This document shows positions 1 to 64,000 of a stretch of DNA of 64,000 nt, one piece after another. Each line of letters starts with the position of its first letter. The stretch's first letter is position 1. The notes under the pieces were generated by a model. It was not told the DNA's origin. It searched no databases and saw only the letters and a program-made list of their open reading frames with translations. The stretch spans positions 1 through 64,000 of the forward strand of contig JANWZA010000031.1 in assembly GCA_025054775.1 (NCBI GenBank). The letters run 5' to 3'. Made by a program: the position numbers and the translations under genes. The DNA is from Microscillaceae bacterium. GTDB lineage: Bacteria > Bacteroidota > Bacteroidia > Cytophagales > Microscillaceae.

Positions 1-2653
1 TGCCACTACCTCAGCTTTTGCCCAAACCATTAGCGGGAAAATAGAAACCAAAACAGGTGAGAAAATTGCGTATGCTCAAATTACACTCAAAGATTCGGTC
101 AATACATTTCAAATCAAAGAGTTTGGTTTTGCCCATCAAGGTTTTTATCAAATTCAGCCTAAAAAAACTTACAAACAATTGGTGGTAGAAGTGAATGCTA
201 TGGGCTACCGCAAAGCCTTGTTTGTAATAGAGGATTTTCAGCCTATGCAAAACTACGTACACGATTTTGTGTTGGAGGTAGAAACCAAACTTTTGGACGA
301 GGTGGTGATTACAGCCCCCAAACGCTTTGAGCAAAAAGACGATACAACTTCGTTTGTGGTGCAAGCATACAAAGACGGTACAGAGCGAAAAATAGAAGAT
401 TTGATAAAAAAACTCCCTGACGTAGAGGTAAATGACCGCACAGGGCAAATTAAATACAAGGGCAAACCCATAGAAACCGTAAAACTTGATGGTGATAACT
501 TATTTGACGAAAACTATGCCATCGGCACACGAAACATTGATGTAGATTTGGTAGAACAAGTGCAAGTATTGGAAAACTACTCCGAAAATCCACTGCTCAA
601 AGGAGTAGAAAATAGCGATAAGGTAGCCCTGAATTTGGTACTCAAAAAAACCGCCATGAAATATTCGGGCAACGCAGAGGCAAATTGGGGCTTGTTTTTG
701 GCAGGACGCAACACGCGCCCCGCAGTCCATATTTCGGCAAATGTTTTAGGAATTTCTAACCGTTTCAAATCGTTTGCTACGGCAAGCTACAACAACATTG
801 GTATCAACAGAACACCTTTTGACTATGCCGACTATGCCATTAAGTTAGACAATGCCCCCAATACCAACCTAACCGCCCCCATTTATATCCCTGATGCGTA
901 TTTCAATATTGGCATTGACCTACGGAGAAATAATTTCAACAATACCCTTTTTGGAAGTTACAATGCTCTTTTTAAGCCAAATAAGCGGTTTTCTATTAAA
1001 GTCAATTTGTTGTATTTGAACGATAAAATTACCTTAGAGCAGTTTAGCCGCAATGATTTAAGTTTTGGCAATGAAAAATTTACTACTACTGATACTTATA
1101 ATTGGAGTAAAGTTCCTAACCGTTATGTAGGTAGGTTAGAATTACAGTATCGTTTTTCACAAAAAGCTCTTTTAGAATACAAAGTCAACTTTGATGCAGA
1201 ACGCATTAACACTACCAACAATGTATTGCAAAACGATAGTTTGCCATTCAGAACGCAATTAGCCACACGTCCCAACTTTTTGAAACAACTACTCACTTAC
1301 ACGTATCGCCTTTCTAAAACGCAAGCCTTTCAATTTGTTCTAACTCAGGCTTTTCACCAAACGCCACAAGATTTTTTGTTCTCACCCGCAGTATTTTCAC
1401 CTCAAATCTATGCAAATAATACCCAAAGAAGCCTTTTTGAAAAAAACTACATAGAAGCCAAAGCCCAACTTTTGGGCAAAAAAGGCAGAGAAACTTTGCT
1501 TGACCGCGACAAAAACAAATACGATATAAGTATAGGAAGTTTGTATTACACCACAGATTTTACTACTGCTTTGCAAGGAAATGTAGCCCAAGCTACACAA
1601 AATATCCCTAATTTTGACAACCATGGGCAGTACCAACGTTTTGCTCTTTATGCCAGCGGAAACTATAAATGGGTAATCAAACGTTTAGTTATTCAACCGT
1701 CTTTTAGGGCAAGTTCGCTCAAACAAACCTTGCAAAACAAACAGGATACGCAACTTTACGAAGCTAATAACCTCATTTTTGAGCCTTCCCTCTCTTTACG
1801 ATACAAACTTACTTCTATTGCAGGCATTTCTGCTTCGGCGGGCTACAAGCAAAACCCATTTTCAGAAGATTATTTTGTACCTAATGCCGTTTACCTTTCT
1901 AACCGAAGTATCAGAGCAAATGAAATTAGCCTAAATTTGCAAAATCAACAGTTTTTGAGTTTAAGTTATGGTTTAGGTGATTTAGCCCACTTTTTTCGGT
2001 TTAGCTTGGGCGGAATGTTGAGTCAAAATGTGGGCAATTATTTCAATCGGTTAGAAATTCAGCCTAACAGCACCCGCACTACTACATTCTTTTTGCCTGA
2101 GGGCGTGCAAAATCAGTCGCTTTTTATGCTTACCGAAAAATATATCCATGCTTTGCAAAGTACGTTGCGGTGGCGTAGCAACTACACCATTTCAGACTAT
2201 AAAAACTTTGTGGGCAATTCTGCTTTACGCCACAACCGAGCCATCACTTGGGCAAATGAAGTGTTTTTCAAAACAGCCCTGGACTTTAAGGTCAATTTTG
2301 AAAATGTATTTCGTTACAACCTCAATGCTACCCAAGTAGAAAATGGGGCATATTTTGAAAACCGTAGCCTTACCAATACATTGCAAATCATTGTTAAGCC
2401 TACAGAAAAAATGTTTTTACATTTTTCGCAAGATTTCTTTTGGCAAAATATTCAAAACCCAAAAAGCAAATATTATTTTGCAGATGTTTCGTTTCGTTAT
2501 ACTACCTCAAAAATCACGTGGCAGTTCTTGCTACGAAATGCTACGAATACATGCTTTTTTAGCCAATTTTTTGTGAACGATTTTTCTACTTATTTGCACC
2601 AAACCAATCTTTTGCCAAGACATTTTTTGGTAAATAGTTACCTAAGTTTTTAG
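1..2653 (+). CDS. Outer membrane beta-barrel receptor-like protein, 5' end outside window
   Basis: The reading frame is open from base 2 with no stop, so the gene begins before the window. The first visible residues (ATTSAFAQ) look like the end of a signal peptide. They run into a carboxypeptidase-regulatory-like fold (TISGKIETKTGEKIAYAQITL) and then a plug-like segment (LDEVVITAPKRFEQ, followed by IEDLIKKLPDVEVND). The remaining ~650 residues alternate aromatic and polar positions as expected of a large outer membrane barrel and end on F. This matches the TonB-dependent receptor/OMP_b-brl family of Bacteroidota. Substrate is unknown and no SusD partner is next to it. It ends 3 bp before the convergent Crp/Fnr gene. 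Confidence 0.85.
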   Translation, partial: ATTSAFAQTISGKIETKTGEKIAYAQITLKDSVNTFQIKEFGFAHQGFYQIQPKKTYKQLVVEVNAMGYRKALFVIEDFQPMQNYVHDFVLEVETKLLDEVVITAPKRFEQKDDTTSFVVQAYKDGTERKIEDLIKKLPDVEVNDRTGQIKYKGKPIETVKLDGDNLFDENYAIGTRNIDVDLVEQVQVLENYSENPLLKGVENSDKVALNLVLKKTAMKYSGNAEANWGLFLAGRNTRPAVHISANVLGISNRFKSFATASYNNIGINRTPFDYADYAIKLDNAPNTNLTAPIYIPDAYFNIGIDLRRNNFNNTLFGSYNALFKPNKRFSIKVNLLYLNDKITLEQFSRNDLSFGNEKFTTTDTYNWSKVPNRYVGRLELQYRFSQKALLEYKVNFDAERINTTNNVLQNDSLPFRTQLATRPNFLKQLLTYTYRLSKTQAFQFVLTQAFHQTPQDFLFSPAVFSPQIYANNTQRSLFEKNYIEAKAQLLGKKGRETLLDRDKNKYDISIGSLYYTTDFTTALQGNVAQATQNIPNFDNHGQYQRFALYASGNYKWVIKRLVIQPSFRASSLKQTLQNKQDTQLYEANNLIFEPSLSLRYKLTSIAGISASAGYKQNPFSEDYFVPNAVYLSNRSIRANEISLNLQNQQFLSLSYGLGDLAHFFRFSLGGMLSQNVGNYFNRLEIQPNSTRTTTFFLPEGVQNQSLFMLTEKYIHALQSTLRWRSNYTISDYKNFVGNSALRHNRAITWANEVFFKTALDFKVNFENVFRYNLNATQVENGAYFENRSLTNTLQIIVKPTEKMFLHFSQDFFWQNIQNPKSKYYFADVSFRYTTSKITWQFLLRNATNTCFFSQFFVNDFSTYLHQTNLLPRHFLVNSYLSF

Positions 2654-2656
2654 GCA

Positions 2657-3373
2657 CTAATCTTGCACATTAGCTATACTTTTCAGCAAACTCAGGTTTA
2701 GTAGGATAATTTTTTTACCTTTCAAATCCACGATTTTTTTCTCCTTAAATTCAGCCAAAGAGCGGATAAGCGTTTCAGTAGCTGTACCTACCATATTTGC
2801 CAAATCCTCACGCGAGAGGTTTGCTTTAATAGTTTTGTTGTCGTCCTCTAAACCATAAAAGTTACGTAGCATAAGCAAAGTTTCAGCCACTCGTTCTTTT
2901 ACACTTTTTTGTGTCATATCTGCCAAACGAGCTTCGGCTATTTTTAATTCTTGGGAAAGGCTTTCCATCACTTTTTTGGTTAAGCCATTACTTTGTTTGA
3001 GCAAATTCATAAAACAACTTGACGAGAGAAAACAAACATGGGTATCTTCCAAGGCTTGTGCCGAAACTTCGTATTTTTCACCTGTAATCAGTGAGCGATA
3101 GCCCAACACTTCCCCTTCCTTGGCTAAACGCAAAATGTATTCTTTCCCGTTTTCAGTAGTCTTAAATATTTTTACCTTCCCCTTGTAAATAGCAAAAAGC
3201 CCAAGTGGGTAGTTATTTTCGTAGAAAATAGTTGCTCCTTTGGGATAGAAATTTATATTTTTAGTATCATTGATTTGATCTAAAAAACCTCGCTCTACGT
3301 GAGCAAGCATACAACAATTATCATTAAAGGCTTTGCAATTCTCACACCTTGGGACGTTTTTTAAATTATGCAT
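2657..3373 (-). CDS. Crp/Fnr family transcriptional regulator with N-terminal cysteine cluster
   Basis: A 238-residue DNA-binding regulator. Residues ~30-125 form a cyclic-nucleotide-binding-like beta-roll (IYKGKVKIFKTTENGKEYIL). Residues ~130-165 form the dimer helix, and ~187-227 are a winged helix-turn-helix (LSREDLANMVGTATETLIRS). The N-terminus carries Cys10, Cys13, Cys20 and Cys21, with Cys114 and Cys120 in the beta-roll. That pattern resembles the cluster ligands of oxygen-sensing FNR, though spacing differs from the E. coli protein. The FNR-like reading is inference, and redox or cyclic-nucleotide sensing cannot be separated by eye. It is transcribed divergently from the Reg_prop gene and has a two-box Bacteroidota promoter upstream. 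Confidence 0.9.
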   Translation of the reverse strand: MHNLKNVPRCENCKAFNDNCCMLAHVERGFLDQINDTKNINFYPKGATIFYENNYPLGLFAIYKGKVKIFKTTENGKEYILRLAKEGEVLGYRSLITGEKYEVSAQALEDTHVCFLSSSCFMNLLKQSNGLTKKVMESLSQELKIAEARLADMTQKSVKERVAETLLMLRNFYGLEDDNKTIKANLSREDLANMVGTATETLIRSLAEFKEKKIVDLKGKKIILLNLSLLKSIANVQD

Positions 3374-3424
3374 AATTGCTTAGTTTTCTTAGTGGTTCGA
3401 AAATGTATGTGCTTAGTTCAATGT

Positions 3425-3456
3425 CAAAAGTACAAATAAAAAATAGAATTACCAAA
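3425..3456 (-). promoter_or_regulatory. Bacteroidota-type promoter of the Crp/Fnr gene
   Basis: On the minus strand a TTTG box (3453-3456) lies 20 nt before TACTTTTG (3425-3432). This matches the TTTG-N~19-TAnnTTTG consensus of the phylum's primary sigma factor. Predicted transcription start is near 3418, giving a ~45-nt leader. Confidence 0.6.
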
Positions 3457-3666
3457 AAAACATCTACTTTTTTTTATTTCTTTGATATTAGGAATGTTAC
3501 TTACTAGTTTTCAGATTAACTACCTCTAAGTTAAATTTTTCCGTCGATTCTTGCATAGATTTTGCGGCGAAAATGATGCCCTACATTAGCATAACCTATG
3601 TTCATTGGCTACGCTTAAACAAATTTTTTATCTTCGTAGTTTAATTACAAGATTAAAACGGAATTT

Positions 3667-3674
3667 TAACTTTG
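3667..3674 (+). promoter_or_regulatory. TAnnTTTG promoter box before the Reg_prop gene
   Basis: TAACTTTG lies 59 nt before the ATG at 3734. No good -33 TTG is present at the usual distance, so support is moderate. Confidence 0.4.
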
Positions 3675-3733
3675 AAAAACTAGAAAGCTATTTTTTCTTT
3701 TCAGCGTAAAACGAATATATACCAAGTCTGTAT

Positions 3734-6652
3734 ATGTTGAATAATTATCAAAAATTTTATATTGTTATTTTTCTATTTTTTGTAGTTCTGGATTTATTTG
3801 CTCAAACGGGTTTATTTCATACTTTTCATTACAACCCGGCCATAGAAAATTTTGATAGGAGAAATACCGCTGTTATACAAGGTACAGACGGGGTGATGTA
3901 CTTTGCTAACCAACAAGGTGTTCTTATTTATGATGGTATTAACTGGGAGCTAGTAAAAACTCCCGCTACGCCGCAAGTATTAGCAATAGACTACGCTAAT
4001 GATGGACGCATTTATGTAGGGTGTAAGGGCTATTTCGGTTACTTGAAGAGCAGCGAAAAAGGGCAAAAATACTATCAAAATTTGATTGTAAACAAAGAAG
4101 CATATATTAGCAATATAGCCATATTAGATAAAACCATTTACTTGTTGACTAATCGCGCTGTTTGGGTATTTTCTACTAATACTAACAAGGTGGAACGCGT
4201 AATTCCCTCACTTTCAGGAGAGCCCTTGATCGGTATGTTCGTATTTCAAAAGGCACTTTATGTAAGCATTCTTGGGCGTGGGTTACATATTCTAAAAGAA
4301 AATAATTTAGTGGCTGTACCAGAAGCCACCCAAGGCACACGGCAAGGTGTACTCTTAGCTATACCTTATGACGAGCAACTCCTATTAGGTAATGGTGAAA
4401 ATGAACTATTTTTATTCAATGGCTCAAATTTGAAACCTTTTAGGACAGAATTTGATAAGTACCTGAAAGAAAAAATTTTAAGCGGAGCAGCAGCCTCACA
4501 AGGAAATCAAGTAGCAATAGGAACTATATCGGGAGGAGTAGTTTTTTTCCACAAACAAACTCAAAAAGTGGTTAATACGCTCAATGTTTACTCAGGGCTA
4601 CCCGATGACGAAATCCTAGCTCTATGTGCTGATAGACAGGGAAGCTTTTGGATTTGCCATGGCTATGGCATTTCAAGGGTTGATGCTTACCTGCCTATAC
4701 GCAACTTCTCTAATTACTGGGGACTAGAAGGTAACATCACCACAATTCTAAAAACAGAAAAAACGCTTTATGCAGGTACGAACTCTGGCTTGTTTTATCT
4801 TACTCAATTTACAAGTATGCAGGAGGTAGCTGCATCTATTCAAAAGCAATTCAAAATGATGCAACAAAAAGCTACTTCAAAAATTATTACACGTACTATT
4901 CAAACCCAACAAATAGAAAGCGAACCACTACCCGTAGATAATAAAAGCCCATCAAAAGAAAAAACGGAAAAAAAGAAAAGTAACTTCTTTAGAAATATTT
5001 TTGAAAGCAAAAAGAAACGTAAAGAACGCGAAGAGCGCGAAAATATACAAAAACAACAACGTGAAAAAGAAAAAATTACGCAAATAGAAGAGAAAATCAT
5101 TCAAGAAATACAACCCGAAACTACTACTCTTTTAGAAGAGAACCTATCAAAAATAGACAATCCGCTCCTACTAGGTACTATAACGGCAGGCTCAGAAAAA
5201 CCTTTTATCTATAAGCGAGTTGAAGGCATAGAAGCAAGGTGTAAGCAAATTATTGCTTACAAAAAATACCTCTTGGTAGCTACCAGCGTAGGACTTTTCG
5301 CTGTTAATACTGAAACCCAAACAGCCACTAAAATCATTCCTAATGCTTATATCCATTTCATTCGCCAGTCGGCTACGGAAGAGAATGTATTTTACATTGC
5401 TTCTAATCAAATGATTGCCTCTATTATCTTTGAAAACGATACTTGGCAAGTAGTAGAAAAATACACACGGATTAACAGTGAAATATATAGTTTGGTAGAA
5501 TACGACAATATTTTGTGGGCAGGTGCCGATAACCATGTCTTTGCCTTAGCAATTGCCGAAAAAGGTACTTTCTCTGACTATCGCAAATTTACCTTTGAAG
5601 GTGATTACGCAGGCACTGTCACAGTAAGAATTGTGCAACAAGAGTTATTATTTTTTACTCTAGCAGGTGTCTATAAATTTGATACTAATAAAGGAACTTT
5701 TCAGAAGCAAAAAACTAAACTTGCTCAATATTACGGAGAAAGAGCAAAAATTTACACTAACCAACCTGCTCATACTTGGCTTAAAAGTGAACGCCATTGG
5801 TATGATTTGAACCAACTTTCTCAAAAAGATACCTTAAAAACTGCTTTCCTTAATTTGTTTAAGAATATCTCCGATATCTACCTTGATAATGAAGAGAACC
5901 TTTGGGTAGCTACCGAAGGAGCTATCTATTGTGTGGATAGACAAGCACAACTTAATTACCAAAAAACTTTCAATATCTTTGTAAAAAGTGTAAGTAGCCA
6001 ACGAGGAATCTACTTCTCACTGCAAGATTTGACTATCGATAAAGAAGAGATTCAATTAGAATTTAAGTTTCAATTAGCAACTCCTTTCTATTTGAACGAA
6101 AATGATATTGAATATCAGTATCGTGTTGTAGGTATCAATACTGCCTCCCAATGGTCAGATTGGAGTAAGCAATCTGAAATTAAACTATCCTTTTTATCTG
6201 CAGGTTACTACACTTTGGAAGTCCGTGCTAGGAATGTACTTGGGCAAGTAAGTGAGATACAAAAGATAGACTTCCGTATTAAGCCCCCTTTTTGGGAAAC
6301 ATGGTGGTTCTATGTCTTACAAATTCTCTTCCTGCTAGGTTTATTATTGGGAAGTATCCTAATTAGGCAATCTGACAAGAATGCGCGTTTAGCAAATATC
6401 CTTACTATGCTTACAGTAATTACTGTTTTTGAGTTTATTATCGTATTCTTAGAACCTTATACCGATAGGTTTACAGGAGGCGTACCTGTATTCAAAGTTA
6501 TTATGAATATTATCCTAGCCGCTTCGCTCAATCCTTTAGAAAAATTTTTACACCACTATATTTCTACAAGAAAAATACAACTAAAAATATATAAAATTAA
6601 ACACGTTGAACGTGAACAACCTTCTACTATAGATATTGGAGATACGAAATAA
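3734..6652 (+). CDS. Two-component-regulator propeller (Reg_prop/Y_Y_Y) membrane protein without a kinase
   Basis: A 972-residue protein with a signal/anchor segment at residues ~8-24. A beta-propeller of Reg_prop-like repeats follows (for example GLPDDEILALCADRQGSFWI and NLWVATEGAIYCVD). It is interrupted at ~381-475 by a Lys/Glu-rich insertion (KEKTEKKKSNFFRNIFESKK). A Y_Y_Y-like Ig domain (~780-855) precedes a hydrophobic helix (WWFYVLQILFLLGLLLGSIL) and two more membrane helices. The usual layout would continue into a histidine kinase or AraC domain. Here the protein ends in a short basic tail, so any signal must be passed by a partner or by the membrane segments. Ligand is unknown. Confidence 0.85.
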   Translation: MLNNYQKFYIVIFLFFVVLDLFAQTGLFHTFHYNPAIENFDRRNTAVIQGTDGVMYFANQQGVLIYDGINWELVKTPATPQVLAIDYANDGRIYVGCKGYFGYLKSSEKGQKYYQNLIVNKEAYISNIAILDKTIYLLTNRAVWVFSTNTNKVERVIPSLSGEPLIGMFVFQKALYVSILGRGLHILKENNLVAVPEATQGTRQGVLLAIPYDEQLLLGNGENELFLFNGSNLKPFRTEFDKYLKEKILSGAAASQGNQVAIGTISGGVVFFHKQTQKVVNTLNVYSGLPDDEILALCADRQGSFWICHGYGISRVDAYLPIRNFSNYWGLEGNITTILKTEKTLYAGTNSGLFYLTQFTSMQEVAASIQKQFKMMQQKATSKIITRTIQTQQIESEPLPVDNKSPSKEKTEKKKSNFFRNIFESKKKRKEREERENIQKQQREKEKITQIEEKIIQEIQPETTTLLEENLSKIDNPLLLGTITAGSEKPFIYKRVEGIEARCKQIIAYKKYLLVATSVGLFAVNTETQTATKIIPNAYIHFIRQSATEENVFYIASNQMIASIIFENDTWQVVEKYTRINSEIYSLVEYDNILWAGADNHVFALAIAEKGTFSDYRKFTFEGDYAGTVTVRIVQQELLFFTLAGVYKFDTNKGTFQKQKTKLAQYYGERAKIYTNQPAHTWLKSERHWYDLNQLSQKDTLKTAFLNLFKNISDIYLDNEENLWVATEGAIYCVDRQAQLNYQKTFNIFVKSVSSQRGIYFSLQDLTIDKEEIQLEFKFQLATPFYLNENDIEYQYRVVGINTASQWSDWSKQSEIKLSFLSAGYYTLEVRARNVLGQVSEIQKIDFRIKPPFWETWWFYVLQILFLLGLLLGSILIRQSDKNARLANILTMLTVITVFEFIIVFLEPYTDRFTGGVPVFKVIMNIILAASLNPLEKFLHHYISTRKIQLKIYKIKHVEREQPSTIDIGDTK

Positions 6653-6763
6653 GAGCTAGCTAAAAGAAAATAAAAAAATTGCACCTTACAATCAACTTTT
6701 TGAGACCTAAGAACGTATTTTATGTCAAAACATTACACCAAATTATAGTTAAATAAATCTTTT

Positions 6764-7501
6764 ATGAAAAAAAATATTATTCTTATACTTAGTACAGGTA
6801 TTCTTATCATTAGTTCTTGCCGATATGAACCCAACAAGAGCCTTACTCAAGAAAAAGGCACCGAGCCCAACATGATACCTGTAACTATACACCCCAATAA
6901 AGACACATCCTCTGAACAGCAAGCCAAACAAAAACACCAAACTTTTGCGGTAAAAAATATTGAAAATCAGCAAATTGTTAACGTAAAAATTACTAACAAA
7001 CAAGCCGATATTATTGCTAAAATCAAAGCTCAAGACCCCCAAGCCAAGATAGAATTTGCCCCTTTTGATACACAAGCTCTTCTTTTTGATACCACCTTTC
7101 AAGGGGTAGATGCTCCCTTGGAATTGAAACTGAAAACCACTTCCATGAATGATAGCACCGTAGTCCAAGAAATGCTCTTGCTTGATGTGAGAACAACAGG
7201 TAAAAAAAGTTATTTGCTTTCACACAATTACCAAACCGAAGTACAATTACGCAAAGCAGGACAACTCATTGCACAACACCTAATTAAAAAAGAATTTTTT
7301 AAGGATTATATTCAAGCAGAATTTTTAGAAAAAGCTATCTTAAAACACCCTGAGCAAGTTGAGCTCAACCCTGTAACTAATACTGTTCAACTGCATTTTT
7401 TGATTGGTGTCCCCGCCACAGATTGGATGGTAATGGCTACTCTCGGTATTAAACCCACAGGCGAACTCCAAATCTTAAAGGTAGAATATTTGGGGCTTTA
7501 A
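6764..7501 (+). CDS. Hypothetical lipoprotein
   Basis: A 245-residue protein with a lipoprotein signal (basic MKKN, hydrophobic core, lipobox I-S-S-C with Cys19), so it is predicted to be anchored in the envelope. The mature part starts with a polar, Gln/Lys-rich linker (~25-70). A compact alpha/beta region follows with no motif I recognise. It sits 111 bp after the Reg_prop gene on the same strand and could be co-transcribed. No functional assignment is offered. Confidence 0.7.
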   Translation: MKKNIILILSTGILIISSCRYEPNKSLTQEKGTEPNMIPVTIHPNKDTSSEQQAKQKHQTFAVKNIENQQIVNVKITNKQADIIAKIKAQDPQAKIEFAPFDTQALLFDTTFQGVDAPLELKLKTTSMNDSTVVQEMLLLDVRTTGKKSYLLSHNYQTEVQLRKAGQLIAQHLIKKEFFKDYIQAEFLEKAILKHPEQVELNPVTNTVQLHFLIGVPATDWMVMATLGIKPTGELQILKVEYLGL

Positions 7502-7625
7502 GATTTCATTTGAAAATTATTTTTCTGCATAATAGGTGATAAACCATAAATGAGTAAACCTTCTACTTTGCCTAATTAGTTTCTGGCTAATCACACAAAT
7601 TAGTTTTATTTTTTTATCTGAAAAT

Positions 7626-8710
7626 ATGTTAAAGGGAATATTGATAGCACTCGGAGTTATAATTGGAGTATTAATTTTACTAATCGTATTGGGTGTATAT
7701 TATTTTTTACCAAGTGAAAATAAAATATTGAATTTCATTAAGAATAATCCGAGTAGGTCATCAATTCTACTTGTACGAAATGGTACTATTATAATGGGTA
7801 AAAATATTGATAAAATAATGCCCTTAGCAAGCACCGTAAAAATAATTCTTGCAATAGAATATGCAGAGCAAAGTGCTAACGGACAATTGAACCCTGACAA
7901 AATGGTGTCAATAAATGAATTAGACAAGTTTTATATTCCCATACCGATGGCGGCGCTCATTCAAGTTGGTTAAAAGCAGTCAAGAATAAGATTATTGATA
8001 ATAAAATTTCTATTCGTGAAATTGCAAAAGGAATGATAAAGTATAGTTCCAATGCAAATACAGAATGGTTATTGAATGAACTTGGAATAGAAAAATTAAA
8101 TAACAGACTGCATAGCTTGGGGCTAAAATATCATTCAAAAATCTATAATATTGTCTCGGCAATGTTTGTTGGTAAAGAGCTATTTCCTACCTCAAAGGGA
8201 AAAGAACTTGAAAAAAAGTTAAAAGAATTAAGCATGGACGATTATGTGAATGCAACAAACCGCATTCATCAAAAACTACTCACTGATACATCGTATAAAA
8301 AAGATATTGAAAATATAGGAATGAATATTCAGAAAATTTGGTCTGATAGATTGCTCTCCTCTACGGTGAGCGACTACGTGGCTGTAATACAAAAAATAAA
8401 TAGCAGAACCTACTTCAATGAAGAAACACAAAAATACTTGGACGAGGTAATGGAGTACCCATTAGAGAATCCAGCAAATAGAGAATGGTTGGAACATTGT
8501 GGAATGAAAGGTGGCTCAACAGCCTTTGTATTAACCAAAGCCCTCTACGCTACCGATAAGGAAGGGAATAAAACAGAATTAGCCTACTTTCTTAATGATT
8601 TATCTATTTGGGAAATGTTAAAATTAGAAATGTCTATGAATGAATTTGAATTAAAGATTTTAACTGACAAAGAATTTAGAACAAAAATAAAGAAAGAATT
8701 GAACGATTAA
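7626..8710 (+). pseudogene. Serine hydrolase of the class A beta-lactamase fold, broken by a one-base frameshift
   Basis: Two frames together make one protein of about 360 residues. The first frame (7626-7973) has a membrane helix (~5-28) and the nucleophile motif S-T-V-K at residues 69-72 (SxxK). It runs into a stop at 7971. The second frame opens near 7946 (DGGAHSSWLKAV) and carries an SxN motif (S-S-N, codons at 8045-8053) and a K-G-G-S box at 8507-8518. These are the three active-site motifs of penicillin-recognising serine hydrolases. Loss of one base just after the codons for YIP (about 7939-7945) explains the shift. The motifs look intact, so the lesion is recent or is an assembly/sequencing error. 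The family cleaves or binds beta-lactam-like or peptidoglycan-like substrates; actual substrate is unknown. Confidence 0.8.
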
Positions 8711-8728
8711 CAATAAAAGTTCATATTT

Positions 8729-10003
8729 TTATGTTTTTCTATTTGGCAAATAGATGTAAAACTTACTACCTTTTCCTACTTCGCTTTCTAGCTTAATGCT
8801 ACCGCGATGAGCTTCTACCATAATCTTTACATAGTACAAGCCTAGCCCAAACCCTTTTACGTTATGTACATTGCCTGTCGGCACGCGATAAAACTTATTG
8901 AAAATCAGTTTTTTAGCTTGTGGGCTAATCCCAATACCATTATCTTGCACAATTATTACTCCATATTTATTTTCATTTTGAGTTTGTAAAATAATGTGCG
9001 GATTTTCATTAGAATACTTTATAGCATTATCCAAAAGATTGTAAATGATATTAGTTAAATGTAAACTGTCTGCATAAACCTGCACAGGCGTAGGGCTAAA
9101 TTGGAGTTCTACGTGGGCGTTTTTTTGCTTAAAAGTAGCTTGCATATTTTCTATCACACGTTGTAAAATTTCATGAACATCAATTATTTCACGGTTTAGC
9201 TTGAAGTTCTCTTTGTCTAAAGTAGCCATTTGCAATACCCGTTCTACTTGATTTTTGAGCCGTTTGTTTTCGTTGTGAATAATAGTAGCATAGTTTAGCA
9301 ATCGTTCAGGAGTTTGGATAATTTGTGGGTTCATCAAGATTTCGCTTGCAATAGCAATAGAGGCAATCGGAGTTTTAAACTCATGTGTCATGTTGTTAAT
9401 GAAGTCAGTCTGAATTTCGGATAAACGTTTTTGTTTTAGAATAACAAAAATGGTGTAAGCAAAAAAGACAACCACTACTAAGAGTACAATGCTTGAAAAA
9501 ATCCAAATATCTAATTGCCCTAAAAGGTACTCGTCGCGGTTAGGAAAATAGACACCAAAGTAATAGGTACGTCGTTTGAGTTTGGGAAGTTCAGTTCGTT
9601 TCACGTTATCAATTGTTCTTTTGGCTGTACTGGCATAATTGCCATATACTAATTCATCATTACGGCAATCATAAATAGCATACTCAAAATCGGCTAAAAT
9701 TCCTTTATGTTCAAATTCTACTTTGAGGTACATCTCCAGAATATTTGCATCAATCATATCATTCACATTCACTATGTAGTAGTTAGAGGCGATTCTATCT
9801 ACAGGGTTAAGCAACATTGAGGCGTTATTGTTGTAAAGCAAAATTTTTTCTGCTACGTTTTTGAGGGCAATCTGCACACTCTGGTTAAATTGTTTTTCCT
9901 TTAAGTCAAAAGCTTTGGATACCCAAAAAATTTGTATTACTATAATACCCACCAAAGAGATAGTAGCTAACACAATAAAAAGCCGAAAGGTGCTTTGTTT
10001 CAT
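8729..10003 (-). CDS. Membrane sensor histidine kinase (RprX-like)
   Basis: A 424-residue kinase. Transmembrane helices at ~8-28 and ~167-189 flank a ~135-residue periplasmic sensor region. A HisKA domain follows with phospho-acceptor His207 (NMTHEFKTPIASI). The HATPase domain shows the N box (NLLDNAIKYS, ~322-331), G1 (DNGIGIS, ~354-360) and G2 (GFGLGL, ~384-389). All catalytic motifs are intact. No response regulator is adjacent. The upstream gene on the same strand is the OmpA/PD40 protein, 62 bp away from its mature start region. An OmpR-type regulator of the kind usually paired with such kinases lies at 62.2 kb. Confidence 0.9.
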   Translation of the reverse strand: MKQSTFRLFIVLATISLVGIIVIQIFWVSKAFDLKEKQFNQSVQIALKNVAEKILLYNNNASMLLNPVDRIASNYYIVNVNDMIDANILEMYLKVEFEHKGILADFEYAIYDCRNDELVYGNYASTAKRTIDNVKRTELPKLKRRTYYFGVYFPNRDEYLLGQLDIWIFSSIVLLVVVVFFAYTIFVILKQKRLSEIQTDFINNMTHEFKTPIASIAIASEILMNPQIIQTPERLLNYATIIHNENKRLKNQVERVLQMATLDKENFKLNREIIDVHEILQRVIENMQATFKQKNAHVELQFSPTPVQVYADSLHLTNIIYNLLDNAIKYSNENPHIILQTQNENKYGVIIVQDNGIGISPQAKKLIFNKFYRVPTGNVHNVKGFGLGLYYVKIMVEAHRGSIKLESEVGKGSKFYIYLPNRKT

Positions 10004-10065
10004 AGCTAGTGATTAGGGGAGGGGTTTGTCTAAATACACCAAAGAGGTCTTTGTATTCAATATAT

Positions 10066-12093
10066 TCAATCCATATCTATCACGTGGCAATCAATGTAAC
10101 GTTGTTTAGCATCGGAAACATCTGCTCCAGGCTCTGGTTTAGCTACACCACCACCTCTATACTTTAAGCGGTTGCGGTCAATACCTTTCATTATCAAGTA
10201 GTTTACAACGGTTTTAGCACGTTCTTCCGAAAGGAGTTGATTTTTTTCAGGTGTACCTGACTTGTCAGCATAGCCTGTAATTTCTACTTTGGTGCGAGAG
10301 TTGATGTGCATAAAAGCTACTAATTTCTCAAGTGCGGCAACGGCGTCGCGTTTTAGCGTGGCTTTATTGTAATCAAAATAAACTCTTATATCTAATTTAG
10401 CCCCAACTTTAATACGTTTGAGCAATATGGTAATTACTTTTTCAATATTACGGTTCTCTTTTGGGATTTCAAAATGCTCGGAGTGGAACAAGTAACCTTC
10501 TTTTTGTATGCTCAAGATGTATTTTCCTCCTGAATTCACCACGGTAAAGAAATTTCCCACAGGCACTACTGAATTGAACTCTTCTACCACTTCATTTTTC
10601 TCGGCATCGTACAAGGTCATGCGTGCGCTAATAACTTGGTTAGTAATTTCATCTTTAATGATGCTGCGTAGAATAAATACTGCTTTGTCAGAAGCATTAG
10701 CAATGGCAGGTAAAAAGCTAAGCGGCATTATTTTCGCTGCCATCTGAAAACTAATAGTTTCTACCTCTTCTGCATAATATTTAGGCATTGTAATTACGTA
10801 AATATCTTTTTCACCAAAGCTGTTAGGTTGTACGGTAGCGTAATAACCTCGTTGGAAATCAGCAGAAATTACAAAGTGTATATCGTCTAAGGTGCTGTTA
10901 ATAGGATAGCCTAAATTTTGTGGTTTAGTCCATTGTCCATTTTCAAATTCGGTCATAAATACATCAAATCCTCCCATTGTATCGTGAGCTTCTGAACTAA
11001 AATAAAGAGTTTTACCGTCTTTATGAATAAAAGGTGAATCCTCATTATAAGGGGTGTTAATGGTTGGTCCTAAGTTAATAGGCTCACTCCACACGCCGTG
11101 TTCATTTTGAGTAACCTTGTAAATATCTAATCCACCGAAGCCACCTGGTCTATCACTAGAAAAATAAATTGTTTTACCGTCTTCTGTAATGCTCATGGAG
11201 GGTTCATGATATTTAGAATTGATATTATACCGCAAAGGTTTGGGGGTAGTCCATTGTCTCTCTCCGATTCGTTCTGATACGTAAAAGTCTCCTTCGTTAC
11301 TATCTTTATAGATAAATAGTTTTTTACCATCAGGAGAAAGGGCGATGCTTGCCTCGTGGGTACGTGTGTTAAAAGGCATCGGCTCGGCGGGTGTCCATTC
11401 CCCATTCACACGGTAAGAGATGTAAATATCTTCGTAAGGTAATTTGTCCTCAATATCTAGGCGGTCTTCTTCTAAAGTTTTTCGTCTTGAAGTGAAAACA
11501 AGTACTGATTCATCGGCTGATACTACGGGAGCGTATTCAGCATAGGGCGTGTTAATATTTTTCCCTAAATTGAAGAGTTGAGCATTAGTAGGCTCTTGCA
11601 AATATTTTTTTGCATTTTTACACTCCTGTAGATATTTTTTAGCTTGTTGGAGAATAGTTTGAGCAGAAATCTTGTGTTCAAGAAAATAATATTCGTTTTG
11701 AGGTTTATCTTTAAGCAAATTGAGAGTATTTTCAAAATAATATTCGGCTTTTTCTATTTCTGTACGGGCTTGGCATGCTTGCCCTAAAAAGAAGGGCAGG
11801 AGCGTGTCAAAAATAGGACTCTGCTGTTCTACTATTTGCAAATAAGTTAAAGCTTTCTCTTTGTGTAAAGATTGCAAGTGAGCTACACCCAAATAATAAG
11901 CTATTTGTATATTCTTTTTATCTTTTTGCCAAAGGTTTTCAAAAATTTCTATTGCTTTAAGGTAATTATTTTCCATGCAATATTTTTTTGCCTCTTTCAA
12001 AAGATTTTGTTCTTGTCCAAGAGCTATTTGTTGAGCCAACAAGACAAAGAACATCGTTACCCAAAGTTTGTATTTGCATGAGGTCGTTTTCAT
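10066..12093 (-). CDS. OmpA-family peptidoglycan-binding protein with TPR and PD40 propeller
   Basis: I chose the ATG at 12093 (675 residues). It gives a normal signal peptide (MKTTSCKYKLWVTMFFVLLA, cleavage near GQ), whereas the upstream ATG at 12126 adds 11 non-signal residues. TPR-like helices (~25-150) precede a row of PD40/TolB-like blades (VFTSRR, LFIYKDSNEGDFYVSE, IYFSSDRPGGFGGLDIYKV). A short Ig/carboxypeptidase-like domain comes next. The C-terminal ~110 residues form an OmpA domain (FDYNKATLKRDA, TGYADKSGTPEKNQLLSEER) that binds peptidoglycan. It is an outer membrane-associated envelope protein, and relatives are often found near T9SS and gliding genes. Probably co-transcribed with the downstream sensor kinase. 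Confidence 0.85.
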   Translation of the reverse strand: MKTTSCKYKLWVTMFFVLLAQQIALGQEQNLLKEAKKYCMENNYLKAIEIFENLWQKDKKNIQIAYYLGVAHLQSLHKEKALTYLQIVEQQSPIFDTLLPFFLGQACQARTEIEKAEYYFENTLNLLKDKPQNEYYFLEHKISAQTILQQAKKYLQECKNAKKYLQEPTNAQLFNLGKNINTPYAEYAPVVSADESVLVFTSRRKTLEEDRLDIEDKLPYEDIYISYRVNGEWTPAEPMPFNTRTHEASIALSPDGKKLFIYKDSNEGDFYVSERIGERQWTTPKPLRYNINSKYHEPSMSITEDGKTIYFSSDRPGGFGGLDIYKVTQNEHGVWSEPINLGPTINTPYNEDSPFIHKDGKTLYFSSEAHDTMGGFDVFMTEFENGQWTKPQNLGYPINSTLDDIHFVISADFQRGYYATVQPNSFGEKDIYVITMPKYYAEEVETISFQMAAKIMPLSFLPAIANASDKAVFILRSIIKDEITNQVISARMTLYDAEKNEVVEEFNSVVPVGNFFTVVNSGGKYILSIQKEGYLFHSEHFEIPKENRNIEKVITILLKRIKVGAKLDIRVYFDYNKATLKRDAVAALEKLVAFMHINSRTKVEITGYADKSGTPEKNQLLSEERAKTVVNYLIMKGIDRNRLKYRGGGVAKPEPGADVSDAKQRYIDCHVIDMD

Positions 12094-12232
12094 ATCATTA
12101 GTACCTATAAAGCTAACGAAACTCATTAGCTACATAGGTACAAATTTCATAAAAAATAAGCAAATAATAAAAAAAATACTTACCTTGTAAACAACTAGGC
12201 TAAGTATTATCCTTTAAGCAAGTTTCTAGATT

Positions 12233-12246
12233 TTACTAATTAGTAA
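12233..12246. repeat. 14-bp perfect palindrome abutting a stop codon
   Basis: TTACTAATTAGTAA is its own reverse complement and ends exactly one base before the stop codon of the nucleotidyltransferase gene. It could be a protein-binding site or a weak 3' stem. It is AT-rich, so chance is possible. Confidence 0.35.
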
Positions 12247-13251
12247 TTAGAAATTATCTTTTCCGAAATTTATTTCAGTGCTATCACCTACATTCAAACT
12301 TTGTACTACTCCTTTAATAGAGGTATCATTGCCAATAATTGAATTTTTGAGAATAACATCGCTCAAATCACTATATGAGCCGATAATAGTATTCTCTATA
12401 ACGCTATGCCTAATACCAGAATTGTCCCCGATAGCTACATTAGGTCCAATGATGGCATTTTGAATAGCACAATTTTTTCCAATACACACAGGAGGAATAA
12501 TAATAGTTTGCGGATATGGGGGGAACTTATTTTGCTTGTGCCTTGTGCGTAAAAGTATGGCATTAGCTTCTAGCAAGGTTTCCTTTTTTCCACAATCAAA
12601 CCAGTTATGTACTTGAATAGTCTGCATCTTAGCTCCTTGCTCTATCATGAGCATGAGCGCATCAGTGAGTTGGTACTCATCATAACTGCGAATATTTCTT
12701 TCTAACATCTGCTCAATAGCAGAAAATAAATGAGTAGTATCTTTGATCTTATAAATGCCTACGAGGGCTAAATTAGATTTGGGAATGCGTGGTTTTTCTA
12801 CTAATTTTTTTATATAGCCTTGTTCATCTAATTCAGCAATACCAAAAGTTTCAGGGCGTGCTACTTTTTTTACTGCCAAAATAGTATGTTCGTTTTGTTG
12901 CATAAACTTCAAATCTACGCTGGCAATGGTATCCCCTAGAACAATCAAAGCAGGTTCGTTAGGTTGGAATAAGGCTCTGCAAAGCCATACTGCATGAGCA
13001 ATGCCCTGACGCGGTTCCTGTACAACGAACTTTTTTTGGATATTAGGGTAGCTTTCTTGAACATATCGCTCAATTTTATCACCTAAATAACCCACTACAA
13101 AAATAAATTCTTGAAAGCCCCACGCTACAAGTTCATCAACAATATGTGCCAAAATAGGCTTACCTGCAATTGGCACTAGGGTTTTAGGTTGTGTATGTGT
13201 ATGTGGGCGAAGCCGTGAACCAACACCTGCCACAGGAATAATAACTTTCAT
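12247..13251 (-). CDS. Sugar-phosphate nucleotidyltransferase with left-handed beta-helix tail
   Basis: The start at 13251 (334 residues) puts the family signature right at the N-terminus: MKVIIPVAGVGSRLRPHT followed by PKTLVPIAGKP. An upstream ATG at 13275 would add eight unlikely residues. Residues ~1-235 are the Rossmann-like nucleotidyltransferase domain, with the metal-binding Asp in VLGDTIAS. Residues ~250-320 carry hexapeptide repeats (CIGKNCAIQNAIIGPNVAIG). The architecture fits long-form glucose-1-phosphate thymidylyltransferase or mannose/GlcNAc-1-phosphate nucleotidyltransferases. The exact NTP and sugar cannot be told from sequence. It is transcribed divergently from mutL. Confidence 0.8.
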   Translation of the reverse strand: MKVIIPVAGVGSRLRPHTHTQPKTLVPIAGKPILAHIVDELVAWGFQEFIFVVGYLGDKIERYVQESYPNIQKKFVVQEPRQGIAHAVWLCRALFQPNEPALIVLGDTIASVDLKFMQQNEHTILAVKKVARPETFGIAELDEQGYIKKLVEKPRIPKSNLALVGIYKIKDTTHLFSAIEQMLERNIRSYDEYQLTDALMLMIEQGAKMQTIQVHNWFDCGKKETLLEANAILLRTRHKQNKFPPYPQTIIIPPVCIGKNCAIQNAIIGPNVAIGDNSGIRHSVIENTIIGSYSDLSDVILKNSIIGNDTSIKGVVQSLNVGDSTEINFGKDNF

Positions 13252-13428
13252 GATTTTTGATAAATAAATACCCAATATCTGTAACGAAAATGCTATGACA
13301 TAGATTTTTTTCGTAAGTATTCATGGACACAGCAATTCAGCTTTTCTCTTCCGTTACTTAATCAAACCAGTAGGTTTGTATCTTGTAATATTCTAATTAC
13401 TCAAAAAGAATACTACTGATTTTTTACA

Positions 13429-13436
13429 TATCTTTG
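13429..13436 (+). promoter_or_regulatory. TAnnTTTG promoter box before mutL
   Basis: TATCTTTG lies 87 nt before the mutL ATG. A -33 TTG is not evident. Confidence 0.4.
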
Positions 13437-13523
13437 CTTGTCAAATAAATTTTTATCATGCAAATATGTAATTTTTTGGGTAAAATTGCACCTTTTTAGT
13501 AAAAGAATTTTATACATTTACCT

Positions 13524-15380
13524 ATGAGTCAAGGGGATATTATTCAACTTTTGCCTGATTCGGTAGCTAATCAAATTGCGGCAGGGGAGGTAGTGCAACG
13601 CCCTGCCTCCGTGGTTAAAGAATTGTTAGAAAATTCGGTAGATGCTCAAGCTAAGAATATAAAATTAGTAGTAAAAGAAGCAGGGAAAACTTTTATTCAA
13701 GTAATTGATGATGGAATAGGCATGTCTGAAACTGATGCTCGCATGAGTTTTGAGCGGCACGCCACCTCTAAAATTCGCAAAGCAGAAGATTTGTTTCAAA
13801 TCCATACTATGGGCTTTCGTGGAGAAGCATTAGCCTCTATTGCGGCAGTTGCCCAAGTAGAAATGAAAACACGCCGAGAGATGGACCTTTTAGGTACGTT
13901 TTTGCAAATAGAGGGCTCAGTTTTGCAAAAACAAGAGCCTATTGCTTGCAACAAAGGAACGGTGGTTACAGTAAAAAATCTATTTTTTAATGTACCTGCT
14001 CGCAAAAATTTTCTTAAAAGTAATCCCTTAGAAATGAGGCATATTGTTGAGGAGTTTATCAAGGTGGCTCTGGCAAATACTACTATTAACTTTACACTTT
14101 GGAATGCTAATGAAGAAATTTTTCATTTGCAAGCAGGAAAACTACATCAAAGAATTATACAAATTTTTGGCTCTTCGTATAAAAATCAATTAGTACCTTG
14201 CCAAGAGCAAACTCCTTTTTTAAGTATTCACGGCTATATTGGCAAACCTGAATTTGCTAAAAAAACACGTGGAGAACAGTATTTTTTTGTAAATCAACGC
14301 TTTATACGAAATGCGTACTTACATAATGCCGTCTTAAAAGCTTACGATAAACTCATTCCTACGGATACGCACCCTTTTTATGTGCTTTTTTTGAAAATTG
14401 ACCCAAAACACATTGATATAAATATACACCCAACTAAAACTGAAATCAAATTTGACGATGAGCGAACTATTTACGCACTTTTGCAGGCTACTGTAAGGAA
14501 TGCCCTTGCCGCTCACAATCTTATGCCTAGCATTGATTTTGAGACAAATGCCGATTTTTCAATCTTTTCTATTCAACATCTTTATCCAACTATAAATAAC
14601 TCAACCGAAAATATTTATACAGAAAAAAATTATCGTAATAAAAACCAGGCTAATGCTAACTACACACAACAAAATTATAATTTGCAAAATTGGAAGAAAG
14701 TATACGAACACCTGCAACAACAAGCCCCAGAAACTGAAAACACACAAGAAAGCTTTATTTTGGAAAGCAAAGTTAATACCATGAACAATCCTACAAAGTC
14801 TTATTGGCAGTGGATTGGAGAAAAAGACTTTTTACAAGTTCTTCAAAACTTTATTCTGTTACGAAAAAATGAAAATATACTACTCATACGGCAGGATTAT
14901 GCTTTGGAACGCATTTTTTACGAAAAAATTATAAAAAGTATAAAAAACAATGATATAAAAACGCAAAAAATTCTTTTTCCGAATAAAATTGCTCTCAGTT
15001 ATACCGATTTTGATTTGATAGCTGAATTAGCTAATGATATTCAAAAATTAGGTTTTGAATTTGAACTCCAAAAACCAAATTTCATACTAATTACAGGCAT
15101 ACCCAATGATGCTATCGAAGGAAATGAAAAAGAATTATTAGAAAACTTGCTTGAACAATATAGAAATGCTACCCTCCCCCAAGAGCAGGAGCGACACATA
15201 GTTTTAGCACAAAGTTTTGCCAAACGACTAGCTAAACAAAAAACCACGGAAATTTCTACAATTGAACTACAAACCCTACTTTCTCAATTATTTGCTACTC
15301 AAAATCCTAACTACACTCCTGATGGAAATAAGATTTTTACTTATTTAACCGAAAGTTTTTTTACTAATTTATTACTGTAA
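13524..15380 (+). CDS. mutL: DNA mismatch repair protein MutL
   Basis: A 618-residue mismatch-repair ATPase that couples MutS to downstream processing. The N-terminal GHKL ATPase is intact: VANQIAAGEVVQRPASVVKE (~14-33), ENSVDA, DDGIGM (~62-67), RHATSKI and GFRGEALASI (~98-107). An Asn/Gln-rich linker spans ~350-400, and the C-terminal dimerisation domain is ~430-618. The place where endonuclease-type MutL proteins have DQHAxxExxxxE reads IRQDYALERIFYE (455-467), keeping only the two glutamates. The CPHGRP-like region reads LFATQNPNYTPDG. Metal-dependent nicking is therefore doubtful. Divergent from the nucleotidyltransferase gene. Confidence 0.95.
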   Translation: MSQGDIIQLLPDSVANQIAAGEVVQRPASVVKELLENSVDAQAKNIKLVVKEAGKTFIQVIDDGIGMSETDARMSFERHATSKIRKAEDLFQIHTMGFRGEALASIAAVAQVEMKTRREMDLLGTFLQIEGSVLQKQEPIACNKGTVVTVKNLFFNVPARKNFLKSNPLEMRHIVEEFIKVALANTTINFTLWNANEEIFHLQAGKLHQRIIQIFGSSYKNQLVPCQEQTPFLSIHGYIGKPEFAKKTRGEQYFFVNQRFIRNAYLHNAVLKAYDKLIPTDTHPFYVLFLKIDPKHIDINIHPTKTEIKFDDERTIYALLQATVRNALAAHNLMPSIDFETNADFSIFSIQHLYPTINNSTENIYTEKNYRNKNQANANYTQQNYNLQNWKKVYEHLQQQAPETENTQESFILESKVNTMNNPTKSYWQWIGEKDFLQVLQNFILLRKNENILLIRQDYALERIFYEKIIKSIKNNDIKTQKILFPNKIALSYTDFDLIAELANDIQKLGFEFELQKPNFILITGIPNDAIEGNEKELLENLLEQYRNATLPQEQERHIVLAQSFAKRLAKQKTTEISTIELQTLLSQLFATQNPNYTPDGNKIFTYLTESFFTNLLL

Positions 15381-15407
15381 TATTATGGTCCGTTCCGATT
15401 TTATTTG

Positions 15408-15443
15408 ATTTAGAAACATTAAGCAATAATTTAGAAACATTAA
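15408..15443 (+). repeat. Tandem 15-bp direct repeat upstream of the GT9 gene
   Basis: ATTTAGAAACATTAA occurs at 15408-15422 and 15429-15443. The 21-bp period is two helical turns, so both copies face the same side of the DNA, as operator half-sites often do. The second copy ends 23 bp before the GT9 start codon. Confidence 0.5.
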
Positions 15444-15466
15444 TAATAAATTAACTAACAATTTAG

Positions 15467-16501
15467 ATGAGTAAGACTACTAACACACTTTCACAAATCT
15501 TAATTATTCAAACAGCCTTTCTCGGTGATGTGGTACTAGCCACCGTACTAATTGAAAAGCTAAAACAATACTACCCTGAAACCAAAATAGATTTTCTTTT
15601 ACGCAAAGGTAACGAGAGCTTACTACAACAGCACCCTAAACTTCGTAAAGTATGGATTTGGGACAAGCAAAAAAATAAATGGAAAAATTGGTGGAATTTG
15701 CTTAAACAAATTCGCAAACAACAATATGACTTAGTAATTAACGTGCAGAGGTTTGCAAGCATGGGCCTATTTACGGCCTTATCAAAGGCAAAATATACAA
15801 TCGGCTTTGATAAAAATCCTTTCTCTTGGTGCTTTTCTAAAAGCATAAAACACGAACAAGAAAACAAACACGAAGTAGAGCGGAATTTACAACTAATTGC
15901 TCAAATTACTGACAACCAACCTATTCGCCCCCGCCTTTATCCTACTTTGGCTGACTTTGAAGTCATAAAACCATATCAAACTCAACCTTATATTTGCCTT
16001 GCACCTACTTCAGTGTGGTTTACTAAGCAATTTCCTGCTTCACAGTGGGTAAATTTCTTAAAAGAACTAGCTACTTATCAAAAAAAAGAAGGAATTTCTT
16101 ACAAAATATTTCTTTTAGGCAGCCCCGCTGATAAGCAAACTTGCCAAGAAATACAACAAAAATGCCAAATATTTAGTTTAGAAATAGAAACCTTGGCAGG
16201 TAAACTTACACTACTTCAATCAGCGGCTTTAATGCAGAAAGCAGTTATGAACTACGTTAACGACTCTGCCCCTGTGCATTTGGCGTCAGCTATGAACGCC
16301 CCTGTTTGTGTAGTGTACTGCTCCACGGTTCCCAAATTTGGGTTTTACCCACTTTCAGAAAAAAGTTTTATTGTAGAAAGTCAAGAAGAGTTAGTTTGTC
16401 GCCCTTGCGGGTTACATGGCTACTCGGCTTGTCCTCAGAAACATTTCGCTTGTGCGTTGAGCATTAGAAGTGAGCAATTGCTAGCTCCTCTTTACACCTA
16501 A
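15467..16501 (+). CDS. Glycosyltransferase family 9 (ADP-heptose:LPS heptosyltransferase-like)
   Basis: A 344-residue GT-B fold protein expected to act at the inner membrane in lipopolysaccharide core synthesis. The N-terminal Rossmann domain starts with ILIIQTAFLGDVVLATVLIE. The nucleotide-sugar half contains CLAPTSVWFTKQFPASQW, and the family signature VNDSAPVHLASAMNAPV lies at ~265-281. The C-terminus is cysteine-rich (CRPCGLHGYSACPQKHFAC), as in many WaaF-like proteins. Whether heptose is the sugar is inferred. Preceded by the 15-bp direct repeats. Confidence 0.85.
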   Translation: MSKTTNTLSQILIIQTAFLGDVVLATVLIEKLKQYYPETKIDFLLRKGNESLLQQHPKLRKVWIWDKQKNKWKNWWNLLKQIRKQQYDLVINVQRFASMGLFTALSKAKYTIGFDKNPFSWCFSKSIKHEQENKHEVERNLQLIAQITDNQPIRPRLYPTLADFEVIKPYQTQPYICLAPTSVWFTKQFPASQWVNFLKELATYQKKEGISYKIFLLGSPADKQTCQEIQQKCQIFSLEIETLAGKLTLLQSAALMQKAVMNYVNDSAPVHLASAMNAPVCVVYCSTVPKFGFYPLSEKSFIVESQEELVCRPCGLHGYSACPQKHFACALSIRSEQLLAPLYT

Positions 16502-16661
16502 TGCAATATAAACCCAAAAGATTTAAGAAAAGAAAAAATTTTGCCACTTTTTTACTGATTTTAACGTTTTATCCATGCTAGAATTTTCAATTCTTAAAAA
16601 ATCTTAAAAAATTTGAAAAAACTAAAAACTTTATCATATTTCTAATAATTAATAAGAAGTT

Positions 16662-17831
16662 ATGAAAAAACCAAAGGTTGCTTTATTTCAGCGTTTACAA
16701 TTATTCTTGTTTATTTTCATTCTCACTCTATCAGCTTGTAGCTCAGAGAGCCAGTCGCAAACCAAAGGTGATAAAAATACAAAAAATCAAGGAATTGCTA
16801 AAAAAATTATCATTTCTGGCACAATTAAAAATCCGCTTAAAGGAAACATTGTGCTAGAACGTATTTCAGGAAATAGTTTTCAAAAAGTAGACTCTACCCA
16901 AATAAAAGGCGACAAGTTTAGCCTTGAAGTAATGATAGATGAGCCTGATTTTTATCGCTTAAATCTTTTTGGCAATAAACAAACCATTATGCTTGTGCTA
17001 AATGATGAAAATGTAAACATACAAGCTGATGCAGGATTGCCGAATATTCCTTATACCGTTTCAGGATCGAAAGATACAGAGTATTTTCAACAAATAAACC
17101 AAAAACGCAATGAATTCCAGCTCAAAGCAGAAGCCTTAAATAACGAATTTATACAAGCAGCTAATAATAAAGAAGCCCAAGAACGCATACGAGAGAAATA
17201 CATGCAAGCTCTTAGCCAAAATGCCACTGAAATGAAGGCTTTAATGGAAAAAATGATACCCTCTATCGCTATTTGGTATGGATTAGGTAGTCTAAACCCT
17301 GACGAAGATTTTGAATTTTTGGAAAAAATATCCCAAGCTTTTAATCAAAAATTACCCCACTCTAAATATACTAAACAATTAGCTGAACAGGTAGCAAAAC
17401 TCAAGCCCGTAGCTATCGGACAACCCGCCCCAGAAATTGTATTACAAAACCCTGAAGGTAAAGAACTTAAACTCTCAGATTTGAGAGGTAAAGTAGTGTT
17501 GATTGATTTTTGGGCTTCATGGTGCAAGCCTTGTCGTATGGAAAACCCTAATGTAGTAAAAGTGTATAACAAGTTTAAGGATAAAGGTTTTGAAATCTTT
17601 GGGGTTTCTTTGGATAGAACCAAAGAAGAATGGGTACGTGCCATTGCAGAAGACCAACTTACTTGGCTACATGTCTCAGATCTCAAGTTTTGGCAGTCTT
17701 CTGTAGTACCCTTGTATCAAGTGCAAGGTATTCCAATGACTTTTTTGATTGACAGAGAGGGAAAAATCGTTGCTAAAAACCTACGCGGCGCCGCTTTAGA
17801 GAAAAAAATTGCTGAAATATTAAAAATGTAG
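16662..17831 (+). CDS. TlpA-like lipoprotein thioredoxin with DUF4369-type N-terminal domain
   Basis: A 389-residue thiol:disulfide protein anchored in the envelope by a lipobox (L-S-A-C, Cys26). Residues ~50-160 form a beta-sandwich of the DUF4369 kind (ISGTIKNPLKGNIVLERI). A helical spacer follows. The last ~135 residues are an AhpC/TSA-thioredoxin fold with active site W-C-K-P-C (Cys288, Cys291) and the cis-Pro region GIPMTFLID. Such proteins reduce or exchange disulfides of envelope proteins, sometimes in cytochrome maturation; the client is unknown. It lies 42 bp before the next gene on the same strand. Confidence 0.9.
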   Translation: MKKPKVALFQRLQLFLFIFILTLSACSSESQSQTKGDKNTKNQGIAKKIIISGTIKNPLKGNIVLERISGNSFQKVDSTQIKGDKFSLEVMIDEPDFYRLNLFGNKQTIMLVLNDENVNIQADAGLPNIPYTVSGSKDTEYFQQINQKRNEFQLKAEALNNEFIQAANNKEAQERIREKYMQALSQNATEMKALMEKMIPSIAIWYGLGSLNPDEDFEFLEKISQAFNQKLPHSKYTKQLAEQVAKLKPVAIGQPAPEIVLQNPEGKELKLSDLRGKVVLIDFWASWCKPCRMENPNVVKVYNKFKDKGFEIFGVSLDRTKEEWVRAIAEDQLTWLHVSDLKFWQSSVVPLYQVQGIPMTFLIDREGKIVAKNLRGAALEKKIAEILKM

Positions 17832-17873
17832 AGCATTTTTTTGTCTTGCCCAGGAAGATAACCCAAATTAGGT

Positions 17874-18638
17874 ATGAAAGGACACTGCTATTTGCTTGTA
17901 TTGCTGTTTTTATTGCTTTCAATGTGTAAGGTATTCCTTGAACGTGTAGTATTGTTGCGTACTTCTCTAATTCACAAGAAAAACGATAGTACACTGATTT
18001 TAACAGCTCATTTGGTAGATTACAACCCTAAAATTCCTATCAAAGAAGTGGGTTTCATAATTGCAAAAGACGACTCTTCTCAGCTATATACCTCTCCTCG
18101 TAAAATCTATACCCGAGAACCTAATTCTTTGAGAAGAGGATTAATTACTTTACAATATACAGATACTAGCTTAGTTTACAAAAATCCAAATCTCGCTACC
18201 TTAAAGCCTATCAAAGTTTTTGCTCAAAGTTATGTTCAATTAAAAAACAATGAAATTATACGTAGTAATGACATACAGGTAATTGAACTTAATTGGGGGA
18301 ATTTTGAAAACATAACCTCTACCACCACCAGTATTTCTTTTGATTACGTAATTAACCTAGACAGAGACTGTATTACTGCTGTAATATCTAACATGGGTAT
18401 AGAATATGGTTTTTACTATCATACTCAGCCTACTCCTTCAGAAAACAATCATTTAGGAAAAATTACCAAATATTTAGATGATGGTCTTATCATGGCCTGT
18501 ACTCTCGGATATGCTCGTTTTGTGGAAAATGTTACCATAAATGGTTTACAGCCACGCACTACCTACTATGTCCGCTATTACTTAAAGATTGGAAATGAAA
18601 TCCGTTATGGGCAGGTATTTAGCGTAACCACAAAATAG
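17874..18638 (+). CDS. Hypothetical envelope protein with fibronectin-like C-terminus
   Basis: A 254-residue protein with an N-terminal hydrophobic segment (~5-20). It holds a Cys18 in L-S-M-C, an imperfect lipobox, so lipid anchoring is possible but unsure. The body is beta-rich. The last ~40 residues end in GLQPRTTYYVRYYLKIGN...SVTTK, the pattern of a fibronectin type III-like closing strand seen in many Bacteroidota surface proteins. No catalytic motif is visible. It probably shares a transcript with the TlpA-like gene 42 bp upstream. Confidence 0.65.
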   Translation: MKGHCYLLVLLFLLLSMCKVFLERVVLLRTSLIHKKNDSTLILTAHLVDYNPKIPIKEVGFIIAKDDSSQLYTSPRKIYTREPNSLRRGLITLQYTDTSLVYKNPNLATLKPIKVFAQSYVQLKNNEIIRSNDIQVIELNWGNFENITSTTTSISFDYVINLDRDCITAVISNMGIEYGFYYHTQPTPSENNHLGKITKYLDDGLIMACTLGYARFVENVTINGLQPRTTYYVRYYLKIGNEIRYGQVFSVTTK

Positions 18639-18778
18639 CCTTATTCGATTATAAGTTTACTTCTCTTGTAGTTGCAAATTATTTGCATTTTTTCTAACCA
18701 AAGGCTTCAAAAAATGTTTTTTATTAGTAAATTCGTTTTATTTTTATTTAGACTCACTTTAATCAGTTTTTTTGTAAT

Positions 18779-19192
18779 ATGTATCCAGAGCATCTAGTAG
18801 CCCCTATGCGTCGAGATCTTACTGACGCAGGTTTTACAGAATTGAAAACCGCTTCTGAAGTAGAGCAGGTTTTGTCAGAAAAAGGCACAATATTAGTAGT
18901 AGTGAACTCAGTATGTGGCTGTGCAGCAGGTGCGGCACGCCCTGGGGTTAAGTTAGCACTTTCACAAGCTAAACGCAAACCTGATAAACTAACTACCGTT
19001 TTTGCAGGTGTAGATAAAGAAGCCGTAGAAAAGGCTCGCCAATATATGTTGCCTTATCCACCCTCCTCACCTTCTATTGCCTTATTCAAAGATGGTGAGC
19101 TTGTACATTTTATAGAACGCCACCAAATTGAAGGACGGACTGCTCAAATGATTGCTGCGCATTTAAGTCAGGTTTTTGAGGAGTTTTGTTAA
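18779..19192 (+). CDS. BrxA/BrxB family bacilliredoxin
   Basis: A 137-residue thioredoxin-fold protein of the YphP/YqiW (DUF1094) family, full length for the family. The C-G-C active site (VNSVCGCAAGAARPGV, ~44-59) and the PPSSPSIALFKDGE loop are diagnostic. In Firmicutes relatives remove bacillithiol from mixed disulfides. Some Bacteroidota also make bacillithiol, but no bsh genes are in this window, so that role here is inference. The gene is followed by a hairpin-rich spacer. Confidence 0.92.
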   Translation: MYPEHLVAPMRRDLTDAGFTELKTASEVEQVLSEKGTILVVVNSVCGCAAGAARPGVKLALSQAKRKPDKLTTVFAGVDKEAVEKARQYMLPYPPSSPSIALFKDGELVHFIERHQIEGRTAQMIAAHLSQVFEEFC

Positions 19193-19476
19193 ATTTTGGT
19201 GATTATCGCAAATGTTGTTACGCAACATTTAAGGTAGGAGAGAGGAACACTCAAAAAATTCGTTAAATTTAGTATTAGTGGATCGATAGGTACGTTCTAC
19301 CTATCTGCAGTTTGTGAATTGCTTTTTTCACTAACTTTTTATTAAGTTCTGAACTTTTTTAAAATTTGTGAGTGAACAAGGAAGAGTTGAGCAATGAGGC
19401 TCGTTAAGAATGGATTGCTAATTTGCAGAACCATTGATAACCTTCCTTGTTTCCTTGTAGTGTCTAATTTGAAAAG
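19193..19476. other. Hairpin-rich convergent spacer (284 bp)
   Basis: Between two converging genes lie three independent inverted repeats. AAATGTTG/CAACATTT (19210-19230, loop 5) comes first and GATAGGTA/TACCTATC (19285-19305, loop 5) second. The third is a larger nested structure, AACAAGGAAG (19375-19384) with CTTCCTTGTT (19442-19451), which encloses GCAAT/ATTGC (19391-19395/19414-19418). None is followed by a strong T-run, so simple terminators do not explain all of them. A structured RNA is possible. Confidence 0.45.
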
Positions 19477-20097
19477 CTATACTAATTTATTCTCCAAAGA
19501 GAAGCGCACCAAGTCGGCATTGTTGCGTAAGTTAAGTTTTCGTAAGATATTAGCGCGATGATTATCCACAGTTTTGCTACTGATAAATAGCTTTTCAGCA
19601 ATTTCTTTATGTGAATATCCTTTAACTAACATTTCTAATACCTCACGCTCACGGGCAGAGAGGTTGTAAGAAGCATTTTTGTTCATCATGTTTTGGATAA
19701 TGATTTGCGAAACGGATTGGCTGTAATACTTTTCACCATTCATTACTCGTTTAATAGCATCGTATAATTCGGTTTCTAGTACATCTTTATGCAAAAAGCC
19801 ATCTGCATTAGCTTCCACGGCTTTCAAAACATGAAACTCCTCTTTGTGTGTACTGAGTATCAACACCTTTACGTTAGGATATTCTTTTTTTACTTTCTTT
19901 GTAAAATCTATTCCGCTAATATCAGGCATGGTAATATCACAAAGCACAAGATCGGGCTGAAGAGTTGCCATTTGGTTAAGAAGTTCTTGAGTTGTTCCAA
20001 AATCGGCAATTACTCTAATCCCTTCAAATCGCGATAGTATTTGCTTAATCCCTAAGCGAACTATGGCATGATCATCCAAAAGTGCAATACGCGTCAT
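19477..20097 (-). CDS. NarL/FixJ family response regulator
   Basis: The start at 20097 (206 residues) gives MTRIALLDDHAIVR, the canonical receiver N-terminus; the ATG at 20160 would add 21 residues with no counterpart. The receiver domain has Asp8-Asp9 and phospho-acceptor Asp54 (LVLCDITMPDISG). The C-terminal LuxR-type helix-turn-helix is ~146-206 (LSAREREVLEMLVKGYSHKE, then SSKTVDNHR). It lies 129 bp downstream of the hybrid kinase gene on the same strand, and that kinase's Hpt domain is the obvious phosphate donor. Target genes are unknown. Confidence 0.92.
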   Translation of the reverse strand: MTRIALLDDHAIVRLGIKQILSRFEGIRVIADFGTTQELLNQMATLQPDLVLCDITMPDISGIDFTKKVKKEYPNVKVLILSTHKEEFHVLKAVEANADGFLHKDVLETELYDAIKRVMNGEKYYSQSVSQIIIQNMMNKNASYNLSAREREVLEMLVKGYSHKEIAEKLFISSKTVDNHRANILRKLNLRNNADLVRFSLENKLV

Positions 20098-20226
20098 TGT
20101 CGTATAGTTTGTTAGTGTTTTAAGTATAGGTGAATTTATTCTAAGTATAAACAAATTCAAGTTAGTAATTCAAAATTTTAATAAAATTTTATAGCTACTT
20201 TAATAGTAAATTCTTGTATCACTATT

Positions 20227-23200
20227 CTATTCATTTTTTAGCTGTATTATCGTATCTTGACAAATCTTTTTAATTTTTTGGATAACATCTTTAACTTTTT
20301 CGGGAGTGTTTTCCGCTGTATTGACTAATTTACGTCCCTCGGCGATTGCTTCTGCTAGTTCAGGTATTCCGAGCATTTCTATTGTAGGTTTAGCTTTGTG
20401 AGCAATGTCTCCTAAGCGTTTTGCGTCTCCTTGCCAAATAGCCTCTTCATATTCTACAGGAAGCTCGGTCATATATTCAATATTTAAGCGTAAAAACTCT
20501 TGCTTAAATTCAGGATTTTCTTGGCTTAGTTGAAAAATAGATTGAGCTAATTTCATATCTTTGGGAAGTTGATAATTAGAAGTATTAGGCTGTTTTTTTA
20601 GGTATTTTACGATAGATTTAAGTAATTGTTCAGGGTTGAAAGGTTTACTTAGATAATCGTTTAAGCCATGGAGTCTAATTTGTTGTCTGACTCCTGGTGA
20701 TACATCGGCAGTAAGTGCAATAATAGGAATTTTTTGGAAATAATCCTCTTTTTTACTCCTAATTTTTTGGGTAGCTTCTAATCCGCCTAAGATAGGCATT
20801 TGTAAATCCATTAAAACTAAATGATATTTTTGGTTTGATAGTTTATCTATAGCTTCCTGCCCGTTACAAGCAAAATCCACTTGAAAGTGCCAAGACGTAA
20901 GAAATTCTTTGATAAGCAAGCGGTTAGCAGAGTGATCCTCAGCAACGAGTATCCAAATCTCTCCTAAATCTTGAGGCTTTTCTAAACTAGGTGCCTGCTT
21001 CTCTAGCACTTTTTTAGATTGGTCTTTTGCTTTAGAGAGTTGCAGGTAAAAGCTAAATGTAGAGCCTTTACCTTCTATACTTTCTACCATGAGCGTGCTT
21101 TGATGTAATTCTAATAATTTTTGTGTGATAGTTAATCCTAATCCTGTGCCACCAAACCTACGTGCCGTATCTATACTAGCTTGAGTAAAGGCCTCAAAAA
21201 TAATATCTATCTTATCAGCGGGAATGCCTATTCCCGTATCTTTGACTACAAAATAAAGCATAATATTTTGCTCTTGTTCATGTTTTATGCTTATTTTGAG
21301 TTCTACTTCGCCCTTTTCTGTAAATTTTACAGCATTACCCACTAGATTAGTTAAAATTTGCCCTATACGCAGCGAATCTCCTAACAAAATATCAGGAATA
21401 TTAGGATCTAACCAAACAGAAAACCTTATCCCTTTTTCTTTGACTTGTGGTTTGAAGGAAGTAGCAATATTTTGTATGAGTTCTTTAAGCGAGAATGGCT
21501 CATTTTCTAGTATAATCTTTTTTGCCTCCAACTTACTAAAATCTAATAAATCATTGATAAGCATAAGCAAGTTTCGAGCAGAGAAATTGATAACTTGTAA
21601 ACTCTCTTCTTGCTCTTTGCGAGGCTTTTTTTGTAAAAGTAGGTGAGTTAGCCCTAAAATCGCATTAAGTGGTGTACGAAGTTCGTGGCTGATGGTAGAA
21701 AGGAATTGGGCTTTTGCTTGTGAAGCTTGCTCCGCCTTTTCTTTAGCAATAACTAACTCTTTTTCAAACATATTTCGCTCTATAGCAGCATTTACCCATT
21801 GTAAAATCATGCGTAAGAAACTCTCATCTTCAGTTTCAAACCGAACCTCTTTCCTACTAGACCAAAAGCTCATTACTCCATAACACCTTCCTGCTACCCA
21901 AATAGGTACGCCCACATAAAAGTTGATACCATACCTTTGTACACATTCGTAATCATTATAGATAGAATGGCTTACATCCTTTATTACCAAAATTCGATTC
22001 GTAAGTACAACCGCATGGCAAATCATAGCATGTAACGGCATGGTCATACCTTTTTGGAAACGATGTACTTGTGTAAAGCACTCTTCTACTACAAATTCAT
22101 GCTCCTCTTGCCGCAAGATAAGCCCTGTTTCTACATTCAAGAGGTTGCAAGTTGCTTTCAAAACCTTGTAAATTTGCTCTTGCAGGTTATCAGCAATATT
22201 AGCAGTAAGGTGATAAATGGTTTCCGTACGAAGAAATTGTTTTTTGAGTTCAGTTTGCTTGAATTTCTGTGCCGATATATCTTGGATAATCCCCTGAATC
22301 TTACTTGGTTTACCTTGTAAATCATATTCTTGGCTAATGATAATATAAATATAGACCGTTTCACCATTACGTTTTGTGATTTGATGCTCACCCTCATACC
22401 TTTTATTTTCTTGTAAAGTTTTCCAAACAATATCTTGAAAGGTTCTATCTTTTAGGTGAACATATTGTAACAAAAGCAGAGGATTTTGGCTAATTTTCTT
22501 TATTTCCTTAGATTTGTTGATGCCAAATAGAGGCAAAAATCTATCATCATAGCTAAATTTTTTGTGCGTAATATCATATTCCCAAGTAACAAGATTGCTT
22601 AGCTCATAAACTTGACGTAATTTCTTTTCACTAATTTCTAATTGTGCTTTTTGTTCTTTCTCTTTATGGATATCTTGAAAGAGTAATAAAACAAATCGTG
22701 TAGGTTTTTGCTTATCAGAATTGAAGGCTTTAAATCGCACCCAATACCATTTGAAGCTACCATCTTTTTGCTTAATCCGAACTTCCACTCTTTGTATTTG
22801 CTCAGGATAGGTATAAATCTGACGAAGAGCTTCAAAAAATAGATTCTTATCTAGATCGTATACTAACTCCACGAGTTGCTCTCTAGCTAACATTTGGCTA
22901 ATCTCTTGTAAATCAAAGCCATTGTTAAATACTTGCTTATTAGTATAAGCAATTTTTTTTTGGTCAATGTCTATCAATAGTAAATCGTCAGGGATAGCTT
23001 GCGAAATACCATTAAGCAAGTTCCTGTGTTTTTCTACCTCTTGTTGTTGCAATTTCTTATCTGTAACGTCAGTCATAACGCACAGAATTTCTAAATTACC
23101 ATTAGCATTAAGAAAGCTTTTTTTGATAGAATGAAAGTAAAATACTTTATTATCAGCCAACCGAACAAATTTCTCTTCCCCTCGTAGTTCCATTTGTGAC

Positions 23201-23835
23201 AGTAACACGGCATGCTCTATTTTCAAATAATCATCGAGTGGGACTTCGGTCTGAAAAAAGTGGTGAATTGTTTTACCTAATATTTGCTCTTTGCTGACCA
23301 AACAATATTCTGCTAAAGCAGAACTACAAAAAATAATTTTTCCCTCAAAGTCTCTTAACATAATCAAATTTGGCACTGTGTCCAAAATCTGATTGATAAA
23401 GTTAGTATTAAAATTAGTATTTGATTGCGGCATGATAGAAAGTTCCCAAAATACTTCTGTTGTATAGTCAAGTAGGAGAGGGCGTAGCTCAAGATTATAG
23501 AAAAGTTTTGTTTGGGTGTGTGGTTTATATAAGTTTAGTTGCAAATGATTGTGAGTGAAGGTCTTAAACTTGGTAAGTGCTTTCTCTCGTACAAGCTGAA
23601 AAAGATCTTTATAATACTCTTGCCAAAACTTAAATAGATTGAAAATGCTTTGTGTAGGTAAAAAAGTATTATCAGGAACTTCAAAAAAATCTAAATATGC
23701 CCTGTTTGCTGCTAATAGGTCGCCATTTTTATTCAAAAATGCTTTCGGTAGGTGCGAGTTTTCAAAGAAGGCTTTGAAGCTAAGGTGAGCAAGTAAATCG
23801 TTAGTTTTTTTTTCTATTTTTTCAGATGGGTTCAT
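20227..23835 (-). CDS. Cytoplasmic hybrid sensor kinase: PAS-PAS-PAS-PAS-GAF-HisKA-HATPase-REC-Hpt
   Basis: The start at 23835 (1202 residues) is supported because a TAnnTTTG box lies at 23864-23871, inside the longer ORF that starts at 23904. No membrane helix is seen, so this is a soluble sensor. Four PAS-like modules (first ~520 residues; for example LDTVPNLIMLRDFEGKIIF) lead to a GAF domain (~530-690) with VGVPIWVAGRCYGVMSFW. The HisKA His is His717 (STISHELRTPLNAI), and the ATPase carries DTGIGIP and GGTGLGL. A receiver follows with Asp1010 (LVLMDLQMPILGG), then an Hpt domain with His1146 (DIAHKAKPTIEMLG). It is a complete phosphorelay in one chain, lacking only the output regulator, which is the next gene. 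The stimulus is unknown. Confidence 0.92.
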   Translation of the reverse strand: MNPSEKIEKKTNDLLAHLSFKAFFENSHLPKAFLNKNGDLLAANRAYLDFFEVPDNTFLPTQSIFNLFKFWQEYYKDLFQLVREKALTKFKTFTHNHLQLNLYKPHTQTKLFYNLELRPLLLDYTTEVFWELSIMPQSNTNFNTNFINQILDTVPNLIMLRDFEGKIIFCSSALAEYCLVSKEQILGKTIHHFFQTEVPLDDYLKIEHAVLLSQMELRGEEKFVRLADNKVFYFHSIKKSFLNANGNLEILCVMTDVTDKKLQQQEVEKHRNLLNGISQAIPDDLLLIDIDQKKIAYTNKQVFNNGFDLQEISQMLAREQLVELVYDLDKNLFFEALRQIYTYPEQIQRVEVRIKQKDGSFKWYWVRFKAFNSDKQKPTRFVLLLFQDIHKEKEQKAQLEISEKKLRQVYELSNLVTWEYDITHKKFSYDDRFLPLFGINKSKEIKKISQNPLLLLQYVHLKDRTFQDIVWKTLQENKRYEGEHQITKRNGETVYIYIIISQEYDLQGKPSKIQGIIQDISAQKFKQTELKKQFLRTETIYHLTANIADNLQEQIYKVLKATCNLLNVETGLILRQEEHEFVVEECFTQVHRFQKGMTMPLHAMICHAVVLTNRILVIKDVSHSIYNDYECVQRYGINFYVGVPIWVAGRCYGVMSFWSSRKEVRFETEDESFLRMILQWVNAAIERNMFEKELVIAKEKAEQASQAKAQFLSTISHELRTPLNAILGLTHLLLQKKPRKEQEESLQVINFSARNLLMLINDLLDFSKLEAKKIILENEPFSLKELIQNIATSFKPQVKEKGIRFSVWLDPNIPDILLGDSLRIGQILTNLVGNAVKFTEKGEVELKISIKHEQEQNIMLYFVVKDTGIGIPADKIDIIFEAFTQASIDTARRFGGTGLGLTITQKLLELHQSTLMVESIEGKGSTFSFYLQLSKAKDQSKKVLEKQAPSLEKPQDLGEIWILVAEDHSANRLLIKEFLTSWHFQVDFACNGQEAIDKLSNQKYHLVLMDLQMPILGGLEATQKIRSKKEDYFQKIPIIALTADVSPGVRQQIRLHGLNDYLSKPFNPEQLLKSIVKYLKKQPNTSNYQLPKDMKLAQSIFQLSQENPEFKQEFLRLNIEYMTELPVEYEEAIWQGDAKRLGDIAHKAKPTIEMLGIPELAEAIAEGRKLVNTAENTPEKVKDVIQKIKKICQDTIIQLKNE

Positions 23836-23863
23836 TTTGTATGATGATAATATGAAAATTACA

Positions 23864-23871
23864 CAAATATA
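23864..23871 (-). promoter_or_regulatory. TAnnTTTG promoter box before the hybrid kinase
   Basis: TATATTTG on the minus strand ends 29 nt before the ATG at 23835. It would place the transcript start downstream of the alternative ATG at 23904, which decides the start choice. Confidence 0.45.
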
Positions 23872-24143
23872 GTTAAAAATTTTGATTTTAGTAGTAAAAA
23901 GCAATTTTAAAAATACTGAAAAAAAGTTCTTGAATAATGTTCTTTTAACTTTATTTAGCTGGTTAAAATTAAATTGGCTAATGCTGTTAGTTAAGGTTTT
24001 TGGGTATCTTTAAAAACTTGGAAAAGTAAAGAGATTTTTTATATTAATTTAACATAATATTAATTATATTACTAACAATGCAGCTAAATAAATAATTTGA
24101 GATATTTTTTTTCAATAATTAGCTTAAATATGTTAAAAGATTG

Positions 24144-24151
24144 TACTTTTG
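24144..24151 (+). promoter_or_regulatory. TAnnTTTG promoter box before pyrG
   Basis: TACTTTTG lies 37 nt before the pyrG ATG. No attenuator-like hairpin is seen in the short leader. Confidence 0.5.
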
Positions 24152-24161
24152 TATCCCGTAA

Positions 24162-25841
<1,680 letters not shown>

Positions 25842-25844
25842 AAG

Positions 25845-25890
25845 AAATTCTCTTAAAACTGTCAATTAAAAAACAGCTTTAAGAGAATTT
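25845..25890. terminator. Bidirectional terminator hairpin between pyrG and gldJ-like gene
   Basis: AAATTCTCTTAAA (25845-25857) pairs perfectly with TTTAAGAGAATTT (25878-25890). An inner CTGT/ACAG extension follows after one mismatch. The stem starts 4 bases after the pyrG stop. Flanking A and T tracts allow termination in both directions. Confidence 0.7.
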
Positions 25891-25921
25891 TACTGCACAA
25901 AATTTTGCTTCAAAAAATTTG

Positions 25922-27286
25922 TTAATTTTTCCTTCTATTTTCACCCTCACGCTCGCCTGCCATAATCATAGCACAACGGAAGCCAATATAGGAACGTCTT
26001 TCACGCTTATCCAAGAAGCGTCGAGTGCCAGGCGAAGCCCAATAAGCTACATCTTTCCAAGAACCACCTTTATAGACCCTTGAGTCGTCGTTAATTAAAG
26101 AGTTGTTGGTAGTTTTCCCTCCTACTTGTGGGTTGTAGGGTGATTTATCATCCTGGTAAACAGACTTGGTTGAGTCAGCTCTTAGTTTTAAGCTATCTAG
26201 CCGTTGGCGGCGTACAGGATTGAGATCATCAACATCACGGAAGGCATTAGGGCGATACACATCTTCTACCCATTCACTTACGTTGCCTGCCATGTTGTAT
26301 AAACCATAATCATTAGGTGGATAAGCGAAAATATATTCAGTAATCAAAGCACCGTCATTTAATTTACCTGCAATACCTGCATAATCTCCTCGCCCACGTT
26401 TGAAGTTAGCTAACATATAACCCATAGGATATTTTTTGGTATCGTAGGGGTTACGAACCGCATGTCCATCCCAAGGGTAGATACGTCCGTTAGATTGATT
26501 TTCATCGTTATATTGTGTACCAATCAAACCTTTGGCGGCGTATTCCCATTCAGCTTCGGTTGGAAGGCGATAATCAGGTACAACTACTCCTGATTCCAGA
26601 GGAACTTTTTCTCCTGCGGCAAAGTTAGGTAGGGTTTCTAATTTTCCTGCTTTTTGGGCTTCAATAGCTAAATTTTCATTTACTACCATAGTACGCCAAC
26701 GGCAAAAATCTTGGGCTTGTAACCAACTGATTCCTACCACGGGGAAAAAGCGAAAGCCTGGATAGCGAAGATAATTAGCTACATATGAATCATTATAGGC
26801 TAATTCGCTTGCCCAAACTGTAGTATCAGGCAGGAGTACTTGCTGGCGATAAGTTTCTAAGGTAAATCCGTTAGGAATACGGTCTGCATTTTCAGCTCTT
26901 TCATAGTAATTCATATATTCCAACCAGTGGATATTGGCAATTTCGGTCTGATCCATAAAGAATGATTGGATACTTGCAGTACGTTCTTTGTTGTCTCTTG
27001 CGTGAATGATATCTTCCTCACTTGAGCCTAGGGTAAATCGCCCACCTTCAATAAATACTAAATTGGGAGCATCGGGTTGCCCTTCATACTCTTTTACTTT
27101 GAAACTGATTTTGGGGTTCTCGTCATCGTTGTACTTTACCCCTGTAACCATGCTTCTTTGCCCTTTTTTGTGTACGTTTTTACTGTTCTGAAATTCATCT
27201 TTTTTCTTAAAAAGGAAGCACGAACTAAGCATCACGCACAGGAGAGCTAATGATGCACCTTGAATAAGGCGAATTTGCTTTATCAT
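25922..27286 (-). CDS. gldJ: GldJ-like gliding motility/T9SS lipoprotein (SUMF1/FGE-sulfatase fold)
   Basis: A 454-residue lipoprotein (lipobox L-S-S-C, Cys23) whose mature part is one formylglycine-enzyme-like domain. Visible landmarks are LVFIEGGRFTLGSSEED, MDQTEIANIHWLEYMNYY, FPVVGISWLQAQDFCRWR, RLPTEAEWEYAAKG, GNVSEWVEDVYRP and RVYKGGSWKDVAYW. The TEIAN...WLEYMNYY and VVGISWLQA segments resemble GldJ more than GldK. Both belong to the gliding machinery linked to type IX secretion, and GldJ stabilises other Gld proteins. The usual gldKLMN cluster is not here, which also argues for GldJ. Enzymatic activity is not implied. Confidence 0.72.
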   Translation of the reverse strand: MIKQIRLIQGASLALLCVMLSSCFLFKKKDEFQNSKNVHKKGQRSMVTGVKYNDDENPKISFKVKEYEGQPDAPNLVFIEGGRFTLGSSEEDIIHARDNKERTASIQSFFMDQTEIANIHWLEYMNYYERAENADRIPNGFTLETYRQQVLLPDTTVWASELAYNDSYVANYLRYPGFRFFPVVGISWLQAQDFCRWRTMVVNENLAIEAQKAGKLETLPNFAAGEKVPLESGVVVPDYRLPTEAEWEYAAKGLIGTQYNDENQSNGRIYPWDGHAVRNPYDTKKYPMGYMLANFKRGRGDYAGIAGKLNDGALITEYIFAYPPNDYGLYNMAGNVSEWVEDVYRPNAFRDVDDLNPVRRQRLDSLKLRADSTKSVYQDDKSPYNPQVGGKTTNNSLINDDSRVYKGGSWKDVAYWASPGTRRFLDKRERRSYIGFRCAMIMAGEREGENRRKN

Positions 27287-27441
27287 ACCTGTTTAACTTT
27301 TATATTAAGTGAACTAAAGATTACGAGTCTTTTCTCAAAAGTTATCTTCTTTTATTGTATTTTTAGTTTCAGGATTACTATTCGCTGTAAAAGCTACATT
27401 TTTTTACGTTTATTTTGTATTTTGGTTGTGTTGTAATGCAA

Positions 27442-27465
27442 AAAATGCAAAAAAAAGTGCATTTT
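27442..27465 (-). terminator. Terminator of the 53-residue membrane protein gene
   Basis: On the minus strand an 8-bp stem (AAAATGCA/TGCATTTT, loop 8) ends in a run of six T. It begins two bases after the stop codon of the small gene. It separates that gene from the gldJ-like gene. Confidence 0.6.
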
Positions 27466-27466
27466 C

Positions 27467-27628
27467 TTAATTTTTCACTTTACTTTTGGCAAAGCCAAAG
27501 CGGTAGATGAGATAAAACACCAGCACTAAAAGTGCAATAGCGACTAATTTTTTGAAAATCCAGTATATGACACCTATACCGATGATACCTACTATGATGT
27601 AGAGAGCTATTTTTGTGGTTCTATCCAT
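27467..27628 (-). CDS. Small membrane protein, 53 residues
   Basis: A short ORF starts with ATG at 27628 (MDRTTKIALYIIVGIIGIGV) and ends ...FAKSKVKN. It has two close hydrophobic stretches (~8-24 and ~28-43) with a basic C-terminus, as expected of a tiny inner-membrane protein. Support for its being real: it fills an otherwise empty 466-bp gap, has a membrane-protein composition, and is followed at once by a hairpin with a T-run. It lies between the propeller/barrel gene and gldJ. No family assignment. Confidence 0.65.
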   Translation of the reverse strand: MDRTTKIALYIIVGIIGIGVIYWIFKKLVAIALLVLVFYLIYRFGFAKSKVKN

Positions 27629-27752
27629 AATTGTATTTAAGTTTGAAAAAGATAAAGAATAAATTCTTAGTTAGCTAAACGAAAAATAAATTAAAGGTTT
27701 TCTCTTAACGAATAAATTTTAATGATTTAACTTATTGCTTTCAGAACACTTA

Positions 27753-30700
27753 TCAAAAATCATACCCTAAACTTACTTGCAACATACCTTTTTGGCTGAC
27801 GGTATAGTCTTCGATTCGCCAAGCATAGTCAAATTTAAGATAATAGCCAAAGATGGTAGTGCGAACCCCAGTGCCAAAACTTTGCAAGAAAGGGCTTTTG
27901 AAGTCATTAACCGTAACTACGAAATTATTACTCCGGACTTCCCGCGTGTTCACACTGTTTTGACGTTGGAAAGGGTCTGCCCCTGTCCAGGCTGAGCCAA
28001 TATCAGTAAAACCAATAAATTGCATATTTTTGAAAAAACTGGAGGTAATACGCTTTCCGAATAGATATTTGAACAAAGGTACGCGCACTTCGGCATTAAA
28101 TAAGAGATAATTGTTGCCAAATAATCTGTTGTAATTAAATCCTCTTAACGGGGTTACGTAACGTACAAACAAAATATCGCTATTATCTAAATCAGAAGCG
28201 AGACGAAGTGGATTACCTTGTCTGTCTGTATCAGTACGATTACTAATCCATTCATCAACTCCTCCTAAAAGAAAATTTTTACGGCTATTACCTGCAAAAG
28301 CTCCATAGCCCAATCTAAGAGCTAGAATGATATCACGATGTAAGCGAAGGTTATGCCTTGCATCTACATTGAGGCAGGTAAAGTCGCGTCGCTTAATGCT
28401 AGTGATTTCACCACTTGCGGCAAAAGGTTGGTAGACTTCAAAGTACGCTTTGATGCGTGTACCCGTTTGTATGTTTGCACCATGGGTAATACTATTATCT
28501 ACCACAAATTCGGCTCTGGCACCCACATAATGCATACGATTTAGCCCACCCACTACTGCCCCTAGGTTGACAAAAGTAGTGGTAGCATAAAAAGAAGCTA
28601 AACTCGCTCTTACAATATTATTGAAAGCATAAGAACCCACTGCTGAGGCTCGGCTTAAAGTATAACGTTGGGGGTTGATAAGTGGGTCAAGATTAAAGTG
28701 AATGTTATCGCGTTCAAACTTGAGTGAGTAATCTAATCGGTTTTTGAAATATTGGTATTCTGCATGTACAATATTATTTCGGAGATTTGAACCTAAAAAC
28801 CAACCGCCTTTGAACTTGTGATTTTCTAGTAAATCAGAACTTGCAAAATTGATATAACTGCCAAATCCGCGTAGTGGATCTATCCGAAAGGTAGTAGCCA
28901 AATTTTCTACTTTAAAGCGTGGTTGATAAGGATAAGAACCTATTACTTTGATATCTCGCTTACTCCCTTTTTTGATTTTACTTATCAAATCTTTTTGTGT
29001 TTTCTCAATTGTTCCTTGCTTTTCTTTTACAATTTCAGGGTCAAATTGATAGTCGTCGGTATCAATATTTTCAGGGTTGTAAGGCTTTTCTATTTTTAAG
29101 GTTTGGGTGGTATCTATTTTGAAAGTAGTGGTAGCTAAAAAGAGTTTGTTAGAACGCATGGCTAATAATTCGGCTCTAATGGTTTTATGTTCCAAACTGT
29201 TTATAGGAAAACTTAGTTGGGCTTGATAAGCGGCGAAAGGGCGAGTCTTATAGTTCGTGCTAAATGCCCAGCCTTGATTTTGTGGCGCGATGTCAAAAGT
29301 AATAATGCTTTGCCTAAAATTAGTAAGTTTTTGATTTTCACCTGTCTTTAGGTCATATCTATACAATTGTTTAATTCCTGTTTCATCACTGAGGTAAAAA
29401 ATTTGCTTGTCCAGTGTGTAAATTGGTTGCGAGGCCTCTCCGTAGATTTGCGTAATACGTTGAAAAACTTGTTTGCTTATTTCAGGTTGGTATAAAAATA
29501 TATTGAAATCATTAATTTCTTGTTCATAGTTGCCAAAATCAGTTCGTAGAGTTTTTACCTGTATGGTATCAGTAATACGGTTAGAACTAAATACCAGAGC
29601 CGTATTACTATTTGGCAAAAAGCGAGGGTTGCGGTCGTCAAACCAATCATCAGTAATTTGTTTCATACGAGTATTTTTGAGGTCATAAATGAAAATATCG
29701 TTTTGCCCTGTTTTATAATCTACCTCTCCTTTTCTATCTACGCTGAGAGCTAAAAAATTGCCATCGTCAGAAAAATCAATATCTGAAATGTGGTTAAAGA
29801 AATACCATGTTCTTTTCAAGACTGTTTTTTTGTTTACATTAATGATTTTGAGTTGATTCTCACCGTGTTGGTTATAGACAATAGCTAAGTTAGTATTATT
29901 TTGCCAATCTATAAGAGGAAGTTCGTAATTGTATCGCTGACCGATGGGTCGGTATCGGTTAGAGAAGAGTAATTTTTTCTTTCGGGTATTTGTATTAAGG
30001 AGGAATACTTTATATTTCCCATCAAGTAGTTCGGTATAAGCTATCCATTGCCCATCAGGGCTAAATTTGATTTGATTGTATTGGCGTTTTTTGAAGTTGT
30101 TTTTTCTGAATTTGAAGTCATAACGAGGTAGTTCGGTTTTTTCAGAAGTAGGTTTTACCATTTCAGTATAGTACATTTGCCATTGATTCATAAAACTACT
30201 ATACCGAATACCTAAACTACTTGAAATGCTATTTTTCTCACTTTTAATAATGCGTGCTAAGTTTAAGATATTAGCAATGTGGTTAGGTCCATATTTTTCA
30301 GCAATAAAATTCCAGACGGATTGCCCTACGATAATTGCCTCTTTGCCTGAAAGTAAGTGTGGGCGCTTGATTTGGCGGGTATTAAACAAGTCGCGAATAT
30401 AATCGTCCATTTCTACACTCCATCCTTCGGCAACGTAGCGTGCTGCACCGAGCAAAAACCATTCGTTAAAGCCTCCTAAATAGGTATTTTGTAGCAAATC
30501 TTTCAAATTTCCACCAAACATCATTTCTTTGATAAGCAATTGTGCTAATCCCAAACGAAGTTCTTTCTTAAATTCCACTTCACTTCCTGTATAAGGCACT
30601 TCCATTTGGGACTTGAAGAAGTTAGTCTGCCCACCGAGTTGAATAGCGTTGTCATCGATACCTACATTACTTTGTTGCATATCAGCAATAGAATTGTAAA

Positions 30701-30980
30701 TAAACAAGCGAATTTTGAGGTAAGGTGTAAAGCCGATAATATCGGTAATGCGGTCAAACTCAGTTTCTAGGAAGCGTGCAGAGAAATTAGCCAAACGTAC
30801 GCCATCGTCATAGAAGTAAATATCAAAATTAGTGGTGCTGTAATATCGCCAATCAAATTTTTTATATTGTATGCGGTTTTTGCCAAATTGTTCGGTAGCA
30901 CTTTGGGCATAAAGCACTACTAATGAGTAAGAGAAAAAGAGATAGGTAAAAGCTAATAATTTGAAATTTAGTTGATTCAT
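27753..30980 (-). CDS. Outer membrane protein: inactive peptidase-MA-like domain, PD40 propeller, Omp85-like barrel
   Basis: A 1075-residue protein with a signal peptide ending near AQSATEQ (~25). Residues ~40-270 resemble a gluzincin/peptidase-MA domain (YYSTTNFDIYFYDDG, FNEWFLLGAARYVAEGW at ~171-187). The helix that should hold HExxH (~135-150) reads KKELRLGLAQ with no histidine, so it is presumably inactive. Residues ~300-620 hold PD40/TolB-like blades (IKFSPDGQWIAY, DISDDG-type turns, FLPNSNTALVFSSNR). The last ~380 residues are a beta-barrel of the bacterial surface antigen (BamA C-terminal) type, ending YDF. Similar proteins are often auto-annotated as TolB. It likely presents a binding platform on the outer membrane; its role is not established. 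Confidence 0.8.
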   Translation of the reverse strand: MNQLNFKLLAFTYLFFSYSLVVLYAQSATEQFGKNRIQYKKFDWRYYSTTNFDIYFYDDGVRLANFSARFLETEFDRITDIIGFTPYLKIRLFIYNSIADMQQSNVGIDDNAIQLGGQTNFFKSQMEVPYTGSEVEFKKELRLGLAQLLIKEMMFGGNLKDLLQNTYLGGFNEWFLLGAARYVAEGWSVEMDDYIRDLFNTRQIKRPHLLSGKEAIIVGQSVWNFIAEKYGPNHIANILNLARIIKSEKNSISSSLGIRYSSFMNQWQMYYTEMVKPTSEKTELPRYDFKFRKNNFKKRQYNQIKFSPDGQWIAYTELLDGKYKVFLLNTNTRKKKLLFSNRYRPIGQRYNYELPLIDWQNNTNLAIVYNQHGENQLKIINVNKKTVLKRTWYFFNHISDIDFSDDGNFLALSVDRKGEVDYKTGQNDIFIYDLKNTRMKQITDDWFDDRNPRFLPNSNTALVFSSNRITDTIQVKTLRTDFGNYEQEINDFNIFLYQPEISKQVFQRITQIYGEASQPIYTLDKQIFYLSDETGIKQLYRYDLKTGENQKLTNFRQSIITFDIAPQNQGWAFSTNYKTRPFAAYQAQLSFPINSLEHKTIRAELLAMRSNKLFLATTTFKIDTTQTLKIEKPYNPENIDTDDYQFDPEIVKEKQGTIEKTQKDLISKIKKGSKRDIKVIGSYPYQPRFKVENLATTFRIDPLRGFGSYINFASSDLLENHKFKGGWFLGSNLRNNIVHAEYQYFKNRLDYSLKFERDNIHFNLDPLINPQRYTLSRASAVGSYAFNNIVRASLASFYATTTFVNLGAVVGGLNRMHYVGARAEFVVDNSITHGANIQTGTRIKAYFEVYQPFAASGEITSIKRRDFTCLNVDARHNLRLHRDIILALRLGYGAFAGNSRKNFLLGGVDEWISNRTDTDRQGNPLRLASDLDNSDILFVRYVTPLRGFNYNRLFGNNYLLFNAEVRVPLFKYLFGKRITSSFFKNMQFIGFTDIGSAWTGADPFQRQNSVNTREVRSNNFVVTVNDFKSPFLQSFGTGVRTTIFGYYLKFDYAWRIEDYTVSQKGMLQVSLGYDF

Positions 30981-31232
30981 TGGGTCTAAAAAATAGCTGA
31001 GGTTTATAGGCGAAAGGAAAATCTTAGAGAAAGAGTTTTATTTTTCTTGTAAAGTTAGTGTTTTTTTATCATTTATCAATTATTTACTGCCATACATTAA
31101 GAAAGATTTTTTTATTTGTTTTTTTCGTAGCCCTTAGGCATGCACTTTTTGTCAATACCTTGTGTGCGTATTAAATACACATGTTAAAATACCCAATGAA
31201 AATGAAAAAGTAGAAATGTCGCATTTTTTTTG

Positions 31233-31240
31233 TAACTTTG
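31233..31240 (+). promoter_or_regulatory. TAnnTTTG promoter box abutting mtaB (leaderless transcript)
   Basis: TAACTTTG ends only 4 nt before the mtaB ATG at 31245. The transcript start would fall on or within a base or two of the start codon. Confidence 0.5.
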
Positions 31241-31244
31241 TGGC

Positions 31245-32633
31245 ATGAAGAAAGTAGCTTTTTATACCTTAGGTTGTAAACTGAATTATGCCGAAACTTC
31301 TACAATTGCCCGAAGTTTTGAGCAACGTGGCTTCCGAAAAGTAGATTTTTTGGACACACCTGATATTTTTATCATCAATACTTGCTCTGTAACAGAAAAT
31401 GCAGACAAGAAATGTCGTAAAATTGTAAAAGAAGCACAAAAGATTGCTCCTCATGCTTATATTGTAGTTATAGGTTGTTATGCTCAACTCAAACCTGAAG
31501 AAATTGCTAAAATTGAGGGTGTTGATGCTGTTCTAGGAGCTTCTGAAAAATTCAGACTATTAGACCTTTTAGGTGATTTTCAAAAAAATACTACATCTTC
31601 AAGTATTGAAACAACCCAAGAGAATACCTCCAAAGCTATCTTAAATGTAACTTGCACCCCGAGCACAGCTAAAATTTTTGTGCAAGAGGTTACCCAAGCT
31701 ACTGCTTTTTGCCATTCCTATTCCATAGGAGATAGAACACGCACTTTTCTTAAAGTGCAAGATGGATGCAATTATAAGTGTACATTTTGCACTATACCAT
31801 TAGCACGTGGACAAAGCCGGAGCGATACCATAGCCAACATCGTGCAGTCTGCCCAAGAAATTGCCAAAACCGAAGTAAAGGAAATTGTACTTACGGGAGT
31901 AAATATAGGGGATTTTGGGCTAATTGACGGCAAGCGCGTTCACCATTTTATAGATCTGATACGTGAACTAGACAAAGTACAAGGTATTGAGCGTATTCGT
32001 ATCTCTTCTATTGAACCTAACCTCTTAACCGATGAGATTATTGAATTTGTAGCTCAATCACAACGTTTTGTACCGCATTTTCATATCCCTTTGCAGTCAG
32101 GTTCTAACCGAATTTTGAAACTAATGAAACGACGCTACCTCCGCGAATTATATGCTGACAGAGTACAAAAAATTAAGCAAGTCATGCCCGATTGTTGCAT
32201 CGGGGTAGATGTCATTGTAGGCTTTCCTTCGGAGAGTGAAGAGGATTTTTTAGAAACGTATCAATTCCTTAATGAATTAGACATTAGCTATTTGCATGTG
32301 TTTACATATTCGGAACGTGAAAATACACCTGCTTTAAATATTAAACCAGTGGTAAGCATGGCAGAGCGAAACAGACGAAGTAAGATGTTACATATTCTCT
32401 CTGACGAGAAACGGCGTTATTTTTATGAACAGAACGTAGGTAAAACTTTTGAAGTTTTATTTGAAAATGATATTGAAAATGGCTATATGCATGGTTTTAC
32501 CGAAAATTATATTCGTGTAAGAGCGAAATATGACCCACTTTTGATAAACGAACTCAAAAAAGTTCGTATTACGAGTATAAGCCCCAATATGTTGGCAGAA
32601 GTAGAAGAGGTTGAGGAATTAGTGTTGAAATAG
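31245..32633 (+). CDS. mtaB: tRNA t6A37 methylthiotransferase MtaB
   Basis: A 462-residue radical-SAM enzyme that adds a methylthio group to t6A at position 37 of tRNAs reading ANN codons. The N-terminal UPF0004 domain begins VAFYTLGCKLNYAETSTIAR, with cluster cysteines also in NTCSVT and VIGCYAQ. The radical-SAM motif is C-x3-C-x2-C (DGCNYKCTFC, IPLARGQSRS). A C-terminal TRAM-like segment follows. CKLNYAET instead of the MiaB-type CQMN separates MtaB from MiaB and RimO. An insertion at ~125-165 is longer than I expect. Single gene, divergent from the propeller/barrel gene. Confidence 0.92.
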   Translation: MKKVAFYTLGCKLNYAETSTIARSFEQRGFRKVDFLDTPDIFIINTCSVTENADKKCRKIVKEAQKIAPHAYIVVIGCYAQLKPEEIAKIEGVDAVLGASEKFRLLDLLGDFQKNTTSSSIETTQENTSKAILNVTCTPSTAKIFVQEVTQATAFCHSYSIGDRTRTFLKVQDGCNYKCTFCTIPLARGQSRSDTIANIVQSAQEIAKTEVKEIVLTGVNIGDFGLIDGKRVHHFIDLIRELDKVQGIERIRISSIEPNLLTDEIIEFVAQSQRFVPHFHIPLQSGSNRILKLMKRRYLRELYADRVQKIKQVMPDCCIGVDVIVGFPSESEEDFLETYQFLNELDISYLHVFTYSERENTPALNIKPVVSMAERNRRSKMLHILSDEKRRYFYEQNVGKTFEVLFENDIENGYMHGFTENYIRVRAKYDPLLINELKKVRITSISPNMLAEVEEVEELVLK

Positions 32634-32771
32634 TGGCTTATCTTTTACTTTCTCTCCCACTCTACTTGACTTGAATTAAAGCCTTAGTTTTTAGATTAGT
32701 ATCTTTATTGACAGGTTTACCTCTTACACTTGTATTGAATTATAGAATGTATTGAATTTTCGAAAAATAGC

Positions 32772-32808
32772 AAAGGTTACCCTTTTTTTCTTAATAAGGA
32801 TAACCTTT
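32772..32808. terminator. Hairpin terminator between mtaB and the beta-helix gene
   Basis: AAAGGTTA (32772-32779) pairs with TAACCTTT (32801-32808), with an inner CCTT/AAGG step after one mismatch. It sits between converging genes. On the minus strand the stem is followed by a short T tract. Confidence 0.55.
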
Positions 32809-32871
32809 AGAAAAGTTATTTTTATTTCAAAAGTCTGTAAGCCAAAGGTAAGCTAAAGCTACCTCTAACTA

Positions 32872-34278
32872 CTAATAGTCAGTATTTTGTGGGTCAAAAT
32901 TGGCCCAACCTGCAGTCCAGTTCACGTTATTAAAAGCACCACGGAAGTTTGCAGTTTGGAAGAAGCCATCGTTAGGCAAAGAGAAAGCTCTTGCAGGATC
33001 TAACAATGGTGAGTCAGAGGCAGGGATAAAATTAGGATTCGCTAAATTGAAGGAATTAGCATTTAACTTTAAGGCACTAAGGTTAGAATGTGGAACTATT
33101 TCATTGTTACGACCCGCAGCATTAAAATAATTTTGAGCTTCGACAGCTGTTACACCATTAGCACCATTCACTGGTGTATTCATGTTAGCTAAAACAATAC
33201 TTCTCAGATCCATAGTACCTGCATTAGCGTTGGCGAGGGTAGCTGTACCGTCCAAACGTAGACCTTCGGGGTAACCTACAATAAGAGTATTGTAGATTTT
33301 CATGGCAGAGTTTCTACGAAGATGCATACCTCTACCATAGGGACCTGAGCCAGCACTTGGAGTAGTAGCTGAAACAGGACTTACATTACTTGCAAAGATG
33401 CTTACATTAGAAAAAGTGGCGTTAGTAAGAGGTAAACCATTATTGGGACCAGTAGCGGGAGTACCTGGGTCAAAGTTATCACACTCAAAGCCATTGGAAG
33501 TAGATTGGTCAGCTACATTCACATCTCTTAAAGATACGGCAAATTGTACTTTTCCTACGAAGCCATGGTCAGTATCAAAGTCATCGTCAAAACCGCGATG
33601 GGCAATTAAATATTTAGCATTTACAGTACCGCCAAACCACTCAAAAGAATCATCACCACAGAAAGAGACTTGAATATACTCAAGCACGGTGCCAGAACCT
33701 ACACCATACAAAGTGAGTCCGTTAATTTCACTATTAGAAGCGGGGGTTAGAGCTACTCCTGCAAATTCAATGCGTACATAACGCATGATTCCTGAGTTGT
33801 CATTAGGTTCATTGAAAGTGCCATAAGAGCCACGAATTCCGCCTTCAAATTGGCGGCTGCCTTGCTGATTGTGAGGAGCTTTTCCACAAATTACGATACC
33901 TCCCCAATCTCCATAGTTTCTTTGCCCTTTACGTTTAGGGGAAGTAAAGACTATAGGTTTTTGAGCTGTACCTTGAGCATCAATCTTACCACCTTTTTCA
34001 ATAATTAGAGTGCCTTTGGTATCAGTATCCCCAAAAATGATGGTACCAGGAGGGATGGTCAAAGTAGCACCGTCAGTTACATAAACAAAACCCTTCAGAA
34101 TGTATTTATTAGTGGCAATTAGAGTAACATTTTTAGTGATTTCCCCCTGAATGATGCGCGCGCCTGTAGCAGGGTCTATTTCGGTAAACTCGTCTTTTGG
34201 TCCTGAATCTTTCTTTTTACAAGCGTAAATAGTTGCTACAAAAGCTATCAGCATAAAAGCATAAAGTAACTTTTTCAT
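32872..34278 (-). CDS. Right-handed beta-helix lipoprotein, partner of the adjacent TonB receptor
   Basis: A 468-residue lipoprotein (signal MKKLLYAFMLIAFVATIYAC, Cys20). After a short linker it shows ILKGFVYVTDGATLTIPPGT and KGGKIDAQGTAQKPIVFTS, the pattern of a parallel beta-helix cap, and then GDWGGIVICGKAP, GLTLYGVGSGTVLEYIQV and FDTDHGFVG. This family occurs in many Bacteroidota directly after a TonB-dependent receptor, as here (106 bp gap, same strand). A role in capturing ligand at the cell surface is inferred. No polysaccharide lyase residues were recognised. Confidence 0.75.
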   Translation of the reverse strand: MKKLLYAFMLIAFVATIYACKKKDSGPKDEFTEIDPATGARIIQGEITKNVTLIATNKYILKGFVYVTDGATLTIPPGTIIFGDTDTKGTLIIEKGGKIDAQGTAQKPIVFTSPKRKGQRNYGDWGGIVICGKAPHNQQGSRQFEGGIRGSYGTFNEPNDNSGIMRYVRIEFAGVALTPASNSEINGLTLYGVGSGTVLEYIQVSFCGDDSFEWFGGTVNAKYLIAHRGFDDDFDTDHGFVGKVQFAVSLRDVNVADQSTSNGFECDNFDPGTPATGPNNGLPLTNATFSNVSIFASNVSPVSATTPSAGSGPYGRGMHLRRNSAMKIYNTLIVGYPEGLRLDGTATLANANAGTMDLRSIVLANMNTPVNGANGVTAVEAQNYFNAAGRNNEIVPHSNLSALKLNANSFNLANPNFIPASDSPLLDPARAFSLPNDGFFQTANFRGAFNNVNWTAGWANFDPQNTDY

Positions 34279-34384
34279 AAGAAAACGAAAGTTAGTTTTG
34301 AAAATGAACGAACTAAGAAAAATTATTGTGAATAAAACTTTATATCAATAAAGATTTTTAAGTAAGTTCTTTTTATTACAATTT

Positions 34385-37276
34385 TTAATTAACTGCCATT
34401 CTTGTTGTATTTTTACCAATAATATAATTTACTCCTAATGAAAAGTATTGCCCTCTTCTGAATACATTAAAGGTCTTGTCATCAGCGGTAATTTTCTTAT
34501 CTATGTTAGAGTCTTGTTTGAGTAAAAAAGGTTGGTTAAGCAAATCTTGAATACCGAACCTTACTTCTAACCCATTGCTAAGACGTTTGGTAAGAGCCAA
34601 GTCTATAATATTTCGAGGCATTTCATAGATAGTAGGATTATCAATTGTACCTACGGCAAAAATGCGTTGCCCAAATACATTATATAGAAGGCTTGCTTGC
34701 CAACCTGATTCTTCATCGTTGTAATATAGTCCTACATTTACCAAATAAGGAGATTGAAATGCCATAGGTCTATTTTTGTCTTGTGTTTCAGCAACATCAA
34801 CCTCTACAATTCCACCATCTGTGTTAGGTACACGCACTCGCTTTCCTAAATCTACTTGGCTGAAAATGAGTGCGGCATTCGCATTTATACTCAAATTTTT
34901 TAAGAAGCGGCTGGATGTCTCCCCTCCTATGGCTTTTCTAAACTCTATTTCACCTCCAAAATTTTGAGCTGTTTTTGCATTCAGGAAACTATAACCGAAA
35001 TTTGTTGCCCCTCCTACCGAAAGGAGCAGAAATGTTTCTATTGGATTGGTAAAGTATTTATAAAAAGCGCCTATGGAGATCAACTCACCAGGGCTGGGAT
35101 AATATTCATATCGAATATCTGCATTTTGAATTGTTGCGTTTTTGAGTTCAGAATTACCTATTACAAAGGCATTGAGGTTAAAGTCATAATAATCAAAAGG
35201 GGCTAATTCCCTAAACTCAGGGCGGTTGATAGTCAAGGAGTAAGCTAAACGTAAGAGTGATTTATCAGTTAAATCATAGGTCAAGTTAAGTGAGGGGAGT
35301 GGTGAAACAATAGCATTACTTACATTTACAGCAGTGCGGTCTAAACGTCTGCTTTGGATTTGTTGCAGGTTATATTCAACACGTACCCCTGTGGATAAAC
35401 CTAATTTTGAAGTTATAGGAATAGAAGTTCCCACGTAGCCAGCTAATAAAGTATTATCAGCTGTGTAACGGTCTTGTGGGCGAGTTCCTTCTTCCATTGT
35501 CAAGAATCCAGACTCTCCTGTAAGATTGCTACTGCTTAATGCTTGACTTATAGGCAAAGAATTGATATTTCCTGCATTTCCTACGACTTTATAGCCAAAA
35601 AACCTTGCTCGGAAGCTACGGTCTTTGCGTTCAAAATAAAACCCTCCACGGAGTTTAGCCCTTTTTTCTTCGGTTTTCTGTTCCTTATCTAAATTTAATT
35701 CTACATTAGTAGCGGCGGAGATAACCCCTTCGTAAAGGTTAGAATAAAACCTACCTACGTCAATAATATTAGGGGAAGGTGGAAATGAAATAAGGAAAGC
35801 ATCTTCAGTTCCTAAAGTTCGGTTTGTTCTCACACGGCGCCAGTCAGGTTCTTGTTTGTTAGTGTAGGCATACCCTAATTGCCAATTGAGTTTTAAGTTA
35901 TCATCTCTGAAATTGTGCCTTCCAATCAATTGTCCACTGTAAATACTTCTCTTCTCAAAACGTAACGAATAATTAAGATAGTCTACATCGTTACGAAAAT
36001 CTTTTTGATTGCGTACTACCGTTTGTACAAAAGAAAGTTGGTTGAATAAATTTTTGAACTCTATGGTATGATTTTTATCAAGACGCAATAACCAATTGTG
36101 TAATACTCCTAAACGAATGTTATTGGTAATTACTTTATCCTTGTTGGTAATATCCAAATTAGTAAACCTGTCTCTATCATTAGGGTTAGAGGTAAATAAA
36201 TTAACATCGGAGTCAAAATATTGTTGGGTATTGCTATAATTGATGGCTGTTAGATTTCCCACTACTGCTTCTCCGATATTAAACCTTCGTCCTAGGCTAA
36301 AGTTTAATCTTAAATCAGGGCTAATGCTCGTATTATTCAAATCCCAATTTGTTTTGAATTGTTTTGCTAGATTTGCGCGCTCTTGATTGCTCAAAATAGA
36401 ACTCACAAAATCAGGAAAAGCCTGAGGGATGCGTCTTTTGCCGTCATCAATGCCTAAAAAGTCTAGTGTACCGCTTTGTTGGGTTTGTGCATTTCCAAAA
36501 GTTGTTCCTACTCTATACCCTGTACCAATACCAAAGTTAGTAAAATTTTGTTCAGGAGCAGTACGTGTATAAATCTTGACTACCCCTCCTGCAAAATCAC
36601 CAGGAATCTCACTTGCTCCTGACTTATAAACTAACATTCTATCAATAATATTGCTTGGCACGATATCAAAAGAAAAAGCACGCGTATCTACCTCAGAGCT
36701 TGGTGTAATAATGTCATTCAGGAGTACGGTGTTATACCTTTGAGATAAGCCACGTACTATAACAAAACGATTGTCTATCAATGAAACTCCTGGAACACGG
36801 CGAATAGCTTGGGAAGCATCGCGGTCTTGGCTACGGTTTATTTGTTCGGCAGAAATTCCTACGGCAACGTTTTCTGCCATTTTAATTTCAGAAATAACCG
36901 AGATCTCACTAAATGTTTCTCTTTGGGCAATCACCACTGCTCCCTCTAACATTTGAGTATCTTCTTCAATAGTGGCATTCACTTCAGTAACTTTACCTGC
37001 ATAAACCACTACCTTTTCAATTATTTTTTCTTTGTAACCTATGTAAGTTACTTTAATGGTATAGGTACCAGGCAATAATTTAGGAAATAAGAAATTACCA
37101 TCAAGGTCGGTAGCAGTAGCAATATTTGTACCTTCAATTGTTACGGTTGCTCCGAAGGCAGGTTCTTTCTTTTCAGTGGCATCAGTTATCTTACCTCTAA
37201 TACTACCTGTTTGAGCTATTGAGTAAGAGAATATAAGAAAAAGGGAGAGAGTTAGAAATAAGTATTTTTGTCGCAT
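34385..37276 (-). CDS. TonB-dependent receptor with carboxypeptidase-regulatory N-terminus
   Basis: A 963-residue outer membrane active transporter. A signal peptide (to ~21, AQTGS) is followed by a CarboxypepD_reg-like domain (SIRGKITDATEKKEPAFGAT, then GNFLFPKLLPGTYTIKVTYIGYKE). The plug domain (~115-240) shows DASQAIRRVPGVSLIDNRFV and VRGLSQRYNTVLLND. A 22-strand-type barrel ends in SLGVNYIIGKNTTRMAVN. Substrate is unknown. It is transcribed ahead of the beta-helix lipoprotein, which probably works with it, and has a TAnnTTTG box upstream. Confidence 0.92.
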   Translation of the reverse strand: MRQKYLFLTLSLFLIFSYSIAQTGSIRGKITDATEKKEPAFGATVTIEGTNIATATDLDGNFLFPKLLPGTYTIKVTYIGYKEKIIEKVVVYAGKVTEVNATIEEDTQMLEGAVVIAQRETFSEISVISEIKMAENVAVGISAEQINRSQDRDASQAIRRVPGVSLIDNRFVIVRGLSQRYNTVLLNDIITPSSEVDTRAFSFDIVPSNIIDRMLVYKSGASEIPGDFAGGVVKIYTRTAPEQNFTNFGIGTGYRVGTTFGNAQTQQSGTLDFLGIDDGKRRIPQAFPDFVSSILSNQERANLAKQFKTNWDLNNTSISPDLRLNFSLGRRFNIGEAVVGNLTAINYSNTQQYFDSDVNLFTSNPNDRDRFTNLDITNKDKVITNNIRLGVLHNWLLRLDKNHTIEFKNLFNQLSFVQTVVRNQKDFRNDVDYLNYSLRFEKRSIYSGQLIGRHNFRDDNLKLNWQLGYAYTNKQEPDWRRVRTNRTLGTEDAFLISFPPSPNIIDVGRFYSNLYEGVISAATNVELNLDKEQKTEEKRAKLRGGFYFERKDRSFRARFFGYKVVGNAGNINSLPISQALSSSNLTGESGFLTMEEGTRPQDRYTADNTLLAGYVGTSIPITSKLGLSTGVRVEYNLQQIQSRRLDRTAVNVSNAIVSPLPSLNLTYDLTDKSLLRLAYSLTINRPEFRELAPFDYYDFNLNAFVIGNSELKNATIQNADIRYEYYPSPGELISIGAFYKYFTNPIETFLLLSVGGATNFGYSFLNAKTAQNFGGEIEFRKAIGGETSSRFLKNLSINANAALIFSQVDLGKRVRVPNTDGGIVEVDVAETQDKNRPMAFQSPYLVNVGLYYNDEESGWQASLLYNVFGQRIFAVGTIDNPTIYEMPRNIIDLALTKRLSNGLEVRFGIQDLLNQPFLLKQDSNIDKKITADDKTFNVFRRGQYFSLGVNYIIGKNTTRMAVN

Positions 37277-37324
37277 AGAATGTGATTTTATTCAAATATC
37301 CGCCGTTCTTTCTTTTTACACCTG

Positions 37325-37332
37325 CAAAATTA
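37325..37332 (-). promoter_or_regulatory. TAnnTTTG promoter box before the TonB receptor
   Basis: TAATTTTG on the minus strand ends 48 nt before the ATG at 37276. It would drive receptor and lipoprotein together. Confidence 0.4.
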
Positions 37333-37440
37333 GGTGCTTACTTTTATGTGGTGTTTAATAAGAATTTAAATTATGGTTACGATTTGAGAGTAATTATTAA
37401 TTTTTTTTTAACAATTTCTTAACATTGCAAGACTCAATCC

Positions 37441-38073
37441 TTACACGAAGCGAAATAAGCCTTTCCATTGAGAGAGTTGCTCTAGAAAATGTTGTATCAC
37501 AGCAGGATAGGTAAAAATTGCAAAGGCAATCCCTACCAATGCTCCGTAAAAATGAGCCTCATGGCTAACACTATCATGTGAATTTTGAGCTGCATAATAA
37601 GAAAAAAGTAAGTACAATAATCCAAACAAAAAACTTGGCATACATAATACACCATACACACAAAGTTGGCTCAAGGGCATAAATAGAATACTTACAAAAA
37701 TAACTGAGGCAATCGCTCCCGAAGCACCCAAAGAGGAGTAATTAGTATGTTTGTACTTGAAATAATTAGGCAAATCGGACAGAACCATACCTACTATATA
37801 TAGTACAATCAACAGAATAGCCCCAAGCTCTATACCAAAAATACGCGCATAGATTATCTCTACATTTTTTCCTAAAAGATATAAACTTATCATATTAAAG
37901 ATGAGATGTACCCAATCTGCATGGATAAGCCCTGAGGTAAAGAAGCGATAATACTCTTTCTTCCGCCAAATTTGGTTAGGTATCATAAGCCACTTTTGAT
38001 AAATGTGAGGATTATTCCAAGCGTATAAAGTGGCTAATACGCTTATAGCGATAATACTTTCAATAATATACAT
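37441..38073 (-). CDS. Rhomboid family intramembrane serine protease
   Basis: A 210-residue membrane protease with about six hydrophobic helices. The rhomboid signatures are all present: H51-x4-H56-x3-N60 (HADWVHLIFN), the catalytic serine in GASGA (Ser118), and the catalytic histidine His174 in a late helix (SHEAHFYGALVG). It cuts transmembrane segments of other proteins; the substrate is unknown. It is monocistronic, with its own TAnnTTTG box at 38111-38118. Confidence 0.93.
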   Translation of the reverse strand: MYIIESIIAISVLATLYAWNNPHIYQKWLMIPNQIWRKKEYYRFFTSGLIHADWVHLIFNMISLYLLGKNVEIIYARIFGIELGAILLIVLYIVGMVLSDLPNYFKYKHTNYSSLGASGAIASVIFVSILFMPLSQLCVYGVLCMPSFLFGLLYLLFSYYAAQNSHDSVSHEAHFYGALVGIAFAIFTYPAVIQHFLEQLSQWKGLFRFV

Positions 38074-38110
38074 TGGAGCATAGACTGAAATAACTTGAAA
38101 CTTTACGATG

Positions 38111-38118
38111 CAAATATA
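38111..38118 (-). promoter_or_regulatory. TAnnTTTG promoter box before the rhomboid gene
   Basis: TATATTTG on the minus strand lies 37 nt from the start codon at 38073. Confidence 0.4.
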
Positions 38119-38163
38119 AAAGAACAGATTGAGAAATATCTAAAATTAAATTTTAGTGTATAT

Positions 38164-38366
38164 GGTATTGTTAATTTTGTATAGATTTTTTTTGCAAAAA
38201 AAGATTACTAAAACCCTGAAACTATGGAACGATGTCCAAAATACAAATTAACAAAATTTTGTAAAGATGGTATAGCTAAAGGCAAACAACGATCTAAAAG
38301 TTTATTCATTTAAACTTTTAATGTTTAAGTGGAATAGTGATTTATCTATACTATTTTAACAATGCC
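38164..38366 (+). mobile_element. Internally deleted IS1-family element (203-bp MITE-like relic)
   Basis: The left end starts GGTATTGTTAATTTTGTATA. The right end is its imperfect reverse complement: 19 of 23 bases match between 38163-38185 and 38345-38367. The ends begin GG and finish CC, as in IS1-family repeats. The element is flanked by GTGTATAT (38156-38163) and ATGTATAT (38367-38374), a 7-of-8 direct repeat of the size IS1 elements generate. About 60 bp in from the left end is a 29-codon ORF resembling the InsA zinc-ribbon N-terminus. Transposase coding capacity is otherwise gone. Confidence 0.75.
38224..38313 (+). pseudogene. Remnant of an IS1-type transposase N-terminus (InsA zinc ribbon)
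   Basis: The ORF reads MERCPKYKLTKFCKDG, then IAKGKQRSKSLFI and a stop. Intact InsA-like proteins start with a CPxC zinc ribbon followed by a conserved GxxKGKQRYKC block. Here CPK, KDG and KGKQR survive, while the second and later cysteines are altered and the frame ends. Position and orientation fit the left end of the element. Confidence 0.7.
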
Positions 38367-38415
38367 ATGTATATGCTAATTTCACCTCTTACAAGGTCTT
38401 AATTAAGAAAAAATG

Positions 38416-38423
38416 TATCTTTG
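38416..38423 (+). promoter_or_regulatory. TAnnTTTG promoter box before ffh
   Basis: TATCTTTG lies 59 nt before the ffh ATG and 49 bp beyond the IS1 relic. The insertion therefore left the core promoter intact. Confidence 0.45.
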
Positions 38424-38482
38424 TATCTTAAAAAGCTTGTAATTAACCATTTCACTTTTTCACTTTTTACCTAAATTGGATT

Positions 38483-39862
38483 ATGTTTGAGTCGCTTACT
38501 GCTCGATTAGATGAAGCCCTTAAAACCCTCAAAGGTACGGGACGAATTACCGATGTGAATGTAGCCTCCACTGTGAAAGAAATTCGCAAAGCTCTGGTAG
38601 ATGCTGACGTGAACTACAAGATTGCTAAAACAATTACCGATAATATTAAAGAAAAAGCTATAGGTCGGAAGATTACTATTGCTGTAAAGCCCAGCGAAAT
38701 GTTGGTAAAAATTGTGCATGAAGAATTAACCGAACTGATGGGAGGGCAAGCCCAAGACATAAACTTGAAAGGAGAGCCTGCAGTTATCCTTATAGCTGGG
38801 TTACAAGGTTCGGGTAAAACCACTTTCTCGGCTAAATTAGCAAATTATATCAAGAGACAAGGGCGTAGCGTGCTACTAGTAGCTTGCGATGTATATCGCC
38901 CTGCAGCTATCCAGCAATTACAATCCATAGGAGAAAAGGTAGGTGTAGAAGTATATGCTGAATTAGATAATAAGAACCCCGTGCAAATTGCCCAAAATAG
39001 TATTGAATATGCTAAAAAACATCACTACCGAGTAGTAATTGTAGATACGGCAGGGCGTTTGGCAATTGATGAGGAGATGATGCAAGAAATAGAAAACATA
39101 AAGAAAGCCATCAATCCTTCAGAAACGCTGTTCGTGGTAGATGCTATGACAGGGCAGGACGCCGTAAATACGGCTAAAACTTTTCATGACAGATTAAACT
39201 TTGATGGTGTAGTGCTTACTAAATTAGATGGTGATACGCGTGGAGGCGCGGCACTCTCTATCCGAACCGTTGTTAATAAACCTATTAAATTTGTAGGGAT
39301 GGGAGAAAAGGTAGATGCTTTAAATAGCATTGATCGCTTTTACCCTGACCGTATGGCAAATCGTATTTTAGGCATGGGCGATATTGTGAGTTTAGTAGAA
39401 AAAGCCCAAAAAATTGCTGAAGAAGAGGAGAGTAAGCGTATTGCGGCGCAAATTCGCAAAAATCAATTTAATTTAGAGGACTTTTACTCACAAATCCAGC
39501 AAATCAAACGCATGGGTAACCTCAAAGATATGATTTCTATGATACCAGGTATTGGGAAAATGATAAAGGATATAGAAATAGATGACAATGCTTTCGTACC
39601 TATAGAAGCCCTTATACAATCCATGACTCCCAAAGAACGGCAAAACCCTGAGCTTTTGGCTAATCCAAGTAGAAAAAAACGCATTGTTCAGGGAAGTGGA
39701 AGGAGCATGGCAGAGCTGAATAGTTTAATTTCACAATTTTCTGAAATCCGAAAGATAATGAAAAAAATGAACGCGACTCAAATGCCTTCTATCAGTAAAG
39801 CCAGCCATATAAAAAACAATAAAAGCAATAAGAACAAGAATAAAAAAGGAAAAAAGCGGTAA
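38483..39862 (+). CDS. ffh: Signal recognition particle protein Ffh
   Basis: A 459-residue GTPase that binds signal sequences and 4.5S RNA and targets nascent membrane proteins to FtsY. The N domain spans ~1-90. The G domain has P-loop GLQGSGKT (106-113), DTAGRL, TKLDGDTRGGAALS and FVGMGEK. The methionine-rich M domain includes MGNLKDMISMIPGIGKM and the RNA-binding SGRSMAE region. A basic Lys/Asn tail ends the protein. Normal length; single gene. Confidence 0.98.
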   Translation: MFESLTARLDEALKTLKGTGRITDVNVASTVKEIRKALVDADVNYKIAKTITDNIKEKAIGRKITIAVKPSEMLVKIVHEELTELMGGQAQDINLKGEPAVILIAGLQGSGKTTFSAKLANYIKRQGRSVLLVACDVYRPAAIQQLQSIGEKVGVEVYAELDNKNPVQIAQNSIEYAKKHHYRVVIVDTAGRLAIDEEMMQEIENIKKAINPSETLFVVDAMTGQDAVNTAKTFHDRLNFDGVVLTKLDGDTRGGAALSIRTVVNKPIKFVGMGEKVDALNSIDRFYPDRMANRILGMGDIVSLVEKAQKIAEEEESKRIAAQIRKNQFNLEDFYSQIQQIKRMGNLKDMISMIPGIGKMIKDIEIDDNAFVPIEALIQSMTPKERQNPELLANPSRKKRIVQGSGRSMAELNSLISQFSEIRKIMKKMNATQMPSISKASHIKNNKSNKNKNKKGKKR

Positions 39863-39881
39863 AGCGTGTTAAAAATAGTGG

Positions 39882-39937
39882 TATGCTATCCAAATAATAG
39901 CACCTCATTTAGAGCCATGCTACGCTTGGATAGCATA
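39882..39937. terminator. Long inverted repeat between converging ffh and pyk
   Basis: TATGCTATCCAA (39882-39893) pairs perfectly with TTGGATAGCATA (39926-39937). TAGCA (39898-39902) and TGCTA (39918-39922) form a second stem inside. It lies in the 87-bp convergent gap and probably ends both transcripts, although there is no strong T-run. Confidence 0.5.
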
Positions 39938-39949
39938 AATTTACATACA

Positions 39950-41380
39950 TTACTCCCCTACTACGGATAATTTAATAGTATTAGTACGCAACTTTTTTTC
40001 CAAAGGCATGCTTGCGAGATGAATCACTACATCACCTTTCTCAATTAGTTTGTTTTTGAGCAAAAAGTTTTGCAAATCTTGAAAGGTGTGTTCCGTAGGT
40101 AAGTTTTTGTCGTAATAAAAAACTCTTACTCCCCAAAGCAAGTTAAGGGTAGTAAGTAAACTTCTATTGGGGGTAAAGATAAAGATGTCAGCTTTGGGTC
40201 TTCGGCTAGATAGTTGATGAGCAGTATAGCCCGAGGAGGTAATTCCTATGATTGCTTTGGCATGGGTGGTCTCTGCCATGACACAGGCGGCAGCCACCAC
40301 GCAAGAGTTGTAGAAGCTATGGGATTTGGGGTCAAGGGGTTCGAGTTTATTGTAAATTTCAGGTTGTCGTTCCACAATAGCTATAGTATTTACCATAGTT
40401 TCTACTGAGAGTTTAGGATATTTTCCTGTAGCGGTTTCAGCACTAAGCATAAGTACGTCTGCTCCATCAAAAACGGCAGTGGCGATGTCATTGGTTTCAG
40501 CACGTGTAGGGCGTGGAGAGTTAATCATACTTTCTAACATTTGCGTAGCCACAATTACAGGCTTGAAGGCAATACGACATTTACGAATAATCTCTTTTTG
40601 CAACATAGGTATCTCCCCTGCAGGGATTTCCACGCCTAGATCCCCACGGGCTATCATTACGGCGTCGGTAGCTTTAATTATCTCGTCTATTCTAGCAATG
40701 GCTTCGGGCTTTTCTATTTTTGCTATCACTTTGGTATTTTTCCCTTGCTGGCGGATAAGATGTTTAAGCAAAAGTACGTCAATTTCATTGCGTACAAATG
40801 AGAGAGCTACCCAGTCAATATCATTCTGTAGACCAAAATACAGATCTTCAGTATCTTTTTCAGTAAGCGAAGGGATGGAGACATTAGTATCGGGCAAGTT
40901 CATACCTTTCTTGGATTTAAGGATACCTCCGTATACTACTTCGGTTTCTACTTCAGTGGGGCTTATACTCGTAACTCGTACTTCAATTTTGCCGTCATCA
41001 AGTAAAATTCTATCTCCTATTTTAGCGTCTTTGGGTAAGGCGTGGTAGGTAGTGTAGGCTTTTTGTGCTGTACCCATCATTTTTTCTGTTGTGAAAATGA
41101 ATTTATTTCCTGCCACTAATTCCACTCCCTCTGGGGGCATTTCACCAATCCGAATTTTAGGTCCTTGTAGGTCCATGAGCGTGGCCACGTTACAGCCATG
41201 TTCTTTATTCAATTCTTTTATCCGATTTATAATTTCTAAATGCTCTTTATGAGAACCATGCGAAAAATTAAGTCTAAACACATCTGCTCCTGCTCGAACT
41301 AATTCATAGAGCTGCTCTTTGGTACTGCAGGCAGGTCCTACTGTTGCAATAATTTTTGTTTTTGTGAAATGTTTTTCCAT
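39950..41380 (-). CDS. pyk: Pyruvate kinase
   Basis: A 476-residue glycolytic enzyme converting phosphoenolpyruvate and ADP to pyruvate and ATP. Landmarks are TKIIATVGPAC, RLNFSHGSHKEH, LMDLQGPKIRIG, the active-site block VIAKIEKPEAIARIDEII, MIARGDLGVEI and ATQMLESMI. The C-terminal regulatory domain (~350-476) is complete. It starts 35 bp after the end of pheT on the same strand, so co-transcription is likely. Confidence 0.98.
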   Translation of the reverse strand: MEKHFTKTKIIATVGPACSTKEQLYELVRAGADVFRLNFSHGSHKEHLEIINRIKELNKEHGCNVATLMDLQGPKIRIGEMPPEGVELVAGNKFIFTTEKMMGTAQKAYTTYHALPKDAKIGDRILLDDGKIEVRVTSISPTEVETEVVYGGILKSKKGMNLPDTNVSIPSLTEKDTEDLYFGLQNDIDWVALSFVRNEIDVLLLKHLIRQQGKNTKVIAKIEKPEAIARIDEIIKATDAVMIARGDLGVEIPAGEIPMLQKEIIRKCRIAFKPVIVATQMLESMINSPRPTRAETNDIATAVFDGADVLMLSAETATGKYPKLSVETMVNTIAIVERQPEIYNKLEPLDPKSHSFYNSCVVAAACVMAETTHAKAIIGITSSGYTAHQLSSRRPKADIFIFTPNRSLLTTLNLLWGVRVFYYDKNLPTEHTFQDLQNFLLKNKLIEKGDVVIHLASMPLEKKLRTNTIKLSVVGE

Positions 41381-41415
41381 GATAAAGTAAGTAGTTTGTA
41401 TAATAATATATAAAC

Positions 41416-43854
41416 TTATTTTCTAATAATTGCTCCTAGCTCTTTTTCAAAGGTTTGCATGAGTTTCTCCATTGTTTTATCAATTATTTTATCGGTAAGT
41501 GTCTGATTTTCATCTTGTAGAATAAAGCTAATAGCATAAGCCTTCTTATCTTTTCCTATGCTCTCACCTTCATATACGTCGAAAACATTTATATTTTTAA
41601 TCAAATGTTTTTCTTTGCTTAAAGCTAAATTTTGCACTTCCTGAAAAGTGACTTTTTTATCAAGTACTAAAGACAGATCACGCCGTACCTCAGGAAATTT
41701 AGGAATTTCTTGATAAGTTGTACTTGGCTGGTATAAATCAAAGGCTGTTTGCCAATCTATATCAGCAAAGAAAACTTGTTGCTTTATGTCTAGAAATTTC
41801 AGGATGGAATTAGTTAATAATCCTGCTTGGGCGATTAGTTTGTTGGCTACCCAAAAATCTAAGCCATATACAAGGTCAGGGTTTTGTGTAGGTATAGTTT
41901 GGGTGATTTTTAGATTTAATTTTTGAAAAATGATTTGCAAGATATTATACAAATCTTGAAAAGCTATGGCTTTGCTTTTTTGTTGCCAAGTCTCGGCTTG
42001 GCGGTTGCCCGTAAGAAAAATTGCTAAATGACTTTTTTCGGTGTATTTTTGCTCTACCTTATTCCCTTGGGGGTTAGTTTGTTTGTGGTAAGTTTTACCA
42101 AACTCAAAAATTTTTATATCTTTTTGTTTACGGTTAAGATTGTAAGCGATAACTTCCAAGCCTGAAGGAATAAGACTTTGACGCAGAGCTTCTAAATCTT
42201 CGCTTAATCTATTGATAATCAGTATATTTTGCTGTTCACTTATACTTTTTAAGAGTTGTGTATAAACAGGCTTAGTAAGTGAGTTGGTGTAAATTTCATA
42301 AAATCCGTTGTTTGCCAAGAGTTGCCCTATTTGGTATTGAATTTTGTGCCTGTCTTTGGGTTCAAATTCTGCTAAATAAGATGTTTGGGCAAAAGGGCTT
42401 AAAGGAATATTACCAAAGCCATAGAAGCGTGTTAGCTCCTCTATAATATCTACCTCACGTTGTACATCTATACGATAAGGAGGGACTTTTACCTGAAAGC
42501 CTGTATCCGAAATATGACTAACTTCTATTTCTAAATTTTGTAAAGTTTGGTGAATAAACTCTTTACTTAATGCTGTACCTATTAAGCGGTGAATATTTTT
42601 GTAACTAACTTCAAACTTAAAGGGCAAAATAGGTTGTGGGTAGATATCTATCAAAGGACTACTAATTTGCCCTCCTGCTATTTCTTTGATTAACAGGGCG
42701 GCTCTTTTCAAAGCAAACACGGTCATCTCAGGGTTTACACCTCGCTCAAAACGGAAGGAAGCATCAGTTTTTAGCCCGTGTGCTTGCGAGGTTTTGCGAA
42801 TATAATCAGGATTAAAGTAAGCACTTTCCAAAAAAATACTGGTTGTTTCTTGAGTAATTCCAGACTCTAACCCTCCAAAAACTCCTGCTATACACATGCC
42901 TTCTTCAGCGTTACAAATCATTAAGTCGTCAGCTTTGAGTTGGCGTTCTTGCTTATCCAAAGTTAAGAAAGGTGTACCTTCGGGTAAAGTTTTTACAATT
43001 ATTTGCTTACCTTTAATTTTTTGTGCATCAAAGGCATGGATAGGTTGTCCAAGTTCGTGTAAAACATAGTTAGTAATATCTACCACGTTGTTAATAGGGG
43101 TCAGTCCAATACTTTTAAGGCGATTTTGTAGCCATTGAGGTGAGTCCTTAACTACTACATTAGTTAGGGTGATACCTGCGTATCGGGGGCAGGCCTTGGT
43201 ATTTTCAATTTTTACTTCTATAATCAAGTTATGATTATCTATTGCAAAATTTTGAATATCAGGTAATTGAATAGGGCGATTAAACAAAGTTTTCAAATCA
43301 CGTGCTACGCCAAGGTGCGAAGCTGCGTCAGCTCGGTTGGGGGTAAGACCAATTTCAAAATAGGTATCTGTGATTAGTCCCAACAATTTGGCGGCGGGAG
43401 TACCGTTGGGCAAATCTGTTTGCAAAATTAAAATACCGTCATGCGAAGTTCCTAGCCCTAACTCATCTTCGGCACAAATCATCCCTTCAGAAACTTCACC
43501 TCGTATTTTAGTTTTTTTGATTTCCAGCGGTTCGCCCTGCGAAGGGTAAAGCGTTGTGCCGATGGTAGCTACTAATACCTTTTGCCCTGCTTGTACGTTA
43601 GATGCACCGCATACTATAGATACAACTTGTTCGTTGCCGATAGCTACCTTAGTGAGGCTCAATTTATCTGCATTAGGGTGTTTTTGGCAGGCAAGTACCT
43701 CTCCGACAACTACTCCCTGCAAATTACCTCTTATGCTCTCATAAGTACCAATGTGTTCAACTTCTAAACCCAGTTGTGTAAGTTTTTGAGCTATCTCTTC
43801 GGGAGTTTCGGGGAGGTGTATAAAATCTTTGAGCCAATTATAGGATATTCTCAT
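41416..43854 (-). CDS. pheT: Phenylalanine-tRNA ligase beta subunit
   Basis: I chose the ATG at 43854 (812 residues; MRISYNWLKDFI). It matches the family N-terminus, and a promoter box lies at 43886-43893 between it and the alternative ATG at 43926. Domains in order: the N-terminal part and tRNA-binding OB fold (VVVGEVLACQKHPNADKLSL), B3/B4 editing region, B5, catalytic-like core, and the C-terminal FDX-ACB anticodon-binding domain (FPEVRRDLSLVLDKKVTF). It pairs with PheS, which is not in this window. Length is normal. Confidence 0.97.
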   Translation of the reverse strand: MRISYNWLKDFIHLPETPEEIAQKLTQLGLEVEHIGTYESIRGNLQGVVVGEVLACQKHPNADKLSLTKVAIGNEQVVSIVCGASNVQAGQKVLVATIGTTLYPSQGEPLEIKKTKIRGEVSEGMICAEDELGLGTSHDGILILQTDLPNGTPAAKLLGLITDTYFEIGLTPNRADAASHLGVARDLKTLFNRPIQLPDIQNFAIDNHNLIIEVKIENTKACPRYAGITLTNVVVKDSPQWLQNRLKSIGLTPINNVVDITNYVLHELGQPIHAFDAQKIKGKQIIVKTLPEGTPFLTLDKQERQLKADDLMICNAEEGMCIAGVFGGLESGITQETTSIFLESAYFNPDYIRKTSQAHGLKTDASFRFERGVNPEMTVFALKRAALLIKEIAGGQISSPLIDIYPQPILPFKFEVSYKNIHRLIGTALSKEFIHQTLQNLEIEVSHISDTGFQVKVPPYRIDVQREVDIIEELTRFYGFGNIPLSPFAQTSYLAEFEPKDRHKIQYQIGQLLANNGFYEIYTNSLTKPVYTQLLKSISEQQNILIINRLSEDLEALRQSLIPSGLEVIAYNLNRKQKDIKIFEFGKTYHKQTNPQGNKVEQKYTEKSHLAIFLTGNRQAETWQQKSKAIAFQDLYNILQIIFQKLNLKITQTIPTQNPDLVYGLDFWVANKLIAQAGLLTNSILKFLDIKQQVFFADIDWQTAFDLYQPSTTYQEIPKFPEVRRDLSLVLDKKVTFQEVQNLALSKEKHLIKNINVFDVYEGESIGKDKKAYAISFILQDENQTLTDKIIDKTMEKLMQTFEKELGAIIRK

Positions 43855-43885
43855 GGATTTTGAAAAAATACGATCAAGTTTGGCA

Positions 43886-43893
43886 CAAAGATA
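43886..43893 (-). promoter_or_regulatory. TAnnTTTG promoter box before pheT
   Basis: TATCTTTG on the minus strand lies 31 nt before the ATG at 43854 and fixes that start. A TTG at 43919-43921 is 25 nt upstream, slightly far for a -33 box. Confidence 0.5.
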
Positions 43894-44098
43894 GTCTTTT
43901 TTTGAAAATGTTGCATTCCAACCCAAGAACTCATTTATTTTTTTAAGCCATAATGTTCAACTTTTTTTACTTTTTCTATTGTTGAAAATTGAATAATCAT
44001 TTTTAGCCCTTGCTCTTGTCTTTTCAAAAGATTTTGCCATATTTGCACCCAGTATAGAATAGTTTAGCTTTTTATTCAAATCAAGAAATATAATCCAC

Positions 44099-44701
44099 GT
44101 GAAAACAGTTAATCTTATTTGGAATATTGCTCTTACAGTAGCGATAATAGTAATAATTTACAATAACTACACCAATAATACCAAAAAAACGAATACCGAA
44201 GCTAAACCTATAGTAAAACCTGATAGGAAGTTAGCTCCTGCAAAAATTGTATTTGTAAATTCGGATACGCTTATGCTTAACTACGATTTCTTTAAGAAAG
44301 TGAAAAAAGAACTAGAAGCTAAACAAAGTGGAATAGATGCGGACTTGAATGCAAGAGCTAACTTATTACAAAACGAAATCACTTCTTACCAAAAAACTGC
44401 TCACACTATGACTCAACAAAAAGCCCTAGAAACAGAACGAGATTTAAGCATAAAACAACAGGAATTAGAACTTTATCGGGCTGATGTGGCCAAAAAATAT
44501 TTGGAAGAGGAAAGAAAAATGAATGAAAAACTAAATGACGTCATTTCTGATTACCTCAAGCGGTATGCAGAAGCAAAGGGTTATGACTATATAGTAGGCT
44601 ATTCTAAGACTAGTGGGAGTGTACTTTATGGAGCAGAGAGGCTAGACGTAACCAAAGAGGTATTAAAAGGACTCAACGAAGAGTATAACAAGAAAAAATA
44701 A
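44099..44701 (+). CDS. OmpH/Skp-family periplasmic chaperone-like protein (GTG start)
   Basis: A 200-residue protein whose only reasonable start is GTG; no in-frame ATG occurs before the conserved part. A hydrophobic N-terminal helix (~7-22) has no clear cleavage site and may anchor it. KIVFVNSDTLMLNYDFFKKV is the typical OmpH strand. A long coiled coil (~75-165, ELEAKQSGIDADLNARANLL) and DYIVGYSKTSGSVLYG then complete the fold. Skp-like proteins guard outer membrane proteins in the periplasm. It is 6 bp from rfbA and co-transcribed with it. Confidence 0.85.
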   Translation: MKTVNLIWNIALTVAIIVIIYNNYTNNTKKTNTEAKPIVKPDRKLAPAKIVFVNSDTLMLNYDFFKKVKKELEAKQSGIDADLNARANLLQNEITSYQKTAHTMTQQKALETERDLSIKQQELELYRADVAKKYLEEERKMNEKLNDVISDYLKRYAEAKGYDYIVGYSKTSGSVLYGAERLDVTKEVLKGLNEEYNKKK

Positions 44702-44707
44702 ATATCA

Positions 44708-45568
44708 ATGAAAGGGATTATTTTGGCAGGAGGCTCAGGGACAAGGTTACATCCTCTTACTTTAGCAGTTTCCAAACAGTTATTGCCTGTATACGATAAG
44801 CCAATGATATTTTATCCACTTTCTACGCTTATGCTGGCAGGCATTCAAGATATCTTAATTATTACTACTCCTCATGACAATCCTCTGTTTGTCAAGTTAT
44901 TAGGAGATGGCTCTCAAATTGGCTGTAATTTTCAGTATGCTATCCAAGAGGCGCCCAATGGCTTAGCACAAGCCTTCGTCATTGGAAAAGATTTTATTGG
45001 CAAAGATAGTGTAGCCCTAGTTTTAGGAGATAATATTTTCTACGGAGCTGGATTAGCAAAGACCTTGCAAGCCTGTACTAATCCGCAAGGCGGTATTGTT
45101 TTTGCCTACCATGTTTCAGACCCAGAACGATATGGTGTAATAGAATTTGATAAAGAAATGAGAGCCCTCTCCATTGAGGAGAAACCTAAACAACCTAAAT
45201 CTAACTATGCAGTTCCTGGATTGTATTTTTATGATAACGAAGTGATAGAAATTGCAAAAAACTTGCAACCTTCTGCACGTGGCGAATATGAAATTACTGA
45301 CGTAAATAAAACATACTTAGCAAAAGGCAGACTTTCAGTCAAGATTATGAACCGAGGTACAGCTTGGCTAGATACAGGAACTTTCGCTTCGCTAATGCAA
45401 GCGGGGCAATTTGTGCAGGTTATTGAGGAAAGACAGGGACTAAAAATCGGCTGTATAGAAGAGGTAGCTTACAAAATGGGCTTTATTGACGCCGCACAAT
45501 TAGAACGCATCGCACAACCTTTGCTTAAAAGCGGATACGGACAGTATTTGATGAGTTTGTTAAAATAA
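44708..45568 (+). CDS. rfbA: Glucose-1-phosphate thymidylyltransferase (short form)
   Basis: A 286-residue enzyme that makes dTDP-glucose, the entry to dTDP-rhamnose. Diagnostic stretches are [46 protein letters not shown] and [20 protein letters not shown]. Full length. The rest of the rhamnose pathway (rfbB, C, D) is not nearby. The second nucleotidyltransferase at 12.2 kb is a different, beta-helix-tailed type. Confidence 0.95.
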
Positions 45569-45581
45569 AATAAGTAATTGA

Positions 45582-45603
45582 GAATAAGAATAAGAATAAG
45601 AAT
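45582..45603 (+). repeat. Short tandem repeat (GAATAA)~3.7
   Basis: Three full copies and one partial copy of GAATAA lie just after rfbA. Slippage-prone, with no coding consequence seen. Confidence 0.6.
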
Positions 45604-45748
45604 TGAAACTTTTGTATTAGATTTGAAAAGTTTTTACATCACTGCCAAAATACCTTATTTACCTGCAACTATCTAACCTAAATTATTATAATCTAAATGC
45701 AATCTAAATAAGTTTAAAATCCTTACTAAACCATAAACTTTTAAGGAA

Positions 45749-46465
45749 ATGCAAAAAAAACACGTAGTAGTACTCACGGGAGCGGGCATTAGTGCCGAAA
45801 GCGGCCTTAAAACTTTTAGAGACTCAGGAGGCTTGTGGGAAAATTACGATGTGATGGAAGTAGCCTCTATCGAAGGTTGGCAGAAAAATCCAGAATTAGT
45901 ACTTAAATTCTACAATGAAAGACGCAAGCAAGCCTATCATGCACAACCAAATGCAGGGCACCTCGCTCTTAAAGAATTAGAAAAATATTACAAAGTAAGT
46001 ATCATTACCCAAAATGTAGATAATTTACATGAAAAAGCAGGTTCTACTAATGTTATCCACCTTCATGGTGAACTTTCCAAAGTGAGAAGCGAAAAATACG
46101 AAGACTTGATTTATGAATGGGGAGATAAAGAGATTCATTTAGGAGACAAGTGTGAAAGAGGTGCTCAACTACGACCACACATCGTATGGTTTGGAGAGGT
46201 GGTGCCTATGATGGAACACGCTATCAATGTTACACTTTCGGCAGACTATTTTCTAGTGATTGGTACTTCACTTAATGTATATCCTGCAGCAGGTTTGATC
46301 AATTACTTACCTGCTACGGCGGATATTTACGTTATTGACCCACATGCTCACGAATTACCTATTCGTAGCAACAAAAAAGTAAAACTTATTAGCGAAAAAG
46401 CCACCATAGGTGTTCCTAAAGTGGTAGCTCTTTTAATTGAAGAGGCAACTAAGCAAGAGCATTAA
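45749..46465 (+). CDS. cobB: Sirtuin, NAD-dependent protein deacylase (zinc-less, class III-like)
   Basis: A 238-residue NAD-dependent lysine deacylase. It has GAGISAESGLKTFRDSGGLW (~11-30), TQNVDNLHEKAG (~87-98) and the catalytic His106 in HLHGEL. The four zinc-binding cysteines of most sirtuins are missing: only Cys135 is present in that region. Y55-x2-R58 (FYNERR) matches the acyl-pocket pair of E. coli CobB/SIRT5, which favours succinyl or malonyl groups; substrate preference here is inference. Its stop codon overlaps that of the converging symporter gene. Confidence 0.93.
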   Translation: MQKKHVVVLTGAGISAESGLKTFRDSGGLWENYDVMEVASIEGWQKNPELVLKFYNERRKQAYHAQPNAGHLALKELEKYYKVSIITQNVDNLHEKAGSTNVIHLHGELSKVRSEKYEDLIYEWGDKEIHLGDKCERGAQLRPHIVWFGEVVPMMEHAINVTLSADYFLVIGTSLNVYPAAGLINYLPATADIYVIDPHAHELPIRSNKKVKLISEKATIGVPKVVALLIEEATKQEH

Positions 46466-47904
46466 CACTTATCCTCTTCAACAAGAGGTGTGTAGTTGTT
46501 GTCAAATTCATTTTCCCATTTGGCAATTACTACAGTAGCAAGGCAATTACCTAATACATTGACTGAGGTGCGTGCCATGTCCATTAAAGCATCAATACCT
46601 AGAATAATGGCAATTGGCTCAGTAGGTAGTCCAAAAGAAGATACTGTACCTGACAAGATTACCAAAGAGGCACGCGGCACTCCTGCTACTCCTTTGCTTG
46701 TAAGCATGAGTGTGAACACGATAAGCATTTGCCTCCCCCAAGAGAGATCTTGCCCTGCAGCCTGAGCAACAAAAATGGCTGCTAGAGCAAGGTAGAGAGT
46801 TGTGCCGTCAAGATTAAAGCTATACCCTGTGGGAATAACAAAAGCTACTATTTTTCGTGGTACCCCTATATTCTCCATCGCTTTCATAGCTTTAGGAAGA
46901 GCTGCCTCAGAAGTAGAGGTAGCAAAGGCAATAGAAACGGGTTCGGCAACAGCATTCAAAAATTTGCGAATGGGTACACGTACTATTAAAGCGACAGGCA
47001 ACAAAACCAATAGCACAAAAGCAATAAGCGAAACGTACAAGGTAAGCAATAACTTGAATAAATTGAAAAAAATCCCCAAACCCATTTTGCTCAAGGTGTA
47101 AGCAATAGCCGCCCCTACAGCGAAAGGTGCGAAGTACATCACTACATTGGTAAATTTGAACATTATTTCTGAGAGGCTCTCTAATGCCGTAAGCATTACC
47201 CGTTTGTGTGACTCTGCCACCATAGACAACGCAACGGCAAAAATGATACTAAATACTACAATTTGTAAAATTTCGTTTTGGGCTATTGCTTTAGCAATAC
47301 TTTCAGGAAAGATGTGCAGTATAATCTCTTGCCAAGTCTGCTCCTTGATAGTAGCTATTTTCTCCTGATTTTCAGAGGCTTTACTTAAATCAATACCCAC
47401 TCCTGCTCGGCTTATATTGATAGCAATAAGCCCTACAAAAAGAGCCAAAGTGGTTACAATCTCAAAATAGACCAGCGACTTCCACCCTATGCGTCCTATC
47501 TGCTTCATGTCAGAGTGCCCTGCAATGCCTACTACCAACGTGCTAATCAAAAGTGGAGCAATAACGGTTTTGATTAGTTTCAAAAAAATATCACTAATCA
47601 CCTTCAAATTTTGAGAAAAACTAGGAAAATCGTAGCCTAATACCGCTCCAATAACCATACTTGCTAATATCCAAGTGGTAATATCTTTACGAAACCACGC
47701 ATAGATTGTAGTGCAAAGGAGCAGAGCCCACCGCACTACACCTAACAAAATGGGGGGAGCACTCCAAATTTCGTATAAACTAAACAAGAGCAGAATGGCT
47801 AATAAACTTAGCAAAGAGATACTTACTAAGGCAAAAGGTTTTTCTAAAGGGTGTGCTACTCGTTTTGGTTGATGAGGAGTTACTTCTAAAGGGAGATGTG
47901 CCAT
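46462..47904 (-). CDS. Dicarboxylate/amino acid:cation symporter (DAACS family)
   Basis: A 480-residue inner-membrane transporter of the GltP/GltPh fold. About eight helices plus hairpin loops are visible. The serine-rich hairpin reads IAFATSTSEAALPKAM and the substrate/Na+ motif reads GYSFNLDGTTLYLALAAIF. N-terminal residues ~25-75 add two extra hydrophobic segments before the usual start of the fold. The substrate is probably glutamate, aspartate or a C4-dicarboxylate. The gene overlaps the sirtuin gene end by 4 bp. Confidence 0.93.
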   Translation of the reverse strand: MAHLPLEVTPHQPKRVAHPLEKPFALVSISLLSLLAILLLFSLYEIWSAPPILLGVVRWALLLCTTIYAWFRKDITTWILASMVIGAVLGYDFPSFSQNLKVISDIFLKLIKTVIAPLLISTLVVGIAGHSDMKQIGRIGWKSLVYFEIVTTLALFVGLIAINISRAGVGIDLSKASENQEKIATIKEQTWQEIILHIFPESIAKAIAQNEILQIVVFSIIFAVALSMVAESHKRVMLTALESLSEIMFKFTNVVMYFAPFAVGAAIAYTLSKMGLGIFFNLFKLLLTLYVSLIAFVLLVLLPVALIVRVPIRKFLNAVAEPVSIAFATSTSEAALPKAMKAMENIGVPRKIVAFVIPTGYSFNLDGTTLYLALAAIFVAQAAGQDLSWGRQMLIVFTLMLTSKGVAGVPRASLVILSGTVSSFGLPTEPIAIILGIDALMDMARTSVNVLGNCLATVVIAKWENEFDNNYTPLVEEDKC

Positions 47905-47944
47905 AAGTGTTTGAAGTTCGGAATATTCAACTCAATAGATTTTG

Positions 47945-47952
47945 CAAAGGTA
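47945..47952 (-). promoter_or_regulatory. TAnnTTTG promoter box before the symporter
   Basis: TACCTTTG on the minus strand lies 40 nt before the ATG at 47904. A TTG (47975-47977) is 22 nt further upstream, an acceptable -33 spacing. Confidence 0.5.
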
Positions 47953-47997
47953 AAAAACTCTTTTTAAGTTTCTGCAATAAAATGGTTTTTTCCGAAA

Positions 47998-48807
47998 TTA
48001 TCTCCAATATAGTTTGAAATGTTGTTTGGCTTGTTGCGGATTGAAAAACACTAATCCTACGTAAAATAAGTCTATGGTACAAATTACCTCCTCATGCCTT
48101 TGGATAGCTTGCCAAGCTTGTTGCATTTCTTTTGACCAATAAATATCATCAAAAACGAATACCGATTTTTCTGTTTTCTTCCTAAGGCACTGCTCAAAGT
48201 ACCTCATCGTAGGCTCAAAACGATGGTTAGCATCAAAAAAAATGAAATCGGTAGTTGATATTTTGTTAAGGGTGGGTAAGAGCGTATTGTCAATATTTCC
48301 TAACACAATTTGAATATGTTGCCCTCCATAGCGGTTAAAGTTAGCCTGAGCTATTTGTGCTAAAGCAGGGCTACCTTCTAGGGTAATGCATTGTGCTTTA
48401 CGCTTTGCCAAAGCAAGGTAAAGAGTATTTACCCCGAGGCAAGTGCCAAGTTCTAAAATGGTATTTGGTTGAAAATAGTTAACCAAACGGAATAGCAATT
48501 CAGACTTCCGTTCCGAAGAGACGCTATGGTGAAAAATCTCGCTTACACGTCGTCGAACTTGTTTATTTTTTTTAGAACCTGCCCCAAAGTCTTGCACTTC
48601 TACCCAATCGTGGCAGTGGCGCATCTCTTCGCGAAGCTCCGCCAAGTCAAAGAAAGCATAATACTGGTCATTACTACAAATGACTTGGGTGTAAAGCTTA
48701 TATACAAATGGTGAATGAATATCGTGGGCATTGCCCGCAGTAAACCAATGTTTGAAGAATGCAAGAAGCAAGGTTTTGAATAATTTTGAGATCTTACTAT
48801 TTTTCAA
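47998..48807 (-). CDS. Class I SAM-dependent methyltransferase without an ATG start
   Basis: The conserved part starts near HDIHSPFVYKLYT and contains the SAM-binding loop TILELGTCLGVNTLYLALA, then ITLEGSPALAQIA and DFIFFDANHRFEPTMRYF. It resembles O-methyltransferase-like proteins of Bacteroidota of about 260 residues. No ATG precedes the conserved region; the frame stays open up to 48963. Candidate starts are TTG at 48807 (269 residues, used here) or TTG at 48771 (257 residues). The longer upstream reading is Lys/Cys-rich and looks non-coding. Substrate unknown. Confidence 0.7.
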   Translation of the reverse strand: MKNSKISKLFKTLLLAFFKHWFTAGNAHDIHSPFVYKLYTQVICSNDQYYAFFDLAELREEMRHCHDWVEVQDFGAGSKKNKQVRRRVSEIFHHSVSSERKSELLFRLVNYFQPNTILELGTCLGVNTLYLALAKRKAQCITLEGSPALAQIAQANFNRYGGQHIQIVLGNIDNTLLPTLNKISTTDFIFFDANHRFEPTMRYFEQCLRKKTEKSVFVFDDIYWSKEMQQAWQAIQRHEEVICTIDLFYVGLVFFNPQQAKQHFKLYWR

Positions 48808-49096
48808 ATTCTCAAATATACATATTTTCTTAAAAATATTATACGCACAGGTTTTGCACTTTCCCTCTACTCTTACAAAAGAGGCCCCTCTCCTATTGCA
48901 AATGCTTGTCTTATTTCTTTGTCTATATGAATGCTTAATAAAAATGCTCGTTTTAGTATACAAGGGTTTCCTACAATCCTAAAAGCAAGTAAGAGAGAAA
49001 TTACCGAATTTTAGATAAAAGCCAAAACAAAACCTTTTTGCAAATTGTTACGTCTTTTCAAAGACAAACTTTACATTACATTCAATTTTGTTTTCT

Positions 49097-49288
49097 ATGA
49101 GCAGAATAAAAGAATATTTCAAATTAGGTGAGGTGTTTACCTATTTTATACGTGTGTTTAGCAAACATAAAGAAGGCTATCCTATCAACTTTAATTTACG
49201 TATGATGCATGGTATAAATCGTATTTCTATTCTTATGTTTTTGTTCTGTTTAATGGTTATTATTACACGTTGCATAGCAAGAATGTAG
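49097..49288 (+). CDS. Small conserved membrane protein (DUF6728-like)
   Basis: A 63-residue protein starting MSRIKEYFKLGEVFTYFIRV; the ATG at 49097 is preferred over an upstream TTG. A basic middle (NFNLRMMHGINRISI) leads into one membrane helix (~44-58). I recall similar short Bacteroidota proteins with the same NLRxMHxxNRISI block, so it is probably a conserved but uncharacterised family. Convergent with the next gene. Confidence 0.7.
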   Translation: MSRIKEYFKLGEVFTYFIRVFSKHKEGYPINFNLRMMHGINRISILMFLFCLMVIITRCIARM

Positions 49289-49311
49289 TTGTTTGATAAT
49301 CAATAAGTTAG

Positions 49312-49677
49312 CTAATCCTCTGGATATGGTATATACACAAAATTCATAAATTGAGGTTCAAGCACAAAAACACAACAAAACTCGTCAATATTTTTGTAAG
49401 TTTGTTCAAATAAACTTTGTTCCTTGATTAAGCCGCGTTGCACGAACTCCTCTATAAACGAAAGTGAATAATTCCAAGCTAATTGATTTTCTGCATTTTT
49501 AGCAATAAGAATTTTCCCTATTTGTGGTCTTTCTTTACACATTATCACCACAGGGTAGTTTGAAATATTACGTACTTTCACCTGATACGTTGCCTCTTGT
49601 AAAAAACGGGCTACTTTTACAAAATCACTTGTGATAGTTCCTAAGTATTTTCCATCTAATTCAGGGCTGTTCTCCAT
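49312..49677 (-). CDS. Conserved hypothetical protein of Bacteroidota
   Basis: A 121-residue soluble protein with no signal or membrane segment. The first residues (MENSPELDGKYLGTITSDFV), a central ERPQIGKILIAK region and the C-terminus (FVYIPYPED) look strongly conserved in relatives I recall from this phylum, suggesting a core but unstudied function. No motif links it to an activity. Confidence 0.7.
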   Translation of the reverse strand: MENSPELDGKYLGTITSDFVKVARFLQEATYQVKVRNISNYPVVIMCKERPQIGKILIAKNAENQLAWNYSLSFIEEFVQRGLIKEQSLFEQTYKNIDEFCCVFVLEPQFMNFVYIPYPED

Positions 49678-49778
49678 AGTTTTTTAGTATTTTTTCTTTG
49701 TTTGTAGTTGTAGAAAATATTAACATTTCATTAACAAAGTTTAAATTTTTATTAACAGCAAGCAGTTCCAAATTTACG

Positions 49779-49906
49779 TATTTTTGCATAGAAAATCAAT
49801 GTAACTCATTTGTTCATAAGGCTGACTTAAAATATTCAAGATATATTGTTTTTTTAAGTGTTTTTTAGATTTTGAAAAAAGAACTTCCTTTGGAAGTTCT
49901 TTTTTT
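49779..49906 (+). ncRNA. Candidate small RNA between a promoter box and an intrinsic terminator
   Basis: A plus-strand TATTTTTG box (49779-49786) would start a transcript near 49793. About 80 nt later comes a perfect 14-bp hairpin with a T-run (49875-49906). No ORF of note lies in between. The terminator also serves lptD on the other strand, so the RNA itself is unproven. Confidence 0.25.
49875..49906. terminator. Bidirectional intrinsic terminator of lptD
   Basis: AAAAAAGAACTTCC pairs with GGAAGTTCTTTTTT around a three-base loop, giving T-runs in both directions. It begins within a few bases of the lptD stop codon. Confidence 0.85.
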
Positions 49907-49908
49907 GT

Positions 49909-52656
49909 TTACCTATCATACCATGTACGTCTTCGGCTGATTCTGAGGTCTTTAAGTAAAGCTGATTTAACATTTATATCAAAATTAAAGGATTGAAATG
50001 TGCCGAAAGGTATCCATTGAAAACGCATTTCCCAGCAGTGTAAATCTTTGTAAAAATCAAGACTTGAAGTAGACATACGTTTAAGTTTGAAATCATACCC
50101 ACTATTAAAGCCAATTTTCCAAGTTTTGGTAAGGCTCACATCCCCACGGACATTCAAAGTTTGTTGAATTTGGCTCGGTAGTAAGCCTGTTTTGTTGTAA
50201 ATGAAATTATATCCTACTGCTAAGGTAAAAGGCACGTCAAAATCTACATAAGCATTAGGGTCCAAAAGTAGGTTATTAGGGCGTTTTTCTGTGGCTTGTC
50301 TTACTTTTTCTACTTTTTTTTCAGTTTTTTTACTAAAACTTTTAGGAGTAAGACTGAAAGAAACTGCGGCATTGAAAGTACTCAATGTACCTATACCTCC
50401 GCCGCGTTGTTGCCAAGCAAATTGGTTTATTTTGGTTTGGTTAGTGATTTGCCCGCGCTCATTCCGCTCTAATACCACATACTGATACGGGTCTAGTGAG
50501 CCGACAAAATTAAGGTCAAAAATTTTGAACAAATTAGTTCTTGTGGTAAAGTTAATAATAGAAAGTTTGAGTGAATCGGCAAAAAGATTATAATTTGTGG
50601 CAATATTTAAGTTATCTAAAATATTGATTTTCAAGGGCTTTCCTGTATCTCCTTTAGGGCGAACTTTCATCTCAAAAATATTATCCAAAGAAATGCTAAT
50701 ACTTCCTGAGGGAATAAGCACCGTAGGGGGAGCAGGTTCAAAGCCTTGAAAAACAGAAAAAGTACGTTTTCTACCCATGTTATCCACAGTTACGGTTTGT
50801 TGTGTGTTGCGCGAAGTAGGCTGATAGGTAAACCCAATAGTAGGCACAAGCGTATGCCGAATACTCTGAATTTTGCTACGTTTAGAAAAATTGAAAATTC
50901 CATACAAACGTGTAGTAACTCCCGCCCCCATGTTGTAACTTCCCACTCTTTGGAAACCGAACAAGGTATCTACTTTGAGAGCATTTTGGTTTTCGTCCCA
51001 CCCAAAATTAAGGCGTTGTACATACCATGCCTCGCGATAATTAAACGTGGGGTTTAGGCTAATATATTTGGTAAGTTTGAGCGTAGTGGTGAATGGAATA
51101 TTATGAATGACTCCAAATTTAGCAGTAGAAAAAATATTAGGTAAATTTCGCAAAGTAATTTCCCTGGGCTTGGTTAAGGTATCTGCATGGGTTACGCGTT
51201 TCACACCGAAAGCGGCAGCAGGGGCTAAAGGTCTGTTAGAGAGGTTATTAACCAGTTGCATATTATACTGAAAGTTAAAATTTTCCAATATACCTTTAGG
51301 GGCTTTGCCTTGTTTTTTGAAAGGAGAAATACGGTTCACAGCAAAATTCAAGTCAGGGAGAGAAATGTTAATTTCTCCTGTTTGCGAATTTTGGTTGTGC
51401 CTTACATTGAGAGCAAATGTTCCTGAAACGGTTTGTGAAATACGCCATGGACGTGAGTAGGAAATATTAGAAGCAAAGTTATTAGTCAAACGATTTTCAA
51501 ATATAAAACTGTTGCGTGCATTATACCGTACCGAACCTGCATTCACACTTGCCGAAAAAGTACCTTCACCACGTTTTACAGGATTGTGTGTCCAGCTTAC
51601 CCAGAAGCTACGCGTGATAGGGCGTTCAGGGTCTCCGCTACGTCCACTGATTTCATTCCTAAAATCAATTTTTAAATTTCCTTGAAAGTAATACCTCTTT
51701 GCATATTGTGAAGCCAAAGAAAGCCCCCACGTGCCGTTAGTGTAAATTTCTCCCGTAAAAGCGGCGTTAGCATAAGGGCTAATAGACCAAAAGAAGCCTC
51801 CACCACGTAGAAAATAACCTCGTTCTATGGTGCTACCATAAGTAGGCATAATTAGTCCTGACCTGTTTTTTTCGGTAAACGGAAACATACCAAAGGCAAA
51901 GCCAAGTGGTGTATTTATTTTGTCAATTACCAAATTAAATGCCCCTGTAATCACACTTTTTTCAGGAATAACCTTAATTTTATTAGCCCGAATCATGTAA
52001 TGTGGCTGAGGTAAATCGCAAGTGGTGTAGAAGCCACGGGCTACATACATAATATTGTTAGGTGTTTTTTTTACGACTGTTCCTCGCAAAAGCCCCTCCC
52101 CTTGTTTGGTAGCCACGCCTGTAATAAAGGCATTTTGGGTTTTGAAGTTATATCGTATCTCTTCCGTTTGATATTGGTCATTTTTATCCTTAAAGAGAGG
52201 CTTATCCTCTATCTTGCCTGCCGTATCTTTTCTACCTGTGGCTTTTACCTCGCTATTTGCCCAATCAATTTGTGTTTCGCCTGCAGTAAGTTGCATTTGT
52301 CCGAAAATTACTTTTGTTTTCCGGTACAAATAGGCTTTACTTTGAGTCATATCAATCGTAATAGAATCCTCAGCACTATAAAGTACCGTAGTTTCTATAT
52401 CGCCTTTCTTTTTTTTGACCTTCAACGTATCTGTTTTACTTTTTTTAGTGGTATCCATGGCAAGCGGCATTTGCTTTTTGGAGGTATCTTGTGGCAATGG
52501 CTTGGCAACATTTTTCTCAGAATTTGAGCTAATTTTTTTAGCTTTCGAAGGTTTTTGAGCTACTCCCTGCCACGAGAGCAAAAGGATAAAGCAAAAAAAT
52601 AGAATTTTGTGTACAGAGAGGTAGGTTGAATGCATAGCAGGTAGATAATTTTTCAT
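49909..52656 (-). CDS. lptD: LptD-like LPS assembly outer membrane protein
   Basis: A 915-residue protein (or 908 from the ATG at 52635, which gives the neater signal peptide MHSTYLSVHKILFFCFILLL). A Lys/Ser/Thr-rich linker (~35-85) leads to an OstA-like beta-jellyroll (~90-230: AYLYRKTKVIFGQMQLTAGE, ATGRKDTAGKIEDKPLF). A large C-terminal barrel ends in SRRRTWYDR. Bacteroidota LptD lacks the disulfide pattern of E. coli LptD; here a lone Cys occurs in FYTTCDLPQPHY. It inserts lipopolysaccharide into the outer leaflet. Divergent from the amidase gene, the usual arrangement in the phylum. Confidence 0.87.
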   Translation of the reverse strand: MKNYLPAMHSTYLSVHKILFFCFILLLSWQGVAQKPSKAKKISSNSEKNVAKPLPQDTSKKQMPLAMDTTKKSKTDTLKVKKKKGDIETTVLYSAEDSITIDMTQSKAYLYRKTKVIFGQMQLTAGETQIDWANSEVKATGRKDTAGKIEDKPLFKDKNDQYQTEEIRYNFKTQNAFITGVATKQGEGLLRGTVVKKTPNNIMYVARGFYTTCDLPQPHYMIRANKIKVIPEKSVITGAFNLVIDKINTPLGFAFGMFPFTEKNRSGLIMPTYGSTIERGYFLRGGGFFWSISPYANAAFTGEIYTNGTWGLSLASQYAKRYYFQGNLKIDFRNEISGRSGDPERPITRSFWVSWTHNPVKRGEGTFSASVNAGSVRYNARNSFIFENRLTNNFASNISYSRPWRISQTVSGTFALNVRHNQNSQTGEINISLPDLNFAVNRISPFKKQGKAPKGILENFNFQYNMQLVNNLSNRPLAPAAAFGVKRVTHADTLTKPREITLRNLPNIFSTAKFGVIHNIPFTTTLKLTKYISLNPTFNYREAWYVQRLNFGWDENQNALKVDTLFGFQRVGSYNMGAGVTTRLYGIFNFSKRSKIQSIRHTLVPTIGFTYQPTSRNTQQTVTVDNMGRKRTFSVFQGFEPAPPTVLIPSGSISISLDNIFEMKVRPKGDTGKPLKINILDNLNIATNYNLFADSLKLSIINFTTRTNLFKIFDLNFVGSLDPYQYVVLERNERGQITNQTKINQFAWQQRGGGIGTLSTFNAAVSFSLTPKSFSKKTEKKVEKVRQATEKRPNNLLLDPNAYVDFDVPFTLAVGYNFIYNKTGLLPSQIQQTLNVRGDVSLTKTWKIGFNSGYDFKLKRMSTSSLDFYKDLHCWEMRFQWIPFGTFQSFNFDINVKSALLKDLRISRRRTWYDR

Positions 52657-52674
52657 TAAAAAAATGTAATTTTA

Positions 52675-52682
52675 CAAACCTA
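52675..52682 (-). promoter_or_regulatory. TAnnTTTG promoter box before lptD
   Basis: TAGGTTTG on the minus strand lies 18 nt before the ATG at 52656 and 39 nt before the ATG at 52635, so either start is possible. Confidence 0.4.
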
Positions 52683-52726
52683 ATTCGTATTTATATCGGC
52701 TTGGGTTGAATTTACAAACAGCAATT

Positions 52727-53554
52727 ATGGAAAAACTCGTAAAATTACTTGCCTTATTTGCCTTTATAGAACGAATGAGTTGTATACTTATTTTAGCTCT
52801 CTTATTAGTCATGACTGCTTTTTCGCCCTTGGGCAAGCAAAAGTACAAAATAAAAACCATTGTGATTGACGCAGGGCATGGTGGACACGACCCAGGCAAA
52901 GTAGGTAAAAAATTCAAAGAGAAAGATATTGCTCTTGCTATTAGCCTGGATTTAGGCAGAATTTTGAAAAAAAACCTTCCTGATGTAAATATCGTCTATA
53001 CTCGGCTTAACGACAAATTTGTAGAATTGCATCGACGTACAGAAATAGGCAACAAAGCCAAAGGTGATTTGTTCATTTCTATCCATTGCAATTCAGTCAG
53101 CCCTGAAATTGCCAATCAAATTACAGGCACAGAAACTTATGTAATGGGTACTCATGTAAGCAAAGAGAACTTGGAAGTAGCCAAGCGCGAAAATTCTGTC
53201 ATAAAAATGGAACAGAAATACACCATGCATTACCAAGGTTTTGATTTAGACTCTCCCGAAAGTCTTATTTTACTTTCGCTTAATCAGCAAGTTCACATAG
53301 AGAATAGCATGAAATTAGCTACCAAAATAGAAAAACAACTCAAACAAACAGCAGGAAGAAAAAGCCGAGGAGTTAAGCAAGCGGGTTTTGTAGTGCTTGC
53401 CAAAACCAATATGCCTAGTGTCTTGGTAGAAACAGGTTTCCTTTCTAATCCTAATGAAGAAATTTTTTTAGCCTCTGCCCAAGGACAAATGCTTATTGCC
53501 TCAGCTATTTATCGTGCTATCAAAGAATACAAACAAGAGGTAGAAAAGCGATAA
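52727..53554 (+). CDS. N-acetylmuramoyl-L-alanine amidase (Amidase_3)
   Basis: The start at 52727 (275 residues) is an ATG; the longer frame begins with TTG. A membrane/signal helix (~16-33) precedes a single Amidase_3 domain. Zinc ligands are His in DAGHGGHD, Glu in HRRTEIGN and His in FISIHCNS; the catalytic Glu lies in VLVETGFLSN. It cleaves the amide between MurNAc and the stem peptide during cell separation. Divergent from lptD, so the two probably share promoter space. Confidence 0.95.
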   Translation: MEKLVKLLALFAFIERMSCILILALLLVMTAFSPLGKQKYKIKTIVIDAGHGGHDPGKVGKKFKEKDIALAISLDLGRILKKNLPDVNIVYTRLNDKFVELHRRTEIGNKAKGDLFISIHCNSVSPEIANQITGTETYVMGTHVSKENLEVAKRENSVIKMEQKYTMHYQGFDLDSPESLILLSLNQQVHIENSMKLATKIEKQLKQTAGRKSRGVKQAGFVVLAKTNMPSVLVETGFLSNPNEEIFLASAQGQMLIASAIYRAIKEYKQEVEKR

Positions 53555-53653
53555 CTCAAATTTGAATGTATGAAATCTAAATTTAACCATTGAAACTACG
53601 CAAAAAAAAAAACTGAAAATTCAATGTTTTAGAAATTTATCTACCATTTACTT

Positions 53654-54832
53654 ATGCAAATCATTTCTAAACTTCCACAAGTAGGTACTACAATTTTTAC
53701 AGTGATGTCGGCTTTGGCAAACGAGGTGGGGGCAGTTAATCTTTCGCAGGGCTTTCCTGATTTTCCTATTGATAACACCTTGGCTCATTATACGCATGAA
53801 GCCATGCAAAAAGGGCTAAACCAATATGCTCCTATGGCGGGGCTGCCCTTACTTCGTGAGGCACTTGCTCATAAATTAAGCCAAACCTATCATTTTAATT
53901 GTTCACCTGCAGAGAATATTACTATTACCTCAGGAGCAACAGAGGCACTTTTTGCCGCTATTACTGCTTTGGTAAGCGAAGGCGATGAGGTAATTATTTT
54001 TGAGCCTGCCTATGACTCGTATGTTCCTGCCATTGAGCTCAACAAAGGGGTGGCTATTCGCATTGCCCTTACTCCTGAGAGCTATCAAATTGATTGGCAA
54101 AAAGTAAAAGAAAGTATTAGCCCACGCACCAAAGCTATTTTGATAAACACACCACACAATCCTACGGGTACGGTATTGAGCCAACAAGATTTACTTAATT
54201 TGGTAGAAGTTGTGCGAAATACTAATATTTGGATTATTAGCGATGAGGTGTACGAACATATTATTTTTGACAATATTCGCCACGAAAGCGTATTACACTA
54301 CCCCGAGTTGCGTGAGCGAAGTATGGCTATTTATTCCTTTGGTAAAACTTTTCATGCCACAGGTTGGAAAATCGGCTATTGCGTTGCCCCTGCCGAAGCT
54401 ACCAAAGAATTTAGAAAAGTACATCAGTTTCTTACTTTTTCTACTGTTACTCCTATGCAGTATGCTTTGGCAATTTATTTGCAAAACCCTGAAAATTACC
54501 TCCATTTACCAAGTTTTTATGAAAAAAAACGCAATACCTTCGCTCAAATGATGCAAGAAACCCCTTTTCAACTTTTGCCTTGTCAAGGCACTTATTTTCA
54601 ATTAGCTTCTTACAAACACCTCTCTGACGAAAAAGATACTGACTATACCATACGACTTACCAAGGAAGTAGGTGTAGCTACCATTCCTGTTTCGGTATTT
54701 TACCAAGAACCCCAAGACCACAAAGTGATTCGGTTCTGTTTTGCTAAAAAAGAGGAGACCCTTGCACGAGCCGTAGAAAAATTGATAAAGCATAAAGAAA
54801 AACTGTATCAACCACAAACTACTAAAGCCTAA
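53654..54832 (+). CDS. Methionine-type aminotransferase (PLP, YbdL-like)
   Basis: A 392-residue fold-type I aminotransferase. Recognisable parts are VNLSQGFPDFPID, ITITSGATEALFAAI, NTPHNPTGTVLS, ISDEVYEHI and the PLP lysine Lys231 in SFGKTFHATGWKIGYCVAP. The GxxQGxPDF and HATGWKIGY combination is typical of methionine/kynurenine aminotransferases such as YbdL. Substrate preference is inferred. The next gene starts 15 bp later, so they form one unit. Confidence 0.9.
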   Translation: MQIISKLPQVGTTIFTVMSALANEVGAVNLSQGFPDFPIDNTLAHYTHEAMQKGLNQYAPMAGLPLLREALAHKLSQTYHFNCSPAENITITSGATEALFAAITALVSEGDEVIIFEPAYDSYVPAIELNKGVAIRIALTPESYQIDWQKVKESISPRTKAILINTPHNPTGTVLSQQDLLNLVEVVRNTNIWIISDEVYEHIIFDNIRHESVLHYPELRERSMAIYSFGKTFHATGWKIGYCVAPAEATKEFRKVHQFLTFSTVTPMQYALAIYLQNPENYLHLPSFYEKKRNTFAQMMQETPFQLLPCQGTYFQLASYKHLSDEKDTDYTIRLTKEVGVATIPVSVFYQEPQDHKVIRFCFAKKEETLARAVEKLIKHKEKLYQPQTTKA

Positions 54833-54847
54833 CCAATACACCGCACT

Positions 54848-55831
54848 ATGAAAGCCGTTTTATGTAAAAATTGGGGAACTCCCCAAGATTTGGTAATAGA
54901 AAATATACCCGAACCTCAAATTTCGGGTGATAACCAAGTACTTATAGAAGTGAAGGCTGTTGGGCTAAACTTCCCCGATGTGTTACTTATTGCGGGTAAA
55001 TACCAAGCGAAACCACCTTTTCCTTTTATTCCCGGTGGAGAGTTGGCAGGTATTGTCAGAGCAGTAGGAAAAGAGGTAAAGCACTTAAATGTTGGCGACC
55101 ATGTAGCCGCTTTTTGTGGAACAGGTGCTTTAGCCGAGCAGATAGTTTTGGAGCAGGAACGAGTGGTAAAAATTCCGCAAGCTATGCCTTGGGCAGAAGC
55201 CGCAGCGTTTTGTGTGGTTTATGGCACTTCTTACTTGGCATTGAAGCATAGGGCTAATTTGCAACCTAAGGAAGTTTTGTTAGTACACGGTGCTGCGGGT
55301 GGCGTAGGTTTGGCCTCTGTGCAAATTGGTAAAGCTATGGGGGCTACCGTTATTGGAACAGCAAGCACACCTGAAAAAATTACTATTTTGCAACAAAATA
55401 AAATTGATTTAGCTATCAATTACCAACAAGAAAATTTTGCCGAAGTGGTAAAAAATTTCACGCAAGGCAAGGGAGCAAACGTTATTTTAGACCCCGTAGG
55501 CGGCGATGTAGCTGACCTTTCTATGAAATGTATTGCCTTTGAGGGGCGACTTTTGGTAGTAGGATTTACAGGAGGACGTATACAACAAATCCCTGCTAAT
55601 TTATTCTTGCTCAAAAATGCCGCACAGGTGGGCGTATTTTGGAGTGATTATGCCAAGCGAAAACCAGCCCTCTTGCAACAGCTTTTAAGCGAACTTTTGC
55701 AAATGTATCAGGAACAAAAAATCAAACCTTTCATTTCTCAAATCTTTGATTTTGAAAACTTTGCTACCGCTCTGCAAACTATTGCAGACAGGAAAGCAAT
55801 TGGAAAAATTGTAGTTAAACTTAAAGAATAA
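54848..55831 (+). CDS. Zinc-free quinone oxidoreductase (MDR superfamily)
   Basis: A 327-residue NADPH-dependent reductase. The N-terminal GroES-like fold has NFPDVLLIAGKYQAKPPFPF and PGGELAGIV. The Rossmann domain has VHGAAGGVGLASVQIGKAMG and ANVILDPVGGDV. No structural-zinc cysteine cluster is present, which fits the QOR/enoyl reductase branch. The physiological substrate is unknown. Co-transcribed with the aminotransferase. Confidence 0.9.
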   Translation: MKAVLCKNWGTPQDLVIENIPEPQISGDNQVLIEVKAVGLNFPDVLLIAGKYQAKPPFPFIPGGELAGIVRAVGKEVKHLNVGDHVAAFCGTGALAEQIVLEQERVVKIPQAMPWAEAAAFCVVYGTSYLALKHRANLQPKEVLLVHGAAGGVGLASVQIGKAMGATVIGTASTPEKITILQQNKIDLAINYQQENFAEVVKNFTQGKGANVILDPVGGDVADLSMKCIAFEGRLLVVGFTGGRIQQIPANLFLLKNAAQVGVFWSDYAKRKPALLQQLLSELLQMYQEQKIKPFISQIFDFENFATALQTIADRKAIGKIVVKLKE

Positions 55832-56055
55832 GTTCTAAATGCTACTCTAATTTGCACTTGACACTTGCAAACAAACATTACAATCTTTGCAACATTGATA
55901 AGCAGTAAAGTTACTTTTATCCTAACAGCACCATTTAGAAAATGACTCTATTAGAACTACTATAAGAATTGACTTTTTTCCTAGCTTAATACACTTGGCA
56001 TATTTGTGCCAACGAACGATACACTAACTATTCGCTACTCCTTAACCAAAAAACT

Positions 56056-57525
56056 ATGAAACTCACCCAAGACCTATATCGAACCTCACTCTCCTTGCTT
56101 ACAGACCTATACCAACTAACGATGGCTTACGGTTACTGGAAAGCAGGAAAAGCAGACAGAGAGGCAGTTTTTCATTTATTTTTTCGCAAAAATCCCTTCC
56201 AAGGAGGGTTTACAATTGCTTGTGGGCTAGAATATGTAATTGATTATTTGAATAACTTTAGCTTCCAAGCTGAAGATATTGCTTACTTGGCTTCCCTTAA
56301 AGGCAATGATAATAAGCCCTTATTTGAAGTAGACTTTTTAGAATATTTACAAAACCTACGCTTTTCGTGCGATGTTTGGGCTATCCCCGAAGGAACAGTA
56401 GTATTTCCACACGAGCCGCTGCTGCGTGTTCAAGGTAGTATTTTGCAATGCCAACTTTTGGAAACAGCTTTGCTCAATATTATTAATTATCAATCATTAG
56501 TAGCTACCAAAGCAGCACGAATGGTAATTGCTACTAAAGGAGAGCAAGTATTAGAATTTGGCTTACGTAGGGCACAAGGCATTGATGGTGGTTTAGCGGC
56601 AAGCAGAGCAGCCTACATTGGTGGCTGTTCAGCTACCTCTAATGTATTAGCAGGCAAATTGTTTGGTATCCCTGTGAAAGGTACGCACGCTCATAGTTGG
56701 GTCATGTCATTTGATACCGAATTGGAAGCTTTTGAAACCTATGCACATCACCTGCCTAATAATTGTGTATTTTTGGTAGATACTTATGATACATTACAAG
56801 GCGTACGCCATGCCGTAAAAATAGGTAAAAAGCTACGTGAAAAAGGTTATGAAATGGTAGGCATTCGGCTAGACTCTGGAGATTTGGCATACCTAAGTAT
56901 TGAAGCTCGTAAAATTCTAGATGAGGCAGGTTTTACAAAAGCGTCTATTGTAGCCAGCAATGATTTAGATGAAAATATTATTAGCAGCCTTAAAGAGCAA
57001 AAGGCTCAAATCAATGTTTGGGGAGTAGGAACAAAATTAGTTACTTCATATGATCAACCTGCTCTTGGGGGAGTGTACAAAATTTCCGCTGTCAAAAATG
57101 ATAAAAATACTTGGGACTATAAGGTAAAGTTATCAGAGCAGGCTGTGAAAGTTTCTAACCCTGGAATATTACAGGTGAGACGTTTCCAAAAAGAAAATGA
57201 ATTTATAGGGGACATGATTTACAACGTTGAGTTTGCATTAGCCCAAGAACCTACTATGGTAGACCCTATTGATATTACCCGAAGCAAAACTTTTGAAGCA
57301 CAGCTCCCTTCTCACGATTTGCTCGTACCTATTTTTCAAGGTGGCGAATGCATATATCAAACTCCTGATATTGAAGCAATTAGGCAAAGAACACAAACTC
57401 AATTACAAATGTTTCATGCAGGGATAAAGCGATTCGTCAATCCACATAGCTATCCTGTGGGGTTAGAGGAGAAACTTAATCAATTTAAGTTAGACTTAAT
57501 CAAAAAGTTACGTAAACAAAAGTAA
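56056..57525 (+). CDS. pncB: Nicotinate phosphoribosyltransferase
   Basis: A 489-residue enzyme making nicotinate mononucleotide from nicotinate and PRPP in NAD salvage. The N-terminus [18 protein letters not shown] is diagnostic. [20 protein letters not shown] and [11 protein letters not shown] contribute the active site (the His in the latter is the usual phosphorylated one), and [13 protein letters not shown] binds phosphoribosyl. Length fits the bacterial long form. Together with the sirtuin at 45.7 kb it is the second NAD-linked gene of the window, but they are not linked in an operon. Confidence 0.95.
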
Positions 57526-57570
57526 AGAAGATTGAAGGCTATGGATTTGAATCACATTATTTGAGTTTAA

Positions 57571-57993
57571 CTATGCCTCAGTTTCAAAAGTCAGACTACG
57601 TAGCCAAACTATAGCAGCTTGGCTGTCAAAAAAGTATTCCACCTCAAAAGAAAATATTTGTTGGAGTTTAGAAACTATTTTTTCTATTATCATTTCTACC
57701 ATGTAGTCAGTGCTTACAATGATGGCTACTTTTTCTAAAAAATTAGCTGCAAAACAACCTTTACATTTTTGGATAAGTAGCTTTTGATGAGTAGGCGAGG
57801 CAAGGTAATAAGCATTTGTAAAATTAGAAAGCAAGTGCGTAGGTTGATATTGGTTCAAACAATCTAAAAAAATGCTTACTGTTTTTAGATGCTCTTCTTC
57901 GGACATGTTTTGCGTAGTACGCCACTCTACATATAGCTCTTTATATTGAGCATAGAACTCAGTAGAGAGGTAAGGGGTTTTGTGCAAACTCAT
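57571..57993 (-). CDS. SpoIIAA/STAS-like domain protein
   Basis: About 140 residues. Starts at 57993 (MSLHKTPYL) or 58005 are possible; the longer frame begins with TTG and overlaps the promoter box. The pattern YKELYVEWRTTQNMSEEEHL, NQYQPTHLLSNFTNAYY, KVAIIVSTDYMV and EYFFDSQAAIVWL follows the strand-helix order of small SpoIIAA/STAS-like proteins common in Bacteroidota. The Ser/Asp phosphosite of true anti-sigma antagonists is not evident. Function unknown. Confidence 0.6.
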   Translation of the reverse strand: MSLHKTPYLSTEFYAQYKELYVEWRTTQNMSEEEHLKTVSIFLDCLNQYQPTHLLSNFTNAYYLASPTHQKLLIQKCKGCFAANFLEKVAIIVSTDYMVEMIIEKIVSKLQQIFSFEVEYFFDSQAAIVWLRSLTFETEA

Positions 57994-58014
57994 ACGAAGT
58001 AGCATTTTATGGTA

Positions 58015-58022
58015 CAAAGTTA
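58015..58022 (-). promoter_or_regulatory. TAnnTTTG promoter box before the SpoIIAA-like gene
   Basis: TAACTTTG on the minus strand ends 9 nt before the ATG at 58005 and 21 nt before that at 57993. The transcript has a very short leader or none. Confidence 0.45.
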
Positions 58023-58401
58023 GTAAGTTAGGTTGATATTAAAAAATTATTAAGCTCACTTTTTAGAAGTGTTAAAATTATCAACAGGTCATATATTACT
58101 AATTAAGTTTTTAATTTCACTATTTCAAGAATAGTGAATTAAAAGTTAGAGAAAAAAGTATTTAGGGAAGTTAAAATCAGGTAATTGAGTAAATAGTAGA
58201 TAAAATCAGGAGTTGGTTTTGATGCGTGGGATATAAGAGTTTATCACTTTTCAGCATGATGTGGAGCATTAGCGAAGCGAAATAAAACAGTATGTCTTTT
58301 TTGCTTTTTGAGTAAAAGCAAAAAGACAAAAAAGAACAGCAGAATATAACTACTCACTACCTTATTATTTAGATAAAGAGCAAATACTTACTTCTTCACT
58401 C
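58018..58401. other. Intergenic region with two hairpins, 384 bp
   Basis: No gene is seen. Stem 1 is TTTTAATT(T)CACTATT (58109-58124) with AATAGTGAATTAAAA (58130-58144) and a single-base bulge. Stem 2 (58294-58327) pairs GTCTTTTTTGCTTTT with AAAAGCAAAAAGAC around a short loop. The second lies 75-108 bp past the infB stop and may terminate infB. Confidence 0.5.
58294..58327 (-). terminator. Probable infB terminator hairpin
   Basis: This inverted repeat with T/A-rich stem arms lies downstream of infB on the minus strand (GTCTTTTTGCTTTT, loop, AAAAGCAAAAAAGAC). The T-run is within the stem, so efficiency is uncertain. Confidence 0.4.
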
Positions 58402-61400
58402 CTATAAAGTGCGTTTCACTTCTTTAATTTCAAAGACTTCAATAACGTCACCAATTTTGAGGTCATTGAAGTTAAGAATATTTAATCCACATTCATAACC
58501 TTGCTTTACTTCGGAGACATCATCTTTGAAGCGTTTGAGGCTACCAATAGTTCCTTCCTGCAAGATAACAATGCCATCTCTAATTACTCGGATAGAGCTA
58601 TTGCGTTTGATATAGCCCTCGGCTACATAGCAACCCGCCACCATTCCCACTTTGGAAATTTTGAATACTTCGCGTACTTCTAAGTTACCCACGATCACCT
58701 CTTCGGTTTTAGGAGCGAGCATGCCGTTGATGGCATCTTTAACATCTTCAATTGCTTGATAGATAACTGAGTAAAGTTTGATTTGAATTCTATTTTGTTC
58801 GGCTAGTTTTTTAGAGGTAGCTGAAGGTCGTACTTGGAAGCCGATAATAATAGTATCCTTAGCGGCAATAGCTAGCTGTACGTCATTTTCAGTAATTTGC
58901 CCTACTCCTTTATGAATTACGTTAATGGCAATTTCAGGAGTAGAAAGTTTAAGTAATGAACCTGTAAGGGCTTCTACTGAACCATCGACATCAGCTTTGA
59001 TAATGAGTTTAAGTTCTTTGAAGTCGCCTAGGGAGCGTCTGCGGGCAATTTCGTCTAGGGTAAGTCCTTTAGTAGCACGGATAGATTGCTCACGCTGTAT
59101 TTGCTCTCTTTTAGCAGCTAATTCTTTGGCTTCGCGTTCAGAAGGCATCACTTTTAGCCTATCTCCTGCTTGTGGGGCGCCGCTTAATCCCAAAATTTGT
59201 ACGGGGGTAGAAGGTGGGGCCTCTTTTATCTTATTTCCTTTATGATCGTACATTGCTCTTACTTTACCATATTGTGAACCAGCAACCACTACGTCTCCTA
59301 CTCTAAGAGTACCGTTTTGTACTAGTACATTGCATACGTAACCCTTTCCTTTGTCTAAGGAGGAGTCTATAACTGTACCTGTGGCTCGTTTTTTAGGATT
59401 AGCTTTAAGCTCTAGTAATTCGGCTTCTAATAGCACTTTGTCTAACAGACTATCAATTCCAATGCCTTGCTTGGCTGAAATGAGTTCATCTTGGTATCTA
59501 CCTCCCCAACTTTCTACTAAAATATTTTCTTTGGAAAGTTCCTCTTTTATTTTTTCAGGGTTGGCAGTAGGTTTATCTATTTTATTGATAGCAATAACAA
59601 TAGGTACTCCTGCTGCGCGGGCATGGTTAATAGCTTCTTTGGTTTGTGTCATTACACCGTCATCAGCAGCTACTACGATGATAGCGATATCGGTAATTTT
59701 TGCTCCGCGAGCACGCATAGAGGTAAAAGCCTCGTGTCCAGGGGTATCTAAAAATACGATACGTCTGCCGTCGGGTCGTACTACATCATAGGCGCCGATG
59801 TGCTGTGTAATTCCTCCTGCTTCTTTGGCAGTTACGTTAGTTTTTCGGATATAGTCCAAGAGCGAGGTTTTGCCGTGATCCACATGTCCCATGATAGTAA
59901 CAATGGGCGCGCGCTCAACGAGGTCTTCAGGATTTTCTTCTTCATCATCAATTTCGGTTTCTTCTATATTTACGAATTCTACATCATAACCAAATTCTGC
60001 AGCGATGAGTGTAATCAATTCTGCGTCAAGGCGTTGGTTAATAGATACTGTTACTCCCATGGATAAACACGTAGATATAACTTGTGCTACTGACACGTCC
60101 ATGAGAGAAGCCAGTTCATTAGCAGTGGTAAATTCAGTAATTTTGAGCAGTTTAGTATTCTCCTCTTCATTAGCTTGATTATCGCGTTTATTACCCTTTA
60201 CTACTTTTTTTCCTGTATTTTTCCTTCCGCTTATTTCTGCAAGGGTTTTTTTAATTTGCTCTTGAATTTCTTTTTCACTTATTTCAGAAGCGGAACTTTT
60301 TGATTTGTTATCTTTTTTGAATTTACTTTTTTGCTTATTTGATATATTTTCGTAAATGTCTATTTTTTCAACATCTTTTTTAAGTAATGCTTTTATTTCA
60401 CTTTTAGTTATTTCTCTTACTTTACTTTTAGCAACACTCGCATCTATATCAACTTTTTCAGCACGTTTCTTTTTTCGTCTTTTTTTACGTTTATCTAAAT
60501 TGTCATCAGAGGAGGCTACAGGCTTGCTGGTAGAGCTACTCTTTCTACTTTTTTCTATTGGTGGAAGCTCAATTTTGCCTAATACAGTAAGTCCTTTTAG
60601 TGTATCAACTTTGGTCTCTATGCGTTCTGGCTCTTTTTCTTTTGAGCGTATAACCTCGCTTTCAGGTTCTCCCTTTTTGCTAGGTGTATCATTTTCTTGT
60701 GTTTCCAGTTTGGATTGTGCCTCAGCAGATGTTGAAAGGGTTACAGGCTCTTTTTCTTCAAGCTTCTCACTTGTTTTAGATATTTCAGTGGGCTGTTTAG
60801 TAGAACTATCTTTTTCTTTGGATTTTTGCCCTTTTGTATTTACATTAGAAGTAGGCTCATTTTTACTTGTAGGTTGAGGAGTAGGTACAGGTGTAAATTT
60901 ATTTTTTTCTTTTTGATTATTAGTTGATTCAGAGGTATGCTTTTTAGTTTGTTTATTTTTATCGCTCTTTTTGGTATGTGCATCTAGATCAATTTTACCT
61001 ACTATTTTTAGCCCTTGTATCTTACGTTCAGGTTCACTGCTGTTACTCTTTAAGGTTGGGGGTGGAGCCTGCTCATTTACCTTAGGAGCTTCAGGTAAGT
61101 TATTTATTGTATGCGAAGTATCGTTCTCTACTTTTGTGTTAGTAATAGCTAGCGTCTCACTATTTTCTGCAGCCGTAGTAGGTAAAGACTCCTCTTTTTT
61201 AGAGGATTGCAAAATAGATTTTCTAAACTCTTCGGAAATAGGCACTCCCAAAGCCATTGATAGTTGCTCAAATTGCAAAAAGGTGATTTTTGCATTGGCA
61301 CTATTACTCACTTCGGTGTTGATACCCATTTCTATCAATTTCTTACTTATGGTATCTACTCCTATACTTAATTCTTTGGCTGCAGCACTCAGCCTTATCA

Positions 61401-61416
61401 TTTTTTCTTCGGACAT
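58402..61416 (-). CDS. infB: Translation initiation factor IF-2
   Basis: A 1004-residue GTPase that loads initiator tRNA on the 30S subunit. It has an IF2_N helix bundle at the start ([20 protein letters not shown]). A long low-complexity Lys/Glu/Ser/Thr linker (~75-420) and a second IF2_N-like block come next ([20 protein letters not shown]). The G domain has [10 protein letters not shown] (~508), [15 protein letters not shown] and AINKIDKP, and domains II-IV complete it. The linker is variable in the family. Usually nusA lies upstream, but here the upstream region is a 362-bp spacer. Confidence 0.98.
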
Positions 61417-61778
61417 TCTAAACTTAATTAAGGCTTAAGAACTTGGTTTTGAATAAGTTTTTATATATTATCAAAACATCCTGCAAATTTACAAAAAAAA
61501 GAGTAACTTTTTAATTTTTTTTGTTTTTTTATATTTTGAATAAAAAGTTTATTATATCCAGGAGCCTATTCGTAACTTAAAAGCTTTATTTATACGGAAA
61601 CTCTATTATTGTCTTCAATGTATTTATCGTTTTCATATCTAAAAAATTATACCAAACTATTTTGATTGATTTTATAGCTTAACTTTATTGACTAGCGAAT
61701 GATTTGGTTTTCAAAGACTTACTTACTACAAACATAACAAAAAAATTTTATTTCTAGTACTTTTTTATTTACTTTTAT
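61417..61778. other. Divergent AT-rich spacer, 362 bp
   Basis: It contains the infB promoter box (61484-61491). I see no gene, strong hairpin or repeat in the rest. Confidence 0.6.
61484..61491 (-). promoter_or_regulatory. TAnnTTTG promoter box before infB
   Basis: TAAATTTG on the minus strand lies 67 nt before the infB ATG. No -33 TTG is obvious. Confidence 0.35.
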
Positions 61779-62204
61779 ATGCTTGAAAGCGTATATAGCT
61801 ATGGATTAGTTATTATATTTTCAGGAATTAAATTTATCTTCGGTCCTACTATGAGTTTTGGGCTGGGCTTGTCTTATTGGGAAGCAGTGTGTTGTACTAC
61901 GGCGGGTATGATGTTGTATGTAGGAGTAGTAAGTTTTATGGGTCAGACTATAAGGCGATACATACAATTAAGGCAAAAGCGGAGAAAATTATTTACCTCT
62001 GGTAATCGTTGGAAAGTACGTTTTTGGCGAAAATATGGCTTAATTGGCACAGCTTGGGCTACACCTATTATTCTAACACCTGTGGGTGGTACTATGCTGG
62101 CATTATCATTTGGGGAGAAACCACTCCGAATAATCATACATATGCTTTTTAGTGCTATATTTTGGAGTATGGCTATTTGTTTTGGCATTTACCTTTTCAA
62201 ATAA
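61779..62204 (+). CDS. Small conserved integral membrane protein
   Basis: A 141-residue protein with two N-terminal hydrophobic segments (~5-27, ~35-55). A basic cytoplasmic loop (RRYIQLRQKRRKLFTSGNR) and two further helices (~86-106, ~118-140) follow. KYGLIGTAWATPIILTPVGG resembles the small DedA/export-like membrane proteins of Bacteroidota. No function is known. It starts 13 bp before the response regulator on the same strand and is probably co-transcribed with it. Confidence 0.7.
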   Translation: MLESVYSYGLVIIFSGIKFIFGPTMSFGLGLSYWEAVCCTTAGMMLYVGVVSFMGQTIRRYIQLRQKRRKLFTSGNRWKVRFWRKYGLIGTAWATPIILTPVGGTMLALSFGEKPLRIIIHMLFSAIFWSMAICFGIYLFK

Positions 62205-62217
62205 CGAATAACTAGTT

Positions 62218-62913
62218 ATGACAAAAAATATTCATATTTTATTGGTAGAAGATGATAATAGTTTAGGCTTTATTATGCAGGATAACCTTTCGTTGCAAGG
62301 TTACAAAGTAACCTTAGCTACTGATGGTGAACAAGCAATTCAATGCTATGAAAAAGAGCAATTTCATTTGTGTATTCTGGACATCATGCTACCCAAAAAG
62401 GATGGGTTTGCCCTTGCAGAATACATTAGAGCTAAAAATCAGCAAATACCTATTATTTTTCTTACTGCTAAAAGTTTGAAAGAAGACAGGATAAGAGGTT
62501 TCAAAGTGGGGGCAGATGATTATATTACCAAACCTTTTAGTATAGAAGAACTGCTTTTACGGATTGAAGTAATTTTAAAGCGAAGTGGGCAAGGCAATTC
62601 ACAAGTATCTCAAGATATATATCTTTTAGGGAAATATCAATTTGATTACAAGAATCTACAACTCGTTTTTGGGCAAGAGAAGCGAGATCTTACACAAATG
62701 GAAGCTAATCTGCTCAAATTACTTGCTGATAATAAAAATCGTGTGTTAGAGCGTGATACTATTTTGAACTTAATTTGGAATCAAGATGACTACTTTACAG
62801 GGCGTAGCCTTGATGTATTCATTTCGCGTCTTCGTAAGTATTTGAGCAAAGATACAAATATTGAGATTAGTAATGTGCATAGAGTGGGTTTCAAATTTAT
62901 TATTCGCGAATAA
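62218..62913 (+). CDS. OmpR/PhoB family response regulator (RprY-like)
   Basis: A 231-residue regulator. The receiver has the acidic pair in LLVEDDNS, phospho-acceptor Asp55 (CILDIMLPKKDGF), Thr in FLTAKSLKED and Lys in ADDYITKPFS. The C-terminal winged helix (~130-231) contains LTQMEANLLKLLADNKNRVL and GRSLDVFISRLRKYL. The sequence is close to Bacteroides RprY in its receiver. No kinase gene is adjacent; the RprX-like kinase at 8.7 kb is a candidate partner. Confidence 0.93.
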   Translation: MTKNIHILLVEDDNSLGFIMQDNLSLQGYKVTLATDGEQAIQCYEKEQFHLCILDIMLPKKDGFALAEYIRAKNQQIPIIFLTAKSLKEDRIRGFKVGADDYITKPFSIEELLLRIEVILKRSGQGNSQVSQDIYLLGKYQFDYKNLQLVFGQEKRDLTQMEANLLKLLADNKNRVLERDTILNLIWNQDDYFTGRSLDVFISRLRKYLSKDTNIEISNVHRVGFKFIIRE

Positions 62914-62942
62914 CACTTCGGTTAAAGTTGAGGCTTCGCTTT

Positions 62943-63506
62943 CTATTCTCTAATTCTTTTAGGATTTTCCTGTACGAAATCAGCCCAAGTCTTTTTAGTA
63001 GTTACTTTTAATCCTTTTTGGAAATGGTGGCAAACGGCTACACCGAGGGCATCGGTAGCATCAAGCAGGTCATTTTCTCCAATGTTTAGGTTAAGCAATT
63101 TTTTAAGCATACCTGCTACTTGCTCTTTAGAGGCATCGCCATTTCCCGTAACTGATTGCTTTACTTTACGAGGAGCATACTCGGTGATAGGAATTTCACG
63201 CACCAATGCTGCTGCCATAGCCACTCCTTGAGCTCTTCCTAATTTGAGAGCAACTTGAACATTCTGGCTATAAAAAGGTGCCTCTAAAGCCATTTCATCT
63301 GGGTCGAACTCTTCTATAAGTTGAGTAATGCGTTCAAATATTTTTTTAAGTCTCAATGCCTGCGATTTGTATTGAGCAAGGTGAATAACACCGTACTGTA
63401 ACAGCCCTATCTCATTTGTACCTTTGCATAAAATAATACCATAGCCTAAAATGCGTGTTCCAGGGTCTATTCCTAAAATAATTTTTTCTTTGTTATTTTG
63501 ATTCAT
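62943..63506 (-). CDS. ruvC: Crossover junction endodeoxyribonuclease RuvC
   Basis: I chose the ATG at 63506 (187 residues) over one at 63554, because the conserved ILGIDPGTRILGYGI block then sits near the N-terminus. RuvC cuts Holliday junctions with RuvAB. Catalytic acids are visible: Asp14 (GIDPGT), Glu75 (ALEAPFY), and Asp149/Asp152 (LLDATDALGVAVCHH). Length is normal. ruvA and ruvB are not nearby. Confidence 0.97.
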   Translation of the reverse strand: MNQNNKEKIILGIDPGTRILGYGIILCKGTNEIGLLQYGVIHLAQYKSQALRLKKIFERITQLIEEFDPDEMALEAPFYSQNVQVALKLGRAQGVAMAAALVREIPITEYAPRKVKQSVTGNGDASKEQVAGMLKKLLNLNIGENDLLDATDALGVAVCHHFQKGLKVTTKKTWADFVQENPKRIRE

Positions 63507-63574
63507 GATTCTTAATAGTTTTACAATTATTCTATTTTTTGCTTTCCTTGGCATTTATTACGCTCCTTGTTTTT

Positions 63575-64000
63575 CTAAGGAGCAAGGTGTTTCTGATTTT
63601 CACGCAAATTATACACTTCCCACGTTATAGTTCGCTGAAAAGTTTGTTGCCTGTGCTGGCACTCTTTTATTTGACAAATTGTGCACGAAAAAGGCAAACA
63701 AGGGTCTGTATGAATAAACACTTCCGTAGGATTATCAACTTTCTCTTTAATTATTCGCTCAATTTTTTTAATTTCCGCATGGCTTTCCTGTAAAGACCAG
63801 TACCATGGTAGAGTAACGTGGCAATCAATATGCCAATGATGTCCATACTGAATGATACGAAGGTTATGAATATCGATCCAAGCGACTTGCCTGTGCGTCT
63901 GTAAAACATCAATCACTTGTCTAAGTATCTGCTCGTCTGCCTCGTCCATGATTCCTGCTACAAATCTACGAACAAGTTGATAGCCTGTCCAAATAATGAT
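63575..64000 (-). CDS. Cation diffusion facilitator transporter, C-terminal domain only (5' end outside window)
   Basis: The frame is open to the window edge and reads GYQLVRRFVAGIMDEADEQI..., so the ATG at 63949 is internal and the membrane part lies beyond the window. The visible cytoplasmic domain (HNLRIIQYGHHWHIDCHVTL, then HAEIKKIERII and VFIHTDPC) is typical of CDF metal/proton antiporters (FieF/CzcD family). The cysteine-rich tail (CLPFSCTICQIKECQHR) is common in Bacteroidota members and may bind metal. A GCTCCTT/AAGGAGC hairpin (63562-63583) spans the stop codon. Confidence 0.85.
   Translation of the reverse strand: MIIWTGYQLVRRFVAGIMDEADEQILRQVIDVLQTHRQVAWIDIHNLRIIQYGHHWHIDCHVTLPWYWSLQESHAEIKKIERIIKEKVDNPTEVFIHTDPCLPFSCTICQIKECQHRQQTFQRTITWEVYNLRENQKHLAP

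Follow-up and report, generated by a model that had tools for sequence, protein, structure and literature searches.

A 203-bp element upstream of ffh in a Microscillaceae bacterium is very probably a decayed deletion derivative of a resident IS1-family insertion sequence

The short element that lies between a rhomboid-family gene and ffh in this Microscillaceae genome is almost certainly a degraded copy, with an internal deletion, of a ~750-bp insertion sequence (IS) of the IS1 family. It was examined within a window of 64 kb, that is, the whole stretch of DNA analysed (64,000 nucleotides), and its features are listed in Table 1. As read directly in the window, the element covers 38164-38366 and has GG...CC termini. 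The 203-bp length, the inverted match of the 23-bp ends at 19 positions, the termini and the flanking repeat matching at 7 of 8 positions, all named in the original prediction, were recovered on re-reading. Members of the IS1 family have terminal inverted repeats (TIRs) of ~20-25 bp that start with GG, a total length of ~0.7-0.8 kb, a target duplication of 8-9 bp, and a transposase composed of a zinc ribbon, an HTH and a DDE domain. The ends of the element agree with the TIRs of this family, and the length does not: given 203 bp against 717-750 bp for its full-length kin, the element is a derivative of an IS1-family member and not a complete member.

Table 1. Features of the 203-bp element and of the genes beside it (positions in the window).
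Feature	Position	Strand	Remarks
Rhomboid-family gene	37441-38073	-	PF01694
Left target-site duplication copy	38156-38163		GTGTATAT; 7/8 match to 38367-38374
Left terminal inverted repeat (IRL)	38164-38186	+	GGTATTGTTAATTTTGTATAGAT; 19/23 complementary to right end; end shared by full-length copies
Left arm kept from parent IS (IRL, leader, OrfA start)	38164-38298	+	85-94% identity to long and contig-edge copies
29-codon OrfA remnant (InsA-type zinc ribbon start)	38224-38313	+	CPKY replaces CPKC; last codons span the deletion
Internal deletion junction	38298-38299		Left match stops and right match starts here; ~546 bp lost relative to the 749-bp copy L010
Right arm kept from parent IS	38299-38366	+	76-94% identity to other copies along its whole length (68 bp)
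Right terminal inverted repeat (IRR)	38344-38366	-	23 bp; minus strand reads GGCATTGTTAAAATAGTATAGAT
Right target-site duplication copy	38367-38374		ATGTATAT; 7/8 match to 38156-38163
ffh	38483-39862	+	PF00448, PF02978, PF02881

Both arms of the element match other copies of the same IS. The best match of the left arm was locus L003 (94.0% over 134 bp) and those of the right arm were L021 and L005 (94.1% over 68 bp), the arms being ~6% diverged from their nearest copies. The same ends occur across the genome, which comprises 65 contigs (3.01 Mb). Copies were located by a fuzzy end search in the fetched loci and by an end-pattern search of the whole genome. Fourteen two-ended copies were found, the 203-bp element included, with lengths of 114, 139, 146, 203, 455, 457 and 585 bp and, in seven cases, 717-750 bp; a further nine copies were cut by contig ends and five were one-ended internal fragments. 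The end-pattern search yielded 68 sites at ≤3 mismatches, against 26 in a reversed control; the 27 sites with three mismatches were dropped as likely chance hits, and the 41 sites at ≤2 mismatches were used. Across the whole genome, these added no two-ended copy beyond the 14. The end-pattern search had been added because the similarity search scored 40 of 146 candidates, for which reason the number of copies should be read as a minimum. The 12-bp flanks vary between copies. The copies elsewhere in the genome and the full-length IS1-like elements with the same ends that the original prediction had proposed to look for are thus present (13 other two-ended copies, seven of 717-750 bp), which excludes that no other element in the genome has these ends. 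Nine contigs (C4, C5, C6, C7, C22, C29, C40, C57 and C58) end inside an IS copy, and the assembly may therefore hide further, more similar copies. The contig of the window itself (C10) carries, outside the window, a two-ended deletion form of 114 bp (L024, 1356-1469) and, ~2.7 kb from it, a one-ended fragment of the same IS (L024, ~4155-4200).

The long copies encode an IS1-family transposase, mostly in broken form. Among the ten two-ended copies of at least 455 bp, a count that excludes copies at contig ends, only L010 (contig C50, 43990-44738, 749 bp) has both transposase frames open, with an OrfA of 147 codons and an OrfB of 127 codons; the frames are broken in the other nine. OrfA of L010 scored 106.4 bits on the NCBIfam IS1-family model NF033558 (cut-off, 100; profile positions 1-116), and the OrfB part scored 87.2 bits on the same model (positions 117-199), which is under the cut-off by itself. 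OrfB also matched PF03400 (DDE_Tnp_IS1) with 44.9 bits, as did the overlapping stretch L034 with 50.8 bits (cut-off, 24.1); the whole genome contains six PF03400 matches, of which four exceed the cut-off. On the Pfam InsA zinc-ribbon model, OrfA of L010 remained below the cut-off (18.6 versus 26.1 bits). The proposal of a deleted IS1-type element is therefore borne out by full-length copies that have the same ends and whose ORFs match IS1 transposase models; the IS1-type transposase belongs to these kin only, the 203-bp element holding just its first codons. In the zinc-ribbon region (L009, L011, L015 and L016), several dead copies have a common 7-bp deletion and others lack 3 bp at the second cysteine pair, a pattern that would fit either multiplication of broken copies in trans or sequence exchange between them through gene conversion. 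In the order to which the window belongs, OrfA relatives (E ≤ 1e-20) were found in 77 of the 291 genomes searched, its own genome included. A contig scan, from which own-genome records may be left out, gave eight transposase relatives in other phyla. Paired ends are present in three of the four remote loci L050-L053 and not in L052.

The two frames of the transposase meet at a run of eight A residues (A8), located just after the Asp of IDEMHTYI.[ST]KK in the own copies L006, L009 and L010; from the DDE layout, we take this Asp to be the first catalytic residue. Of the eight other-phyla loci, four (L050-L053) were inspected, and these acidobacterial, desulfobacterial and two planctomycete assemblies have the A8 run at the same point. 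In all seven loci, the remainder of the DDE domain lies in the -1 frame after the run, and the split of NF033558 at model position 116/117 agrees with the frame junction. The run starts at position 1850 in L010, 1711 in L050, 1986 in L051, 3289 in both L052 and L053, and 1786 (minus strand) in L089; it has nine A in the own copy L011. The A8 run and the -1 frame layout are kept in relatives from three other phyla. A frameshift scan of seven loci gave a match in five (L089, L090, L091, L094 and L096) and none in L092 and L093; a -1 shift after the A run fits four of the five, L094 being the one that does not fit. Based on the conservation of the A8 run, we infer a -1 shift in the own copies, and OrfA and OrfB are probably joined by a conserved programmed -1 frameshift, or by transcriptional slippage, inside the catalytic domain. 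The available portions of PMC3196728 and PMC4066793 describe IS1-family elements that shift frame at sites of this type, so that the shift at the A8 run would be of a known kind.

One element of this type, ISCaa4 of Amoebophilus asiaticus, likewise belongs to the IS1 family, and its two ORFs overlap and are joined at a slippery site rich in A, as far as the consulted part of PMC3196728 describes it. There the site is AAAAAAG, whereas the own copies have A8 followed by C, and the copy in the window differs from ISCaa4 in being a 203-bp deletion derivative. An A6G run occurs at the same place in L090, the one locus examined of genome G182 (same order as the window; 1.9 Mb, one contig), which carries at least 13 copies, their OrfA being 53-55% identical. 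The ISAba3-like IS1-family elements in the available text of PMC6382973 resemble the present element in their 24-bp TIRs starting with GG, and the composite transposon bounded by two of them has an 8-bp target duplication; their ends differ in sequence past the first bases, and the host is of the Moraxellaceae.

Duplication of the target was compared across copies. In addition to the 7/8 repeat at the 203-bp element, perfect 8/8 duplications flank the 146-bp copy L019 (AAAGAATT), the acidobacterial copy L050 (GCTGTTTC) and the copy L089 in the relative G016, where AATAGGAT stands on both sides. Among the 14 two-ended own copies, a repeat of at least 7/8 is present in two (the 203-bp element and L019), one more has 7/9, and no convincing duplication was seen at the other 11; the view that good duplications are the rule among the copies was accordingly abandoned. 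The remote copies L051 and L053 have no duplication, leaving L050 as the only one of three remote relatives with mapped ends to have it. An 8-bp duplication fits this group of elements and agrees with the 8-9 bp of the IS1 family. Its scarcity in the own genome is not unusual in view of A. asiaticus, in which, according to the part of PMC3196728 consulted, direct repeats are absent at 83% of full-length IS copies, all families together.

The original prediction of a zinc-ribbon ORF in the element holds in part. The 29-aa ORF does correspond to the start of OrfA; its second ribbon cysteine is replaced by tyrosine where other family copies have CPKC, so that even the half of the zinc ribbon that the stub retains is broken, and the second cysteine pair falls in the deleted part. 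By itself, the stub gave no match to Pfam InsA or to the NCBIfam IS1 model, and the IS1-family membership of the 203-bp element therefore rests on its full-length kin. The element encodes no working transposase.

Without the element and one 8-mer, the rhomboid-ffh spacer would measure 198 bp. Boxes of the form TAnnTTTG, the Bacteroidota -7 promoter motif, occur at 38111-38118 (minus strand), 45 bp to the left of the element, and at 38416-38423 (plus strand), 49 bp to its right; inspection by eye revealed no clear -33 box for either. The element does spare both of these divergent boxes, as had been stated. The claim that it sits exactly between two promoters is only approximately right and is weak, since the motif is frequent (140 occurrences in the window versus a mean of 99.6 in shuffles). 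The orthologous site was sought via the rhomboid gene in 15 genomes of the family, the own one included, and tblastn was run on 14 loci (L058-L071) extending ~1.5 kb to either side, or less where a contig ends; these comprise the own locus and the top loci from 13 of the 14 relatives, with G013 left out for its weak match. Within ~1.5 kb on each side, ffh adjoins the rhomboid gene in none of the 13 relatives' loci and does so only in the own genome. When 36 other genomes, none of the same genus, were searched for the element itself, five gave matches, of which the best covers 67 bp at its right end (84%) in G016, the others being weak.

Two readings without a transposon have to be considered. 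Since the G+C content is ~25% both in the element and in the remaining spacer, an inverted repeat could have arisen by chance in AT-rich intergenic DNA. Against this stands a scan of all 23-bp arm pairs with a span of 60-1000 across the 64-kb window: eight pairs (four sites) reached at least 19/23, with GG...CC only at 38164-38366, and 52 pairs reached at least 18/23, with an 8- or 9-bp direct repeat of ≤1 mismatch again only there. A repeat of at least 7/8 at the spacing of the element has a frequency of 0.0009 at random window positions and was seen once among the 182 mismatched pairings of left and right flanks within the element family that served as a chance control. The left arm, moreover, matches the long and contig-edge copies at 85-94% identity, and the probability of a chance origin is vanishingly small. 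A structured regulatory or non-coding RNA of the spacer would explain why the plus-strand fold is better than that of shuffled sequences (z, -4.38; equalled by 0 of 200 shuffles). The outer stem of that fold is, however, the pairing of the two inverted ends, expected of any TIR-bounded element; the same ends are dispersed at unrelated loci, the full-length copies encode a transposase, and 37900-38600 has no Rfam match at E ≤ 1. Because the stem consists of paired ends and these ends are dispersed, the RNA reading was set aside as highly improbable.

The deleted IS copy could alternatively be a MITE, that is, a short derivative that the resident IS1-type transposase still mobilises in trans. 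In the available text of PMC6382973, Type I bacterial MITEs are internal deletion products of a parent element, and the 203-bp element resembles them in being short and AT-rich, in having TIRs, in the loss of the transposase and in the presence of the parent IS, with the same TIRs, in the genome. Its ends are intact and L010 keeps both frames open, so that, judging from sequence, movement in trans may be possible. Other deletion forms point the same way. L018 and L019 (139 and 146 bp) have the left breakpoint in common, both carry an additional base where OrfA begins, and both have a similar loss close to the right end; L005 and L007 (457 and 455 bp) have one junction in common. As the 12-bp flanks differ within each pair, neither pair represents copies of one larger segment, and with two copies in each of two deletion classes, deleted forms may have spread. 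L018 and L019 make up a candidate miniature element family of two. On the other hand, L018 and L019 are only 82% identical, and a small deletion in the long copy L017 has its edge at their left breakpoint, where breaks may thus recur; shared junctions could also spread by gene conversion. The 203-bp element itself is a single copy: unlike in a MITE family, which has several copies of the same short form, its junction (38298/38299) was found in none of the other loci compared, contig ends aside. With one mismatch in its 8-bp repeat and arms ~6% off the nearest copies, we regard it as unlikely to be a MITE. A broader proposal, in which miniature elements arise repeatedly here from one IS1-family parent (114, 139/146, 203, 455/457 and 585 bp), at least two of them having multiplied after deletion, only one of the ten two-ended copies of at least 455 bp keeping both transposase frames, and the ffh copy being one such movable form, is possible and remains tentative.

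For the decayed IS1-family copy, the following course is proposed. The parent transposase, made from OrfA and OrfB probably by a -1 frameshift, would have placed a copy in the ~198-bp spacer that separates the rhomboid gene from ffh, duplicating 8 bp, for which the ends and the 7/8 repeat speak. An internal deletion, either before or after insertion, took away ~546 bp and left both ends and the 29-codon stub. Later point mutations would have damaged the stub and changed a single base in the target repeat. A resident transposase could in principle still act on the ends, which appear complete enough.

For annotation, the stub ORF upstream of ffh should not be called a gene. The element represents real but ordinary IS decay, and the genome has longer relatives of it at other sites. 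Its IS1-derived deletion forms of different lengths, together with a parent copy that looks intact, could be used to ask when deleted IS copies start spreading.
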